53,708 nucleotides of DNA, taken from Longispora albida DSM 44784 (lineage in GTDB: Bacteria; Actinomycetota; Actinomycetes; Mycobacteriales; Micromonosporaceae). The position numbers and the translations under genes were made by a program. The first letter of the stretch is position 1, and each line of letters starts with the position of its first letter. The notes under the pieces were generated by a model. The model did not search any database, had not been told where the DNA came from, and saw only the letters and a list, made by a program, of their open reading frames with translations. The stretch covers positions 1 through 53,708 of the forward strand of contig NZ_KB903839.1 in assembly GCF_000379825.1 (NCBI RefSeq). Direction: 5' to 3'. This document shows positions 1-53,708 of the stretch, piece by piece.

Positions 1-2
1 CC

Positions 3-233
3 TATCACGGCACCGGCGCGATCATCCCGCACCGCCGCCGCGCAGGCCGCGCCCTGCTGCCCGCCCAAGAGTCCGACAACACCGCCCACCGCAAGGTCAG
101 AGCACGCATCGAGCACGTCATCGGCCGCCTCAAAGACTGGAAAATCCTCCGCGACTGCCGCCTCAAACACGACGGCCTATGGCACGCGATACGCGCCATC
201 GCACACATGCACAACCTCGCAGCCACCACCTGA
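3..233 (+). CDS. IS5-type transposase, C-terminal part (runs off the left edge)
   Basis: Seen: an open frame enters from the left edge and ends at TGA 231-233. It encodes 76 residues from YHGTGAIIPHRRR to IAHMHNLAATT, including RARIEHVIGRLKDWKILRD. Known: a basic segment followed by a conserved Glu and a K/R-x-W-x-I-L stretch is the C-terminal end of DDE transposases of the IS5/IS1182-like group; the Glu in RIEHVIGRLK is probably the last catalytic acid. The gene is translated rightward and is followed directly by a hairpin (241-271), which probably lies inside the right end of the element. Whether the full element is intact cannot be judged because the start lies outside the window. Confidence 0.75.
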   Translation, partial: YHGTGAIIPHRRRAGRALLPAQESDNTAHRKVRARIEHVIGRLKDWKILRDCRLKHDGLWHAIRAIAHMHNLAATT

Positions 234-240
234 AACACAT

Positions 241-271
241 CCGGGACGCCTTGCAGCGCAAGACATCCCGG
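241..271 (+). terminator. Hairpin just after the transposase stop
   Basis: CCGGGA (241-246) pairs with TCCCGG (266-271), and an inner stem CTTGC (250-254) pairs with GCAAG (258-262) around loop AGC. It lies 8 nt after the transposase stop, so it may end that transcript. There is no clear T run. The following GAGTTATGAAACA resembles IS5-family terminal repeats, but the other end is not in the window. Confidence 0.45.
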
Positions 272-287
272 AGTTATGAAACATCTT

Positions 288-668
288 TTAGGAAGCGTTC
301 TGCCAGAGGCCGATCGTGTTGCCTTCGGTGTCGGTGAAGTAGCCGGTGAAGCCCATGTCGGCGACTGCCTGCTTGGTCTGGACCACCGTGCCGCCCGCCT
401 GCTTGACCTTCGCCAGGGCCTCGTCGATGTCGTCGACGCCGACCGTGATGGTCACGCTGGTCACCGGGGCGCTCCGCGAGGTCATGCCGCCGTTGATCGC
501 GCCCGGCTCGGTGGGCATCATCGAGTCGTCGACGGGGGTCGTGGTCACACCCGTGTAGTCCAGGCCCGGATAGTCGGTCAGCGTCCAGCCGAAGGCCTCG
601 GTGTAGAAGGACTTCGCCCGGTCCAGGTCATCGGCCGGGATCTCGAAATGCACGATTTTTCCGCTCAT
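288..668 (-). CDS. VOC (glyoxalase-fold) family protein
   Basis: A 126-residue single-domain protein beginning MSGKIVHFEIPADDLDRAKSF. Seen: the opening (H-F-E-I-P..D-L-D-R-A-K-x-F-Y) and the pattern near the end (TEGNTIGLWQ) are those of glyoxalase/bleomycin-resistance-fold proteins; His7 and the Glu in DTEGN are the usual metal ligands. The substrate cannot be told. It starts 10 nt after the cobK stop and runs the same way, so it is probably the last gene of the def-to-cobK operon. A second unrelated VOC protein is encoded at 18200-18562. Confidence 0.85.
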   Translation of the reverse strand: MSGKIVHFEIPADDLDRAKSFYTEAFGWTLTDYPGLDYTGVTTTPVDDSMMPTEPGAINGGMTSRSAPVTSVTITVGVDDIDEALAKVKQAGGTVVQTKQAVADMGFTGYFTDTEGNTIGLWQNAS

Positions 669-678
669 GGGAGCCAGC

Positions 679-1398
679 CTAGGTGCTGCTGAGCCAGGCC
701 AGGGCTTCTTCCACGGTACCGGCGGACGGTGCGGCCGGAGCCTGCGGCCGGTCGACCATCACCACGGGCAGGCCCAGTTCGCGGGCCGCCGTGAGCTTCG
801 CGGTCGTCATGCCGCCGCCGCTGTCCTTCGTCACCAGCACGTCGATCGCGTGGCGGCGCATCAGGGCCAGCTCGCCTGCCACCAAGTACGGCCCCCGGTC
901 GAGCAGCAGCTCCATGCGGCCCGGTACGGGACCCTCCGGCGGGTCGACCGTCCGGACCAGGAACCACAGGTCCAGCGGCGCGAACGTGGCCAGCCCCTGC
1001 CGCCCGGTCGTGAGGAACACCCGCTCGCCGATCGAGGGCAGCGCGGCGGCGGCGTCGGCGACGGACGGCACGCGGTGCCAGTTGTCGTCCGGCCCGGCCG
1101 TCCACCCCGGCCGGCGCAGCACGAGCAGCGGGACACCGGCTGTGGCACACGCGGTGACAGCGTTGGCGCTGATCCGCTCGGCGAACGGGTGCGTGGCGTC
1201 GACCACCGCCCCGATCCCGGCCTCACGCAGCCACCCGGCCAGCCCTTCCGGTCCGCCGAAGCCGCCGACCCTGACCTCGCCGGCTGACGGCAGCGCGGGG
1301 TCGCGTACCCGGCCGGCCAGCGAGGTGACCACCGGGTACGGGCAGGCGGCGGCGAGGGCCCGTGCCTCACCGGTACCGCCGAGAATCAGGACCTTCAC
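679..1398 (-). CDS. cobK: Precorrin-6A reductase
   Basis: Reduces the macrocycle of precorrin-6A with NADPH to precorrin-6B in cobalamin synthesis. Seen: [17 protein letters not shown] at the N-terminus (nucleotide-binding glycines), [11 protein letters not shown] near residue 70, and [10 protein letters not shown] in the second half, all typical of CobK/CbiJ; 239 residues is normal length. Start choice: GTG at 1398 shares the tetranucleotide GTGA with the cobM stop, the same coupling used upstream in this operon; a GTG at 1407 would add three residues. It follows cobL and cobM directly, so three consecutive corrin-ring steps are co-expressed. Confidence 0.93.
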
Positions 1399-2138
1399 GC
1401 CCGGCACCTGGCAGCCGAGTACAGGTGGCTGTCGGTGAACTCTGAGGCTGTCAGGACCGCGCCGACCACGATCACGGCCGTGCGGAGGATGCCTGCCGCC
1501 TTGACCTGATCGGCGATGTCGGCGAGCGTGCCGCGCACGATCAGCTCGTCGGGGCGGGACGCGCGGGCCACGACCGCGACCGGGCAGCCGGCCCCGTAGT
1601 TCGGCACGAGTTCCGCGACGACCTCTTCGATGCGCTGCACGGCCAGGTGCAGCACCATCGTGGCCCGGCTCCGGCCGAGCGTGCCCAGGTCCTCGCCCTC
1701 GGGCATCGGGGTGGCGCGGGCCGACGTGCGGGTCAGGATCACGCTCTGCCCGACCCCGGGCACCGTGAACTCCCGGCCCAGCGAGGCCGCCGCCGCGGCG
1801 AAGGCCGGCACGCCAGGCGTGATGTCGTACGGGACGCCGGCCGCGTCGAGCCGCCGCAGCTGCTCGGCGAGGGCGCTGAACACCGACGTATCGCCGGAGT
1901 GGAGCCGGGCGACGTCGAGCCCCGCCTCGTGCGCGGCGACCAGCTCGGCGGTGATCTCGTCGAGGTTGAGGTTGGCCGTGTCGACCAGCCGCGCGCCGGG
2001 CGGGCAGAGTTCGAGCAGCTCGACCGGCACGAGGCTGCCCGCGTACAGGCAGACCGGCGAGGCGGAGATCAGCCGCTGGCCGCGCACCGTGATCAGGTCG
2101 GCGGCACCCGGCCCGGCCCCGATGAAATGCACTGTCAC
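1395..2138 (-). CDS. cobM: Precorrin-4 C11-methyltransferase
   Basis: SAM-dependent methyltransferase that methylates C-11 of precorrin-4. Seen: the N-terminus [18 protein letters not shown] carries the G-x-G-P-G loop of tetrapyrrole (MraW/CobA-type) methylases, followed by YAGSLVP, the acidic [10 protein letters not shown] loop and TPGVPAF; 247 residues fits the family. The open frame continues much further upstream, but the GTG at 2138 overlaps the cobL stop as GTGA and gives the standard N-terminus, so the longer reading is rejected. Tight overlaps on both sides imply translational coupling with cobL and cobK. Confidence 0.94.
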
Positions 2139-3319
2139 TTCTTCACGCTCCACTGGGTCACAGGCATCATCGTTTTCCAGCCGGTGAACGTGCCGACCGG
2201 GGTGGCCCGGCTGATCGCGATCCTGGTCAGCTCGCCGCCCAGCCGCTGGTACCCGGCGAACACCGCGGCCTCCGACTCCATCGTCACCGCGTTGGCCACG
2301 AGCCGTCCGCCGGGCCTGAGCGCCGACCAGCACGCGTCGAGCACGCCCTCGCGCGTCACCCCGCCGCCGATGAAGATCGCGTCCGGCGCGGGCAGGCCGT
2401 CGAGCGCGGCGGGCGCGCGGCCGGCCACGACCCGCAGCCCCGGTACGCCGAGGGCTGCTGCGTTGGCCGCGATCCTGGTCAGGCGCTCGGGATGCGACTC
2501 GATCGCGATGGCCTGGCACGACCGGTGCGCCCGGGACCACTCGATGCCGATGCTGCCCGAGCCCGCTCCGACATCCCACAGCAGCTCGCCGGGCACCGGG
2601 CCGAGCGCGGCCAGGGTCATCGCCCGGACCTCGCGCTTGGTGAGCTGGCCGTCGTGCGCGTAGGACTCGTCGGGCAGGCCGGGGACGCGCGCCATCGCCG
2701 GGCCTTCGCCACACTCCACCGCGACGATGTTCAGCGCGGGCATGTCAGTGTCGAGCTCGCTCGCGGTACAAGAAAAGATCTGTTCTTCCTGGCCACCGAG
2801 GTCGGCGAGGACGCGCACCCGCGCCGAGCCGAAACCCCAGCTGGTGAGCAGTGCGGCGATCCGGGCCGGCGAGCCGCCGTCGGCGCTGAGCACCAGGAAC
2901 CGCGCGCCCGGGTTGACCTCCAGCCGGATCACCTCAGCCGGGCGGCCGACCACGCTGAGCACGGTGGTGTCCTGCAACGCCCAGCCCAGCCGGGCACACG
3001 CCAGCGACACCGACGAGGGATGCGGCAGGACGTGCACGCGCTCCGGGCCGAGCATCCGGATCAGCGTGCCGCCGATGCCGAAGAACATCGGGTCACCGCT
3101 GGCCAGGACACACACCCTTTTTCCCTGGTACCGCTCCAGCAGGCCCGGCAGGGCCGCCATCAGCGGCGAGGGCCATTCCACCCGCTCCGCCGCGCCGCCC
3201 GGCACCATCGCGAGCTGGCGCGCGCTGCCCATCAGCACCTCGGCGGCATGGACGACCTGGCGGGACGACTCCGGTAAGCCGGGCCAGCCGTCCGCGCCGA
3301 TCCCGGCTACGGAGATCAC
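2135..3319 (-). CDS. cobL: Precorrin-6Y C5,15-methyltransferase (decarboxylating), CbiE-CbiT fusion
   Basis: Methylates C-5 and C-15 of precorrin-6B and removes the acetate carboxyl at C-12. Seen: 394 residues in two parts. Residues 1-205 are the CbiE-type tetrapyrrole methylase (SGDPMFFG, 74-81); residues 215-394 are the CbiT-type Rossmann methyltransferase, with [11 protein letters not shown] (222-232) and SAM-binding [12 protein letters not shown] (249-260). The fused form is that of CobL. Its GTG start forms a GTGA overlap with the upstream PPOX gene and its TGA forms a GTGA overlap with cobM. A later-acting corrin methylase placed before cobM is common in actinobacteria. Confidence 0.95.
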
Positions 3320-3699
3320 GTGTTGCCCAGCACCCGGGTCACGGCGATCTCGATGACCACCCGCTCCGGATTCGGCCGCGGCTGCTTGTACCGGGCCGCG
3401 TACCGCGCGACGGCGTCGGCCACGGCCTCAGCCTCGTCCCTGACCACGGCCGTGCCCTCCAGCGTGGCCCAGCGCCGCCCGTCGACCTGGCACACGGCGA
3501 CCCGGGACTGTCCACTCAGGACGTTGCGTACCTTCTTCGAGCCGCGCGAGGAGATGACCCGCGCGACCCGCGTGCTGGGGTCGAACGTGACCCCGACCGG
3601 AGCGACATGCGGCGTACCGTCCGGCCGGAGGGTCGTCAGGGTCGCCAGATGCCGCTCTGTCCAGAACTCCGGATCGGTCGCTAACTCCGGGCTCGTCAC
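3316..3699 (-). CDS. Pyridoxamine-5'-phosphate-oxidase-fold protein, probably F420- or FMN-binding
   Basis: Split-barrel protein of 127 residues. Seen: [29 protein letters not shown] at the start and [33 protein letters not shown] in the middle are the order of motifs in the Rv1155-like subfamily; the second segment supplies phosphate contacts for the cofactor. Known: actinobacterial members reduce substrates with F420H2 or bind FMN; substrate not predictable. Start choice: GTG 3699 overlaps the tsaD stop as GTGA; a GTG at 3705 is two codons longer. It lies between tsaD and cobL, so a role touching tetrapyrroles is possible but is inference only. Confidence 0.85.
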
Positions 3700-4733
3700 G
3701 TCCACGGGCCCGAGATCAGCGCACCGCGCAGCACGACCGAGGGCTCGGCACCGATCGTCGGGGCCGACGGCGGGGCACCGGCCCGGACCAGCAGGTCACC
3801 GACGGCGGCGATCATCGCGCCGTTGTCCGTGCACAGCCGGGGCGACGGGACGCGGAGCGTGATCCCGGCCTCCGTGCAGCGCTCCTCCATCATGGCCCGG
3901 ATCCGGCTGTTCGCCGCGACCCCGCCGACCATGAGCAGCGTGTCCACGTGGTGCTCCTTGCACGCGCGGATCGCCTTCGTGCACAGGTTGTCGGCCACGG
4001 CCTCCTGGAACGAGGCCGCGACGTCCGCCACGGGCAGCGTGCCCTCGTGCCGCTCGACCCACCGGGCCACCGCGGTCTTCAACCCGGAGAAGGAGAACGC
4101 GAACGGCGGGTCGTTCGGCCCGCTCATCGGCCGGGGGAAGTGGATGGCCTGCGGGTCGCCCTCCTTCGCGATCCGGTCGATGACCGGCCCGCCCGGGTAC
4201 GGCAGGCCCAGCAGCCGGGCCACCTTGTCGAAGGCCTCGCCGGCCGCGTCGTCGACCGTGTCGCCCAGGTGCACGATCGGGTCGCGGGCCAGGTCGCCCA
4301 GCAGCAGGATCGACGTGTGCCCGCCGGAGACGATCAGCGCGACGCAGCGCTCGGGCAGCGGGCCGTGTTCCAGCACGTCGACGGCGGCGTGGCCGGCGAG
4401 GTGGTGCACGCCGTAGAGCGGGACGCCGAGCGCCGTCGCGTACGCCTTGCCGGCCGCCAGGCCGATCTGCACGGCCGTGGCCAGCCCCGGGCCAGCCGTC
4501 ACCGCCACCGCGTCGACATCGCTGAGCTTCACGCCAGCCGCCTGTACGGCGCGCTCGACCATCGGCACCATCGCCTCGAGGTGGGCGCGGGCCGCGACCT
4601 CCGGCACCACGCCGCCGAACCGGACGTGCTGGTCGACACTCGACGCCAGCGCGTCGCCGAGCAGCACGCCGTCGCGGACCAGGCCGGCGCCGGTCTCGTC
4701 GCAGGAGGTCTCGATACCGAGGACGAGAGGCAC
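3696..4733 (-). CDS. tsaD: tRNA threonylcarbamoyladenosine synthase subunit TsaD
   Basis: Transfers the threonylcarbamoyl group to A37 of tRNAs reading ANN codons, working with TsaB and TsaE. Seen: [15 protein letters not shown] (5-19), TAGPGL (79-84), the metal-binding pair in [10 protein letters not shown] (His111, His115), [10 protein letters not shown] and [11 protein letters not shown] near residues 265-285; 345 residues is normal. The GTG start at 4733 uses the last base of the def TAG. tsaB and tsaE are not in the window. Its 3' end overlaps the next gene by 4 nt. Confidence 0.97.
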
Positions 4734-5269
4734 TACCGCACCTGGCCGGCGCTCACCGGCAGCCCGGCCGACGCCAGGATCGTCTTGCGCAGCTTGGCTG
4801 GCAGCCGGTCGACGTACACGAGGCCGTCGAGGTGGTCCACCTCGTGCTGGAAGCAGCGGGCCAGCAGGCCGGTGCCCTTCAGCGTGATCTCCTTGCCGTC
4901 CTGGTCGAAGCCGGTCACGTCGGCCGTACGGGCCCGGCCGACCTCTGCGTGCTCGCCGGGCACCGACAGGCAGCCCTCGGAGTCGACGTCCAGGTCACGG
5001 CTCTCGGGGAGGTGCAGCACCGGGTTCACGATGTGCGCGATGACGTTTTCGCCGGATTCATCCGGGCAGTCCACGACGAACACCCGGGCGTCCACGCCGA
5101 TCTGGTTGGCGGCCAGGCCCACGCCCTGCGCCTCGTACATGCTGGCGAACATGTCCTTGATCAGGGCCTTCAGGTTGTCGTCGAAGGCAGTCACCGGCTC
5201 GCACGGCTTGTGCAGCACCGCAGTGCCGTAGTAGGTGATCGGCCGCGCTGTGCCCGTCTCGCTCGTCAT
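4733..5269 (-). CDS. def: Peptide deformylase
   Basis: Removes the formyl group from the initiator methionine. Seen in the 178-residue protein: motif I GVGLAANQ (49-56), motif II EGCLS (98-102, metal Cys100) and motif III HEVDH (142-146, metal His142 and His146, catalytic Glu143), all intact. The ATG at 5269 gives the usual actinobacterial N-terminus; the frame is open twelve codons further upstream, but that stretch has no family resemblance. It is the first gene of the left-running def-tsaD-PPOX-cobL-cobM-cobK operon, so the promoter should lie in 5270-5400. Confidence 0.97.
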
Positions 5270-5650
5270 AACAGGCGATCCTATCGCTGGGCGCCGACCG
5301 GGCACCTCCGGCGGTCGGCGTACCAGCTCAGGCCACTCGGCGACAGGCTTCCGCGAGCTGCGGCGATCGGCCGTTGACGTGCCGATCCCGAAGCCGACTA
5401 CTGCTACCGCGCTTTCCGTAACCCAGGCGCCAGCGCGCTTTGCGGCACCCCGGATCGCGGATATCGGATGGGAATGGGACCAGCAAATTTTTCAGAGTCG
5501 CTCCGCCGACCTGGTGGTTCTGATTCCCTTGTCTTGCAAGGGTTTCCGGCCGCGTGGCCGTGATCGTGCACCCGGCGGTCCTATAAGGGCGCTGACATGG
5601 AGTTCCACGAATTCCTGACATGTGCGTGTTTGCCGGTGCACTCTTATCAC
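5270..5650. other. 381-bp intergenic region with a small hairpin
   Basis: No frame here shows codon bias or family resemblance. It must hold the promoter of the def operon (reading left) and that of the small gene at 5651 (reading right). Seen: CCCTTG (5526-5531) pairs with CAAGGG (5537-5542) around TCTTG and is followed by TTT, which looks like a short rightward terminator; next to it CGGCC-GCGT-GGCCG forms a second hairpin. An A/T-rich patch lies near 5486-5496. I see no cobalamin riboswitch box. A short RNA ending at the first hairpin is possible but unproven. Confidence 0.4.
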
Positions 5651-5869
5651 ATGAGTAGCGGTGTCTCGATTGGTGGTGAGCCGGCCCAGTACTACTGGTG
5701 CCTGCGTCATCACCGTGTCGAGACCGACGACGGCGACCTGTGCCCCGGGGCGTACCGCCTCGGTCCGTACGCGACAGCGGAAGAAGCTGCGACCGCCCTG
5801 GAGCGGCATCAGCAGCGTGAGGCGCAGTTGGAGGCCGAAGACGCCCGCTGGGAGGGAGAACGGGACTGA
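5651..5869 (+). CDS. Small conserved hypothetical protein
   Basis: 72 residues beginning [20 protein letters not shown]. Seen: a compact WCLRHHRVE...[22 protein letters not shown] core followed by a charged helix rich in Glu, Arg and Gln. Two Cys and two His could bind a metal but do not form a standard zinc motif. The form resembles short actinobacterial proteins sometimes called SPOR-like ([16 protein letters not shown] is close to the SPOR hairpin); the function is unknown. An in-frame ATG at 5597 would add 18 residues of poor composition. It lies 52 bp before the histone-like gene in the same direction. Confidence 0.75.
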
Positions 5870-5910
5870 TCCGGTGCGATTTCTCCGTGCATATCAGTTG
5901 CTAGATCCCG

Positions 5911-5918
5911 AAGGAGGA
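5911..5918 (+). promoter_or_regulatory. Strong ribosome binding site AAGGAGGA of the histone-like gene
   Basis: AAGGAGGA lies 3-4 nt before the ATG at 5922 and fixes this start. The frame is open for 87 codons upstream, through the previous gene in another frame. Confidence 0.8.
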
Positions 5919-5921
5919 GCG

Positions 5922-6569
5922 ATGGCCGCGACCACGACCACAGCTCGCAAGACCACAGCCAAGAAGGCGGCTGTGAAGAAGACGACCGCCAAGAAGGCTC
6001 CTGCCAAGAAGGCGGCCGTCAAGAAGACCGCAGCGAAGAAAGTAGCCACGAAAGCCGTGACGAAGAAGGCCACGGCGGCGAAGAAGACGGCTGCCAAGAA
6101 GGCGCCTGCTTCCAAGGCCGTGGCGAAGAAGGCTCCGGCGAAGAAGACCGCGGTGAAGTCGGCGGTCAAGAAGGCCGCGGCCAAGAAGACGACAGCGGCG
6201 AAGAAGACGACAGCCGCGAAGAAGACCACGGCCAAGAAGGCTGTGGCGAAGAAGACGACCGCCAAGAAGGCCGTGGCCAAGAAGACGACGGCAGCCGCGC
6301 CAGCCAAGAAGGTCGTCGCGAAGAAGACGGTCGCGAAGAAGACCACGACCGTCAAGAAGGCCGCCGCGACGAAGACGGCAGCGAAGAAGGCTCCGGCGAA
6401 GAAGGCCGTGGCCAAGAAGGTGGCCAAGAAGGCGCCGGCCAAGAAGGCCGTCGCGAAGAAGGCTCCCGCGAAGAAGACCGCCGTCAAGAAGTCCACAGCG
6501 GTGAAGAAGACCGCCGCGCGGAAGACGGCGGCCCGCAAGACGACGGCGCGTAAGGCGGTAGCGAAGTAG
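5922..6569 (+). CDS. Lysine/alanine-rich histone-H1-like DNA-binding protein
   Basis: 215 residues made almost only of Lys, Ala, Thr, Val and Pro. Seen: after [17 protein letters not shown] come about 35 imperfect repeats of the kind [14 protein letters not shown] and TTAKKT, ending [16 protein letters not shown]. There is no HU fold, unlike the Streptomyces HupS or mycobacterial HupB, which have such a tail after an HU domain. Known: stand-alone tails of this type resemble eukaryotic H1 C-termini and bind DNA nonspecifically, so a nucleoid role is likely. Expression signals are strong: a near-perfect ribosome site and a 16-bp terminator. Such repeats readily gain or lose units. Confidence 0.85.
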
Positions 6570-6613
6570 CCGCCGGAATCGCCGTGACGTAGCTGGCGGA
6601 GTGCCGTGCCAGC

Positions 6614-6656
6614 CCGGGAGCCACAGCCGCCGTCCGGCTGTGGCTCCCGGCTTTTG
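6614..6656 (+). terminator. Rho-independent terminator after the histone-like gene
   Basis: A perfect 16-bp stem: CCGGGAGCCACAGCCG (6614-6629) pairs with CGGCTGTGGCTCCCGG (6635-6650), loop CCGTC, followed by CTTTTG. It is one of the best terminators in the window. Confidence 0.92.
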
Positions 6657-6682
6657 CCGCCGGTCACTGGTACAACTGGCAC

Positions 6683-8065
6683 GTGACCCGGATCGCGAAG
6701 GCACCCACGATCGACTTCACGGCAGTGCGGAAGGAACTCCGGCTGCCGGGGGACTTCCCGGCCCCGGCAGCCGCGGAGGCCGCCCAGCCACCGGCCGGCC
6801 TGCCGCGTGAGGACCTGACGGCCGTGCCGTTCGTGACGATCGACCCGGCCACCTCCCGCGACCTCGACCAGGCGATGCACCTGTCGAAGCGCGGTACCGG
6901 CTACCGCGTCCGCTACGCCATCGCCGACGTCGCGGCCTTCGTCACCCCCGGCGGAGCGCTCGACACCGAGACCTGGGCGCGCGGCCTCACGGTGTACCTG
7001 CCCGGCGAGAAGATCCCGCTGCACCCGCCCGTGCTCTCCGAGGGCCAGGCGAGCCTGCTGCCCGACGAGACCCGCCCGGCCGTGGTGTGGACGATCGACG
7101 TGGACGCCGACGGCGCGACGAACGCCGTCACGGTGGGCCGCGCCCTGATCCGCAGCCGCGCCAAGCTCGACTACGCGATCAGCGTCGCCAAGCTGCCGGA
7201 GCCGATCGCGCTGCTCCCGGCGCTCGGCCGCATCCTGGTCGCCCGTGGCCTGGCCCGAGGCGCGGTGAACCTGCCGATCCCCGAGCAGGAGGCCGAGCGG
7301 GACGGCGACGGCTGGAGGCTCGCGCTGCGCCGCCAGACGCCGATGGAGGAGTACAACGCGCAGATCTCGCTGCTGACCGGCGCGGCGGCGGGCACGATGA
7401 TGCTCGACGGCGGCGTGGGGCTGCTCCGGACGATGCCGCCACCTGCTCCCGAGGCCGTCCAGCGGCTGCATACCTGCGCGCAGGCCCTCGGCGTACCGTG
7501 GCCAGACGGTGCCACGATCGGCGAGGTGGTGGCCTCGACCCCGCCGGACGATCCGCGCGGGGCGGCGTTCCTCGACGCCGCTGCGGAGCTGATGCGCGGA
7601 GCCGGGTACACGGCCTTCGACGGCACGCCGCCCGAGCAGCCGCTGCACTCGGCGATGGGCCTGCCGTACGCGCACGTGACGGCGCCGATCCGGCGGCTGG
7701 CCGACCGGTACGCGACCGAGGTCTGCCTCGCCCTGCACGCCGGCCAGGAGATACCGGCCTGGGCGCGGGAGGCACTGCCCCGGCTGCCGGAGGTCATGCG
7801 GGACACCGACCGGCGGGCTTCGGCTGCGGAGCGGGCGGCGATCGACCTGGTCGAGGCGGTACTGCTGGCCGGCAGGGTCGGCGAGAAGTTCGAGGCCGCA
7901 GTGCTCGACCTCGACGGCCGGGGCCGGGACGGCGGCCTGATCGCCGTCGACGAGCTGGGCGTGATCGCGCGCTGCGAGGGCAGGCTGCCCCTCGGCGAGC
8001 GGATCACCGTCGTGCTCGCCGAGGCCGACCCGGCCACCCGGAAAGTCCTCTTTAAGGCAGCTTGA
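6683..8065 (+). CDS. RNB-domain exoribonuclease (RNase II/R family)
   Basis: 3'-5' exoribonuclease of 460 residues. Seen: FVTIDPATSRDLDQAMHL (50-67) contains the metal-binding aspartates of the RNB fold (Asp54, Asp60, Asp62); further RNB signatures are YAIADVAAFV, RGLTVYLP, EYNAQISLLTG and HVTAPIRRLADRY near residue 335. Unlike full RNase R it lacks N-terminal cold-shock domains and a long S1 tail, the short actinobacterial form. GTG at 6683 is the only sensible start. Its 3' end overlaps the convergent acetyltransferase gene by 14 nt. Confidence 0.9.
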   Translation: MTRIAKAPTIDFTAVRKELRLPGDFPAPAAAEAAQPPAGLPREDLTAVPFVTIDPATSRDLDQAMHLSKRGTGYRVRYAIADVAAFVTPGGALDTETWARGLTVYLPGEKIPLHPPVLSEGQASLLPDETRPAVVWTIDVDADGATNAVTVGRALIRSRAKLDYAISVAKLPEPIALLPALGRILVARGLARGAVNLPIPEQEAERDGDGWRLALRRQTPMEEYNAQISLLTGAAAGTMMLDGGVGLLRTMPPPAPEAVQRLHTCAQALGVPWPDGATIGEVVASTPPDDPRGAAFLDAAAELMRGAGYTAFDGTPPEQPLHSAMGLPYAHVTAPIRRLADRYATEVCLALHAGQEIPAWAREALPRLPEVMRDTDRRASAAERAAIDLVEAVLLAGRVGEKFEAAVLDLDGRGRDGGLIAVDELGVIARCEGRLPLGERITVVLAEADPATRKVLFKAA

Positions 8066-8759
8066 CGTAGAGGTTCGTCCCGTACGGGGTGAAGCCCAGC
8101 CGCCGCGCGATGCTCAGCGAGGCCTGGTTGGTGTCCAGCGCCCGGTACCTGGCGACGCCGTTGAGCCGGATGGCGTGTGAGGCCGCCGCCGCGGCGACCT
8201 GGGTACCGAGCCCGCGCCCGCGCGCCTCCGGCCTGGTCAGCAGCCCGATGTCGGCGTGCTGGCCGTTCCACAGTGTGAGGTTGGCCGCCGCGAGCATCCG
8301 CGTACCGTCGAACGCGCCGAACAGCGCGCCCGGCTCCTCGGTGAAGCCGCTCTCCTCCCAGTCGGCCTCGGGGCAGCCGGCCCGCAGCTCGTTGAGGGCC
8401 AGGTGGTCGCCGGGGTTGAGCCGCCGGGCGCTGGGGTATGCCGGGAGCTGGCCGGCGTCCTTGAGGTAGTGGTGACGGCTCGGGCCGAGCACGGCGCCCT
8501 CGGGGAACACCTTCGCCCAGAACTCGTTCGTCAGCAGGGTGTCCAGGCCGACCTCGTGCACGGCCAGCAGCGTGTCGGTCAGGAGCCCGGGCTGCACCCT
8601 GATCCGGACCGTCCCTGGCGTCCCGAGCACGTACACACCCTCGTCGCCCTCCACGAGATGCACGCCGGCGGAGTCGTCGCGGCCGAGGACCCGGAACCAG
8701 TAATCCTCAACGTCATTCAGCACCTCGGCAGAGTGGCAGGTCCCTGCCTCAAAGGGCAA
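8052..8759 (-). CDS. GNAT-family N-acetyltransferase
   Basis: Seen: the acetyl-CoA-binding region IGLLTRPEARGRGLGTQVAAAAASHAI (about residues 170-197) has the R-x-x-G-x-G/A pattern, followed by NQASLSIARRLGF, the usual last GNAT strand and helix. The N-terminal half is a second, degenerate domain, as in FR47-type acetyltransferases. Target unknown. The start is uncertain: TTG at 8759 overlaps the upstream gene by 11 nt, and GTG at 8723 is an alternative that removes 12 residues; neither has a clear ribosome site. Confidence 0.8.
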   Translation of the reverse strand: MPFEAGTCHSAEVLNDVEDYWFRVLGRDDSAGVHLVEGDEGVYVLGTPGTVRIRVQPGLLTDTLLAVHEVGLDTLLTNEFWAKVFPEGAVLGPSRHHYLKDAGQLPAYPSARRLNPGDHLALNELRAGCPEADWEESGFTEEPGALFGAFDGTRMLAAANLTLWNGQHADIGLLTRPEARGRGLGTQVAAAAASHAIRLNGVARYRALDTNQASLSIARRLGFTPYGTNLYVKLP

Positions 8760-9471
8760 TGAGACTTCTGGTCAATACAGCGGGCGCTTCGGCCAGTGAC
8801 GGCCCATACCAGGTGAGATGCCGACCAGAAACGAAAGAGGACGGTAAAGCCGGAAAGGCCTCCGGTCCGTCCGCCGGGCTGAACGCATAGGGCTCGTCGG
8901 GAAAGACCAGGAGATCCGGTCGCAGGCCAGCCGTCTCGGCCACACCCATTTTCGGGTACCGTCCAGAGTGGACCACGGTCACGCCCAGCCGCGCCAGCAC
9001 ATCGGCGGCGAAGGTGTCGTCGCCGAGCCACATCCACGGCTTCTTCCAGATCGGCACGGCGGCCCGCAGATCCAGGTGAGTCGGGTTCTCCCACGCGGCG
9101 CGGGCCTCCTGGAGCCAGGCAGGGTCCGGGTCGCCGAGCAGCGCGCAGATCTCGGCCAGGTGGCCGAGCGCTGCGGCCACCGTCCGGGGGAATCCGACGT
9201 GGACGGTCAGCCCGGCCGCGCGCAGCGCCTCGACGTCCTCCTTGCGGTTCTCCTCCTGGTTGGCCAGGACGAGATCGGGAGCCAGCCGGATCACCGCCTC
9301 GACGTCCGGCCACTTCGTGCCGCCGACGCGCTGGACGTCGAGGCCCTCGGGGTGGGTACAGAAATCCGTGGCGCCCACCAGCACCCCGGGTGCGGTGGCC
9401 GCCACGGCTTCCGTCAGCGACGGGACGAGCGAGACGATCCTGCTAAACGTCTGTGACACGTACTCCAGCAT
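8749..9471 (-). CDS. Helical-backbone metal-receptor protein (BtuF-like, cobalamin-binding type)
   Basis: 240 residues with the two-lobe layout of periplasmic-binding fold III. Seen: RIVSLVPSLTEAVAATAPGVLVGATDFCTHPEG at the start, then VGGTKWPDVEAVIRLAPDLVLANQEENRKEDVEAL, which is the BtuF/FhuD signature, and RPDLLVFPDEPYAFS in lobe two. Odd: it has no signal peptide or lipobox, so it should stay in the cytoplasm unless secreted by another route. No permease or ATPase gene is near. Known: similar soluble actinobacterial proteins are annotated as cobalamin-binding. It overlaps npdG by up to 29 nt; a GTG at 9459 would shorten this. Confidence 0.8.
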   Translation of the reverse strand: MLEYVSQTFSRIVSLVPSLTEAVAATAPGVLVGATDFCTHPEGLDVQRVGGTKWPDVEAVIRLAPDLVLANQEENRKEDVEALRAAGLTVHVGFPRTVAAALGHLAEICALLGDPDPAWLQEARAAWENPTHLDLRAAVPIWKKPWMWLGDDTFAADVLARLGVTVVHSGRYPKMGVAETAGLRPDLLVFPDEPYAFSPADGPEAFPALPSSFVSGRHLTWYGPSLAEAPAVLTRSLIAL

Positions 9472-10102
9472 GCACCTTGTACCGCTTGTTGATCGCGATC
9501 AGGTTCGCGGTGAGCGCCTCGACCTGGTGCGCGTTGCGCAGCCGGCCCGCCCAGATGCCGCGCATGCCCGGAATGCGGGCCGCGATGGCCTGCACGATCG
9601 CCGCGGCCTCCCGGTCGTCGCCGAGTACCAGCACGTCGGTGTCGAGGGTCTCGATCGCCGGGTCGAGCAGCAGCGAGGCGCTGACGTGGTGGAAGGCCGC
9701 CGTCACCCGCGAGCCGGTCAGGATCGCCTCGGCCTGCTGAGCCGCCGAGCCCTCCGGTACCTCCAGCGCGTACGGGCCCTGCTTGTCGAAGCCGAGCGGG
9801 TTCACGCAGTCGACCACGATCTTCCCGGCCAGCTCGGTCTTCAGCGAGGCGAGCAGCTCGGCGTGCCCGGCCCACGGCACGGCCACGATCACCACGTCTG
9901 CGGCGGCGGCCACGCTCGCGTTGTCCCCGCCCTCGGCCGGCGCGCCCAGCTCGGCGGCGGCCTGCTGGCCCCGCTCCTGGGTCCGCGAGCCGAGCAGCAC
10001 GCGCTGGCCAGCCCGCGCGAGGCGGAAGGCGAGGCCGCGGCCCTGCTCACCGGTACCGCCGAGGATCGCGACGGTCAGCCCTGCAACATCTGGAAGCTCC
10101 AT
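9443..10102 (-). CDS. npdG: NADPH-dependent F420 reductase
   Basis: Moves hydride between NADPH and coenzyme F420, supplying F420H2. Seen: VAILGGTGEQGRGLAFRLARAG (11-32) is the NADP-binding loop, followed by LGSRTQERG (phosphate-selecting), VVIVAVPWAGH, VDCVNPLGF and GRLRNAHQVEALTANLIAINKRYK at the C-terminus, which matches NpdG closely; 219 residues is typical. The F420-linked PPOX and LLM proteins in this window could use its product. It is co-directional with and overlaps the receptor gene; upstream it is separated from panB by a terminator. Confidence 0.92.
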   Translation of the reverse strand: MELPDVAGLTVAILGGTGEQGRGLAFRLARAGQRVLLGSRTQERGQQAAAELGAPAEGGDNASVAAAADVVIVAVPWAGHAELLASLKTELAGKIVVDCVNPLGFDKQGPYALEVPEGSAAQQAEAILTGSRVTAAFHHVSASLLLDPAIETLDTDVLVLGDDREAAAIVQAIAARIPGMRGIWAGRLRNAHQVEALTANLIAINKRYKVHAGVRVTDV

Positions 10103-10131
10103 GCCGCCATCCTACCTACTCGCAAGTAACA

Positions 10132-10160
10132 AGCCGGGTACCCCGGCGGGGTACCCGGCT
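10132..10160 (-). terminator. Terminator downstream of panB
   Basis: A perfect 13-bp stem, AGCCGGGTACCCC (10132-10144) with GGGGTACCCGGCT (10148-10160), loop GGC. Read leftward it follows the panB stop and is trailed by TTGTTACTTG. It separates panB from npdG. Confidence 0.8.
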
Positions 10161-10175
10161 CGCGGCACTGTTTTC

Positions 10176-10997
10176 CTAGAACGTGTGGTCGATGGTCGGG
10201 AACTGCCCGCCCCGGACCTCCTCCGCGTACGCCTTCGCGGCGTCGCCCAGGATCTGCGCCATGTTCGCGTACTGCTTGACGAAGCGCGGCATCGGCCCGG
10301 TACGCAGGCCAGCCATGTCCTGCCAGACCAGCACCTGGGCGTCGCACTCCGCCCCGGCGCCGATGCCGATCGTCGGGATGGTCAGCTCCTTGGTCACCTG
10401 GGCGGCCACGTCACCGGGCACCATCTCCATCACCACGGCGAACGCGCCGGCCTCCTGCACCGCGTGCGCGTCGGCCAGGATGTCGGCCCCGGCCTCGCCC
10501 CGGCCCTGCACCCGGTACCCGCCGACGGTGTGCTCGCTCTGCGGCGTGAACCCGATGTGCGCCATCACCGGGATGCCGGCGTCGACCAGCGCCCGGATCT
10601 GCCCGGCACGCTTGCGCCCGCCCTCGAGCTTCACGGCGTGCGCCTCGGCCTCCTTCATGAACCGGACGGAGGTGTGGAAGGCCTGCTCGGCGCTCAGCTC
10701 GTACGAGCCGAACGGCAGGTCGGCCACGACCAGCGCCCGGTTCGTGGCCCGGACGACGGCGGCCGTCAGCGGGATCAGCTCGTCGACCGTCACCGGCAGC
10801 GTGGTGCTGTGGCCGTAGACATTGTTGGACGCGGAGTCGCCGACCAGCAGGACCGGGATGCCGGCCGCGTCGAAGATCCCCGCTGTGTACTGGTCGTACG
10901 CCGTCAGCATCGCCCAGCGCTCGCCGTTGTCCTTGGCGAGCTGGAGGTCACGGGTTCTGACCCGTTTCGTGGCGGGTCCACCGTACAGAGACATCAT
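10176..10997 (-). CDS. panB: 3-methyl-2-oxobutanoate hydroxymethyltransferase
   Basis: First committed step of pantothenate synthesis: adds a hydroxymethyl group from methylene-tetrahydrofolate to alpha-ketoisovalerate. Seen: [29 protein letters not shown] (the metal-binding Asp follows LLVG), [28 protein letters not shown] and EMVPGDVA with the catalytic Glu, ending in IGIGAG. All family motifs are intact at 273 residues. Start at ATG 10997 or 10994. A ribosome site AAGGAGA lies just upstream. It stands alone, without panC or panD. Confidence 0.97.
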
Positions 10998-11055
10998 TGT
11001 TCTCCTTTTCCCTCGAGGCCCAATATGGGTCCCCGGGTTCCTAAGGAGAATGGTC

Positions 11056-11090
11056 GCACCCGGCCCCGCCGTGGCGGCAGGTCCGGGTGC
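11056..11090 (-). terminator. Hairpin downstream of the sigma/anti-sigma pair
   Basis: GCACCCGG (11056-11063) pairs with CCGGGTGC (11083-11090), with inner CCGCC (11066-11070) and GGCGG (11073-11077). Read leftward it follows the stop of the membrane partner at 11113 and lies before panB. There is no strong T run. Confidence 0.6.
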
Positions 11091-11112
11091 AGAATTTCAC
11101 AGCTCAGCCGGC

Positions 11113-12036
11113 TCAGCCGATCGAGTTCCGCCAGCCCCGTGCGGTGACGACGATCGAGGTGAGAACCTCCGTGCCGCCCGGCTTGTATGCCACGTACGCG
11201 AGGATGTCACCGGTCTGCTGATCGAGGATGAGGGTCTTGACCACGCCGGGCGCCTGATCCTTGTCCGTGCCGGGCCGCATGGACGACGGGATGGTCGCCG
11301 TGATCGCGAGCCCTGTCCGGCCCAGGGGGTCCTGTGCCTGGCCGGCACAGGTAACGCCCGGGGTAGTGGCCAGGGTTCTGAGCGCGGCCCGGCGGGTCTC
11401 CGGTGGCAGGCTGAGCATGGGAGAGTGCGGATCGGTGAAGGCGGGAATGGCTATGAACCCGAACTCCACCCACGGCTTGCCGAGCTTCCTGAGCAGCAGG
11501 GCGTCGATGTGCCCGGCGGCTGTGAAGACGAAGGGGTTCGTGTTCCTGCCGGTGACATGGTTCGCCTGCTCACCGGTCGCCGGGTTCCACCAGCTCTGGT
11601 TGTTCTGAGGCCCGGACGGCCTGCCAGTGTGTGTGAATTCCCAGTAGCGGTACTTCCCGGCCGGCTCGTCGTGCGGGGCCGGTCGCAGGTCCCTGGCCAG
11701 GTCAGCCATGCACTGGTTGGCGGGCCCCAGCGGAACCGTGGGTATTGGCGGGCTGCCGGCCGGGCTCGGGGACAGGGTCGGCGAGGTGCCGGGCGGCAGC
11801 GCGAGCTGACCCCGGCTGGCCAGGAACGTGACTGCGACGATCGTGATGACGGCAGCCGCAGCAGCGGTGACGACTGTCCAGGGCAGCCGCTTCCGGACAG
11901 TTGTGGCCACCGGACGCTGGCCGAACGGGGGAGTGATGTCGTGAGCGGCGGGCAGGTCGAATCGCGGGACGCCGACATGGATGCCGCGAGCGGGGTCAGC
12001 CGGGCCGAGCAGGGCGCGGACGCGCTGGACGTTCAT
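11113..12036 (-). CDS. CU044_5270-like membrane protein, probable sigma-factor partner
   Basis: 307 residues. Seen: a cytoplasmic N-terminus (about 1-50) starting MNVQRVRALLGPADPARG, one membrane helix around residues 52-72 (VVTAAAAAVITIVAVTFLA), a Pro/Ser linker, then an extracellular domain with LGPANQCMADLARDL and WWNPATGEQ. The arrangement is that of membrane proteins paired with ECF sigma factors; a zinc-binding anti-sigma motif is not present, so an anti-sigma role is inference. The ATG shares ATGA with the sigma stop, and a GAGGAGG ribosome site lies inside the end of the sigma gene. Confidence 0.75.
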   Translation of the reverse strand: MNVQRVRALLGPADPARGIHVGVPRFDLPAAHDITPPFGQRPVATTVRKRLPWTVVTAAAAAVITIVAVTFLASRGQLALPPGTSPTLSPSPAGSPPIPTVPLGPANQCMADLARDLRPAPHDEPAGKYRYWEFTHTGRPSGPQNNQSWWNPATGEQANHVTGRNTNPFVFTAAGHIDALLLRKLGKPWVEFGFIAIPAFTDPHSPMLSLPPETRRAALRTLATTPGVTCAGQAQDPLGRTGLAITATIPSSMRPGTDKDQAPGVVKTLILDQQTGDILAYVAYKPGGTEVLTSIVVTARGWRNSIG

Positions 12037-12560
12037 GCCGCCTCCTCGGTGCTGAGCGGGCGGGTGGACATGGTTCGCTCCCCTCGGATCGGTGGTCGAG
12101 GGGACAGGGCGGCCTGGAGGCGCTTGCGGGCGCGGTGCAGGCGGACGGCGCACACCGCCCGGTTGCAGCCGAGTACCCGGGCCGCCTCGCTGACCGACAG
12201 CTCCTCCCAGCCGATCAGGCGCAGCAGCTCCTGGTCGGGTTCGGAGAGTGTCGCGAGCGCCGCGCGGACGTCCAGGACCTCGTCCAGCCCGCCGGCCGGT
12301 ACCGCGAACTCCGGGAGTTCCGCCGGTACCGGCTCGGTGCGCCGGAGAGAGTTCGCCAGGACCCGTCGCGCCACCCCGTAGAGCCAGGGCAGAGCCTGGC
12401 CAGGCACGTCGGCACGCCGGCGCCAGGCGGTCAGGAAGACCTCCTGGGCCAGCTCCTCGGCCGCTGTCATCGAGCCGAGCCTGCGCAGCCCGTACCGCAC
12501 CACAGCCGGATAGTGCTCGGCGTACGTGGCGCGGAACCAGGCCTCCGTTGGTTCCCTCAT
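12033..12560 (-). CDS. ECF-type RNA polymerase sigma factor
   Basis: 175 residues. Seen: region 2 (about 8-75) with ATYAEHYPAVVRYGLRRLGSMTAAEELAQEVFLTAWRR and WLYGVARRVLANSLRR; a linker; region 4 (about 105-155) with ALATLSEPDQELLRLIGWEELSVSEAARVLGCNRAVCAVRLHRARKRL, the helix-turn-helix that reads the -35 element. It lacks regions 1 and 3, as ECF factors do. ATG 12560 is chosen because it gives the normal N-terminus; no ribosome site is seen, which fits a leaderless mRNA. It overlaps the membrane partner gene by 4 nt. Confidence 0.9.
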   Translation of the reverse strand: MREPTEAWFRATYAEHYPAVVRYGLRRLGSMTAAEELAQEVFLTAWRRRADVPGQALPWLYGVARRVLANSLRRTEPVPAELPEFAVPAGGLDEVLDVRAALATLSEPDQELLRLIGWEELSVSEAARVLGCNRAVCAVRLHRARKRLQAALSPRPPIRGERTMSTRPLSTEEAA

Positions 12561-12570
12561 GCCTGGGTTT

Positions 12571-12596
12571 ATGTCGAGGGAACGGAGGCGATTACA
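12571..12596 (-). promoter_or_regulatory. Possible autoregulated ECF promoter of the sigma gene
   Basis: Read leftward: TGTAAT (12596-12591), 14 nt, CGACAT (12576-12571), then 10 nt to the ATG. TGTAA/CGNCA-like pairs are common at actinobacterial ECF promoters. The -35 overlaps the nadE stop codon. This is inference from one site. Confidence 0.35.
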
Positions 12597-14322
12597 GGGT
12601 TTCCCGGAATCGGTTGGTGATCGGCACCCGGCGGTCACGGCCGAAGGCCTTGATGGAGATCTTCGTGCCGGGGCAGGACTGCCGCCGCTTGTACTCGGCG
12701 ATGTCGACCATGCGCACGACCCGGTCCACCAGCGCCGGGTCGTGCCCGGCGGCCTTGAGCGCCGCCGAACCCAGGTCACCGTCCACATAGCCGGCCACGA
12801 TCGCGTCGAGCTGCTCGTACGGCGGGAGGGAGTCGGAGTCGAACTGGTCGGGACGCAGCTCGGCGCTCGGCGGCTTGGTGATCGAGTTCTCCGGGAGGAT
12901 GTAGGAGACCGTGTTGCGCCACTTGGCCAGCCGCCACACGAGCGTCTTCGGCACGTCCTTGAGCGGGTTGAACGCCCCGGCCATGTCGCCGTACAGCGTG
13001 GCGTAGCCGACGGCCAGCTCGCTCTTGTTGCCGGTGGACAGCACCAGATGACCGTGCTGGTTGGACAGGCTCATCGAGACCATGCCCCGGATCCGGGCCT
13101 GGAGGTTCTCGGCGGCCAGCCCCGACAGCGAGACGTTGGCCATGAACGCGTCCACCATCGGCGAGATCGGGATCACCTGGTAGTTCAGCCCGGCCAGCTT
13201 GGCGAGCTCCTCGGCGTCGTCGAGCGAGTGCTGCGAGGAGTACGCGGACGGCATGGCGATGCCGTGGACGTTGTGCCCGCCGAGCGCGTCGGCGGCGATC
13301 CCGGCCACCACTGTCGAGTCGATCCCGCCGGACAGCGCGACGATGACCGACTGGAAGCCGTTCTTGCGCACGTAGTCCCGCAGGCCGGTGACCAGGGCCG
13401 CCCACACCTCAGCCTCGTCGCTGATCCGGGGAGCGATGACAGTCTCGGGTGCCGGGCCGGTGATCGGGCGCAGTGCCGGGCCGGTGACCCGGGCGACGTG
13501 CATCTCGCCGAAGTCGCCAGCCGCGTCGGAGGCTGCGGCCGGCAGGTCGAGGTCGGCGACGACCAGCTCCTCGGTGAACTGGCCCGCGCGCAGCAGCAGC
13601 TCGCCCTCCGCGGTGACGATCACCGAGTCGCCGTCGAAGACCAGCTCGTCCTGGCCGCCGACCAGGTTCACGTACGCGACGGTGGCCTTGGCCTCCGCCG
13701 CGCGGCGGGCGACGAGCGGGAGGCGGGTGTCGTCCTTGTTCAGCTCGTACGGCGAGGAGTTGATGTTGATGACCAGGCCGGCCCCGGCGCGCCCGGCCAC
13801 GGCGAACGGGCCGCCGGCCTGCCAGATGTCCTCGCAGATCGTGAGCGCGACGTCGACGTCGCCGTCCTCGGCGGCCAGCCGGACGATGGTGAGCGTGTCA
13901 CCGGGTACAAAATAACGATCTTCGTCGAAGACGCCGTAGTTCGGCAGGTGGTGCTTGAAGTAGCGCGCCACGACCCTGCCGCCGTGCAGCAGCGCGAGCG
14001 CGTTGCGCGGGCCACGGTCGGGGGCGGCGTCGGAGCCGGTGCGGGCCGGGCCGTCGGCGTCGAGGTAACCGACCACAACGGCCAGCTCGGCGGGGAGCTC
14101 GGTGGCGAGCCTGTCCACTGCGGCCTTCGACGCCTCGACGAAGGACTCGCGGAAGCACAGATCCTCCACCGGGTACCCGGTGAGGGTCATCTCGGGGAAT
14201 GCGACGATCTGCGCGCCTGCGTCCAGGGCGCGCCGGGACCATTCCCGGACGATGGCCGCGTTGCCGGGGATGTCCCCGACAGTCGTGTTCACCTGGGCAA
14301 GGGCAAGGCGCAAGGTCGGCAT
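12592..14322 (-). CDS. nadE: Glutamine-dependent NAD+ synthetase
   Basis: Makes NAD+ from deamido-NAD+, ATP and glutamine. Seen: an N-terminal nitrilase-fold glutaminase domain (1-275) with triad Glu44 (AFPEMTLTGYP), Lys123 (YFKHHLPNYG) and Cys163 (TICEDIW), then an NAD synthetase domain with the P-loop SGGIDS (331-336), LSTGNKSELAVGYATLYGD and the C-terminal KRRQSCPGTKISIKAFGRDRR. 576 residues. ATG 14322 gives the expected start; the frame runs on 503 codons further, but only antisense to glnA2. Divergent from glnA2 with 63 bp between them. Confidence 0.96.
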   Translation of the reverse strand: MPTLRLALAQVNTTVGDIPGNAAIVREWSRRALDAGAQIVAFPEMTLTGYPVEDLCFRESFVEASKAAVDRLATELPAELAVVVGYLDADGPARTGSDAAPDRGPRNALALLHGGRVVARYFKHHLPNYGVFDEDRYFVPGDTLTIVRLAAEDGDVDVALTICEDIWQAGGPFAVAGRAGAGLVININSSPYELNKDDTRLPLVARRAAEAKATVAYVNLVGGQDELVFDGDSVIVTAEGELLLRAGQFTEELVVADLDLPAAASDAAGDFGEMHVARVTGPALRPITGPAPETVIAPRISDEAEVWAALVTGLRDYVRKNGFQSVIVALSGGIDSTVVAGIAADALGGHNVHGIAMPSAYSSQHSLDDAEELAKLAGLNYQVIPISPMVDAFMANVSLSGLAAENLQARIRGMVSMSLSNQHGHLVLSTGNKSELAVGYATLYGDMAGAFNPLKDVPKTLVWRLAKWRNTVSYILPENSITKPPSAELRPDQFDSDSLPPYEQLDAIVAGYVDGDLGSAALKAAGHDPALVDRVVRMVDIAEYKRRQSCPGTKISIKAFGRDRRVPITNRFRETL

Positions 14323-14373
14323 GGCTCCTATCTTGCCCCGCACGCCGTACGGTATGGGTAGCAGGTGGAGATC

Positions 14374-14380
14374 AGGGAGG
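14374..14380 (+). promoter_or_regulatory. Ribosome binding site AGGGAGG deciding the glnA2 start
   Basis: AGGGAGG lies 5 nt before GTG 14386. An upstream in-frame GTG at 14365 has no such site, so 14386 is chosen. Confidence 0.75.
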
Positions 14381-14385
14381 AAGCC

Positions 14386-15735
14386 GTGGATCGGCAGCAG
14401 CAGTTCGTGCTCCGCACGCTCGAAGAGCGCGACATCCGGTTTGTCCGGTTGTGGTTCACGGACGTGCTCGGCACGCTCAAGTCGGTGAGCGTCGCGCCAG
14501 CCGAACTGGAGGCGGCCTTCGAGGAGGGCATCGGCTTCGACGGCTCGGCGATCGAGGGCTTCGCCCGGGTCTTCGAGTCCGACATGGTGGCCATGCCCGA
14601 CCCGACGACCTTCCAGGTCTTCCCGTTCGAGGGCGGCTCCTCCGGTGAGAGCGCCCGGATGTTCTGCGACATCCTCATGCCGGACGGCTCGCCGTCCTGG
14701 GCCGACCCCCGGCACGTGCTGCGCCGTCAGCTGTCGCGGGCAGCGGAGAAGGGCTTCACCTTCTACACCCACCCCGAGATCGAGTTCTTCCTGTTCAACG
14801 ACCTGCCGACGGACGGGACGCCACCGGACCCGGTCGACGCCGGCGGGTACTTCGACAACACCACCCACGCGGCTGCCCGCGACTTCCGGCGGCAGGCGGT
14901 ACTGGCGCTGGAACGGATCGGCATCTCGGTCGAGTTCAGCCACCACGAGGTCGCGCCGGGCCAGCAGGAGATCGACCTGCGGTACGCCGACGCGCTGGCG
15001 ACGGCCGACAACATCATGACCTTCCGGCACGTCGTGAAGGAGGTCGCGCTGTCGCAGCACGTGCACGCGTCCTTCATGCCGAAGCCGTTCGCCGACCAGC
15101 CGGGCAGCGGCATGCACACGCACCTGTCGCTGTTCGAGGGCGAGCGCAACGCCTTCCACGACCCGTCCGACCCGATGAAGCTGTCGAAGACGGCCCGGTC
15201 GTTCATCGCGGGGCTGCTCGTGCACGCCCGCGAGTTCACGGCCGTCACGAACCAGTGGGTCAACTCGTACAAGCGGCTCTTCCCGCAGCACATGGAGAAC
15301 CGGATCACGGAGTCGCCAGCGTACGTCTGCTGGGGACACCTGAACCGGTCGGCACTGGTCCGCGTGCCCGCCTACGGCAAGCCGAACAGCGCGCGCGTCG
15401 AGGTCCGGTCGCCCGACTCGGCGTGCAACCCGTACCTGGCCTTCGCCGTCCTGCTCTCGGCAGGTCTGCGGGGCATCGAGGAGGGCTACGAGCTGCCGCC
15501 CGGTGCCGAGGACGACGTGTGGGGGCTGTCGGACGCCGAGCGGCGCGCGATGGGCTACGCGGCACTGCCGCAGAACCTCGCCGAGGCCATCCAGGTCATG
15601 TCCGAATCGGACTTCGTCGCCGAGACGCTCGGCGAGCACGTGTTCGACTTCTTCCTCGCGAACAAGCGCGCGGAGTGGGAGGAGTACCGCCGCCAGGTAA
15701 CCCCCTACGAACGCCAGCGCTACCTGGGGTTGTAG
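14386..15735 (+). CDS. glnA2: Glutamine synthetase GlnA2 (type I-alpha)
   Basis: Condenses glutamate and ammonia with ATP. Seen: MDRQQQFVLRTLEERDIRFVRLWFTDVLG at the start, GFDGSAIEGFARV, EIEFFLF (metal Glu), HHEVAPGQQEIDLR, MPKPFADQPGSGMHTHLSL and VEVRSPDSACNPYLA. The region equivalent to the adenylylated tyrosine of GlnA1 reads YELPPGAEDDVW rather than LYELPPEE, so control by GlnE is not expected. 449 residues, like mycobacterial GlnA2. Downstream comes repeat copy A in place of a terminator. The pairing with glnE 4 kb away keeps the order known from mycobacteria. Confidence 0.95.
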   Translation: MDRQQQFVLRTLEERDIRFVRLWFTDVLGTLKSVSVAPAELEAAFEEGIGFDGSAIEGFARVFESDMVAMPDPTTFQVFPFEGGSSGESARMFCDILMPDGSPSWADPRHVLRRQLSRAAEKGFTFYTHPEIEFFLFNDLPTDGTPPDPVDAGGYFDNTTHAAARDFRRQAVLALERIGISVEFSHHEVAPGQQEIDLRYADALATADNIMTFRHVVKEVALSQHVHASFMPKPFADQPGSGMHTHLSLFEGERNAFHDPSDPMKLSKTARSFIAGLLVHAREFTAVTNQWVNSYKRLFPQHMENRITESPAYVCWGHLNRSALVRVPAYGKPNSARVEVRSPDSACNPYLAFAVLLSAGLRGIEEGYELPPGAEDDVWGLSDAERRAMGYAALPQNLAEAIQVMSESDFVAETLGEHVFDFFLANKRAEWEEYRRQVTPYERQRYLGL

Positions 15736-15737
15736 AG

Positions 15738-15855
15738 ACCCGGTGAGCGAAAATCTGAGCTGCGCGAAACGGCTTCCCACGTACAACACCGGTACGAGGG
15801 AAGCCGTTTCGCTTGTCAGGTTTCCGCTCACCGGGCCACCTCGCGTTAGATCAAG
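15738..15855 (-). repeat. Structured intergenic repeat, copy A (reverse orientation)
   Basis: Outer stem CCCGGTGAGCG (15739-15749) with CGCTCACCGGG (15825-15835), 11 bp; inner stem of 15 bp, 15764-15778 with 15798-15812; apex CGTAC/GTACG enclosing heptaloop AACACCG (reverse of CGGTGTT). Read leftward the flank is TTGATCTAACGCGAGGTGGCCCG, shared with other copies. It begins 2 nt after the glnA2 stop and may also end its transcript. Confidence 0.85.
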
Positions 15856-15890
15856 AGCAGAAGAGCAAAAGAGCTTTGGAGGTACCTGTC

Positions 15891-16490
15891 GTGGAGCTGC
15901 TCGCGTCCGGGCGGGAGGCTGAGGTCTACGCGCTTGATGAGGGCCGGGTGCTGCGGCGTTACCTGCACCGGCCTGCGGCTGACGGGGAGCTGGCCGCGAT
16001 GGCGTGGGCCTGGGAGGCCGGGTACCCGGTGCCCCGCGTGCACTCCGTCGACGGCAACGACATGGTCATCGACCGGCTGCACGGGCCGACGCTGGCCGAG
16101 GCGCTGCTGGCCGGCGAGCTGAGCCCGGCGGAGGGCGGCGCGCTGCTGGCCGGCCTGCACAACCGGCTGCACGCCCTGCCAGGCTTCGTGCTCCACCTCG
16201 ACCTGCACCCGGAGAACGTGATCATGTCGGGTACCGGGCCGGTCGTCATCGACTGGGCCACGGCCGAGCCCGGCGATCCCCGGCTCGACACGGCCATGAC
16301 CTCGCTGATCCTGGCCGAGGTCGCGACCAGCGGGCAGCCATGGGCCGGACCGGCGGCGACGCTGCTGGCCGTCTACCGGGCCGGGGTACCGGACGACGCC
16401 TCGCATCGCGCGGAGGCGCTGGCCCGGCGGCTCGGCGACTTCCCCGAGGCGGAGGAGGCGCGGATCCGCCGGGCGGCGGCGAGCCTCTAG
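15891..16490 (+). CDS. Small aminoglycoside-phosphotransferase-like kinase
   Basis: 199 residues. Seen: the catalytic loop LHLDLHPENVIM (101-112) has the H-x-D-x-H-x-x-N pattern of APH/choline-kinase-fold proteins (Asp104, Asn109), and VVIDWATAEPGDPRLD (118-133) has the metal-binding Asp121. A short N-lobe begins VELLASGREAEVYALDEGRVLRRY; the Gly-rich loop is minimal. The small size is typical of a widespread actinobacterial group whose substrate is unknown; resistance cannot be claimed. The GTG start is set by GGAGG at 15878-15882. The stop shares the palindrome CTAG (16487-16490) with the convergent hydrolase gene. Confidence 0.82.
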   Translation: MELLASGREAEVYALDEGRVLRRYLHRPAADGELAAMAWAWEAGYPVPRVHSVDGNDMVIDRLHGPTLAEALLAGELSPAEGGALLAGLHNRLHALPGFVLHLDLHPENVIMSGTGPVVIDWATAEPGDPRLDTAMTSLILAEVATSGQPWAGPAATLLAVYRAGVPDDASHRAEALARRLGDFPEAEEARIRRAAASL

Positions 16491-17404
16491 ACGAGTGCCG
16501 GGAGGATCTCCTGCGCGATCGGGTCGACGGAGATCGCGGTGTCCGTGAGCACGACGACGGCGCAGCCGGTACCGGGCACGTAGCCGGCATAACTGCGGTA
16601 TCCGGGCAGGCTGCCGTTGTGCCAGCGGGCCGGCTCCGCGCTGCCGGGTACGCCGTCGAGGTGCCAGCCGAGGCCCATGAACCCGCCGTCGCCCCGGTCG
16701 AACCGCTGCTGGGCGGCGAGTTCGAGGGCTCCGGTCAGCGGGCCGGGCGTGAAGTGCGCGGCGAGCAGGGTCAGCAGGTCGTCCACTGTGGAGTAGAAGC
16801 CGCCCGATCCGGCGTGCAGGGGATACAGCGGGGTCGGCGTCGGGTTGCCGTCCTCGTTGTGGCCGGGGAGGACGCGGGCTGCCTGCTCGGGGCTCGGGTC
16901 GAGCACGGTGTCGGTGAGGCCGAGTGGCTGGCAGACCCGCTCGGCGACAAGGGAACCGAAGTCCGTGCCCGCCGCGCATGCCAGCGCGTTGGCGAGCAGC
17001 GAGGCCCCGAGGTTGCTGTACTCGTAGCCGGTGCCGGGCGGGCGCTGGAAGCCCATGCCCGCGATGCCAGCGCCGAACTCGTCCAGCGTCTCGTCCGGCG
17101 ACCAGCCCGTGTAGGTGAGATGGTCGAGCCCTGAGCTGTGGCTGGCCAGGTGCCACAGCTCGACCGGCTGCCCCTCGTGCTCGGGCACCGCGAACGGCAG
17201 GTACCCGGCCACGGGGTCGGTCAGCTTCAGTTCCCCGCGTTCGACGGCGACGGCGAGCGCCAGTGACGTGAAGACCTTGGAGATCGAGGCGATCCGGTAC
17301 AGCTGGCCGGGGTGGCCTGCGGTCCGGCGCTCACCGTGGTCGAGGACGCCGATGCTGAGCGCCGTGTGCCGGGGATGTTCGCTGAGGAGCTCGTCGAGTC
17401 GCAC
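16487..17404 (-). CDS. Serine hydrolase of the beta-lactamase / class C family
   Basis: 305 residues. Seen: the nucleophile motif SISK (Ser40, Lys43), YSN (Tyr129-Asn131) and HNG (262-264) in place of KTG, plus GDGGFMGLGWHLDG. This is the set found in class C beta-lactamase-fold esterases and D-aminopeptidases (COG1680). There is no signal peptide, so it is cytoplasmic, which argues against an antibiotic-hydrolysing role. It begins 21 nt after the WYL regulator stop in the same direction and overlaps the kinase gene tail to tail by 4 nt. Confidence 0.88.
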   Translation of the reverse strand: MRLDELLSEHPRHTALSIGVLDHGERRTAGHPGQLYRIASISKVFTSLALAVAVERGELKLTDPVAGYLPFAVPEHEGQPVELWHLASHSSGLDHLTYTGWSPDETLDEFGAGIAGMGFQRPPGTGYEYSNLGASLLANALACAAGTDFGSLVAERVCQPLGLTDTVLDPSPEQAARVLPGHNEDGNPTPTPLYPLHAGSGGFYSTVDDLLTLLAAHFTPGPLTGALELAAQQRFDRGDGGFMGLGWHLDGVPGSAEPARWHNGSLPGYRSYAGYVPGTGCAVVVLTDTAISVDPIAQEILPALV

Positions 17405-17425
17405 TGGGCGATGGTAGGCGAGTGA

Positions 17426-18115
17426 TCACGGCAGCGGGGGGCCGCTGAGCATCTCCTGCGGGATGTCGAGCTGGTCGCGGGCGAACGGGCGGGGCGTCAC
17501 GGGCTCGTCGAGCTGGACAGCCTCGGTGATCCGGTCGAAGCGGAACGCGCGGGCCGCTTCGCGGAGCCGGCACCAGGCCAGCAGGTACCAGCGCCGGCCG
17601 CCGATGTAGCCCATCGGCTCGACGACGCGCTCCGTCGCCTCGCCCTTGCCGTCGACATACGTGAGCCGGAGCGCCCGGGAGGCGGTGAGGGCCGAGGCGA
17701 TCGGCTCCGGTACGGCGGGCATCGGCGGGCGGACCAGGTGCACCCGGTCGGCGAAGTCGCGAGCCGCGTCCACATCGGACGGTGGCATCACGTTGAGGAG
17801 CTTGTGCAGGCCCGTGCGGCCGGCCTCGGCGAACGGGGTACCGCCGAGCTGGTGCAGCGCCACGGCCATCGCGATCGCCTCGGCCGGCGTCAGGTTGACG
17901 GGCGGGAGCGTGTGGGCGCGGTCCAGGCAGTAGCCGCCGGTCCGGCCCGGCTCGGCGTAGATCGGGACGCCCGACTGCTGGAGGGCCGACAGGTCCCGCT
18001 CGATCGTCCGGGTGGACACCTCGAACCGCCCGGCCAGCCAGCGGGCGCTGCGCGGCCGGGGCGCGACGGCGCGCAGCTCCTCGACGAGCGCGTACAAGCG
18101 GTCGGTCCTGTTCAC
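17426..18115 (-). CDS. HTH-WYL (YafY-type) transcriptional regulator
   Basis: 229 residues. Seen: an N-terminal winged helix, NRTDRLYALVEELRA...SARWLAGRFEVSTRTIERDLSALQQSGVPI (2-52), and a C-terminal WYL domain containing RRWYLLAWCRLREAARAFRFDRI (about 175-198), with the conserved arginines. Known: WYL domains sense nucleic acids or small ligands and are found in DNA-damage and defence regulators as well as YafY types. It faces the VOC gene at 18200 with 84 bp between, the usual arrangement where a YafY-type protein controls a small glyoxalase-like gene. GTG 18115 is the first start giving a complete HTH. Confidence 0.9.
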   Translation of the reverse strand: MNRTDRLYALVEELRAVAPRPRSARWLAGRFEVSTRTIERDLSALQQSGVPIYAEPGRTGGYCLDRAHTLPPVNLTPAEAIAMAVALHQLGGTPFAEAGRTGLHKLLNVMPPSDVDAARDFADRVHLVRPPMPAVPEPIASALTASRALRLTYVDGKGEATERVVEPMGYIGGRRWYLLAWCRLREAARAFRFDRITEAVQLDEPVTPRPFARDQLDIPQEMLSGPPLP

Positions 18116-18199
18116 GGATGTGAGCGTAAACACCGACAGGATGTTGTCGCCAACGCCGCCGAAGCTGGTCACACCGGAAAGAGACGAGGGAGTCAGAAA

Positions 18200-18562
18200 A
18201 TGCAGCACGGCATCGGCTGGTTCAAGATCGGCACCGCCAACCCTGAGGTCACCGAGGCCTTCTACGGCCAGCTCTTCGGCTGGGAGTTCTCTGGCGACGC
18301 CCCCTACCGCACGGCCGTCACCCCGGCGGAACGCTCGATCAGGGGCGGCGTGTACGCGACCGGCGGGCACGCCCCCGACTACGCGGTCTTCTGCGTCGTG
18401 GTCGCCGACGTGCCGGCCACGATCGAGCAGGCCCAGGCGGCGGGCGGCAAGGTCATCGTCCCGCCGCAGGCCAACCCCGACGGCGTCGTCCACGCCCACC
18501 TGCTCGACCCGAACGGCACCCACTTCGCGGTGTACTCGCCTCCGCCGGGTAAAGACAGCTAG
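18200..18562 (+). CDS. VOC family protein
   Basis: 120 residues beginning MQHGIGWFKIGTANPEVTEAF. Seen: a beta-alpha-beta-beta-beta module pair with AFYGQLFGWEF near residue 20 and DPNGTHFAVYSPP at the end. It is shorter than usual and lacks the first metal histidine at the canonical place, so catalysis is uncertain. It is divergent from the WYL regulator, its likely controller. Repeat copy B follows 20 nt after its stop. Confidence 0.85.
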   Translation: MQHGIGWFKIGTANPEVTEAFYGQLFGWEFSGDAPYRTAVTPAERSIRGGVYATGGHAPDYAVFCVVVADVPATIEQAQAAGGKVIVPPQANPDGVVHAHLLDPNGTHFAVYSPPPGKDS

Positions 18563-18582
18563 GCCTTTGACCTGCGGTTTTG

Positions 18583-18705
18583 ATCTTGAACTAAGGCGCG
18601 GTGGCCCGCTGAGGGCGAGGATGCGAAGGCGCCAGGGTTCCGCCATACCGGTGTTGTATGGCGGGTTCCTGGCAACGCGCGCATCGTCGCCCTCAGCGGG
18701 TCGGC
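18583..18705 (+). repeat. Structured intergenic repeat, copy B (forward orientation)
   Basis: Flank TGATCT, then GTGGCCCGCTGAG. Outer stem 18605-18618 with 18687-18700 (14 bp), one mismatch, then GATGCG (18620-18625) with CGCATC (18680-18685). Inner stem GCCAGG/CCTGGC and CCGCCATAC/GTATGGCGG separated by facing GTT bulges, heptaloop CGGTGTT (18649-18655). Confidence 0.9.
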
Positions 18706-18716
18706 ACAATAGGAGC

Positions 18717-19481
18717 GTGACGCGTGCTTTGGTGATCGAGAACGACCCGAAGGCTGGGATCGAGCGGCTGGGGGACTGGCTGGCCGGTGGCGGGCTGGAG
18801 CTGGAGATCCTCCGGCCGCACGCCGGAGACCAGCTGCCCGAGGACCTGTCAGGGTATGTGGCCTTCGTGGTGCTGGGCGGGGCTCAGGACGCGTTCGGCG
18901 CGCCGGACGGTACGCCGGGCGCTCCGTGGTTCCCGCAGGTCGAGCGGCTGCTGCGGAAGGCGGTCAAGGACCGGGTCGCCACGCTCGGGGTCTGCCTCGG
19001 CGCGCAGCTGCTCGCCCAGGCGATGGGCGGCACGGTGGGCCGGGCGAAGAACGGGCCGAACATCGGTGCCCGGTTCGTGGCCCGGCGCGACGCGGCCGAG
19101 CGTGATCCACTGTGGGCCGCCGTGCCGCTCGGGCCGGACGCGATCCAGTGGCACTTCGACGAGGTGACGGAGCTGCCGCTCAACGCGACGCTGCTGGCCG
19201 CCTCGCCGCGCTGGCCGCACCAGGCCTTCCGGGTGGGGGATCGGGCGTGGGGCATCCAGTTCCACATCGAGTGCGGCCTGGAGACCATCGCGACCTGGGC
19301 GCGGAACGACGCGGGGACCCTGGCGGAACTCGGTACCGATCCGGAGACGGTCATCGCGGAGTGCGCGGCCGTGATGGGCGAGGTCGAGGAGACGTGGAAG
19401 CCGTTCGCCGAGCGGTTCGCGGCGCTGGCGACGGGGAGGACGCCGGGGCCGCTCACCCTGATCGACCTGCCGCCACGCTGA
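18717..19481 (+). CDS. Class I glutamine amidotransferase
   Basis: 254 residues. Seen: GVCLGAQLLAQAMGG with nucleophile Cys93, and WGIQFHIECGLETI with His183 and Glu185, a complete class I triad. There is no attached synthetase domain, so it either works with a partner or hydrolyses gamma-glutamyl compounds (PuuD-like or GMP-synthase-like GATase). AGGAG lies 1 nt before the GTG at 18717. Its TGA shares one base with the ATG of glnE (TGATG), so the two are translationally coupled; a nitrogen-related role is plausible but is inference. Confidence 0.88.
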   Translation: MTRALVIENDPKAGIERLGDWLAGGGLELEILRPHAGDQLPEDLSGYVAFVVLGGAQDAFGAPDGTPGAPWFPQVERLLRKAVKDRVATLGVCLGAQLLAQAMGGTVGRAKNGPNIGARFVARRDAAERDPLWAAVPLGPDAIQWHFDEVTELPLNATLLAASPRWPHQAFRVGDRAWGIQFHIECGLETIATWARNDAGTLAELGTDPETVIAECAAVMGEVEETWKPFAERFAALATGRTPGPLTLIDLPPR

Positions 19482-22036
19482 TGCGGCCCGCCGATCCCGA
19501 CCTGGCTGCCCGGCAGCTCCAGCGCCTGAGCGAGGCGGGGATCAGTGGCGTGCCCAGCCCGCGCCTCCTCGCGGTACTGGGCGCTTCGGCCACGCTCGGC
19601 GACCACCTCGTGGCCTGCCCCGACGACCTGCCGGCACTGGACGTGGCGCTGCCGCGTACCGGTGACCTGCGGCGGGACTACCGGCGGGCGCTGCTGCGGA
19701 TCGCCGCCGACGACCTGACGGGTACGGCGGACACCGAGGCCACGATGGCCGCACTGTCCACACTGGCCGATGACACGCTCGGGGCCGCGCTCGGCCAGCA
19801 CGAGGGCCTGGCCGTCATGGCGATGGGCAAGTGCGGGGCCGGCGAGCTGAACTACGTGAGCGACGTGGACGTCATCTTCGTCGCGGAAGGCGACCTGAAC
19901 GAGGCCGGGCGCAACGCCGCCGAGATGATGGCGAAGTGCGCGGCCGCAGCCTGGCCGGTCGACGCGGGGCTGCGGCCGGAGGGGCGGAGCGGGCCGCTGG
20001 TCCGGACCCTGGCCAGCCATGCTGCCTACTACCGGAAATGGGCGCACACCTGGGAGTTCCAGGCGCTGCTCAAGGCGCGGTTCGCGACCGGGGACGCCGA
20101 GCTGGGCCGGGCCTGGCTCGACGACGTGACGCCGATGGTGTGGCGGGCCGGCGACCGGCCCAACATCGTCGAGGACGTGCGGGCGATGCGGCGCCGGGTC
20201 GAGGCGCACAACCGGGACGGCGAGCGTGAGATCAAGCTCGGGCCGGGCGGGCTGCGCGACATCGAGTTCAGCGTCCAGCTGCTCCAGCTCGTGCACGGCC
20301 GGGCAGACGAGAGCCTGCGCGCCGCCGCGACCCTGCCGGCGCTGCGCGCGCTCACCGCCGGCGGCTACGTGGGCCGTGCGGACGGCGAGACCCTCGAACG
20401 GGCCTACCTGTTCCTGCGGACCGTCGAACACCGCCTGCAGCTCCAGCGCCTCCGGCGGACCCACACGGTACCAGCTGACGAGGCCGGCCTGAGCTGGCTC
20501 GCCCGTTCGCTCGGCCTGAGCACCGAGAAGTTCGGGACCGAGTGGCGCCAGCACGCCCGCGAGGTCCGCCGGATCCACGAGAAGCTGCTGTACCGGCCGC
20601 TGCTGGAAGCCGTGGCGCGCGTGCCAACGGCAGGGCTGCGGCTCACCCCCGAGGCCGCTGGTGAACGGCTCGCGATCCTCGGGTTCGCCGACCCGCCGGG
20701 CGCGCTCCGGCACATCGAGTCCCTCACGGGCGGCGTGTCCCGGTCGGCGGCGATCCAGCGGACCCTCCTGCCGGTACTGCTCGACGAGTGGTCGGGGGCT
20801 CCCGTGCCCGACCAGGGTCTCCTGGCCTACCGGCAGGTGTCGGAGAAGCTGGGCGCCACGCCCTGGTACCTGCGGCTGCTCCGCGACGAGGGGCCGGTCG
20901 CGCTCCGGCTGGCCCGGCTGCTCGGCCTGTCCCGGTACGTGACGGAACTGCTCGGGCGGGACCCGGAGGCGCTGCGGCTGCTGGCCGACGACGCGGAGCT
21001 GGTACCGCGTACCAAGGAAGCTCTGCTGACCGGCATGGACGCGGCAGTCGCCAGGCACACCTCGGCGGAGACGGCGATCGCGGCTCTGCGCGCCCAGCGG
21101 CGCAGGGAGCTGATCCGGCTGGCCTTCGCCGACCTGCTCGGCTTCCTGGACCCGGTGACCGCGGGCCGCGCGCTGTCGGACGTGACCGAGGCGGTACTGG
21201 ACGCCGGGCTGCGGATCTGCCAGCCGGGTGGCAGGTTCGCGATCATCGGCATGGGCCGGCTGGGCGGTGCCGAGCAGAGCTTCGGGTCAGACGCCGACGT
21301 GCTGTTCGTGTGCGACCCGGGCGAGGAGGCTGGCGGGCTGCGCGTCGCCGAGCAGCTGCGCGCGTTGTTCAGCGCGCCCTCGCCGGACCCGCCGCTGGTG
21401 ATCGACGCGGGGCTGCGGCCGGAGGGGCGGCAGGGGCCGCTGTGCCGGAGCCTGACGGCCTACCGGCAGTACTACGACCGGTGGTCACAGGCCTGGGAGG
21501 CTCAGGCGCTGCTGCGGGCGAGGCCGGTGGCCGGGTCGGCGGAGCTGGGCGCGGAGTTCATCGCGGCCGCCGACCGGGTCAGGTACCCGTCGGGCGGGCT
21601 GACCAGGGAACAGGTCACCGAGATCCGGCGGATCAAGGCCAGAGTGGACAGTGAGCGGCTGCCGCGCGGCGCGGACCCCGCGACCCACGTGAAGCTGGGC
21701 AGGGGCGGCATCGCCGACATCGAGTGGACGGTGCAGCTCGCGCAGCTCCGGCACGGCATCCGGGGAACGTCCACACTGGACGCGCTGGCCCGGATGGACA
21801 TCGCGGAGACGGAGAAGACCGACCTGCGCGACGCGTGGCTGCTGGCCAGCCGGATCCGCAACGCGCTCATGCTGATCCGTGGCCGGCCGAGCGACCAGCT
21901 GCCCCGGCACGGTACCGAGCTGGCCGGCGTCGTGCGGGCACTCGGCCGGACCGGCGACCCGCAGGTCTTCCTCGACGAGTACCTGCGCACGGCCCGGCAT
22001 GCCCGGCAAGTGGTGGAACGGGTGTTCTACACCTGA
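19481..22036 (+). CDS. glnE: Bifunctional glutamine synthetase adenylyltransferase/deadenylase
   Basis: Adds and removes AMP on glutamine synthetase GlnA1. Seen: two nucleotidyltransferase cores, MGKCGAGELNYVSDVDVIFV (115-134) and MGRLGGAEQSFGSDADVLFV (about 591-610), each with G-x14-D-x-D, followed by helical PII-uridylyltransferase-like domains; RPEGRSGPLVRTL and RPEGRQGPLCRSL follow each. At 851 residues it is shorter than the usual 950-1000, missing an N-terminal helical stretch and some linker; the catalytic parts are complete. ATG 19481 overlaps the amidotransferase stop. The target tyrosine is present in GlnA1 (31689-33113). Confidence 0.96.
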   Translation: MRPADPDLAARQLQRLSEAGISGVPSPRLLAVLGASATLGDHLVACPDDLPALDVALPRTGDLRRDYRRALLRIAADDLTGTADTEATMAALSTLADDTLGAALGQHEGLAVMAMGKCGAGELNYVSDVDVIFVAEGDLNEAGRNAAEMMAKCAAAAWPVDAGLRPEGRSGPLVRTLASHAAYYRKWAHTWEFQALLKARFATGDAELGRAWLDDVTPMVWRAGDRPNIVEDVRAMRRRVEAHNRDGEREIKLGPGGLRDIEFSVQLLQLVHGRADESLRAAATLPALRALTAGGYVGRADGETLERAYLFLRTVEHRLQLQRLRRTHTVPADEAGLSWLARSLGLSTEKFGTEWRQHAREVRRIHEKLLYRPLLEAVARVPTAGLRLTPEAAGERLAILGFADPPGALRHIESLTGGVSRSAAIQRTLLPVLLDEWSGAPVPDQGLLAYRQVSEKLGATPWYLRLLRDEGPVALRLARLLGLSRYVTELLGRDPEALRLLADDAELVPRTKEALLTGMDAAVARHTSAETAIAALRAQRRRELIRLAFADLLGFLDPVTAGRALSDVTEAVLDAGLRICQPGGRFAIIGMGRLGGAEQSFGSDADVLFVCDPGEEAGGLRVAEQLRALFSAPSPDPPLVIDAGLRPEGRQGPLCRSLTAYRQYYDRWSQAWEAQALLRARPVAGSAELGAEFIAAADRVRYPSGGLTREQVTEIRRIKARVDSERLPRGADPATHVKLGRGGIADIEWTVQLAQLRHGIRGTSTLDALARMDIAETEKTDLRDAWLLASRIRNALMLIRGRPSDQLPRHGTELAGVVRALGRTGDPQVFLDEYLRTARHARQVVERVFYT

Positions 22037-22205
22037 CTCGGCGCTCTGCCGTTGATAGCAGGTTATGAATGGGTCTGTCCCGGGTTTCGGGGAAGCATAG
22101 TTGCCCTCCCCAATATGGGCATATGTTCCGGCTTGGGTGGCGGGCAGAGTGCGCGCCTCCCAGGGCCGGGAACCGCCCGGTCCCCTCTAACAGGGGAGGA
22201 ACGTC
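22037..22205 (+). promoter_or_regulatory. Leader region of the secreted protease gene
   Basis: 169 bp without a gene. Seen: TCCCCT (22181-22186) can pair with AGGGGA (22192-22197) and so cover part of the ribosome site GGGGAGGA (22193-22200); several further short GC stems precede it. A TTGCCC (22101-22106) to TATGTT pair could be a promoter, but spacing is only 15 nt. I cannot assign a riboswitch class. Confidence 0.35.
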
Positions 22206-23168
22206 TTGAAGCCGTACAAGAGACTCCGAGCCGTAGTCGTCGCCACAGCACTGGCCGCCGCGCTGCTCAGCAGCGTCGCCCCAGCGATGGCCGCCGACGG
22301 TGACCCGGGCACCGGTACCACCGGCGCCAGCCTGGAGACCCCGGTCACCAGCGACGGCACGCCCACGTTACTCACGCCCGGCACGGAGAACGTCCAGTCA
22401 GAAGACAGCTTCGAGGGGACCGGCATCGAGACCGGTGACACGGACATGACCCTCGCCCCGCCGTCGGAGCCCGCTATCGGGGACGACTCGATCATCGGGG
22501 CCGACAACCGGTACCGGGTCAACCCGACGACAGGGTTCCCGTCCCGGGCCGTCGCCCTGATCACCTTCGACGGCGGCCGGTGCACCGGCTGGCTGTACGG
22601 CAAGGACATCGTCGCCACCGCCGGGCACTGCGTGCACTCGGGCGGCAGCGACGGAGCCTGGAAGAGGAACGTCCGCGTGTGGCCCGGCTACAACGGCACC
22701 ACGGCCCCCTACGGCTCATGTACCGCCAAGCGGCTGCACTCCGTCAGCGGCTGGACGTCGAGCAAGGACAAGCGCTACGACTACGGCGCCGTCAAGCTCA
22801 ACTGCACCGTGGGCAACACGACCGGCTGGTTCGGCTACTGGTGGCAGTCGGCCAGCATGACCGGCCTGTCCTCGCGGATCTGCGGCTACCCGGGTGACAA
22901 GCCCAAGGAACAGTGGTGCTCCAACGACTCGATCCGGGTCACCCACCCGCTCCAGCTCTTCTACCAGAACGACACGGTCGGCGGGCACAGTGGCAGCCCG
23001 GTGTACCAGCTCCGCGCTTCGGGCTCGTCGTTCTGCTCCGGCTGGTGCGGCATGGCCATTCATGCCTACGGCGTCCACAACGGCGCGCCGTGGAGCACGA
23101 ACAACAGCGGTACCCGGATCACGGAGTCCCGCTTCACCAACCTCAAGGGCTGGAAGGACGCGGCCTGA
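22206..23168 (+). CDS. Secreted trypsin-like serine protease (V8/glutamyl-endopeptidase type)
   Basis: 320 residues. Seen: a signal peptide MKPYKRLRAVVVATALAAALLSSVAPAMA ending AMA, an acidic low-complexity propeptide (about 31-95), then the protease: TAGHC with His141, KRYDYGAVKL with Asp192, GGHSGSP with Ser262. Cysteine pairs around 126/142 and 228-280 region suggest disulfides. The GxSGSP context and the position of the N-terminal pro-region resemble family S1B proteases. Translation starts at TTG 22206, placed 5 nt after GGGGAGGA; no ATG or GTG gives the complete signal peptide. Confidence 0.88.
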   Translation: MKPYKRLRAVVVATALAAALLSSVAPAMAADGDPGTGTTGASLETPVTSDGTPTLLTPGTENVQSEDSFEGTGIETGDTDMTLAPPSEPAIGDDSIIGADNRYRVNPTTGFPSRAVALITFDGGRCTGWLYGKDIVATAGHCVHSGGSDGAWKRNVRVWPGYNGTTAPYGSCTAKRLHSVSGWTSSKDKRYDYGAVKLNCTVGNTTGWFGYWWQSASMTGLSSRICGYPGDKPKEQWCSNDSIRVTHPLQLFYQNDTVGGHSGSPVYQLRASGSSFCSGWCGMAIHAYGVHNGAPWSTNNSGTRITESRFTNLKGWKDAA

Positions 23169-23189
23169 CGATGCCATGAACTGATGCCC

Positions 23190-23219
23190 GGCCGGGCGCG
23201 GATCCGTCCGCGCCCGGCC
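23190..23219 (+). terminator. Hairpin after the protease gene
   Basis: Perfect 13-bp stem GGCCGGGCGCGGA (23190-23202) with TCCGCGCCCGGCC (23207-23219), loop TCCG. There is no T run; typical of GC-rich actinobacterial terminators. Confidence 0.65.
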
Positions 23220-23241
23220 GCGGCGCGGGAAGGGGTGTGCG

Positions 23242-23607
23242 ATGCGGGTACTGGTGCTCGGGACCGTGATCCTGCTGGTGCTGGCGGGTTGCACGAAGGA
23301 ACGGCCGACCAGCTCGGATGATCCGTCGCCACGTGTGTCGGGGTCGCCGATGTCGGGGACGGTCACGGGCCGGGTGCTCGACAGTGGCCGGCCGGTGGCG
23401 GAAGTGAGCGTCCGGCCCGAGCCGTTGTTCACGCCGGCGCCAGCGATCCCGGAGCTGCTCGTGGTGACCGACGCCGAGGGGCGGTATGTGTGGTCGCTGC
23501 CGGCCGGGCGGTACCGGATGACGGCACGGCTGGGGGAGCGGTCGGCACAGCCGGTGGACGTGACGGTGGTGGCTGGGGAGACGGTGACCGCGGACCTGCT
23601 GTTCTAG
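23242..23607 (+). CDS. Small lipoprotein with a carboxypeptidase-regulatory-like domain
   Basis: 121 residues. Seen: signal peptide with lipobox LAGC (Cys17), a Ser/Pro linker, then GTVTGRVLDSGRPVAEVSVRP...VVTDAEGRYVWSLPAGRYRMTARLG, the pattern of a small beta-sandwich CarboxypepD_reg-like domain. It would sit on the outer face of the membrane. No enzymatic residues. It lies between two secreted-protein genes, but no shared role can be read from sequence. Confidence 0.8.
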   Translation: MRVLVLGTVILLVLAGCTKERPTSSDDPSPRVSGSPMSGTVTGRVLDSGRPVAEVSVRPEPLFTPAPAIPELLVVTDAEGRYVWSLPAGRYRMTARLGERSAQPVDVTVVAGETVTADLLF

Positions 23608-23763
23608 GGCGAGGCTGGAAAGGTTGTGCCGTAAGGGTTTGAGATGAGTCACATTCCTGTGTGGACCGGTTCCCTGGTGTTGGCGGCGCGCATGATCAAC
23701 ACTTGCTGAGTTCATGATCATCTTGCGAGACCCGTAGCGGATCCGTAGAGGAGCAAGGAACTC
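23608..23763 (+). promoter_or_regulatory. Upstream region of the secreted propeller gene
   Basis: Seen: ATGATCA and TGATCAT (about 23690-23726) form a 7-bp inverted repeat around a 16-nt spacer, possibly an operator; TTGCGA followed after 17 nt by TAGAGG (about 23724-23752) is a candidate promoter; AGGAGCAAGGAA lies before the ATG. Confidence 0.35.
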
Positions 23764-24942
23764 ATGCGCAAACTCGTACCGGGCCTGGCGGCAGCCGTCA
23801 CCGCGACCGTCGCGGCCCTGTCCTTCGGGGGACCGGCCACCGCCGCCACCTCCTGGACCATCGACCCCTCCTGCGCCACGGTCACCGGGCCGGCCAGCCT
23901 GACCTACACGAAGAACGCCGGTGCCACGCTGACGCCGACGACGGTGCACGGCGCGCCGATCACCTACACGTCGGGCCTCACCGCACTCGACAGCGCCAAC
24001 ACGCTGCTGTCTGTGCAGGCCGTGACGGCCAGCGGCACGACCACCCGCACCGTGTACCGCTCCACCGACGCCGGCTGCACGTGGACGGCGATCGGCACCC
24101 TCCCGACCGGCCAGACCGTCAAGGCGACGGCAGGCAAGGGCGGATACGGCTACCTGTGGTCACAGCCAGGCGGCACCGGGGTGTACCGGGTCGCCGGCAC
24201 CACGGTCACCCAGGTCACCGACCCGACCGTGACCGAGCCGGCCACCGACGGCTCGCAGGGCTTCGCCGGCTTCGGTACCGACCCGGCCAACGGGCTGCAC
24301 GTCTTCGCCTCCCGCACCGACGGCCAGGTACTCGAGTCGGCCGACGGCGGCGTGACCTGGGCCAAGCGCGGCACCCCGATCGCCACCGACCTCGTCTACC
24401 AGGTCTCCTTCGACCCGGCGAACCCGCTGCACGCCGTGGCCGGCTCGGCGCGCGACGGCGTGTTCACGACCTTCGACGGCGGGCTGAACTGGGCCAGGTA
24501 CAGCAACATCGACCAGACCAACCACCCGGGCAGCGCCTACGGCGTGAACGTCTTCCGGGTCGCGATCTCCCCGGCCAACCCGAACCTGGTGTGGGCGACC
24601 GGCCTCGACCTCAGCCAGATGACGGCGGACACCGACCAGGGCCGTCACGTGTACCGGTCGCTCGACGGCGGCCGGACCTTCGAGCCGCTGATCCACCACA
24701 ACGACACGCCCGGCGTGTTCCTCACCAACTCGATCCCGCTCTACCCGCACGCGACCGACCCGAGCGTCGTGTACTTCGCGTACGGCGACAACTATCTGGG
24801 CTACGGCACCGACGTGTGGAAGTACAACGGGGTGACCGGCGAGCTGGTCAAGACACACAACCCGTTCCACGGGCTCGAGGCTGTGGCGTTCAGCCCGGTG
24901 AACCCCTCGACCGTGTACTTCGGCCTGGCCATCGAACCGTAG
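23764..24942 (+). CDS. Secreted beta-propeller protein (sialidase-like fold; DAIP-like)
   Basis: 392 residues. Seen: a signal peptide MRKLVPGLAAAVTATVAALSFGGPATA, then repeated propeller blades with Asp-box-like turns such as STDAGCTWTAIG, SADGGVTWAKRG, TFDGGLNWARYS and SLDGGRTFEPL. Asp boxes (S-x-D-x-G-x-T-W) mark the sialidase/BNR superfamily, but the sialidase arginine triad is not evident. Overall it resembles the streptomycete dispase-autolysis-inducing propeller, a recollection that needs a search. Repeat copy C starts 9 nt after the stop. Confidence 0.8.
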   Translation: MRKLVPGLAAAVTATVAALSFGGPATAATSWTIDPSCATVTGPASLTYTKNAGATLTPTTVHGAPITYTSGLTALDSANTLLSVQAVTASGTTTRTVYRSTDAGCTWTAIGTLPTGQTVKATAGKGGYGYLWSQPGGTGVYRVAGTTVTQVTDPTVTEPATDGSQGFAGFGTDPANGLHVFASRTDGQVLESADGGVTWAKRGTPIATDLVYQVSFDPANPLHAVAGSARDGVFTTFDGGLNWARYSNIDQTNHPGSAYGVNVFRVAISPANPNLVWATGLDLSQMTADTDQGRHVYRSLDGGRTFEPLIHHNDTPGVFLTNSIPLYPHATDPSVVYFAYGDNYLGYGTDVWKYNGVTGELVKTHNPFHGLEAVAFSPVNPSTVYFGLAIEP

Positions 24943-24950
24943 GTAGTGCC

Positions 24951-25030
24951 GGCCCGCTGAGAACGAGTCTGGACTGCGCATCGATGCTTGCCAGATCCGC
25001 CCCCTCAGCGGGCCACCTCAGGTCAGATCA
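24951..25030 (-). repeat. Structured intergenic repeat, copy C (reverse, divergent core)
   Basis: Outer stem CCCGCTGAG (24953-24961) with CTCAGCGGG (25004-25012); read leftward the flank is GTGATCTGACCTGAGGTGG, shared with the other copies. The core differs: TCTGG/CCAGA and the palindrome GCATCGATGC (24978-24987) replace the CGGTGTT apex. Confidence 0.75.
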
Positions 25031-25061
25031 CCTGCGAAAACCGGGCGCTCATACTGGTGCG

Positions 25062-26015
25062 ATGAGCGGACATCGCGGAGATGGCTGGGTGAGGGCCTTC
25101 GAGGAGGCCAGCAGGCGGATGCAGCTCCCGGCCGGCGGGAGTGTCGCGAGCGCCTGGGAGTCGATGCTGGCCGTGTTCGGCATCCCGCTGTGGTGCGTGC
25201 TGGTGCAGGGGCAGCCCAGGGAGACCGCCGAGGGCATCCGGACGGTACTGGAGCTGCCCGAGGACGTCGTCATGCTCGGCGTCGAAGGGATGCTCCGCAA
25301 CGGCAGCGAGCTGACGGCGTTCGTCGGCGGGCACGCCATCACGCTCAAGGAGTGGCGCGACGGCCGGGTGGTGTTCCACGATCCGCTGCCGGGTGGCCCG
25401 TTCCTGGCCGGGGCTGTCGCGGAAGGCGAGCACTACTGGTCGGTGGCGGCGAAGGACCTCGGGTCCGTCCTCACAGGACTGCTCGTGCTGCCGGTCGCGT
25501 GGCTGGAGGCCTTCGGGGAGACGGCGGCTGTGCGGTTCGCAGAGCTTCCGGGTACACAGTTCTGGTCTTTCTTCGGGGTGACCGAGACGGGCCGTGAGGA
25601 GAGCGAGTTCGGCGGCGTGGAGGTGCACGCCGAGCCGGGGAACTTCGCCGAGCACGTCGAACTTTCCTTCACCGTGGGCAGGGGCGACCGCGTCACGCAC
25701 GCCGCCCTGTCGATGAGCCGCGAGTGGGTGACCGGCGGCGGGGCCAACCCGCTGGCCCTGGACATCACACGGAACTTCGTCGCCGCCGTGCTGCCCCCGC
25801 GTGACGTGCCGGCCGCGGCGCCCATCCTCGCGGGCTTCGACCCGGCCGGGCTGGGCGGGCTGTGGCGGACGGCGGAGTTCCAGGAGAGCATCGCCGGGGA
25901 CGTGCTGCTGGTCTACCTCGGTGAGCATCCGGAGATCGCGGTGACGTTCGGGCTGTCGGAGCTGCGGCTGGACGAGTCGGAGGGCTGGCTGACGGTCGAG
26001 GTCGCCATCTTCTGA
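25062..26015 (+). CDS. Hypothetical protein
   Basis: 317 residues, no signal peptide and no membrane helix. I do not recognise the family. Seen: an N-terminal alpha-helical stretch (WVRAFEEASRRMQLPAGGSVASAWESMLAVFGIPLW), a middle part with hydrophobic strands, and a C-terminal half with LGEHPEIAVTFGLSELRLDESEGWLTVEVAIF that reads like a beta-sheet ending. It is acidic overall. The start ATG follows repeat copy C by 32 bp, so it has little room for a promoter outside the repeat. The nitroreductase gene follows 57 bp downstream in the same direction. Confidence 0.7.
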   Translation: MSGHRGDGWVRAFEEASRRMQLPAGGSVASAWESMLAVFGIPLWCVLVQGQPRETAEGIRTVLELPEDVVMLGVEGMLRNGSELTAFVGGHAITLKEWRDGRVVFHDPLPGGPFLAGAVAEGEHYWSVAAKDLGSVLTGLLVLPVAWLEAFGETAAVRFAELPGTQFWSFFGVTETGREESEFGGVEVHAEPGNFAEHVELSFTVGRGDRVTHAALSMSREWVTGGGANPLALDITRNFVAAVLPPRDVPAAAPILAGFDPAGLGGLWRTAEFQESIAGDVLLVYLGEHPEIAVTFGLSELRLDESEGWLTVEVAIF

Positions 26016-26072
26016 GCCGGTCCGGGGCGATGGCCGGGGCTGGGAGATCGTCCAGAGTGGCAGGATCGCCCG

Positions 26073-26720
26073 ATGGAGTACAAAGAGGTGATCCGGCGGC
26101 GCAGGATGGTGCGCAGGTTCGCGGACCGGCCGGTCGACCCGCAAGCCGCAGAGCGGATCCTGGCGAGCGCGCTGCGGGCTCCGTCGGCCGGATTCGCCCA
26201 GGGCTGGGCGTTCCTGGTGCTGACAGAGCCCGCCGACCTGGAACGCTTCTGGCCCTTCGTGCCGAACCAGGTCAACCACATCCCCGAAGTACGCAACGCG
26301 CCGCTCGTGGTCGTGCCGCTGGCCAGCCAGGACGCCTACGTCCAGCGATACGTGGAGAAGGGCTGGCCCGAGGACTCCGCCGACCGGTGGCCCGCGCCCT
26401 ACTGGTACATCGACGCGGGCATGGCCACGCTGCTGATGCTGCTGTCCGCTGTGGACGAAGGCCTTGACGCGCTGCTGTTCTGGCTGATGCCCGAAGGCGT
26501 GAGCGCTGCCGCCGAGAACCTGACGCCCGCACACCTCGACGCGTTCAAGGCGGAGTTCGGCGTCCCGGCGGAGTACGCGCCGCTCGGTGCGATCGCGATC
26601 GGCTACCGCGCGGAGGACCTGGCACCACAGGAGCAGTCCGTCGCCGAGCGGCGCAAGGACTCGGCGAGCCTCTTCCACCGTGGTCACTGGGGGAAGGTCG
26701 CTTCCGGGCCGTCAGCTTGA
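26073..26720 (+). CDS. Nitroreductase-family protein
   Basis: 215 residues. Seen: the FMN phosphate-binding start MEYKEVIRRRRMVRRFADRPVD (1-22), RAPSAGFAQGWAFLVL (35-50) and the C-terminal LGAIAIGYRAEDLAP. These are the FMN contacts of the NfsB/Frp superfamily. Substrate not predictable. Its 3' end overlaps the convergent membrane-protein gene by 9 nt. Confidence 0.9.
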   Translation: MEYKEVIRRRRMVRRFADRPVDPQAAERILASALRAPSAGFAQGWAFLVLTEPADLERFWPFVPNQVNHIPEVRNAPLVVVPLASQDAYVQRYVEKGWPEDSADRWPAPYWYIDAGMATLLMLLSAVDEGLDALLFWLMPEGVSAAAENLTPAHLDAFKAEFGVPAEYAPLGAIAIGYRAEDLAPQEQSVAERRKDSASLFHRGHWGKVASGPSA

Positions 26721-28280
26721 GATTTTGTACCTGCCGCGAGCTGGCGTCTTCGCTGCCGTCCACCCGTCGCTGCCCGGGGCGAGCGAGCCACCCGGCATGG
26801 TGAGGAACGGCGAGTAGCGGATCCTGACGAGGTGCTCGCCGGGGCCGGCGGCGTCGAACGTGACCGAGGTGTCGTCGGAGCTGACGTAACCGTCCACAAT
26901 GGGCGACGGGTCGGCCACGGCGTACAGGCGCCAGTGCTCGCCGCGCCACACCTCGGTCAGGTACGGCAAGCCGGAGCGGATGAGCTCCGCTTCGGGCTTG
27001 GCCAGCCAGGACAGCTCGGCGTCGGGGAGCGCGACGTGGCTGACCGCGTTCCCGCGCAGCCAGGCGCGGTAGTTGTCGCTGGTCAGCTTCTCGCCGCCCG
27101 GGAGCTTCTCGTACATGATCGGGTTGCGCTGCACGTCGAGCTGCCGCAGCCAGCCCCGGGCGAGCGGCGCGACGTACGCCGACTCCCAGTAGTCGCGGGT
27201 GGGGACGACCTCGATGCGGGTGGCCCCGAGCCTGGTCAGTTCGGTGGTGAGCGGCGTGAAGTACTCGCGGCGGCTCGCGGGGTTGCCAGCGTCGCCGAGA
27301 TCGGCGAGGACGACGGGCGGGGCCGCGACTGCGAGGGCCCCGACGAGCAGCGCGAACTCCGCCCGCAGCCAGCCCGGCGCGACCGGCGTACGGCCAGGGG
27401 ATCGAAGCGGGGCGAACGCGACCAGTACCGGGATCGCGAACATCGTGGCCAGGCGCGTCGCGTTCAGGCCGACGGGTGTCGGGAGGGCGTAGGCGGCCAG
27501 GACCCCGGCGGCGGAGAGGGCCGCGCCCAGGCGAAGCACGGGAAACCGGCAGCTGGCGAGGACCGCGATGCTGGCGATGGCAGCGCCCGCCGCGTCCTTG
27601 ACGCTCATGTTCATCGTGCCGCCCTCACCGAACAGGACGCCCGTGAAGATCATGGGGACGGCGGCGGAGACAGCGAGGACCGCGCCGGAGAGCCGCGACA
27701 CGGTGAAGAAGACGGCGACGCCCGCGAGCCCGGTGAAGAGCCCGGCGACGGGGGACGAGGCGGAGGCCAGGAGCGCGAAGAGACCCGCGAGGGCGGCGGC
27801 CGCCCGGGTCCGGGACGAGAGCGCGGCGAGCGCGAGCAGGCCGAACATGATGCCGAGCGCGTACGTGACCCGGCCAGAGGCGAGGTTGCCGGCCACACAG
27901 AAGGCACCGGCTACGGCGCCGAGGGCGGGGCGGACGGCGTTGTGCCGGGTCAGGAGGTAGGCGAAGGCCGCTGAGGAGACGAGCAGGGACGCGACGGCGA
28001 CCGCGGGTACGCCGAACGTGCCCATCAGCGCCGACGAGACGAGCGAGTAGCCGAACTGGTTGATCCCGCCGTACCAGCGCAGGTCGATCGGCGTCCAGCC
28101 GTGCGCGGCGAAGAAGTCCGCCCGGGCGAACTGGGCCGACAGGTCGGTACCGAGCGGCGGGGCGAGCAGGTACGCGACGGCCAGCACCATCGCGACGCCC
28201 AGGGCCACGACGCCGGGTGCTGCCTGTCCCCGCCGCAGGCCGGCCAGGGCCCGCCGCACGCCTGGCACGCTCCGTCTCAT
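26712..28280 (-). CDS. Polytopic membrane protein, GT-C-like
   Basis: 522 residues. Seen: about ten hydrophobic helices between residues 22 and 350, then a large hydrophilic C-terminal domain of about 170 residues. Between helices 1 and 2 lies GTDLSAQFARADFFAAHGWTPIDLRWYGG, an extracytoplasmic loop with acidic residues like those of GT-C glycosyltransferases. No exact family is claimed. ATG 28280 is only 18 bp from the ATG of the divergent mannosyltransferase gene; the frame runs further upstream, but only antisense to that gene. The pair may be related in cell-envelope glycan assembly (inference). Confidence 0.75.
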   Translation of the reverse strand: MRRSVPGVRRALAGLRRGQAAPGVVALGVAMVLAVAYLLAPPLGTDLSAQFARADFFAAHGWTPIDLRWYGGINQFGYSLVSSALMGTFGVPAVAVASLLVSSAAFAYLLTRHNAVRPALGAVAGAFCVAGNLASGRVTYALGIMFGLLALAALSSRTRAAAALAGLFALLASASSPVAGLFTGLAGVAVFFTVSRLSGAVLAVSAAVPMIFTGVLFGEGGTMNMSVKDAAGAAIASIAVLASCRFPVLRLGAALSAAGVLAAYALPTPVGLNATRLATMFAIPVLVAFAPLRSPGRTPVAPGWLRAEFALLVGALAVAAPPVVLADLGDAGNPASRREYFTPLTTELTRLGATRIEVVPTRDYWESAYVAPLARGWLRQLDVQRNPIMYEKLPGGEKLTSDNYRAWLRGNAVSHVALPDAELSWLAKPEAELIRSGLPYLTEVWRGEHWRLYAVADPSPIVDGYVSSDDTSVTFDAAGPGEHLVRIRYSPFLTMPGGSLAPGSDGWTAAKTPARGRYKISS

Positions 28281-28298
28281 GGTCGACAGTCTGGCAGC

Positions 28299-30020
28299 AT
28301 GGTCGGCGTGCGGAGCAGCCGAGATACCGATGGTGTGGCGCGACTGGCTGTGAGCCGGTGGGCCGGGTTCGCTGGCGCCGTAGGGCTCGCGGCCGCCGGT
28401 TACGCGGGCGGCGCGCTGCCAGAGGCGAACCTGCGGTCGACCCTCGGCAGCATCCTGCGCGACCAGCCGGGTGCCGTGGTGCTGTTCCTGGCCGGGGCCG
28501 GGCTGCTCTGCTGGGCGTGGGCCCGGCTGGCGAAGACAGCGCTCACTGTCCGGTGGGTGCTGGTGACGGCCGCGCTGTGGGCCGTGCCGTTGCTCGTTGC
28601 CCCGCCGCTGACGTCCCGGGACGTTTATGCCTACGCGTGCCAGGGTGAGACGTTCGCGTCCGGGCTCTCGCCGTACGAGCAGGGCGTGGCGGCCCTGCCG
28701 TGTACCTGGCTCGACACCGTCTCCCACATCTGGCGGGACACCCCGGCGCCGTACGGCCCGGGCTTCGTCCTGATCGCCGGAGCGGTGGCCGGGCTCGCCG
28801 GCGGGAACCTGCTGGCGGCCGTGGCGCTGTTCCGGGTCGCGGCGCTGGGCGGGCTCCTGCTGATCGCCTGGCAGCTGCCGGTGCTGGCCCGGCGGTGCGG
28901 TGTCGCGGAGGACCGGGCGCTGTGGCTGGGCCTGGCCGGGCCGCTGACCGGTCTGCATCTCGTGTCCGGGGCGCACAACGACGCGCTGATGATGGGATTC
29001 GTGCTGGCAGGGCTGGCAGTGGCCGCTGGTCCGGCTGCGCGTGAGGTGGCTGGGCCGGACAGTAACTGGTGGCGCAGGGCGCTCGTGGCCGGAGCCCTGT
29101 TCGGGCTGGCCCTGTCGATCAAGGTCACCGCCGTCGTGGCCGCGCCCTTCGCAGCCCTGCTGCTCGCTCGCCCGGCCCGCTTCGCTCCGGCCGGGCCGCT
29201 CGCCGCCACGGGCGGCTACGGGCGCTCAACCCACGCCGTGCTGCCGCCCGGCTACCGGCCGGCCGCCGGCGCTACCGCGCCGGCTCCGCCGCCCTCTGAG
29301 CCCCAACCGCCCCCCCGCACAACACAAAGCCCCGAAACCCCACCCTCCCCTCCACAGCGCCTCACGCGGCCGTCCAGCGCAGAACTGACAGCCCTGCTAG
29401 CCCGACCCGCCCTCCTCATCGCCGCCACAGCAACCCTCACCCTGCTCCTGATCTCCGCGGCGACCGGGCTCGGGCTTGGCTGGCTCGGCGGGCTGGCCCG
29501 GAGCGGGGACTCCTCGCAGTGGACGTCACTACCCACAGGAGCCGGCTGGGGGCTCGACTATCTCGGCAAGCTGTTCGGCGTCCACGGGCTCGCGAAAACC
29601 ACGGTCCCCGCTGCCCGTGCGCTCGCAGTTCTCGCCCTCGCCGCCATCCTCGTCACGCTCTTCTTCCGCACCCTGAAGAAGGCCAGCACCAGCACCGGCA
29701 CCAGCGCCTCCCGGGACATCGTCGTCAGCGCCGGCTGGGCGCTGGCCTGGACGGTGCTGCTCGCTCCCGTGTTCCACCCCTGGTACGCGCTGTGGCCACT
29801 GCTCGTCCTCGCGGCCGGTGGTACGGCGTACAAAGAAATGGTTTTCGGGTCTGTGTTCCTGACTTTCCTCGTCCTGCCGGACGGGTTCAATCTCGCGCGC
29901 GTGACCAAGCTTCCAGGCTCGCTGCTCATGCTCCTGCTGGCGCTGGGTGGGACCATACTTCTGCTTCGGCGAGGAACGCGTGCCTGGGCTCGCCGCCGAG
30001 CCGCACACCGTCCACTGTGA
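28299..30020 (+). CDS. MptB-like polyprenol-phosphate-mannose-dependent mannosyltransferase
   Basis: 573 residues. Seen: about 13 membrane helices; the first large loop has TSRDVYAYACQGETFASGLSPYEQGVAALP, with the acid pair of GT-C transferases (alpha-1,6-mannosyltransferases of lipomannan synthesis); later WRDTPAPYGPGFV, SGAHNDALMMGFVLAGLA and HPWYALWPLLVLAA. Odd: a Pro/Thr/Ser-rich insertion at about residues 305-368 (29212-29404) inside the membrane domain, with C-rich low-complexity DNA. The start is uncertain (ATG 28299; several in-frame GTGs follow). The 3' end overlaps a convergent gene by 95 nt. Confidence 0.82.
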   Translation: MVGVRSSRDTDGVARLAVSRWAGFAGAVGLAAAGYAGGALPEANLRSTLGSILRDQPGAVVLFLAGAGLLCWAWARLAKTALTVRWVLVTAALWAVPLLVAPPLTSRDVYAYACQGETFASGLSPYEQGVAALPCTWLDTVSHIWRDTPAPYGPGFVLIAGAVAGLAGGNLLAAVALFRVAALGGLLLIAWQLPVLARRCGVAEDRALWLGLAGPLTGLHLVSGAHNDALMMGFVLAGLAVAAGPAAREVAGPDSNWWRRALVAGALFGLALSIKVTAVVAAPFAALLLARPARFAPAGPLAATGGYGRSTHAVLPPGYRPAAGATAPAPPPSEPQPPPRTTQSPETPPSPPQRLTRPSSAELTALLARPALLIAATATLTLLLISAATGLGLGWLGGLARSGDSSQWTSLPTGAGWGLDYLGKLFGVHGLAKTTVPAARALAVLALAAILVTLFFRTLKKASTSTGTSASRDIVVSAGWALAWTVLLAPVFHPWYALWPLLVLAAGGTAYKEMVFGSVFLTFLVLPDGFNLARVTKLPGSLLMLLLALGGTILLLRRGTRAWARRRAAHRPL

Positions 30021-30453
30021 TCGAAGCGGTCTCGCTCGGCGCGTAGACCAGCTGGAGCCGGTTGGTGACCGGCCCCAGCGCGAACTCGGGGATCACCACG
30101 GCCCGCCGCGCCACCGGAGGCCCGATCTCGACCACGACCCCGCCACCCCGCGCGCTCAGCCCGCGCTCCAGATCCACGACGACCTGGACATCGTCATCCA
30201 CCACGTATTCCGCGGCTTCCCACCGCACCACACCTGGCAGATCAGGAAAATGCCGCACGAAGTCTTCCACCAGCCACTGCCCCAGCTCACGGCTCGTGCA
30301 AAAGACAGAAACCTTTTCCTGGTACCAGGTGACGAGCGCACGCCCGGCACCCCGCTCCGACCAGTCCACCCGCCACGCGGAAGCCAGCGCGACGGGCCGG
30401 TCGCCGTCGAACAGCACAACGGCCGGGTTGGCTCCGGCGAGTCTCACGGACAT
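29926..30453 (-). CDS. Hypothetical protein overlapping the mannosyltransferase 3' end
   Basis: 175 residues starting at ATG 30453. I do not recognise it. Seen: alternating beta-strands and charged turns, with WRVDWSERGAGRALVTWYQEKVSVF, LGQWLVEDFVRHFPDLPGV and EYVVDDDVQVVVDLERGL; no signal peptide or helix. Codon use in the non-overlapping part (30021-30453) is typical, so the gene is probably real, and the last 31 codons lie antisense to the end of the mannosyltransferase gene. The cutA stop is 45 nt upstream in the same direction. Confidence 0.7.
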   Translation of the reverse strand: MSVRLAGANPAVVLFDGDRPVALASAWRVDWSERGAGRALVTWYQEKVSVFCTSRELGQWLVEDFVRHFPDLPGVVRWEAAEYVVDDDVQVVVDLERGLSARGGGVVVEIGPPVARRAVVIPEFALGPVTNRLQLVYAPSETASITVDGVRLGGEPRHAFLAEAEVWSHPAPAGA

Positions 30454-30497
30454 GCCGCGCAATCTAACAGCCAACCCGGCCGGGCCACCGGCAGTAT

Positions 30498-30836
30498 CTA
30501 CTCGTCGTCTTTCCCGGGAACGGCCTCGTCCCGGATCCACGACAGGTACTCGTCGTTCCCGGCGATGATCGGGGTGCAGATGACCTCCGGCACGTCGTAC
30601 GTGTGCCCGGTCCTGATGTGCTCTTCCAGCTCCGGGTAACGCTCCACAGTGGTCTTGAACCAGATCACGTACTCGGGAGCCGACTCGACGCTGTCCAGCC
30701 ACCAGTACACGCTCGTGATCGGCCCGGCGATCTGCGCACAGGCAGCCAGCCTCGCCTGTACCGCGCTGCGCGCCAGTTCCGCCGCGGCCTGCTGGTTTGC
30801 CACCGTGGTCGAAACCTGGACGAATTCGAGAGCCAC
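30498..30836 (-). CDS. cutA: Divalent-cation tolerance protein CutA
   Basis: 112 residues, a PII-like trimeric fold linked to copper tolerance. Seen: FVQVSTTVANQQAAAELARSAVQARLAACAQIAGPITSVYWW and the C-terminal TGHTYDVPEVICTPIIAGNDEYLSWI with the conserved Y-x-x-P-x-I core. Length and motifs are normal. Divergent from the gene at 30975 with 138 bp between. Confidence 0.95.
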   Translation of the reverse strand: MALEFVQVSTTVANQQAAAELARSAVQARLAACAQIAGPITSVYWWLDSVESAPEYVIWFKTTVERYPELEEHIRTGHTYDVPEVICTPIIAGNDEYLSWIRDEAVPGKDDE

Positions 30837-30974
30837 TTGCCGGAACCTCCTAGTCGAGGGGCGGGGCCGACAGATTATCGGGTAGCGTTACCGGCAGCGC
30901 GTACCAGGACGCCTCCCAGCTCGCGGCAAGCACTGTGTGCCCCTGGATTTTCCATCACCACGGAGGATCCACTC

Positions 30975-31628
30975 ATGAACCTGGGCCAGCTGCGCTCCCA
31001 GTCCAAAGAACTCCGCCGCTCCTACAACGGCGGCAACCCCGCGGACACCACCCGCGTCCGCGCCGTCCTGCCACACGCCCGCGAGACCATCGCGCTCCGC
31101 GAGGCCCAGCAGGTGATCGCCGTCGAGGCCGGGTACGACGGCTGGCGGTCACTCGTCGCCGCGGCCGTCACCGAGCAGTCCGGCGGGAAGGACCTCAACC
31201 GCTGGTTCGCCGTCGAGCTGAACAACGCCGTGTGGGACCTGCTCGACAACGGCCTCGGCCCGCTGACGCCCGACTCGGAGAAGACCCAGACCCTGTACGC
31301 GGCCTACGCCTCCACGTACCACTGGCTCCAGGCGGGGAACGTGGCCAACCACGGCCGCGGCGAGTACACGATCGGCTGCGTCGCGGCGGCCGTCGGGCGG
31401 CTCGACCTGGCCGCCGAGCACCTCCACAGGTACGCCGATCTGATCGAGGCGTCCCCGGCGGCGTTCGCCGACTGGGACAGGGCGTTCGCCGCCGAAGGCC
31501 TGGCCCGCCTGGCCGCCCTGGGCGGCGACCGCGACGCCGCGGCCCTGCGTGCCGAAGCGGAACGCCTGACAGCCCTCGTCGCGGACCCCGAAGACCGAGC
31601 CATCTGCGAAGCCCGCCTCGCCTGGTAG
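30975..31628 (+). CDS. Ankyrin-protein-like N-terminal region with helical C-terminus
   Basis: 217 residues. Seen: residues 1-66 (LGQLRSQSKELRRSYNGGNPADTTRVRAVLPHARE...ALREAQQVIAVEAGYDGWRSLV) are the helical module that commonly precedes ankyrin repeats in actinobacterial and bacillary proteins. The rest is an all-helical tetratricopeptide-like region of about 140 residues with no clear repeat. Function unknown; the module suggests protein-protein contacts. AGGATC-type weak ribosome site. A bidirectional hairpin follows the stop. Confidence 0.7.
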   Translation: MNLGQLRSQSKELRRSYNGGNPADTTRVRAVLPHARETIALREAQQVIAVEAGYDGWRSLVAAAVTEQSGGKDLNRWFAVELNNAVWDLLDNGLGPLTPDSEKTQTLYAAYASTYHWLQAGNVANHGRGEYTIGCVAAAVGRLDLAAEHLHRYADLIEASPAAFADWDRAFAAEGLARLAALGGDRDAAALRAEAERLTALVADPEDRAICEARLAW

Positions 31629-31636
31629 CACCCCAC

Positions 31637-31678
31637 AGGAAAGGCCCGATCCCTCACTCACGGGACCGGGCCTTTCCT
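31637..31678. terminator. Bidirectional terminator between the 30975 gene and glnA
   Basis: AGGAAAGGCCCG (31637-31648) pairs with CGGGCCTTTCCT (31667-31678); an inner CCC/GGG adds to it. It lies 9 nt after the rightward stop and 11 nt after the leftward glnA stop. Confidence 0.8.
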
Positions 31679-31688
31679 CAGCTATCGC

Positions 31689-33113
<1,425 letters not shown>

Positions 33114-33184
33114 GTCGTTACTCCTTCGTGGGGCTGGCTGACGACGAGGTTACGGCCGGCTCGTTGCCCGGCCATGTCCCGGAT

Positions 33185-33200
33185 GTTTCGAGGATGTTAC
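33185..33200 (-). promoter_or_regulatory. GlnR-type operator upstream of glnA
   Basis: Read leftward: GTAAC (33200-33196), six bases ATCCTC, GAAAC (33189-33185). This matches the actinomycete GlnR half pair gTnAC-n6-GaAAC exactly, in the right place and orientation for glnA control by nitrogen state. A weaker second half (GACAT) follows after six bases. Confidence 0.65.
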
Positions 33201-33220
33201 GCCCGGTACGCTGCGCAGAC

Positions 33221-33577
33221 ATGGAGCTCGCATCCCTCAACCAGCGCTTCGGCGCCCTGCTCGTCGACTGGCTGCTCTGCATGCTGATCGTCTGGCCGCT
33301 GAGCGAGCCAGGCTGGATGGGCACGTGGGCACTTGCTGTCCTCGTCGCCGTGTATGCCTTCTTCGTCGGACTCTACGCCCAGACTCCGGGGATGCGGCTG
33401 ATCGGCATCCGGTGTGTCAACGCCGACACCGGCGGCCCGCTCGGGATCCCCAGGGCGGCGTTCCGCGGCGTCCTCCTCGCCCTCCTCGTCCCCGCGATCG
33501 TGATGGACTCCTATGGCCGGGGCTGGCACGACCGCTGGTCCGGCTCCGTCGTGACCCGGGTCAAGCCCTCCGAGTGA
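33221..33577 (+). CDS. RDD-family membrane protein
   Basis: 118 residues. Seen: NQRFGALLVDWLLCMLIVWPL with the Arg and Asp that name the family, a second helix, TPGMRLIGIRCVNADTGGPLG, and a third helix RGVLLALLVPAIVMD followed by RGWHDRWSGSVV. The role is unknown; transport and Na+/H+ exchange have been proposed for relatives. Its position next to glnA is conserved in actinobacteria. ATG 33221; divergent from glnA by 107 bp. Confidence 0.92.
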   Translation: MELASLNQRFGALLVDWLLCMLIVWPLSEPGWMGTWALAVLVAVYAFFVGLYAQTPGMRLIGIRCVNADTGGPLGIPRAAFRGVLLALLVPAIVMDSYGRGWHDRWSGSVVTRVKPSE

Positions 33578-33680
33578 CCAGGATCTAACCAGACCATCCT
33601 GTACGTTCTCCCAGCTCAGAGCCCCTGATAGCCTCCCCGCGCCCCGTCGTCCGTGCCGGGGTGCGAACCAAGGCGGGGGA

Positions 33681-34850
33681 ATGACACACCACAGAACAGG
33701 CAGGCGCCGTACCGCGCTGGCCGGATCACTCACCGGTTTACTGATCGCCGCCGTGTTCCTCGGCGGCCCGGCGAGCCCGGTCTACGCCGGCCCGGCAGAG
33801 GACCGGCAGCGCGTCCAGATCCTCAGCGAGACCGGCACACCCAGCATCCGCGCAGCGGCGGCGAAAGCCCTGTCCGGTACCGACACCGACATCGCAGCCT
33901 TCCTGGAAACCGGCCTGCCCGCCGCCCAGGAACTCGACGACGCGCTCCTGACCGCACAGATCTCCTCCGTCGGCGGGCCACACGTCCGGGCCGCAGCCCA
34001 GAAGGCGATGCTCGGTACGGCGAAGGACATCCGCGAGTTCCTGGAGACCGGCCAGCACGTCGCCCGCGAACTTGACGACCGCGAGACCATCCGCGCGGCG
34101 ATGGCCGCCGGCAGCGACACCCTGAAGCGGGAGGGGCAGAAGGTCCTCGACACCGGTGACTGGGCCGCGCTGCGCTCGTTCGTCACCACGATGCTGCCGA
34201 GACTCAAGGTGCAGGACGACCGGATCGCGACGGCCCGGACGCTGTCCTGGGGCGGCCCCGAGGTCGTCAAGGCCGCCAACGCGGCCCTGAACAGCGCCGA
34301 CGACGCTGCCGCCCTCCGGGAGTACGTGGCCACTGGCCAGCACGTCGCCCGGGAGAAGGACGACCGCGCCGAGATCGCCGAGCTGGTCAAGGCCGAGCCC
34401 GCCATGCGCGCGAGCGCTGAGCAGGCGCTGGCTGGCGGCACGGGGACGATCCGCGCCTACGTGGAGAGGTACCACCGGATCCAGGTCAACAGGGTCCTGG
34501 CCGCAGGCGGCCCGGAGGTCCGGACGGCAGCGCAGAAGGCGCTCGACGAGGACACCGACCGGGCGTACGTCGTCTTCCTCCGCGAGGGCCAGCACGAGGC
34601 CCGCAAGCGCGACAAGGCCGCAGGCTGGAAGCCGCCCACACCCGCCCCGGCCCCGGTCGTCACCGAGCCCACCCGGAAGCCCGCCCCGCCCGAGCCTGCC
34701 AAGAACACCACACCGGCCAAGGAAGCCCAGCCTGCCCGGGAGCTGGCCAAGACCGGTGTAGACGCTGTGAGCATCGCCGGAACCGGCGCGCTGACCCTCG
34801 CCGCCGGCGTCGGCCTGCTCGTCGCCACCCGGCGCCGCCGCTCAGCCTGA
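33681..34850 (+). CDS. ALF-repeat surface protein with LAxTG sorting signal
   Basis: 389 residues. Seen: signal peptide (1-36, ending VYAG), then about eight copies of a helical ~36-residue repeat: xAAAKALSGTDTDIAAFLETG, AAAQKAMLGTAKDIREFLETG, KAANAALNSADDAALREYVATG, and so on, each near A-x-x-AL...F/Y-x-x-x-G-x-x-x-A, which is the ALF repeat. A Pro/Thr linker (315-350) leads to LAKTG (355-359), a helix of about 20 residues and RRRR at the end: a class E sortase cell-wall sorting signal. It is thus probably anchored to peptidoglycan. No class E sortase is in this window. It sits between RDD and DUF4191 genes that are usually adjacent. Confidence 0.88.
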   Translation: MTHHRTGRRRTALAGSLTGLLIAAVFLGGPASPVYAGPAEDRQRVQILSETGTPSIRAAAAKALSGTDTDIAAFLETGLPAAQELDDALLTAQISSVGGPHVRAAAQKAMLGTAKDIREFLETGQHVARELDDRETIRAAMAAGSDTLKREGQKVLDTGDWAALRSFVTTMLPRLKVQDDRIATARTLSWGGPEVVKAANAALNSADDAAALREYVATGQHVAREKDDRAEIAELVKAEPAMRASAEQALAGGTGTIRAYVERYHRIQVNRVLAAGGPEVRTAAQKALDEDTDRAYVVFLREGQHEARKRDKAAGWKPPTPAPAPVVTEPTRKPAPPEPAKNTTPAKEAQPARELAKTGVDAVSIAGTGALTLAAGVGLLVATRRRRSA

Positions 34851-34867
34851 CGCCGGGCCAGTACACG

Positions 34868-34906
34868 AAAAAGGGCCTCCCGCCGAATCCATCGGCGGGA
34901 GGCCCT
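34868..34906. terminator. Bidirectional terminator
   Basis: A perfect 14-bp stem: GGGCCTCCCGCCGA (34873-34886) with TCGGCGGGAGGCCC (34892-34905). On the minus strand it is followed by TTTTTCG, a canonical intrinsic terminator for the DUF4191 gene; it also closes the ALF-repeat gene. Confidence 0.92.
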
Positions 34907-34923
34907 CACTTGTCTGTTCCTGT

Positions 34924-35619
34924 TTACCGGCCGCGCATCGCGCCGCGCGGCGGGCGCAGGTTCTTCGGGATCGGGCCCTTGGGCATCTGGGGACGGCCGG
35001 CGCTGAGCGCGGTCAGGCGGGTCTCCAGGGCGTTGACCTGCTTGCCGGTGATGTTGCGCGGCAGCTTCATGACGGCCATCCGCAGCTTGCGGATCGGCAT
35101 CTCGCCCTCGCCGTTACCGATCATGAAGTCGTAGATCGGGGTCGAGGTGCCGACCACCTTGCTGAGCTTCTTCTTCTCCTGCGCCAGCAGGCTACGCGCC
35201 CGGGCTGGCGCGCCCTCGCCGACCAGGATCACGCCCGGGCGGCCGATGACACGGTGCACGAAGTCGTTCTGCGTGGTGAGCTGCACGGCCGGGGTGACCC
35301 GCCAGTCGCCGCGCAGCATCTCCAGGATGGAGGCCGCGGCACCCGGCTGGTTCTCAGCCTCGGCCATCATGGCGGTGTTCGAGCGCAGGTTCAGCACGAT
35401 CATCACGCCGAGCAGGGCGAGCAGGACGCCTGCCGGGATCCAGAGCCAGGAGTCGGTCAGCCACACCACCAGCCCCACGAGAACCAGCGGCACGAGGACC
35501 GCCAGGGCGACGAGGGGTACGAACATGCGGTCCCGTTTCGCGGTGAACGCGAAGACCATCCGAATCTGCTTCAGACGGTCACGGAGCTTTACTTTTTCGG
35601 GCTGCTGGGCCTTGGCCAT
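34924..35619 (-). CDS. DUF4191 membrane protein
   Basis: 231 residues. Seen: a basic N-terminus, two adjacent helices (about 33-80, LVALAVLVPLVLVGLVVWLTDSWLWIPAGVLLALLGVMIVL), then a soluble domain with GDWRVTPAVQ, HRVIGRPGVILVGEG and QEKKKLSKVVG; basic Pro/Arg tail. Known: the gene is linked to lipA and glnA in mycobacteria and streptomycetes; no biochemical role is established. ATG 35619. Confidence 0.9.
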   Translation of the reverse strand: MAKAQQPEKVKLRDRLKQIRMVFAFTAKRDRMFVPLVALAVLVPLVLVGLVVWLTDSWLWIPAGVLLALLGVMIVLNLRSNTAMMAEAENQPGAAASILEMLRGDWRVTPAVQLTTQNDFVHRVIGRPGVILVGEGAPARARSLLAQEKKKLSKVVGTSTPIYDFMIGNGEGEMPIRKLRMAVMKLPRNITGKQVNALETRLTALSAGRPQMPKGPIPKNLRPPRGAMRGR

Positions 35620-35689
35620 ACGCTGAGTCTAGTTGCCGATCAGTAGCCGGGCGCGCTGGCCCGCAGCCACTACAGTCACCGGCGTGAAC

Positions 35690-36358
35690 ATGGCGCCCCC
35701 ACCGTATGGTTATCCACCGCAATATCCGGTTTACCAGCCCCGCCGGTACTCCCGGGCCAGCGCGAGCGTGACCCTGCCGATCGCCGGGGTGGCCCTGGTC
35801 GTCCTCGGCCTGCTGATCCTGCCGTGGCAGAAGGACACCTGGCTGTACGAGATCGCGACCGGCGTCGCCGACACCGGCCCGCACAGCTTCGGCGAGTCCT
35901 ATGTTCTCTTCCTCGCGTACCCGTCGCTGATCTTCGGCGGGCTGCTGGCGTTCGCGGCGAACCTCGACTCAGGCGTCTTCCGCTGGCTGCACTTCGCGTT
36001 CGGCGCGCTCGCCACATGCGGGGCCGGCACCCTCGGCGTACTCGGGGCCGGCATCGTGGCGGCGATGTCCGGTGAGGGCCAGGCCGCCGAGAACGGCGGG
36101 GCGGCGATGGGTGTGCTCGTCGGCGTGTGCTTCGTCGTCTTCCTCTCGATGCTCGGCTTCGCGTTCCTCAAGGGGCTCGCGCTGCGCATCGTCGGCGGGC
36201 TCATGCTGCTGGGCTACGGCCTCACCTCGGCACTCGGCGTCGTCAGCCTCTACGAGGGCGCAGCGGCCGGCCCGTACCCCTCGGCGTTCCTCCCGGCCCT
36301 GGGCTGGCTCTTCTGCGCCGTAGGAGCCTTCACCGGCCCCAAGTATGAGTACCGCTGA
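35690..36358 (+). CDS. Membrane protein, four helices
   Basis: 222 residues. Seen: N-terminal MAPPPYGYPPQYPVYQPRRYS, a proline/tyrosine-rich cytoplasmic stretch common on small actinobacterial membrane proteins, then four or five hydrophobic helices (about 33-50, 78-100, 110-132, 148-170, 178-215). No domain recognised. GTG 35684 is an alternative start. Divergent from the DUF4191 gene by 70 bp, followed by repeat copy D. Confidence 0.75.
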   Translation: MAPPPYGYPPQYPVYQPRRYSRASASVTLPIAGVALVVLGLLILPWQKDTWLYEIATGVADTGPHSFGESYVLFLAYPSLIFGGLLAFAANLDSGVFRWLHFAFGALATCGAGTLGVLGAGIVAAMSGEGQAAENGGAAMGVLVGVCFVVFLSMLGFAFLKGLALRIVGGLMLLGYGLTSALGVVSLYEGAAAGPYPSAFLPALGWLFCAVGAFTGPKYEYR

Positions 36359-36383
36359 ATGGTTTGGATCTTGAGAACTTGAC

Positions 36384-36500
36384 TTTGATCTAGCCTGAAG
36401 TGGCCCGCTGAGGGCGGGGATGCGAAGGCGGAAGGCCGTCTGCATACCGGTGTTGTATGCAGACGGCCTTCCCACTCGCGCATCGTCGTTCTCAGCGGGT
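36384..36500 (+). repeat. Structured intergenic repeat, copy D (forward orientation)
   Basis: Flank TTGATCTAGCCTGAA, then GTGGCCCGCTGAG. Outer arms 36404-36412 and 36491-36499; GATGCG (36419-36424) with CGCATC (36479-36484). Inner stem: 18 perfect base pairs, 36430-36447 with 36455-36472, closing heptaloop CGGTGTT (36448-36454). Its right end supplies the lipA stop codon (36492-36494). Confidence 0.92.
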
Positions 36501-37421
36501 CCTTGCGTCCAAAGCCTGCTTGTAGAGGCGGCCTGCCCGGTAGCTCGACCGGACCAGCGGGCCGGACATGACGCCGGAGAAACCCAGCTCCTCGGCCTCG
36601 GCCTGGAGCTCGATGAACTCCTCCGGCTTCACCCACCGGCTGACCGGGTGGTGCTTCGGCGACGGCCGCAGGTACTGCGTGATGGTGATCAGCTCGCAGC
36701 CGGCGTCCACCAGGTCCTTGAGCGCCTGGGAGACCTCCTCGCGCTCCTCGCCCATCCCGAGGATGAAGTTGGACTTGGTGACCAGCCCGGCCTCGCGGGC
36801 CCTGGTGATCACCTCGAGGGAGCGCTCGTACCGGAAGGCCGGCCGGATCCGCTTGAAGATCCTGGGCACGGTCTCGACGTTGTGCGCGAGCACCTCCGGA
36901 CGGCTGTCGAACACCTCGGCCAGCTGCTCGGGCTTCGCGTTGAAGTCGGGGATGAGCAGCTCGACACCGCAGCCCGGCACGAGCTGGTGGATCTGGCGCA
37001 CCGTCTCCGCGTACAGCCAGGCGCCGCCGTCGGGCAGGTCGTCGCGGGCCACGCCGGTGATGGTCGCGTACTTCAGCTCCATCTGGGCGACGGACTCGGC
37101 GACCCTGCGGGGCTCGTCGGCGTCGAAGTCGGCTGGCTTGCCGGTGTCGATCTGGCAGAAGTCACAGCGCCGGGTGCACTGGTCGCCACCGATCAGGAAG
37201 GTGGCTTCGCGGTCTTCCCAGCATTCGTAGATGTTGGGACAGCCGGCCTCCTGGCACACGGTGTGCAGGCCCTCGCGCGTGACGAGGTTGCGAATCTGGG
37301 TGTACTCAGGACCCATCTTCGCTTTGATCTTGATCCAGGGGGGCTTGCGCTCGATCGGGGTCTCGGCGTTACGGGCCTCGACCCTCAGCAGGCGTCGTCC
37401 CTCAGGGCTCACCACGGTCAC
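36492..37421 (-). CDS. lipA: Lipoyl synthase
   Basis: Radical-SAM enzyme inserting two sulfurs into octanoyl groups of lipoyl domains. Seen: the auxiliary cluster motif [16 protein letters not shown] (C-x4-C-x5-C), the radical SAM motif CTRRCDFC (C-x3-C-x2-C), and RSSYRAG near the C-terminus. 309 residues from GTG 37421, which matches the actinobacterial start; the longer frame adds 19 basic residues. Odd: its last codons and TGA lie inside the right arm of repeat copy D. lipB is 2.7 kb away, separated by aspS2 and fic, though the two are normally adjacent. Confidence 0.97.
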
Positions 37422-37497
37422 GCTCGACAGCCTACGCCCGGCGGAACCCCGTCTGAACAGCGCTGTAACCGGGCTCACCAGCGCGTGTCATATGTCC

Positions 37498-37528
37498 TTG
37501 ACAACACTCGGCGTCCGTTCGTTACTCT
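37498..37528 (+). promoter_or_regulatory. Candidate promoter of the aspS2 T-box transcript
   Basis: TTGACA (37498-37503) is a perfect -35 element; TACTCT (37523-37528) fits TAnnnT with 19-nt spacing, or TTACTC with 18. Transcription would begin near 37535, right at the base of Stem I. Confidence 0.6.
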
Positions 37529-37534
37529 CTGTTC

Positions 37535-37688
37535 GACAGGGTGCCAGCGCCTGACGAACGCCTCTGGCCCTGCCGTCCGGCTCACGACACGAGCCGCCGA
37601 GGCTGGCGTCACGCCGGCGAAGGTGTGGTGGCACCGCGACAGGCCCCATCGCCCACACCTCCGGGGAGTAGTTCCCACAGGAGGTGTC
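37535..37688 (+). promoter_or_regulatory. T-box riboswitch (class II, translational) controlling aspS2
   Basis: Stem I: CAGG-GCCAG (37537-37547, GT bulge) with CTGGCCCTG (37564-37572), loop 37548-37563 containing GAC (37553-37555, Asp) and AAC (37557-37559, Asn). Then CGGCTC/GAGCCG (37578-37583/37591-37596) and GCTGGC/GCCGGC (37602-37607/37613-37618). Core T-box GGTGGCACCGCG (37627-37638). Antisequestrator: GGTGTGG (37622-37628) with CCACACC (37653-37659), bulge TGGCACC, then GCG with CGC (37650-37652). Sequestrator: ACACCTCC (37655-37662) with the ribosome site GGAGGTGT (37680-37687). The two helices are exclusive. Bulge TGGC pairs tRNA 3' GCCA, matching the G73 of tRNA-Asp and tRNA-Asn. Confidence 0.9.
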
Positions 37689-38954
37689 ATGAAACGCGTA
37701 CTCAGTTCGGAACTCGCCGCCCACGTCGGCGAGAGAGTGCAGATCGCCGGCTGGGCGCATCGCCGCCGGCTACTGAAAACAGTCGCTTTCCTGATCGTGC
37801 GCGACCGGGCCGGCCTGGCCCAGGTGGTCGTGCCGTCGGCGGCGGAGCTCGAGGGATTCGGCGAGGAGACCGTGGTCTCCGTGACCGGCACGGTGACGGC
37901 CAACCCTCAGGCTCCGGGCGGTGTCGAGCTGACCAGCCCCGTCGTCGAACTGCTCGGCGAGCCGGTGCGCGAGCTGCCGGTCGAGCTGCACCGGCCGGAG
38001 TTGTCGGCGACTCTGCCGACGCTCCTCGACCACGCGTTCGTCACGCTGCGTCACAGTACGCGCAAACCTGTTTTTGAACTTTCGGCGGCGGCGATCCGCG
38101 GTTTCCGGGCCGTGCTCGACGCGCAGGGCTTCACGGAGGTCTGCACGCCGAAGATCGTCGAGGCGGCCACCGAGTCCGGCGCGAGCGTTTTCGGCGTCGA
38201 CTACTTCGGGCGTAAGGCGTATCTCGCGCAGTCACCGCAGTTCTACAAGCAGGCGATGGTCGGGGTCTTCGAGCGGGTGTACGAGATCGGGCCGGTGTTC
38301 CGGGCCGAGCCGCACGACACGTCGCGGCACCTGGCCGAGTACGTGTCCCTCGACGTCGAGCTGGGCTTCATCGAGAACCACCACGACGTGATGCGGGTGC
38401 TCCGCGACGTCGTCGCCGGCATGGTCGCCGAAACCGCACCGGCTGCCGCCAAGCTCGGGATCGAGCTGCCAGCCGTACCGGCCGAGATCCCGGTCGTGCA
38501 CTTCGCCGAGGCGCTGAAGATCGCTGGCGCGGACCCGGCGGAGAAGGACCTCGCCCCGGCCGACGAGCGGGCGGTGGCGGAGTGGGCGCGGGCGGAACAC
38601 GGCTCGGAGTTCGTGTACGTCGAGGGGTACCCGACCCTCGAACGCGCCTTCTACACCCACCCCGAGCCGGGCCATGCCCCGTACTCCCGGGGCTTCGACC
38701 TGCTGTTCCGCGGGCTGGAGCTGGTGAGCGGGGCGCAGCGGCTGCACCGGTACACCGACTATGTGGCCACGCTCGCCGAGCGGGGGCTGCCGATCGGCCC
38801 GTACGAGAGCTACCTCGACGTGTTCCGGCACGGGGTGCCGCCGCACGGCGGGTTCGCGATCGGGCTGGAGCGGTTCGTCATGCAGCTCATCGGAGCCGGC
38901 AACATCCGCGAGGTCACGCTGTTCCCCCGAGACCTGCACCGCCTGACGCCGTAG
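37689..38954 (+). CDS. aspS2: Archaeal-type aspartyl-tRNA synthetase (probably aspartate-tRNA(Asn) ligase)
   Basis: Class II synthetase of 421 residues. Seen: an N-terminal OB-fold (1-95, VQIAGWAHRRRLLKTVAFLIVRDRAG), motif 2 VFRAEPHDTSRHLAEYVSLDVE (about 198-219), and motif 3 GGFAIGLERFVMQLIGAGNIREVTLFPRD near the C-terminus. It lacks the GAD insertion of the roughly 590-residue bacterial AspRS, so it is the short archaeal type, which is often non-discriminating and can load Asp on tRNA-Asn. A housekeeping AspRS should exist elsewhere. Its expression should follow tRNA charging through the T-box leader. It and fic separate lipA from lipB. Confidence 0.9.
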   Translation: MKRVLSSELAAHVGERVQIAGWAHRRRLLKTVAFLIVRDRAGLAQVVVPSAAELEGFGEETVVSVTGTVTANPQAPGGVELTSPVVELLGEPVRELPVELHRPELSATLPTLLDHAFVTLRHSTRKPVFELSAAAIRGFRAVLDAQGFTEVCTPKIVEAATESGASVFGVDYFGRKAYLAQSPQFYKQAMVGVFERVYEIGPVFRAEPHDTSRHLAEYVSLDVELGFIENHHDVMRVLRDVVAGMVAETAPAAAKLGIELPAVPAEIPVVHFAEALKIAGADPAEKDLAPADERAVAEWARAEHGSEFVYVEGYPTLERAFYTHPEPGHAPYSRGFDLLFRGLELVSGAQRLHRYTDYVATLAERGLPIGPYESYLDVFRHGVPPHGGFAIGLERFVMQLIGAGNIREVTLFPRDLHRLTP

Positions 38955-39019
38955 CGACCTTGCCCGTCGCCTCTCCTCGCAAGGGGCGAGGGGCAAACCT
39001 TTATGGTTTACTTCCCTTT

Positions 39020-40162
39020 ATGCTGTATGCCACGCCCCAGCTCACATCGGACGACCGGCGGGTGCTGGACGAGATCACCACCATGAGCGAACTGCTCCAG
39101 CCGATGGTCCGGCCGACCCGGACCTGGTCCGGCTCGCTGCGCCGGGAACTTTTCGCCCGGAACATCCAGGCCTCCATCATGATCGAGGGGTATCAGACCT
39201 CGGTCGCGGATGTGGAGAGCATGATCGCTGGCGGTGAGCCGCTGGACAGCACCAAGGCGAACCTGCGGGAGGCCGAGGGCTACCGGCAGGCCCTGAGCTG
39301 GGTGCTGCGGCTAGCTGGCGCGCAGGATTTCGCATACAGCGACGGCCTGCTCAACGGCATGCACTACATGATCGCTGGACATCACCCGCGCACCGAATCC
39401 GGCTGGTGGCGTACGACTGGGGTCTGGGTGGGTGGGGGTGCGCGCGGCCAGATCGCTTACGAGGCACCGGACGCCGACCGGGTTCCGGGGCTGATCAGTG
39501 AACTGATCGACTGGCTGAACGGTGGCGATCTGGACTCGCCGACCCTGGTCAGGGCGGCGATGGCCCACCTCAATCTGGTCAGCATCCATCCCTGGCGGGA
39601 CGGCAACGGCCGGATGTCCCGGGCACTGCACACCTTGCTCATCGCCCGGGATGGCCTGCTGGCTCCGGAGTTCTCCTCGATCGAGGAGTGGATTGGCTAC
39701 CACCCCCGCGACTACTACGACGCACTGAGGACAGGGGGCAGGGTGTGGTCGCCCGAGAGGGAAGCTGGCCCGTGGGTCCGGTACGTCCTCGCTGCCCATC
39801 ACCAGCAGCTTCAGCTGGTCCGGAACCGGGTGAAGACGCAGTCGGACCTCTGGTTCGCGCTGGAGGAGGCCATCCGGAGGCAGGGCTGGGACGAGCGGTT
39901 CGCCTACGCGCTCTTCCCGACGATCAGGGACGGCGAACTCGAAGGCGAGGTCACCGGCCTGGTACATCGGGCGGCTTACCAGGCCGACGCCGGTATCAGC
40001 GAGCAGGCGGCACAGGCTGACCTGCGCACGCTGGTCCGCGCCAGCTGGCTGGATGGTGTGGGAGCTGGCAGAGGAAGGTACTACAAGGCTGGCCCTCAGC
40101 TGCCCGCCGAACTCAAGTCGCTGGTCAAGCCGGTGTTCGTCCTCGACCCGTACGAGGGCTAG
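39020..40162 (+). CDS. Fic-domain protein (probable AMP-transferase), class II
   Basis: 380 residues. Seen: an inhibitory-helix motif SIMIEG (Ser52-Gly57) matching S/T-x-x-x-E-G/N near the N-terminus, Fic active site [12 protein letters not shown] (190-201) with catalytic His190, and a C-terminal winged-helix-like region (about 290-380, [20 protein letters not shown]). The architecture (Fic_N, Fic, DNA-binding-like tail) is that of class II Fic proteins, which AMPylate targets and are self-inhibited. The ATG follows an A/T-rich stretch with no ribosome site, so it may be leaderless. 65 bp after aspS2; its stop shares CTAG with convergent lipB. Confidence 0.88.
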
Positions 40163-40809
40163 GCCGTCGCGGGGCTGGGCAGGAGCAGGTGGAGGTGTTT
40201 CTCGACGACCGGGAGTACCTCGTCGATCGTCACCTCGCGGCCGAGTTCCCAGGAGAGGGAGGTCACGCCGGCGTCCCGAATGCCGCACGGCACGATCTTG
40301 TCGAACGCGGCCATGTCCGGGTTGCAGTTGATCGAGAAGCCGTGCTGGGTCACGCCCTGCGCGACCCGGATGCCGATCGCGGCCAGCTTGCGGTCGGGGC
40401 CGCGCTCGTCCTGGAGCACCCAGACGGCGCCGCGCCGTTCCTTCTTCTCGTGGATGGTCGAGGTCGGCACGCCGAACTCGGCGAAGACCGTCATGAGCAT
40501 GGTCTCGACCCGGTGCACGTAGGCGATCACGTCCAGGCGGTCGTCGAGCTTCATGATCGGGTACCCGACGAGCTGCCCCGGACCGTGCCAGGTGATCTTG
40601 CCGCCCCGGTCGACCTCGACGACCGGCGTGCCGTCCACCGGCCGGTCCCACGGCTCGGTGCGCTTGCCTGCCGTGTAGACGCTGGGGTGCTCAAGTAGCA
40701 GGACGGTGTCCGGGGCGCTGCCGGAGGCGACAGCCTCGTGGATCTGACGCTGCTGCTCCCAGGCCGCCAGGTACTCGATGGTGCCGGCGCGGGTCACTTC
40801 AAGGCTCAC
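40159..40809 (-). CDS. lipB: Octanoyl-ACP:protein transferase
   Basis: Transfers octanoyl groups from acyl carrier protein to lipoyl domains, before LipA acts. Seen: the glycine-rich [19 protein letters not shown], the catalytic Lys in [21 protein letters not shown] and [13 protein letters not shown] with the catalytic Cys. 216 residues, GTG start 40809. Its stop overlaps the fic stop by 4 nt. Substrates include the E2 protein encoded at 48401-50194. Confidence 0.97.
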
Positions 40810-40890
40810 GCGACCGAGCCTAGCTCGGCGCCTCCCGGGCCTTCCGGGCTCTCGTTAACCACCCGGTAGCCCACCGCGCATGATGGTGCA

Positions 40891-41529
40891 ATGGATCTTG
40901 CAGAACTGAGGCGAGGCTGGGTTCACGGCTGGGCCGTGTCCCGTGACGCGCAGTCCCCCGTCCCGATCGCCGGTGGCTACCGGATCGAACCCGGCAAGCC
41001 GGAGAACCTGGTCCGCTATGTGCTGGACGAGCACGACGAGGCGATACTGGCGCGCCTCGACGGCGAACCCGCCGGTACGGAGATCAAGGTCTTCGGCGGC
41101 ACGCCGGAACTCCGCGCAGCCCTCCGGCCCGCCTGGGCGATGTACGACCCGTGCTACCTGATGTCGGTGCCGTTCACCGAGCGCGCGGCCCAGGTTCCGG
41201 CCCCGTACGCCGCCGAGCTCGTCCGCTGCGGTCAGGTGCTCACGGCCCTGGCCAGGGACCCGGGCGGTGCCGTCGTCTGCTCGGCCCGGCTGGCCATGGC
41301 TGGCGAGTTCGGCATCGCGGACCAGGTGGAGACCCACCCGGATCACCGGCGGCGTGGCCTGGGCGCCGCGCTCATGACGCTGCTCGGCAACTGGGCCGCT
41401 GGTGACGGCCTGACCACCGGCCTGCTCGCCGCCACAGCCGAGGGCCGGGCACTTTACAGCTCGCTGGGCTGGGCGGACCACGGCGAGATCGCCGGGGCCT
41501 TCCGTGCCAGAGAGGTCACCGCTGGCTGA
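40891..41529 (+). CDS. GNAT-family acetyltransferase
   Basis: 212 residues. Seen: the acetyl-CoA loop VETHPDHRRRGLGAALMTLLGNWA (about 148-171) with R-R-x-G-L-G, followed by GRALYSSLGWADHGEI. The N-terminal 110 residues are unusual: VHGWAVSRDAQSPVPIAGGYRIEPGKPENLVRYVLDEHDE is not part of the fold and is shared with a small actinobacterial group. Target unknown. Divergent from lipB by 81 bp; its 3' end overlaps the next convergent gene by 14 nt. Confidence 0.85.
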   Translation: MDLAELRRGWVHGWAVSRDAQSPVPIAGGYRIEPGKPENLVRYVLDEHDEAILARLDGEPAGTEIKVFGGTPELRAALRPAWAMYDPCYLMSVPFTERAAQVPAPYAAELVRCGQVLTALARDPGGAVVCSARLAMAGEFGIADQVETHPDHRRRGLGAALMTLLGNWAAGDGLTTGLLAATAEGRALYSSLGWADHGEIAGAFRAREVTAG

Positions 41530-42037
41530 GGTCCAGCCAGTACCGCCTGGTCGGGCCGAGCGGGGTGTCCCGGACGCCTTCGAGGATCGCGCCGGTGGTC
41601 TCGATCGTGCGGGCCGAGGCGAGGTTGTCCACCGCGCACACGAGGAGGACCCGGCCGAGCCCGAGCGCCCGGGCCTCGTTCAGCGTCTCGCCGAGCCCCC
41701 AGCGGGCCAGGCCCCTGCGGCGGGCGGACGGCCGGATGCCGTAGCCGATGTGCCCGCGGATCTCGTCGTGGTGGTGCCGCAGCGCGAAGCCTCCGAGTAC
41801 CTGGCCGTTCTCGGCGATCCATCGTGGCGAGCCGTGTTCGGCGTCCGGGCAGGGCTCGCCGGCGGCGTGGGTGAGCCGGGTCCGCGCGTGTACCCAGGCC
41901 TCGAAGCCGGCCGGTGAGTCCACATCGTCGTCGGGGCCGAGGCCGAAGCCGTCCTCGTGCAGGCCGGGGCCCCAGTCGTCGCGGCAGGCGAGGAAGGCGG
42001 TGTGCAGTGCCGTCGTGGGCAGGATGAGTTCAGGCAT
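41516..42037 (-). CDS. GNAT-family acetyltransferase
   Basis: 173 residues. Seen: IGYGIRPSARRRGLARWGLGETLNEARALGLGRVLLVCAVDNLASARTIETTGAILEGVRD, the full GNAT C-terminal half, with acetyl-CoA loop RRRGLA. It is of the type COG3981/YitI-like predicted acetyltransferase. ATG 42037 is preferred to TTG 42046. It overlaps the convergent GNAT gene by 14 nt; the two are not close relatives. Confidence 0.87.
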   Translation of the reverse strand: MPELILPTTALHTAFLACRDDWGPGLHEDGFGLGPDDDVDSPAGFEAWVHARTRLTHAAGEPCPDAEHGSPRWIAENGQVLGGFALRHHHDEIRGHIGYGIRPSARRRGLARWGLGETLNEARALGLGRVLLVCAVDNLASARTIETTGAILEGVRDTPLGPTRRYWLDLSQR

Positions 42038-42525
42038 GCGGGCCAAGCTAGCCAGTGCCAGGCCGGCCTGCGAGCCGTCCGCCGCGAGCCCATTCGGCCT
42101 TCAGGTGACAGCTGTGCGGCTCGCGGTGGAACTCGGTGTGGGGGAGTACGGGTAAGGGTTTCCCGTCTGCGCGGAGGGCGGCCGGGCGGGTCTGGAGTGG
42201 ACTCCTGTCGTGTGGCACCCCGGCCGGAACGTGGGTCGACGTAGTGACTTGCGTCACAGTTGCTGGGCGGTGATCACTCCGGCCGGGTTGCTGCCCAGGT
42301 CAGACCGGCATAACACCCATATAACAAGGCCAAGGGGTGAACAAGGGGCAACGCGGCACTGCACGCCATTCCACCCAGGCAGGCATGGCTTGTACATTTG
42401 CGGCCAAGCTCGGCCGGGCTTACCGCCTCCGAACACCGCCCGAACCAAGTACCCGAAACCCGTGACGGCTGGCGAGGTGGTGCGTTACTACTTATTGAAA
42501 ATGGGTATCACTTCCGGAGTACACG
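42038..42525. other. 488-bp intergenic region upstream of the ATPase operon
   Basis: No frame is convincing as a gene. Seen: GTGA-N6-TCACA (42244-42258), a CRP-like palindrome; a run around 42310-42350 with two AACAAGG copies; and relatively A/T-rich DNA at 42480-42520 just before the ATPase gene. A long regulated leader or a lost gene are both possible. Confidence 0.45.
42243..42258. promoter_or_regulatory. CRP-like palindrome
   Basis: AGTGACTTGCGTCACA matches TGTGA-N6-TCACA at all but one of the fixed positions. It lies 268 bp before the ATPase ATG, so a direct effect on that gene is uncertain. Confidence 0.35.
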
Positions 42526-43485
42526 ATGAAGATTGCCTTCGTGGGCAAGGGCGGGAGCGGCAAGACCACCCTCGCCGCCCTCTTCTCCCGCTATCTGGCC
42601 AGCACTGGCGCGCCCGTCCTCGCGGTCGACGCCGACATCAACCAGCACCTCGCCGCAGCGCTCGGAGCGAGTGAGGACGAGGCCGTTCTGCTGCCGGCGA
42701 TGGGCGACGCCCTGCCGGAGATCAAGGAGTACCTGCGCGGCGACAACCCGCGGATCAGCTCCGCGGCGGCGATGGTGAAGACCACGCCGCCGGGCCGTGG
42801 CTCCCGGCTGCTGCGGATCAGCGAGGACAACCCGGTCTACGAGCAGCTCGCCCGGCCGATCGGCGGCGTGCGGCTCATGGTCACGGGTCCCTTCGCGACG
42901 GAGGATCTCGGGATCGCCTGCTACCACTCGAAAGTTGGCGCGGTCGAGTTGGTCCTCAATCACTTGGTTGACGGGCCCGGGGAATATATCGTGGTCGATA
43001 TGACTGCTGGGGCCGACTCGTTCGCTTCGGGGTTGTTCACCCGCTTCGACCGGACCTTCCTGGTCTGCGAGCCGACCCTGCGCAGCGTCGGGGTGTACCG
43101 GCAGTACGCCGGGTACGCCGCGGAGTACGGCGTCCGGGTCGACGTGGTCGGCAACAAGGTGGAGGACTCCTCCGACGTGGACTTCCTCCGCGAGCACGCC
43201 GGCGACGCCCTGATCGGCTGGCTCGGCCGCTCCGGGTACGTCAAGTCGGCGGAGCGGGGCCACCCGCAGCCGATCGACGCGCTCGAGGGGGCCAACCGGG
43301 CGGTGCTCGCCCGGCTCAAGGACGCCGTGGACACCACGGAGAAGGACTGGCCGACGTACAGCAGGCAGGCGGCGGAGTTCCACCTGCGCAACGCGAGTGC
43401 GTGGGCCAACGCCAAGACCGGCGAGGACCTGGCCGGCCAGATCGACCCGGACTTCGTGCTGGGTTTCACCGTCAACGAACGATAG
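42526..43485 (+). CDS. CooC/ParA-type P-loop ATPase
   Basis: 319 residues. Seen: deviant Walker A GKGGSGKTT (8-16), VDADINQHL (Walker A'-like, about 38-46) and EYIVVDMTAGADSF (Walker B). This is the MinD/ArsA/CooC group; CooC members load nickel into CO dehydrogenase, but no such enzyme is in this window and the metal-binding Cys-x-Cys of CooC is not evident. It resembles the ATPase that precedes SCO5389 in Streptomyces (recollection). Followed after 9 nt by the SCO5389-like gene. Confidence 0.85.
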   Translation: MKIAFVGKGGSGKTTLAALFSRYLASTGAPVLAVDADINQHLAAALGASEDEAVLLPAMGDALPEIKEYLRGDNPRISSAAAMVKTTPPGRGSRLLRISEDNPVYEQLARPIGGVRLMVTGPFATEDLGIACYHSKVGAVELVLNHLVDGPGEYIVVDMTAGADSFASGLFTRFDRTFLVCEPTLRSVGVYRQYAGYAAEYGVRVDVVGNKVEDSSDVDFLREHAGDALIGWLGRSGYVKSAERGHPQPIDALEGANRAVLARLKDAVDTTEKDWPTYSRQAAEFHLRNASAWANAKTGEDLAGQIDPDFVLGFTVNER

Positions 43486-43494
43486 GAGCACCAG

Positions 43495-43887
43495 ATGTCC
43501 CTTGATGTCCCCAGCGCCCTGCTGGAACGCGCCGAGGCCGGCACCGTCACCGACGCCGAGTTCGTGGACTGCGTGCGCGGCTCGCTGCCCTACGCCTGGG
43601 AAGTGATCAGCGGCGTCGTCGCAGACCTCGGGCTGGGCGGGGCCGACATGGCCGACCACGAGGTCCCGCCGCCGAGCGAGGCCGAGCGCGGCCAGCTCCT
43701 GCGAGCCCTGGCCTCGGACGCCATCCGTGGCGGGCTGGAGCGGCACTTCGGCGTGAAGCTCGCTTTCCAGAACTGCCACCGGGTCGCGGCCTTCCGGCCG
43801 TCCGCCGTGGACGGTGAGCGCTACCGGGCGTTCATCTCCCCGCGCGGCCAGCTGCTGAACCAGTCGCCGGAGCTCCGTGACTGCTGA
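43495..43887 (+). CDS. SCO5389-family protein
   Basis: 130 residues. Seen: MSLDVPSALLERAEAGTVTDAEFVDCVRGSLPYAWEVI, the central PPPSEAERGQLLRALASDAIRGGLERHFGVKLAFQNCHRVA and the C-terminal LNQSPELRDC; this matches the streptomycete SCO5389 family closely from memory. Function unknown. Three Cys and one His could bind metal. GGAGCACC lies before the ATG. The next gene overlaps its last 11 nt. Confidence 0.88.
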   Translation: MSLDVPSALLERAEAGTVTDAEFVDCVRGSLPYAWEVISGVVADLGLGGADMADHEVPPPSEAERGQLLRALASDAIRGGLERHFGVKLAFQNCHRVAAFRPSAVDGERYRAFISPRGQLLNQSPELRDC

Positions 43888-44923
43888 GTTACCAGCCCCG
43901 GGGCTCCGGCCAGGCCCCGGGACTGACCTGTTCTTGCTGGGCGGGCAGCCGCGTGGCTGCCCGCCCTCCCACGCCCTGTCGTCCGGTGCCTCTGCGTCTG
44001 GGGCCCCGGCCTCTTCTGGCCCAGTTCCGCAGGCCCTGCGGAACTGCGTGGCCTACGCCCGGGCCGCAGAGGCCTGCGGATTCAGCGGCGTCTGGCTGGC
44101 CGAGCATCACTTCATCCGGTACGGGAGCATCGCCGCGCCGCTGGTGCTGGCGGCGGAGATCCTGCGGGCCACGAGCCTGCACGTGGGTACGGCGGCGTGC
44201 GTCCTCTCCACCCGGCATCCGGTCGCGCTGGCCGAGGAGGCCGGGCTGCTCGAAGCGCTCCACGATGGACGGTTCCGGCTGGGCGTCGCCCGGGGCGGGC
44301 CGTGGGTGGACCTCGAAGTGTTCGGTACCGGGCTGGCCCGCTACGCCCGTGGCTTCGCCGAGGCGCTCGACCTGCTGCTCGCGACCCGGGCGGGCACGGT
44401 GGCCGCGGCGGGGGAGTTCTTCTCGTTCCGAGAGGTCCCAGTACCCGCGCCGTACACGGGGCCGGTCTGGGTCGCCGCCACGTCACCCGGCACCGTGGCG
44501 CTCGCTGCCGCGCGCGGACTGCCGTTGCTGCTCGGGGTACACGAGGACGACAAGTCCCGCCTGGCCCTGCTCGATCACTACCGGGACTGTGGCGGGCCGG
44601 GAGACGCGCCGCACGCCGCCGCGTACCTCGCGCATGCCGGAGATCCAGGAGCGCTGCGGGGGCCGTTGCGGGAGTGGCTGGCGACGACTGAGGACTACGT
44701 GCGGCTGGTACCGGGCTCGGGCCGCGATCTCGATTCCTATGTGGAACGGCTGCTCGCCGTCAGCCCTGTCGGAACGCCGACTGAATGCGCCGAGAAATTG
44801 CGGGTATCGGCAGCGGTAACCAGGGTCACGCACCAGTTGTTGATGGTGGAAGGTGCCGGTTCGCCCGAAGCGGTACTCGCGAACATAGAGAAACTCGGCC
44901 ATGCGCTGGCCCGCGATTTCTGA
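43877..44923 (+). CDS. LLM-class (luciferase-like) flavin/F420-dependent oxidoreductase
   Basis: 348 residues. Seen: first strand TDLFLLGGQ near residue 16, AYARAAEACGFSGVWLAEHHFIRYGSIAAPLVLAAEILRATS, VGTAACVLSTRHPVALAEEAGLLEALHDGRFRLGVARGGPWVDLEVFGTG, and a C-terminal TIM-barrel end: bacterial luciferase superfamily, using FMNH2 or F420. Odd: between strand 1 and helix 1 lies a Gly/Ala/Ser/Pro-rich insert (24-50) whose DNA contains a 12-bp perfect hairpin (43939-43966). GTG 43877 overlaps the upstream gene. Confidence 0.85.
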   Translation: MTAELPAPGLRPGPGTDLFLLGGQPRGCPPSHALSSGASASGAPASSGPVPQALRNCVAYARAAEACGFSGVWLAEHHFIRYGSIAAPLVLAAEILRATSLHVGTAACVLSTRHPVALAEEAGLLEALHDGRFRLGVARGGPWVDLEVFGTGLARYARGFAEALDLLLATRAGTVAAAGEFFSFREVPVPAPYTGPVWVAATSPGTVALAAARGLPLLLGVHEDDKSRLALLDHYRDCGGPGDAPHAAAYLAHAGDPGALRGPLREWLATTEDYVRLVPGSGRDLDSYVERLLAVSPVGTPTECAEKLRVSAAVTRVTHQLLMVEGAGSPEAVLANIEKLGHALARDF

Positions 44924-44995
44924 GGTACGGTGCGTGACGGCACTATCCCTTTCACGGCCGTGAATCCCCGATTCCTTCTACAGCCGAGAAGAAGA

Positions 44996-45664
44996 ATGAG
45001 CGAACCTCAGTTCTCGATGCCGCCACCGGTTCCCGTGCAGCCAGTCATGCCTGTACCGAAGAAAAAGAACAAGACAATTCTGTGGGTACTCCTCGGCGTG
45101 GGCGTCGTGTTCGCGCTGTGCTGTGGCGGCGGCATGATCGCAGCCCTCACGAGCGCGGACAAGGACTCCGCCGGCCCCACGGCGGATACCACCGTCACAT
45201 CCACAGCCAGCAGTACGCCTGCCGCCAGCAAGGCCGCTCCAGCTGCTCCGGCCCCTGCTCCAGACCCCGGGATCGGCGTCGCGGTCAGGGACGGCACGTT
45301 CGAGTTCACCGTCACCAAGGTCGGGTGCGGCACGGCCCAGGTCGGCGGCCAGTACCTGAACAAGAAAGCCCAGGGGCAGTTCTGCCTGGTCACCATCACG
45401 GTGAAGAATGCGGGCGACAAGCCGCAGACGATGTTCGACTCGAACCAGAAGGCGCACGGCGCTAACAACGTCACCTACTCGACGGATTCCGTGGCGACGC
45501 TCTACGCGAACTCCGACGGGAGCCAGGTGTGGATCACCGAGATCAATCCGGGTAACCAGGTGACGGGCCTGCTCGTGTTCGACATACCGAAGGACGCGAA
45601 ACTCGCGACCCTCGAAGTACACGACTCGTCATTCTCGAAGGGCGCGAAGATCCGGCTTCAGTAA
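44996..45664 (+). CDS. Membrane-anchored DUF4352-type protein
   Basis: 222 residues. Seen: a Pro-rich cytoplasmic tail, one helix (28-52, TILWVLLGVGVVFALCCGGGMIAAL), a Thr/Ser/Ala/Pro spacer, and an extracellular beta-sandwich DGTFEFTVTKVGCGTAQVG...QGQFCLVTITVKNAGDKPQTMFDSNQ, the DUF4352 (Telokin-like) pattern with two cysteines likely bonded. The role is unknown. The upstream gene ends 72 bp before. A strong shared terminator follows. Confidence 0.85.
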   Translation: MSEPQFSMPPPVPVQPVMPVPKKKNKTILWVLLGVGVVFALCCGGGMIAALTSADKDSAGPTADTTVTSTASSTPAASKAAPAAPAPAPDPGIGVAVRDGTFEFTVTKVGCGTAQVGGQYLNKKAQGQFCLVTITVKNAGDKPQTMFDSNQKAHGANNVTYSTDSVATLYANSDGSQVWITEINPGNQVTGLLVFDIPKDAKLATLEVHDSSFSKGAKIRLQ

Positions 45665-45670
45665 AGAACT

Positions 45671-45706
45671 CCGGCCCGGTAGTCCTGGAAAGGACTGCCG
45701 GGCCGG
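45671..45706. terminator. Bidirectional terminator between the DUF4352 gene and the sortase
   Basis: A 15-bp stem (one T-G pair): CCGGCCCGGTAGTCC (45671-45685) with GGACTGCCGGGCCGG (45692-45706), loop TGGAAA. It lies after both converging stops. Confidence 0.88.
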
Positions 45707-45723
45707 AAATGTGACGCGCGCCG

Positions 45724-46308
45724 TTAGCCGGCTTTCGCGTACACGATGATGTTGTCGCGGTAGCTACCTGCCTGCTGGTCGAAAGAACCGCCGCAGGTGA
45801 TCAGGCGGAGTTCTGAGCCGGCGGTGGCGTTGTACACCTCGTCCGGCACCTGGTCCTTGTTGACCTGCTGGGTCCTGGTGACCACGAAGGACGTCGTCCC
45901 GCCGTCGGCACCCGTCACGGTGACCTTGTCTCCGGCGGCCAGTTCCTTGAGCCGGAAGAAGATCCCCGGCTGGGAGTTGCCGTCCACGTGCCCGACGATG
46001 ATCGCCGGGCCCTTGTTGCCGGGGATCGGGCTCTGCTTGTACCAGGCGGCCTGCATCGGCTGGTCGGCCGGCGGGATCTCCATCGACCCGTCGGCCTTCA
46101 GCCCGACCTGCACCAGGCTCGAATCGGCCCCGATCTTCGGGATGCTGACCCGGGCCGGCGGGCCGGACTTGACGTCCACCTGCTGCCCGCCTCCTGCCAC
46201 CTGGCTTTTGGCCGGGCTGGGCGCTGCCGTTCCCGGTGCGCCAGCCTGGCCGCATCCCGCGAGGGTCACGGCGGCCAGGGCCGCGATGACCAGCACTCGG
46301 GTACGCAT
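45724..46308 (-). CDS. Class F sortase, lipoprotein form
   Basis: 194 residues. Seen: lipobox LAGC with Cys19, a disordered linker, then the sortase barrel with catalytic His107 (IIVGHVDG), Cys172 (LRLITCGG) and Arg184 (SYRDNIIVYA). The TLxTC/R-D-N context and small size point to class F of actinobacteria. The unusual part is anchoring by a lipid rather than an N-terminal helix. ATG 46308 is 2 nt after the stop of the upstream secreted-protein gene, so both are made together. The substrate motif is not certain. Confidence 0.9.
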   Translation of the reverse strand: MRTRVLVIAALAAVTLAGCGQAGAPGTAAPSPAKSQVAGGGQQVDVKSGPPARVSIPKIGADSSLVQVGLKADGSMEIPPADQPMQAAWYKQSPIPGNKGPAIIVGHVDGNSQPGIFFRLKELAAGDKVTVTGADGGTTSFVVTRTQQVNKDQVPDEVYNATAGSELRLITCGGSFDQQAGSYRDNIIVYAKAG

Positions 46309-46310
46309 CA

Positions 46311-47000
46311 CTAGCCCCGCGCGGTCGCGCCGCCGCCGGTCTCGATCCGGCCGGACGGCTTCTCTGCCGAGCCGCCAGCCCCGCCAGCGACCTTCACGGC
46401 CTTGTCCTTGTCGACCGGCTTCGGCTTGGTGGTCGAGGCGGTGCCAGTGACGGTGAAGCGGACGGTGTTGTAGGTCTCGCCGCACTGGAGCCGTACGCTG
46501 CCCGGGCCGTTCGGGGCCGAGTCCTTGACGGTGGCCGAGGCGACGTAGAGGGCCCCGTTCGGGAAGTCCTTGAGGGTGCCGTACTGGACCAGCGGTTCGA
46601 TGTTCAGGGCGCCGGAGGTGACGGTCGGCTTGCCGTACCGGATGTCGCACAGCGCGACGACCGCGTACTCACGGCTCCTGTCGGCACTCGTGACCAGATT
46701 GATCTCCTCATCCACCAGGAAGACAGAAGTCTGCGCGTAGTCCGGTGGGGTCGAGGTGGTGGGCTCCGGGGTCGGCGAGGCGGACGTGCTGGCCGATGGC
46801 GTCGGGGTCGGCGCGGTCGTGGCGCTGCCGGTCGGGCTCGGCTTCGGGCTGGTGCTCGTGCTGGCACTGCTGCTCGGCGTCGGCTGGCCCGACGGCGTCG
46901 TGCTCTCCGCACCGGCCGGCGTCTGGCCGACCTGGATGAACGCGGCAAGGGCAGCGGCGGTCAGCCCGGCCAAGACGGCCGGGCGGGTGTGCTTCTTCAA
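46311..47000 (-). CDS. Secreted protein co-expressed with the sortase
   Basis: 229 residues. Seen: signal peptide MKKHTRPAVLAGLTAAALAAFIQVGQTPAGA, a Ser/Thr/Pro linker (about 34-88), a beta-rich domain (TSVFLVDEEINLVTSADRS...VRLQCGETYNTVRFTVTG) and a glycine-rich C-terminus ending EKPSGRIETGGGATARG. No membrane helix follows this end, so it is not a usual LPxTG signal; ETGGG could nevertheless be a target of the adjacent sortase. TTG 47000 is the start, with GGGGGAG 7 nt upstream. Confidence 0.8.
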   Translation of the reverse strand: MKKHTRPAVLAGLTAAALAAFIQVGQTPAGAESTTPSGQPTPSSSASTSTSPKPSPTGSATTAPTPTPSASTSASPTPEPTTSTPPDYAQTSVFLVDEEINLVTSADRSREYAVVALCDIRYGKPTVTSGALNIEPLVQYGTLKDFPNGALYVASATVKDSAPNGPGSVRLQCGETYNTVRFTVTGTASTTKPKPVDKDKAVKVAGGAGGSAEKPSGRIETGGGATARG

Positions 47001-47099
47001 ATCGGTACTCCCCCGTGAACGTCCGAAAGAACGTAGCCATCAGTGTCTGCAATGAAGGTGTAAACACGAAAGCTGTTTCACGGTGACGATGAACACTGC

Positions 47100-47984
47100 T
47101 CAGTGAGAGATTGCCCAGGTCAAGGCCTCTTTGAGGTCGCTGTGCATGAATGTGTACCCGGATGAGTCAAGCGCCACCGGCATCGCCCGCTGCCCGCCCA
47201 GCGCGTCCCCGGCCAGCTCCCCGACCGCGACCCGGAGCGCGAAGCCCGGTACGGCGAGCACGGCCGGCCGGTGCAGCGCGGAGCCCAGCGCCCTGGTGAA
47301 CTCCGCGTTCGTCACCGGCTCAGGCCCTGTCATGTTGACCGGCCCGCTGACCTCCTCGGCCGCGAGCAGGTGGCTGACGGCGCCCAGCCAGTCGGCGAGC
47401 GAGATCCACGGCATGTACTGCCGTCCGGACCCCAGCCGCCCGCCCAGCCCCGCCTTGAAGACGGGCAGCATCCGGGGCAGCAGCCCGCCCGAGGCCGCCA
47501 GCGGCAGCCCGGTACGCAGGCGGCAGACCCGGATCCCGGCGTCCTCGGCCGGGTGGGTCGCTGCCTCCCACGCGCGGCACACGCCGGGCAGGAAGCCCTC
47601 GCCGGGCGGGGCGTCCTCGGTGATCGTCCGGTCCCCGGTGTCGCCGTAGTAGCCGACGGCCGACTGGTTGATCAGGACACGCGGCCTGACGGGTGCCGCC
47701 GCCATCGCGTGGGCCAGCACGCTCGTCGTCTTGACCCGGCTCTCCGTGATGATCCGCTTGTACCCGGCGGTCCAGCGCCGGTCGCCCACGCCAGCCCCCG
47801 ACACGTTGATCACCGCCTCGGGCTCGCCCAGGTCGATCACCTCGGCGTACGGGTCCCACCGGCGCTCGTCCGGCCCTGCTGCTGGCCTGCGGACCAGCCG
47901 CTGCACCTCGTGGCCCTCGCCGGTCAGGTGCGCGTGGAGGGCTGAGCCGAGGAAACCGGACGCGCCGGAGATGAGTACCCGCAT
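47100..47984 (-). CDS. TIGR01777-family NAD(P)-dependent epimerase/dehydratase
   Basis: 294 residues. Seen: Rossmann loop VLISGASGFLGSALHAHL (3-20), VINVSGAGVG, SAVGYYGDTGDR (YYG replaces the Y-x-x-x-K of classic epimerases) and the C-terminal DUF1731 stretch ALGGQRAMPVALDSSGYTFMHSDLKEAL. Known: relatives include the YfcH protein and cell-division inhibitor SulA-like annotations; the reaction is unknown. It is 5 nt from the small gene upstream, an operon of two. Confidence 0.92.
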   Translation of the reverse strand: MRVLISGASGFLGSALHAHLTGEGHEVQRLVRRPAAGPDERRWDPYAEVIDLGEPEAVINVSGAGVGDRRWTAGYKRIITESRVKTTSVLAHAMAAAPVRPRVLINQSAVGYYGDTGDRTITEDAPPGEGFLPGVCRAWEAATHPAEDAGIRVCRLRTGLPLAASGGLLPRMLPVFKAGLGGRLGSGRQYMPWISLADWLGAVSHLLAAEEVSGPVNMTGPEPVTNAEFTRALGSALHRPAVLAVPGFALRVAVGELAGDALGGQRAMPVALDSSGYTFMHSDLKEALTWAISH

Positions 47985-47988
47985 GGGC

Positions 47989-48333
47989 CTATTGTTCCTC
48001 GACCACCGACGTACCGGAGCCAGCTTTCGACTCCCATTCCCACGTTTCGTGCAGCCGGAGCCGGCCGCCGGGTCCCGATTCCACTGTGGAGACGCAGTGT
48101 CCGGCCGCCGTCTCGCCTGCCGTGTTCAGCTGCGCGTACCGGAAGTCGAGCCGGTCGCCGTGCCTGGTGCCGACGAGGTGACCACGGCGGATCGTGCCGC
48201 CGGAGTACTCGGCCCAGACCAGGTCGCCGTCCTGGTGGTACTCGAAGACTGTCTCGGTGGACACCTCGCCACCGTCCACATCAGACACTGCTCGGAACGT
48301 GCGGCCGTCGAGGCTGGGATGGTACTGGGTCAT
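47989..48333 (-). CDS. Small conserved beta-barrel-like protein
   Basis: 114 residues. Seen: FRAVSDVDGGEVSTETVFEYHQDGDLVWAEYSGGTIRRGHLVGTRHGDRLDFRYAQLNTAGETAAGHCVSTVE and WEWESKAGSGTSVVEE. Close relatives in Bacillus have been labelled N-acetylglutamate synthase without good reason; I regard it as a conserved protein of unknown role. It precedes the epimerase gene. Confidence 0.82.
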   Translation of the reverse strand: MTQYHPSLDGRTFRAVSDVDGGEVSTETVFEYHQDGDLVWAEYSGGTIRRGHLVGTRHGDRLDFRYAQLNTAGETAAGHCVSTVESGPGGRLRLHETWEWESKAGSGTSVVEEQ

Positions 48334-48350
48334 GGGGTCTCCTGATGAGA

Positions 48351-48382
48351 GAAGGGCGGCTCCCGACCGGGAACCGCCCTTC
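48351..48382 (-). terminator. Terminator of the E2 gene
   Basis: GAAGGGCGG (48351-48359) pairs with CCGCCCTTC (48374-48382); inner TCCC/GGGA and loop GACC. Read leftward it follows the E2 stop at 48401 and is trailed by TCTCATC. Confidence 0.8.
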
Positions 48383-48400
48383 GCTACGTGCTGGTGACTG

Positions 48401-50194
48401 CTACAGGCCCAGGTCTGCCTCGAAGTTGCCGGCCTCCAGCCGCTCCTTCACGGTGACCAGGAACCGGGCGGCGTCCGCGCCGTCCACCAGGCGGTGGTCG
48501 TAGGACAGCGCCAGGTACACCATCGAGCGCGGGACGATGATCTCGCCCAGCTCCGGGTCGTCCACGACCACGGCCCGCTTGACGACGGCCCCGGTGCCCA
48601 GGATCGCCGACTGCGGCTGGTTGATGATCGGCGTGTCGAACAGCGCGCCACGGCTGCCGGTGTTGGTCAGCGTGAACGTGCCGCCGGACAGCTCGTCCGG
48701 GGTGACCTTGTTGTTGCGGGTCCGGTCGGCGATGTCGGCGATCCGCCGGGCGAAGCCCGCCAGGTTCAGGTCGCCGGCGTTGCGGATCACCGGGACCATC
48801 AGGCCCTTCTCGGTGTCCACCGCCATGCCCAGGTGCTCGGCCTCCGGGTACGCGATGGTGCCCTCGGCCTCGTTGATGTGCGCGTTGACGACCGGGTGGA
48901 CCTGGAGGGCCTCCACGGCGGCCAGCGCGAAGAACGGCAGGAAGGACAGCTTCACGCCGTGCCGGGCCTGGAACTCGGCCTTGGCCTGCTGCCGCAGCTT
49001 CGCGATCCGGGTGACGTCGACCTCGACCACGGTGGTGAGCTGCGCCGCGACCTGCAGCGACTCGACCATCCGCTTGGCGATGATGGCCCGCAGCCGGGAC
49101 ATCTTCACCGTCGAACCCCGCAGCGGGCTGGGGGCGGCGGCCGGCTTGGCCTTCTCGGTCGCGCCAGCGGCCACGGGTGCCGCTGCCGGAGCCGGGGCGG
49201 CGGCCTTGGCCTTCTCCACCGCTTCCAGCACGTCCTGCTTGCGGATGCGGCCACCCACGCCGGTACCGGTGAGGGTGTTCAGGTCGATGCCGTGCTCACC
49301 GGCCAGCTTGCGGACCAGCGGCGTCACGTACCCGTTGCCGCCCTCCTCGCCCTGAGCCGGAGCGGCGGGCGCGGCGGGAGCGACCGGGGCAGGAGCCACG
49401 GGAGCTGGCGCCACGACGGCCGGAGCAGGCTGCACCGGAGCCGGAGCGACCGGAGCGGCCTGTACCGGAGCCGGAGCCACCGGCGGCGGGCTGACCACGG
49501 CCGGCTGGGCCGGGGGAGCTGCGACGGGTGCCGGAGCCGGAGCGGCGGCCGGGGCGGCGCCAGCGGCACCGATCACGGCCAGGGCTGCGCCGACCTCGAC
49601 GGTCTCGTCCTCCTGGACCTTGATCTCCAGCACCGTGCCGGCCACCGGGGCCGGGATCTCGGTGTCCACCTTGTCGGTCGACACCTCCAGCAGCGGCTCG
49701 TCGGCCTCGACGGTCTCGCCGACCAGCTTCAGCCAGCGGGTGACGGTGCCCTCGGTGACGCTCTCACCGAGCGCGGGCATCGTCACGACGGTGCCCTGTG
49801 CGGCGGACGCCGGAGCGGCGGCCGGAGCGGCGGGAGCTGGCGCGGCCGGAGCCGGGGCAGCGGGTGCCACCGGAGCGGCGGCGACCGGCGCGGGGGCCGG
49901 AGCGGCGGCGGGCGCGGGGGCGGCGGCCGGGGCCGGGGCGGCAGAGACCGCCTCGCCCTCGGCGGCGATCACGGCGAGCTCAGCGCCCACCGCGACCGTC
50001 TCGTCCTCGCCGACCAGGATCTTGGCGACCACACCGGCCGACGGCGAGGGGATCTCGGTGTCCACCTTGTCGGTGGACACCTCGAGCAGCGGCTCGTCGG
50101 CCTCTACCCGCTCCCCTTCCTGCTTCAGCCAGCGGGTGATGGTGCCCTCGGTGACGCTCTCACCGAGCGCGGGCATGGTGACCGAGACCGGCAT
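48401..50194 (-). CDS. sucB: 2-oxoacid dehydrogenase E2 component (dihydrolipoamide acyltransferase)
   Basis: 597 residues. Seen: two lipoyl domains, each with [10 protein letters not shown] (Lys43 and about Lys170 carry lipoate), joined by long Ala/Pro linkers; a peripheral subunit-binding domain ([34 protein letters not shown], about 287-320); and a catalytic domain (about 365-597) with [16 protein letters not shown]. The LPR-type end [13 protein letters not shown] is typical. In actinobacteria this gene product serves pyruvate and perhaps 2-oxoglutarate complexes, so the symbol sucB rather than aceF is provisional. It follows lpd after 28 nt. LipA and LipB in this window build its cofactor. 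Confidence 0.93.
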
Positions 50195-50222
50195 CTCGTT
50201 CGACTCCCTCGTGTCTTCTTGG

Positions 50223-51599
50223 TTAGGCGTGTGCGTGCAGCGGCTTGCCGGCCAGGGCCAGGAAGGCCTCGCCCAGCGCTTCGTTCTGCGTCGGGTGACC
50301 GTGGATCAGCTGGGCGACCTCTGCGGGGTACGCCTCCCAGTTGTAGACGAGCTGGGCCTCGCCGATCAGCTCGCTGACCCGCGCGCCGACCATGTGGATG
50401 CCGACGACGGGGCCGTCGGCGACCCGGACGAGCTTGATGAAGCCCTGGGTCTTGAGGATCTGGCTCTTGCCGTTGCCACCCAGGTTGTAGTTGTAGGACT
50501 CGACCTTGTCGGAGCCGTACTGCTCCTTGGCCTTCTCCTCGGTGAGGCCCATCGAGGCGACCTCGGGCTCGCAGTACGTGACGCGCGGGATGCCGGCCTC
50601 GTCGATCACCGGCGGGTTGAGGCCCGCGATGTCCTCGGCGACGAAGATGCCCTGCTGGAAGCCGCGGTGCGCGAGCTGCAGGCCGGGGACGATGTCGCCG
50701 ACGGCGTACACGCCCGGCAGGTTGGTCTTGAGCCGCTCGTCGGTGAGGACGTAGCCGCGGTCCATGTTCAGGCCCTGGGCCTCGTAGCCGATGCCGGCCG
50801 TCGACGGGCCACGGCCGACCGCGACCAGCAGCACGTCGGCTTCGAGGACGTCGCCGCCGGCGATCGTCACGCGGACGCCGGTCGCGGTCTTCTCGACCTT
50901 CTCGAACGGCTTGCCGACCTTGAAGCCGATGCCGCGCTTGCGGAAGGTCCGCTCGACCTGCTTGGAGATGTCCGGGTCCTCGGCGGCGACCAGGCGGGGC
51001 AGGGCCTCGACGATCGTCACGTCCGCGCCCAGCGACTTCCACGCCGAGGCGAACTCGACGCCGATCACGCCGCCGCCCAGCACGATGGCCGAGGACGGGA
51101 CGGCCGTCAGGTTCAGGGCGTGCTCGGAGGCGATGATCTTCTCGCCGTCCAGGTCGAGGCCGGGGAGCGTCTTCGAGTAGGAGCCCGTGGCCAGGACGAT
51201 GTTCTTGCCGGTGATCCGGCGGCCGGCCACCTCGATGACGTTCGGGGCGACCAGGGTGCCAGCGCCCTCGATGTAGTCGATCTTCGCCGACTTGATCAGG
51301 CCCTGGAGGCCCTTGTACAGCTTGCTGACGACGTCGTCCTTGTACTTGTTGACGCCAGCCATGTCGACACCGTTGAGGGTGGCCTGGATGCCGAAGTCCG
51401 CCGAGTGGCGCGCGGTGTCCGCGACCTCACCGGCGTGCAGCAGGGCCTTGGTCGGGATGCAGCCCCGGTGCAGGCAGGTGCCGCCGACCTTGTCCTTCTC
51501 GATCAGAGCGACAGTCAGGCCGAGCTGCGCGGCACGAAGCGCGCACGCGTAGCCGCCGCTGCCACCGCCGAGGATTACAACGTCGTAACCGTCGCTCAC
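50223..51599 (-). CDS. lpdA: Dihydrolipoyl dehydrogenase (E3)
   Basis: FAD enzyme that reoxidises dihydrolipoyl groups on E2. Seen: FAD loop [17 protein letters not shown] (11-27), redox disulfide [13 protein letters not shown] (Cys42, Cys47), NAD-binding [25 protein letters not shown] and the C-terminal [10 protein letters not shown] with the catalytic His-Glu pair. 458 residues. GTG 51599 has AGGAG 6 nt upstream; an ATG at 51635 would add 12 residues but has no such site. Upstream of E2 in one operon. Confidence 0.97.
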
Positions 51600-51790
51600 G
51601 TGATCTCCTAGAAGACTCAGCAGTTCCGTGGTCATCTTGTCATTTCAGGGTGCGCCTTCGCATAGTGACCCGTGGGTTCCTGTGCCGAAGCACACGTTCG
51701 GGGCACGGTCCGGGGCACTGCGGGCGGATTCGCTCCTGCCGCCGGGCCCCCGGCAGCGGTACGCTGCGCGCAGAGCTACGGGAGGATGCT

Positions 51791-52120
51791 GTGTCCTGGT
51801 TCCGGCGCAAGCCCAAGCAGCCCACAGACCGGATGGCGGACAAGTCCCTGGTCGGTGCGGACCTCGAGCACCTGCGCACCTTCGCGCGTTCCCGGCACGG
51901 CGTCGAGGCGTACCTGGAGCCGAAGACCGCGGTCACCGAGACCACCGTCGTGCTGATCGCGCACGACGGGGAGTGGACGCGCCGCCGGGTGACCGGCCCC
52001 GACGCGGCCGGCAAGCTCGCGACCGAGCTGGGCATCCCGCTGTACGAGGTCACCAAGGTCGGCTACCCGACGCGGATGCGCGAGTTCAACGCCCGGCGGA
52101 AGGCCGCAGGGGAGCAGTAG
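51791..52120 (+). CDS. Conserved hypothetical protein between lpd and pepA
   Basis: 109 residues beginning MSWFRRKPKQPTDRMADKS. Seen: HLRTFARSRHGVEAYLEPKTAVTETTVVLIAHDGEWTRRRV...AGKLATELGIPLYEVTKVGYPTRMREFNARRK. The gene is a regular neighbour of pepA in actinobacteria, but the function is not known. GTG 51791 has GGAGG 5 nt upstream. The stop codon lies inside the loop of a hairpin terminator. Confidence 0.85.
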   Translation: MSWFRRKPKQPTDRMADKSLVGADLEHLRTFARSRHGVEAYLEPKTAVTETTVVLIAHDGEWTRRRVTGPDAAGKLATELGIPLYEVTKVGYPTRMREFNARRKAAGEQ

Positions 52121-52133
52121 CCCCCTGCGGCCT
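52101..52133. terminator. Hairpin spanning the stop codon of the 51791 gene
   Basis: AGGCCGCAGGGG (52101-52112) pairs with CCCCTGCGGCCT (52122-52133), a perfect 12-bp stem whose loop holds the TAG stop. It lies between the rightward gene and the convergent pepA. Confidence 0.75.
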
Positions 52134-52148
52134 CCCGCGCTGGCGGTT

Positions 52149-53666
52149 CTAGCCGTTGAGCGCGATGTCGTCGATCGTCTCGAGCAGGGTGCGGACCGGC
52201 ACGCCGGTGCTGCCCTTGGTGACGTAGCCGTAGGCCTCGCCCGAGTGGTAGGACGGGCCGGCGATGTCGATGTGCGCGAACTGCACGCCCTCCGACACGA
52301 ACTCCGACAGGAAGATGCCGCCCTGGAGCATGTGGCCGCCCCGGTCCATCCCGGCCGAGACCTGGAGGATGTCCGCGATGTCCGACTCCATGTTCTTCTT
52401 GATGTCGTCCGGCAGCGGCATGGCCCAGCCGGGCTCGCCGACCCGGTCGCCGGCCGCCTGCACGCGGGCGGTCAGCTCGGGGGTGCCCATCAGGCCGGAG
52501 ACCCGCTTGCCGAGCGCGACGACCTGGCCGCCGGTCAGGGTGGCGGTCTCCAGCAGGTAGTCCGGGTTGTCCTCGCAGGCCCGCGCGAGGGCGTCGCCCA
52601 GGATCATCCGGCCCTCGGCGTCGGTGTTGAGCACCTCGACCTTCTTGCCGCCGTACATGGTGACGATGTCACCGGGGCGGTAGGCGGAACCGGAGGCCAT
52701 GTTCTCGGCCATCGGGATGTAGGCGACGATCTCGACGGACGGCTTGAGGGCCGCGACGGCGAGCATGGTGGCGGCCACGGCTGCGGCACCGCCCATGTCG
52801 CTCTTCATCTCCCACATGCCGGCGGCCGGCTTGATGGAGACGCCGCCGGTGTCGAAGGTGATGCCCTTGCCGACCAGCGCCACCTTCTTGCCCGAGCTGG
52901 CGCCCTTGGGGGTGTACGCCAGGCGGACCATCCGGGGGAGCGCCTCGGAGCCCATGCCGACGGCGAGGATGCCGCCGTAGCCACCGGCCTGCAGCGCCTT
53001 CTCGTCGAGCACCTCGACCTCGAGGCCGGCCTTCTTGGCCGCCTCTGCGACGAAGTCGGCGAACGACGGCGGGCGCAGCTCGTTCGGGGCGGTGTTCACC
53101 CAGTCGCGGCACTGGGCCACGGCGTCGGCGACCACACCGGCCCGGCTGATCTCGGCCTGGGCCGCGGCGTCGTCGGCGGCGGGGACCAGGACGGTCACCG
53201 TGCCGACGGCGTCCTTACCTGACGGCTTCGACTTGTACCCGGCGAACTGGTACGAGCCGAGCAGCGCGCCCTCGGCCACTGCCCGCAGGCCGCCGTCCTC
53301 TTCGGACAGCGCGGGCAGGGCGAGCGCGACCTTGGCGGAGCCGGCCAGGGCACGGACGGCCGAACCGGAGGCGCGGCGCAGGTTCTCGGCGGGGGCGGTG
53401 CCCGGCTTGCCGAGGCCGACGGCGGCGATCACCGGGGCGGTGGTGGCACCGAGCGAGGCGAGCTTGGTGACCTCGCCAACGGAGCCGGTCGCGCCGAGCA
53501 GGGCAAGGGTCGCGGCGAGCTTGCCGTCGAAGGCGGCGTCGACACCCTCGGCACCCTGAGCCAGCAAGGGGGCAGCGGCGGGGTCTTCGTCGCTGTACAC
53601 GCCGACGACGATGGCGTCGACGGGAAGTTCTGCCGGATCGGTGTCGGCGAGGGCGAGCGTGGTCAC
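52149..53666 (-). CDS. pepA: Leucyl aminopeptidase (M17)
   Basis: Removes N-terminal residues from peptides; hexameric, two metal ions. Seen: an N-terminal macro-like domain (1-165), then the catalytic domain with VALVGKGITFDTGGVSIKP, MKSDMGGAAAVAATM and the metal-binding signature NTDAEGRMILGDALA (near 347-361). 505 residues. GTG 53666 is the start. Only 42 bp of upstream sequence remain before the window ends. The frame is intact; the usual role in peptide turnover is expected. Confidence 0.96.
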   Translation of the reverse strand: MTTLALADTDPAELPVDAIVVGVYSDEDPAAAPLLAQGAEGVDAAFDGKLAATLALLGATGSVGEVTKLASLGATTAPVIAAVGLGKPGTAPAENLRRASGSAVRALAGSAKVALALPALSEEDGGLRAVAEGALLGSYQFAGYKSKPSGKDAVGTVTVLVPAADDAAAQAEISRAGVVADAVAQCRDWVNTAPNELRPPSFADFVAEAAKKAGLEVEVLDEKALQAGGYGGILAVGMGSEALPRMVRLAYTPKGASSGKKVALVGKGITFDTGGVSIKPAAGMWEMKSDMGGAAAVAATMLAVAALKPSVEIVAYIPMAENMASGSAYRPGDIVTMYGGKKVEVLNTDAEGRMILGDALARACEDNPDYLLETATLTGGQVVALGKRVSGLMGTPELTARVQAAGDRVGEPGWAMPLPDDIKKNMESDIADILQVSAGMDRGGHMLQGGIFLSEFVSEGVQFAHIDIAGPSYHSGEAYGYVTKGSTGVPVRTLLETIDDIALNG

Positions 53667-53708
53667 ACGAAGCTCCGTTGGTCGGTGGATAACGATTTCC
53701 TCAGCGAT

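Follow-up and report, generated by a model that had tools for sequence, protein, structure and literature searches.

The leaders closest to the one analyzed here are the class II T-boxes of actinobacterial ileS genes, which include forms with an ultrashort Stem I. They share with it a UGGNACC bulge, an antisequestrator that competes with a sequestrator of the Shine-Dalgarno sequence, and a specifier in the apical loop of Stem I, and they differ from it in the gene, the tRNA and the specifier (ATC, against GAC here). In the accessible part of a 2005 survey (PMC1262725), candidate T-boxes in Actinobacteria are reported at ileS only, and in that of a 2008 study (PMC2494555) one of the three aspS genes of Clostridium acetobutylicum is under T-box control. 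The same organism has a T-box with two codons, for Asn and Glu, both of which were reported to bind (Saad 2013, through PMC4052509 and PMC4206432, as far as their accessible text goes). According to the portion of PMC7583486 available to us, transcriptional T-boxes generally need a long Stem I with an elbow-binding motif. Where Stem I is truncated, an S-turn Stem II has been stated in print to be essential, and the accessible text of PMC10651847 describes the S-turn as critical in an ileS T-box. Glycyl T-boxes without a Stem II also exist. The open-access papers searched yielded no description of a T-box on an actinobacterial aspS2, and this agrees with the preliminary description of the DNA, to which none of this form on aspS2 was known. 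The TBDB article (PMC7778990), in its accessible part, reports a scan of Actinobacteria that used a class II model, and aspS2 leaders of this kind may thus be catalogued there already.

The leader occupies positions 37537-37687 on the plus strand of the window, by which we mean the whole 53,708-nucleotide stretch of Longispora albida DNA that was analyzed. It lies 5' of aspS2, a gene for an archaeal-type aspartyl-tRNA synthetase (AspRS). Its features are as follows.

37498-37503 and 37523-37528, plus strand: possible promoter hexamers TTGACA and TACTCT with a spacer of 19, from the sequence
37537-37572, plus strand: ultrashort Stem I, with GCG (37547-37549) and CGC (37559-37561) around a 9-nt loop
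37553-37555, plus strand: GAC, the specifier codon for Asp, within the loop CCTGACGAA (37550-37558) that caps Stem I
37557-37559, plus strand: AAC triplet, a proposed second specifier starting 4 bases after the start of GAC; unconserved
37578-37596, plus strand: hairpin CGGCTC/GAGCCG with loop ACGACAC, from the predicted fold; occupies the place of Stem IIA/B
37602-37618, plus strand: Stem III hairpin GCTGGCG/CGCCGGC, from pair counts and fold (z -2.39)
37622-37628 and 37653-37659, plus strand: antisequestrator arms GGTGTGG and CCACACC, from sequence and pair counts
37627-37638, plus strand: T-box core GGTGGCACCGCG, from the sequence
37629-37635, plus strand: T-box bulge TGGCACC, its TGGC complementary to G73-CCA of tRNA-Asp
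37636-37638 and 37650-37652, plus strand: inner antisequestrator helix GCG/CGC, flanking the bulge
37655-37662 and 37680-37687, plus strand: sequestrator of 8 bp, ACACCTCC with GGAGGTGT, covering the Shine-Dalgarno GGAGG (37680-37684)
37689-38954, plus strand: aspS2, encoding an archaeal-type AspRS of 421 aa; its family model carries the name aspartate--tRNA(Asn) ligase

The core, antisequestrator, bulge, competing 8-bp helix and short Stem I that had been claimed for this locus are all present in the sequence. Outside the closing GCG/CGC helix, Stem I contains further bulged helices, CCA/TGG among them. The sequestrator and the antisequestrator share one strand, which makes them mutually exclusive. 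Taken singly, several of the parts are unremarkable. The motif GGTGGNACCG occurs three times in the window where 1.42 are expected, which is close to chance, and the stability of the leader as a whole (z -1.27) and of Stem I by itself (z -0.24) is ordinary; the sequestrator hairpin is more stable than its shuffles (z -3.18). The case therefore rests on the arrangement of the parts and on its conservation. The conservation of this predicted arrangement in relatives is far more than chance would give.

Family models identify the downstream protein. AspS2 matches NCBIfam PRK05159 with 519.7 bits (cut-off 353) and stays below the cut-off of TIGR00458 (347.5 against 368.4); its Pfam domains are tRNA-synt_2 (the class II catalytic domain) and an OB-fold only, with no GAD domain listed. 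Non-discriminating charging by AspS2 is predicted from the names of these family models. The genome has a second AspRS-like gene (C13:99642-101258), which on the evidence of two matching pieces and a 688-aa frame is taken as the bacterial-type housekeeping aspS. Seven exact matches to the core occur in the genome, one being the leader itself and one lying before ileS; none of the seven is near the C13 gene. GatB is present, and nothing in the genome exceeds the family cut-off for AsnRS. The tRNA-Asp (GTC) has G73; the tRNA-Asn (GTT) has G73 together with U1-A72, the pair required by bacterial GatCAB according to the accessible text of PMC4206432. The same text records an extra AspRS in another 15 genera, 10 of which have no AsnRS (mainly Actinomycetales). 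With GatB present and no AsnRS above cut-off, charging of tRNA-Asn would also depend on AspRS, so a sensor reading GAC only would report failure of both. A Fic/DOC family gene (PF02661; 39020-40162, plus strand) is found directly 3' of aspS2. Matches in the open-access literature for a second AspRS as a means of self-resistance looked unrelated, judging by their listing.

The leader is widely conserved upstream of aspS2. Among 80 named relatives, GGTGGNACC is found within 400 nt upstream of the gene in 77 (76 with TGGC and one with TGGT); the core is degenerate in one (L062), and two (L033 and L057) have no T-box core within 400 nt, possibly through loss or a wrongly placed start. In the family to which the window belongs, probably Micromonosporaceae given that L008 (Actinocatenispora) shares its leader with one of the family genomes, AspS2 (E <= 1e-100) is encoded in 284 of 354 genomes, and the core was present in all 43 upstream regions examined (29/29 and 14/14), which represent the best-scoring and some other listed matches of the 284. 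A model built from 15 ultrashort leaders (R1) matched 10 of 148 genomes in a class-wide search at E <= 0.001 under stricter filters. Besides the window itself, six of these matches were counted (L133, L134, L136, L137, L138 and L140); those left out have a degenerate core (L135) or a leader near the contig start (L139), both with aspS2 downstream, or no AspS2 match (L141). A weak R1 match elsewhere in the window (9249-9382, minus strand; 16.1 bits, E 0.026) is probably due to chance. The leaders with a core that were classified thus number 128: the window, 78 of the 80 relatives, the 29 and 14 from the family and the six class-wide matches, with some strains probably represented twice (L008, from Actinocatenispora, with L111, and L018 with L153). 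Thirty-one have an ultrashort Stem I and 96 a long Stem I, and one (L126) is unclassified; the downstream gene is aspS2 in 127 cases and, for L134, a bacterial-type aspS.

Both alternative helices are supported by pair counts in A2, the alignment of the 15 ultrashort leaders that was used for the structure tests. In the antisequestrator 96.3% of cells are paired, compared with 41.6-52.8% for slid structures, and 22 cells are altered on both sides where shuffled alignments average 6.9 and none of 500 reaches that number. Six pairs show a two-sided change (3.5 in shuffles; 5/500 as high), and additional pair types are no more numerous than in shuffles (11 and 10.7; 283/500). In the sequestrator 90.0% of cells are paired (38.8-52.2% when slid). 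The six inner pairs hold in every one of the 15 rows, one of them with covariation, and of the two outer pairs one is lost in 4 rows and the other in 12. Stem III is paired in 97.6% of cells, with two pairs altered on both sides. The Stem I hairpin is paired in 86.4% and covaries, one pair being A-U in six of the 15 relatives and G-C in six, another G-C in 12, A-U in two and C-G in one. Given the A2 sequences, RNAalifold returned a local hairpin (GGTGT/GCACC) and the sequestrator with no antisequestrator, and a covariation term of -0.83; since it chose the local hairpin, counts of pairs in the named structures were used instead. Two Promicromonospora leaders (L074 and L080) bear on this choice. 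In both, the local hairpin is broken by an A-A mismatch and the antisequestrator is intact, and the base common to antisequestrator and sequestrator changes in step with both of its partners, so both folds appear to be maintained by selection.

The pattern extends beyond A2. With G-U pairs allowed and the best place taken within a 42-nt stretch, all 128 leaders that have a core show complementarity between the two 7-nt arms of the antisequestrator, in several versions (GGTGTGG/CCACACC in 73, AGTGCGG/CCGCACT in 42, GGTGTGG/CCGCACC in five, GGAGTGG/CCGCTCC in two, plus others). A second genome of the same genus, whose AspS2 is 83% identical to that of the window, supplies a close comparison: its leader, L103, has a sequestrator identical to that of the window and, read by eye, compensatory changes in Stem III and at two pairs of the 37578-37596 hairpin (GGCTC/GAGCC in the window, GGTCC/GGACC in L103). 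Among the long-Stem-I leaders, the pairing found for the Shine-Dalgarno sequence is 5 bp or less in 61 of 96, so their output step may differ; in those of Nonomuraea and Streptosporangium (L015 and L072, for example) just 4-5 bp were found. Sequence and comparison together demonstrate the predicted parts of the leader, its two mutually exclusive helices, their conservation and a GAC in the loop. Alignment of orthologous leaders was also where the preliminary description had placed part of the risk to its proposal, and there the core, the bulge and the sequestrator pairing proved to be conserved; the finding survives.

The link to the T-box family as curated in Rfam is indirect. The T-box model RF00230, which represents class I, does not match the leader in the window, nor L103 even at E 10. 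Three aspS2 orthologues with a long Stem I align over the full model, and the two leaders that remain unmatched lack that long Stem I. In a search of five loci at a relaxed threshold, RF00230 came out as the top Rfam model for these three leaders, over model positions 1-219, with 64.0 bits in Kribbella (E 5.8e-12), 59.0 in Nonomuraea and 54.1 in a genome of the window's family; the E values range from 5.8e-12 to 2e-9 and all three scores fall under the curated cut-off. The leader of the genome's own ileS gene (27.1 bits, E 0.019) is under the cut-off as well, so the negative result on the window carries little weight. Indeed, none of the 17 loci tried, that ileS leader included, reaches the gathering score of 93 bits, which means that the curated cut-off misses them all. 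R1 in turn finds the long leaders (87.6 bits in Kribbella; 13.4 for the own ileS leader). The chain from the window through R1 and a long orthologue to RF00230 identifies the leader as a T-box. Conservation and pairing support the assignment made in the preliminary description, a class II (translational) T-box with an ultrashort Stem I and a terminal-loop specifier on the gene for an archaeal-type AspRS.

The sequence around the start codon bears on the mode of output. A majority of annotated T-boxes work on transcription, according to the accessible part of PMC7583486, and control by transcription termination instead of translation has to be weighed for this leader too. No terminator-like site was found in 37400-37760, however, and the competing helix covers a Shine-Dalgarno sequence that ends 4 nt 5' of the start codon; we regard termination as highly unlikely here, and favor control of translation. 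For 37602-37700 the predicted minimum is the sequestrator fold at -47.6 kcal/mol, and forcing the antisequestrator gives -36.7 kcal/mol, which is consistent with a switch that is OFF by default. From the possible promoter, transcription would begin near 37535, just where Stem I starts, and both of its hexamers are identical in the second genome of the genus. A consensus promoter scan with spacers of 16-18 found none at the leader, and of the elements claimed earlier the promoter is the only weak one.

We consider it very likely that this is a genuine translational T-box, which would sense tRNA-Asp and switch on a backup aspS2 when that tRNA is uncharged. That the tRNA binds, which way the leader switches and that AspS2 acts as a backup are steps that we infer. 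With tRNA-Asp charged, or with none bound, the leader would adopt the sequestrator fold, in which ACACCUCC pairs with GGAGGUGU, the Shine-Dalgarno sequence is hidden and AspS2 output is low. A build-up of uncharged tRNA-Asp(GUC) would lead to two contacts, one between the anticodon and the GAC of the Stem I loop, the other between the G73-CCA end and the UGGC of the bulge. The bound tRNA would then stabilize GGUGUGG/CCACACC, removing the anti-Shine-Dalgarno strand and allowing ribosomes to start.

The specifier is uniform across the leaders. Each of the 15 A2 rows has TGAC, each of the 31 ultrashort leaders has GAC in its loop, and the long leaders carry GAAGAC; since GAC and TGAC served to recognize the leader classes, this uniformity is in part built in. 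An exceptional locus provides evidence of another kind. L134 (G480, contig C2, 289136-289292, minus strand; R1 99.9 bits, E 1e-21) comes from another family, and a bacterial-type aspS (PRK00476, 655.9 bits, cut-off 443) begins 124 nt downstream of its core. This genome is without AspS2, the best AspS2-like match being the same downstream aspS at 34% identity. That the same type of leader precedes two types of AspRS points to tRNA-Asp, and ties the switch to AspRS instead of to a single gene family. The Stem I loop of L134, CGTGACGAC, has GAC twice, as does that of L080.

The preliminary description had read the loop as carrying overlapping GAC and AAC codons and had suggested sensing of both tRNA-Asp and tRNA-Asn. 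The two-codon T-box of Clostridium acetobutylicum, known to us from part of the articles describing it (PMC4052509 among them), sets a precedent for such a device; it has in common with this locus a link to tRNA-dependent amino acid formation and two overlapping codons that are visible in the sequence. Here AAC is indeed present at 37557-37559, and in L103 it lies wholly inside the loop (ACTGACAAC). Both tRNAs have G73 and, without AsnRS, both would depend on AspRS. In the window, however, the closing helix CGC begins with the C of AAC, so the reading of two codons in the loop holds for the presence of the triplets but not for the position of that base. AAC occurs between -8 and +10 of GAC in 10 of the 31 ultrashort leaders, at offset 3 in six and offset 4 in four, and is absent from the other 21 and from 95 of the 96 long-Stem-I leaders. 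The register differs even within the genus (offset 4 in the window, 3 in L103), and a purine-rich loop closed by G-C pairs would easily yield AAC. Poor conservation and the two registers speak against AAC as a selected second codon, which sets this leader apart from the Clostridium T-box, and dual sensing seems to us most improbable.

The bulge does not separate the two tRNAs either. TGGC in the window matches the discriminator G73 of the genome's own tRNA-Asp, which was part of the earlier argument; since both tRNAs of the genome have G73 the match is real but non-discriminating, and it does not hold throughout, as the bulge is TGGC in 118 of 127 leaders (L126 was not counted) and TGGT in nine (L103, L104, L105, L107, L117, L130, L144, L148 and L051). 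tRNA-Asp has G73 in all nine genomes examined, seven of which have TGGT leaders, and a U-G wobble would be needed there. We retain a leader that very probably reads GAC and would respond to tRNA-Asp.

The leader in the window looks doubly reduced, with an ultrashort Stem I and no recognizable S-turn Stem II. The long Stem I with an elbow-binding motif, which the aspS2 leaders of Kribbella appear to have, is missing. Stem II was sought as a GAA...A(R)TR internal loop with a flanking helix, in keeping with the RF00230 consensus, whose Stem II contains GAA and AGUA; among shuffled regions 4.4% (113/2560) also give a match, and some real S-turns are missed. By this rule neither the window nor L103 has a recognizable S-turn between Stem I and Stem III. 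It is positive in 68 of the 96 long leaders, in the own ileS leader and in two of the 31 ultrashort ones (L104 and L105); two more (L106 and L107) have an S-turn Stem II by eye only, leaving 27 ultrashort leaders without. The spacing agrees. Specifier and bulge are 76 nt apart in the window and 75 nt in L103, about one Stem II shorter than in L104-L107 (121-135 nt) and in the own ileS leader (125 nt). That ileS leader (L005; G000:C20:544576-544587, minus strand) has an ultrashort Stem I of its own, CCGG-CCATCA-CCGG. From the absence of the motif and the short length, the window may lack a functional Stem II, like the glycyl T-boxes without one, or it may carry a divergent S-turn.

Reduction of this kind could also mean that the leader is a T-box by descent that has lost tRNA sensing in the window's genus and is now a fixed low-expression leader. 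The unrecognizable S-turn Stem II would fit such a history, as would the loop of the IIA/B-like hairpin, which deviates from the CCGTCA of many relatives. L103, however, keeps GAC, both alternative helices, the bulge (as TGGT), Stem III and the sequestrator, with compensatory changes elsewhere, and we judge a loss of sensing highly improbable. A T-box that still senses tRNA-Asp remains our preferred reading.

Stem I and Stem II appear to vary separately among the aspS2 leaders. Of the 28 long leaders without an S-turn match, the stretch is short (54-70 nt) in 18 and longer in 10. The Kribbella leaders present the reverse of the L104-L107 combination: their Stem I is long, the stretch measures 59-70 nt and no Stem II was found. 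One gene thus appears to show all four combinations of long or ultrashort Stem I with or without an S-turn Stem II. In a tree of 62 of 110 AspS2 proteins (22 with ultrashort leaders, being all with a protein available, 38 hand-chosen with long leaders and two without a leader), the window and L103 form one group (97, starred), which is joined by L104-L107 (91, not starred), all of them ultrashort, and the distribution of long and ultrashort Stem I needs three changes. We see about even chances that the AspRS leaders of actinobacteria form a natural series of independent losses of two anticodon-side modules, the S-turn Stem II and the elbow-binding long Stem I, and that the window and up to 26 more ultrashort leaders are doubly reduced, decoding tRNA-Asp by hardly more than a hairpin loop of about nine bases and a contact with the acceptor end. 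If this is true, current models of translational T-boxes would predict binding too weak for the doubly reduced leaders, and a working one would call into question the need for Stem II as a substitute for a truncated Stem I. A single gene with natural variants of Stem I and Stem II would make the minimum for tRNA recognition measurable by comparison.

Our analysis extends translational T-boxes from ileS to the gene for a second AspRS in several actinobacterial families, and suggests how a duplicate AspRS may stay off until it is needed.
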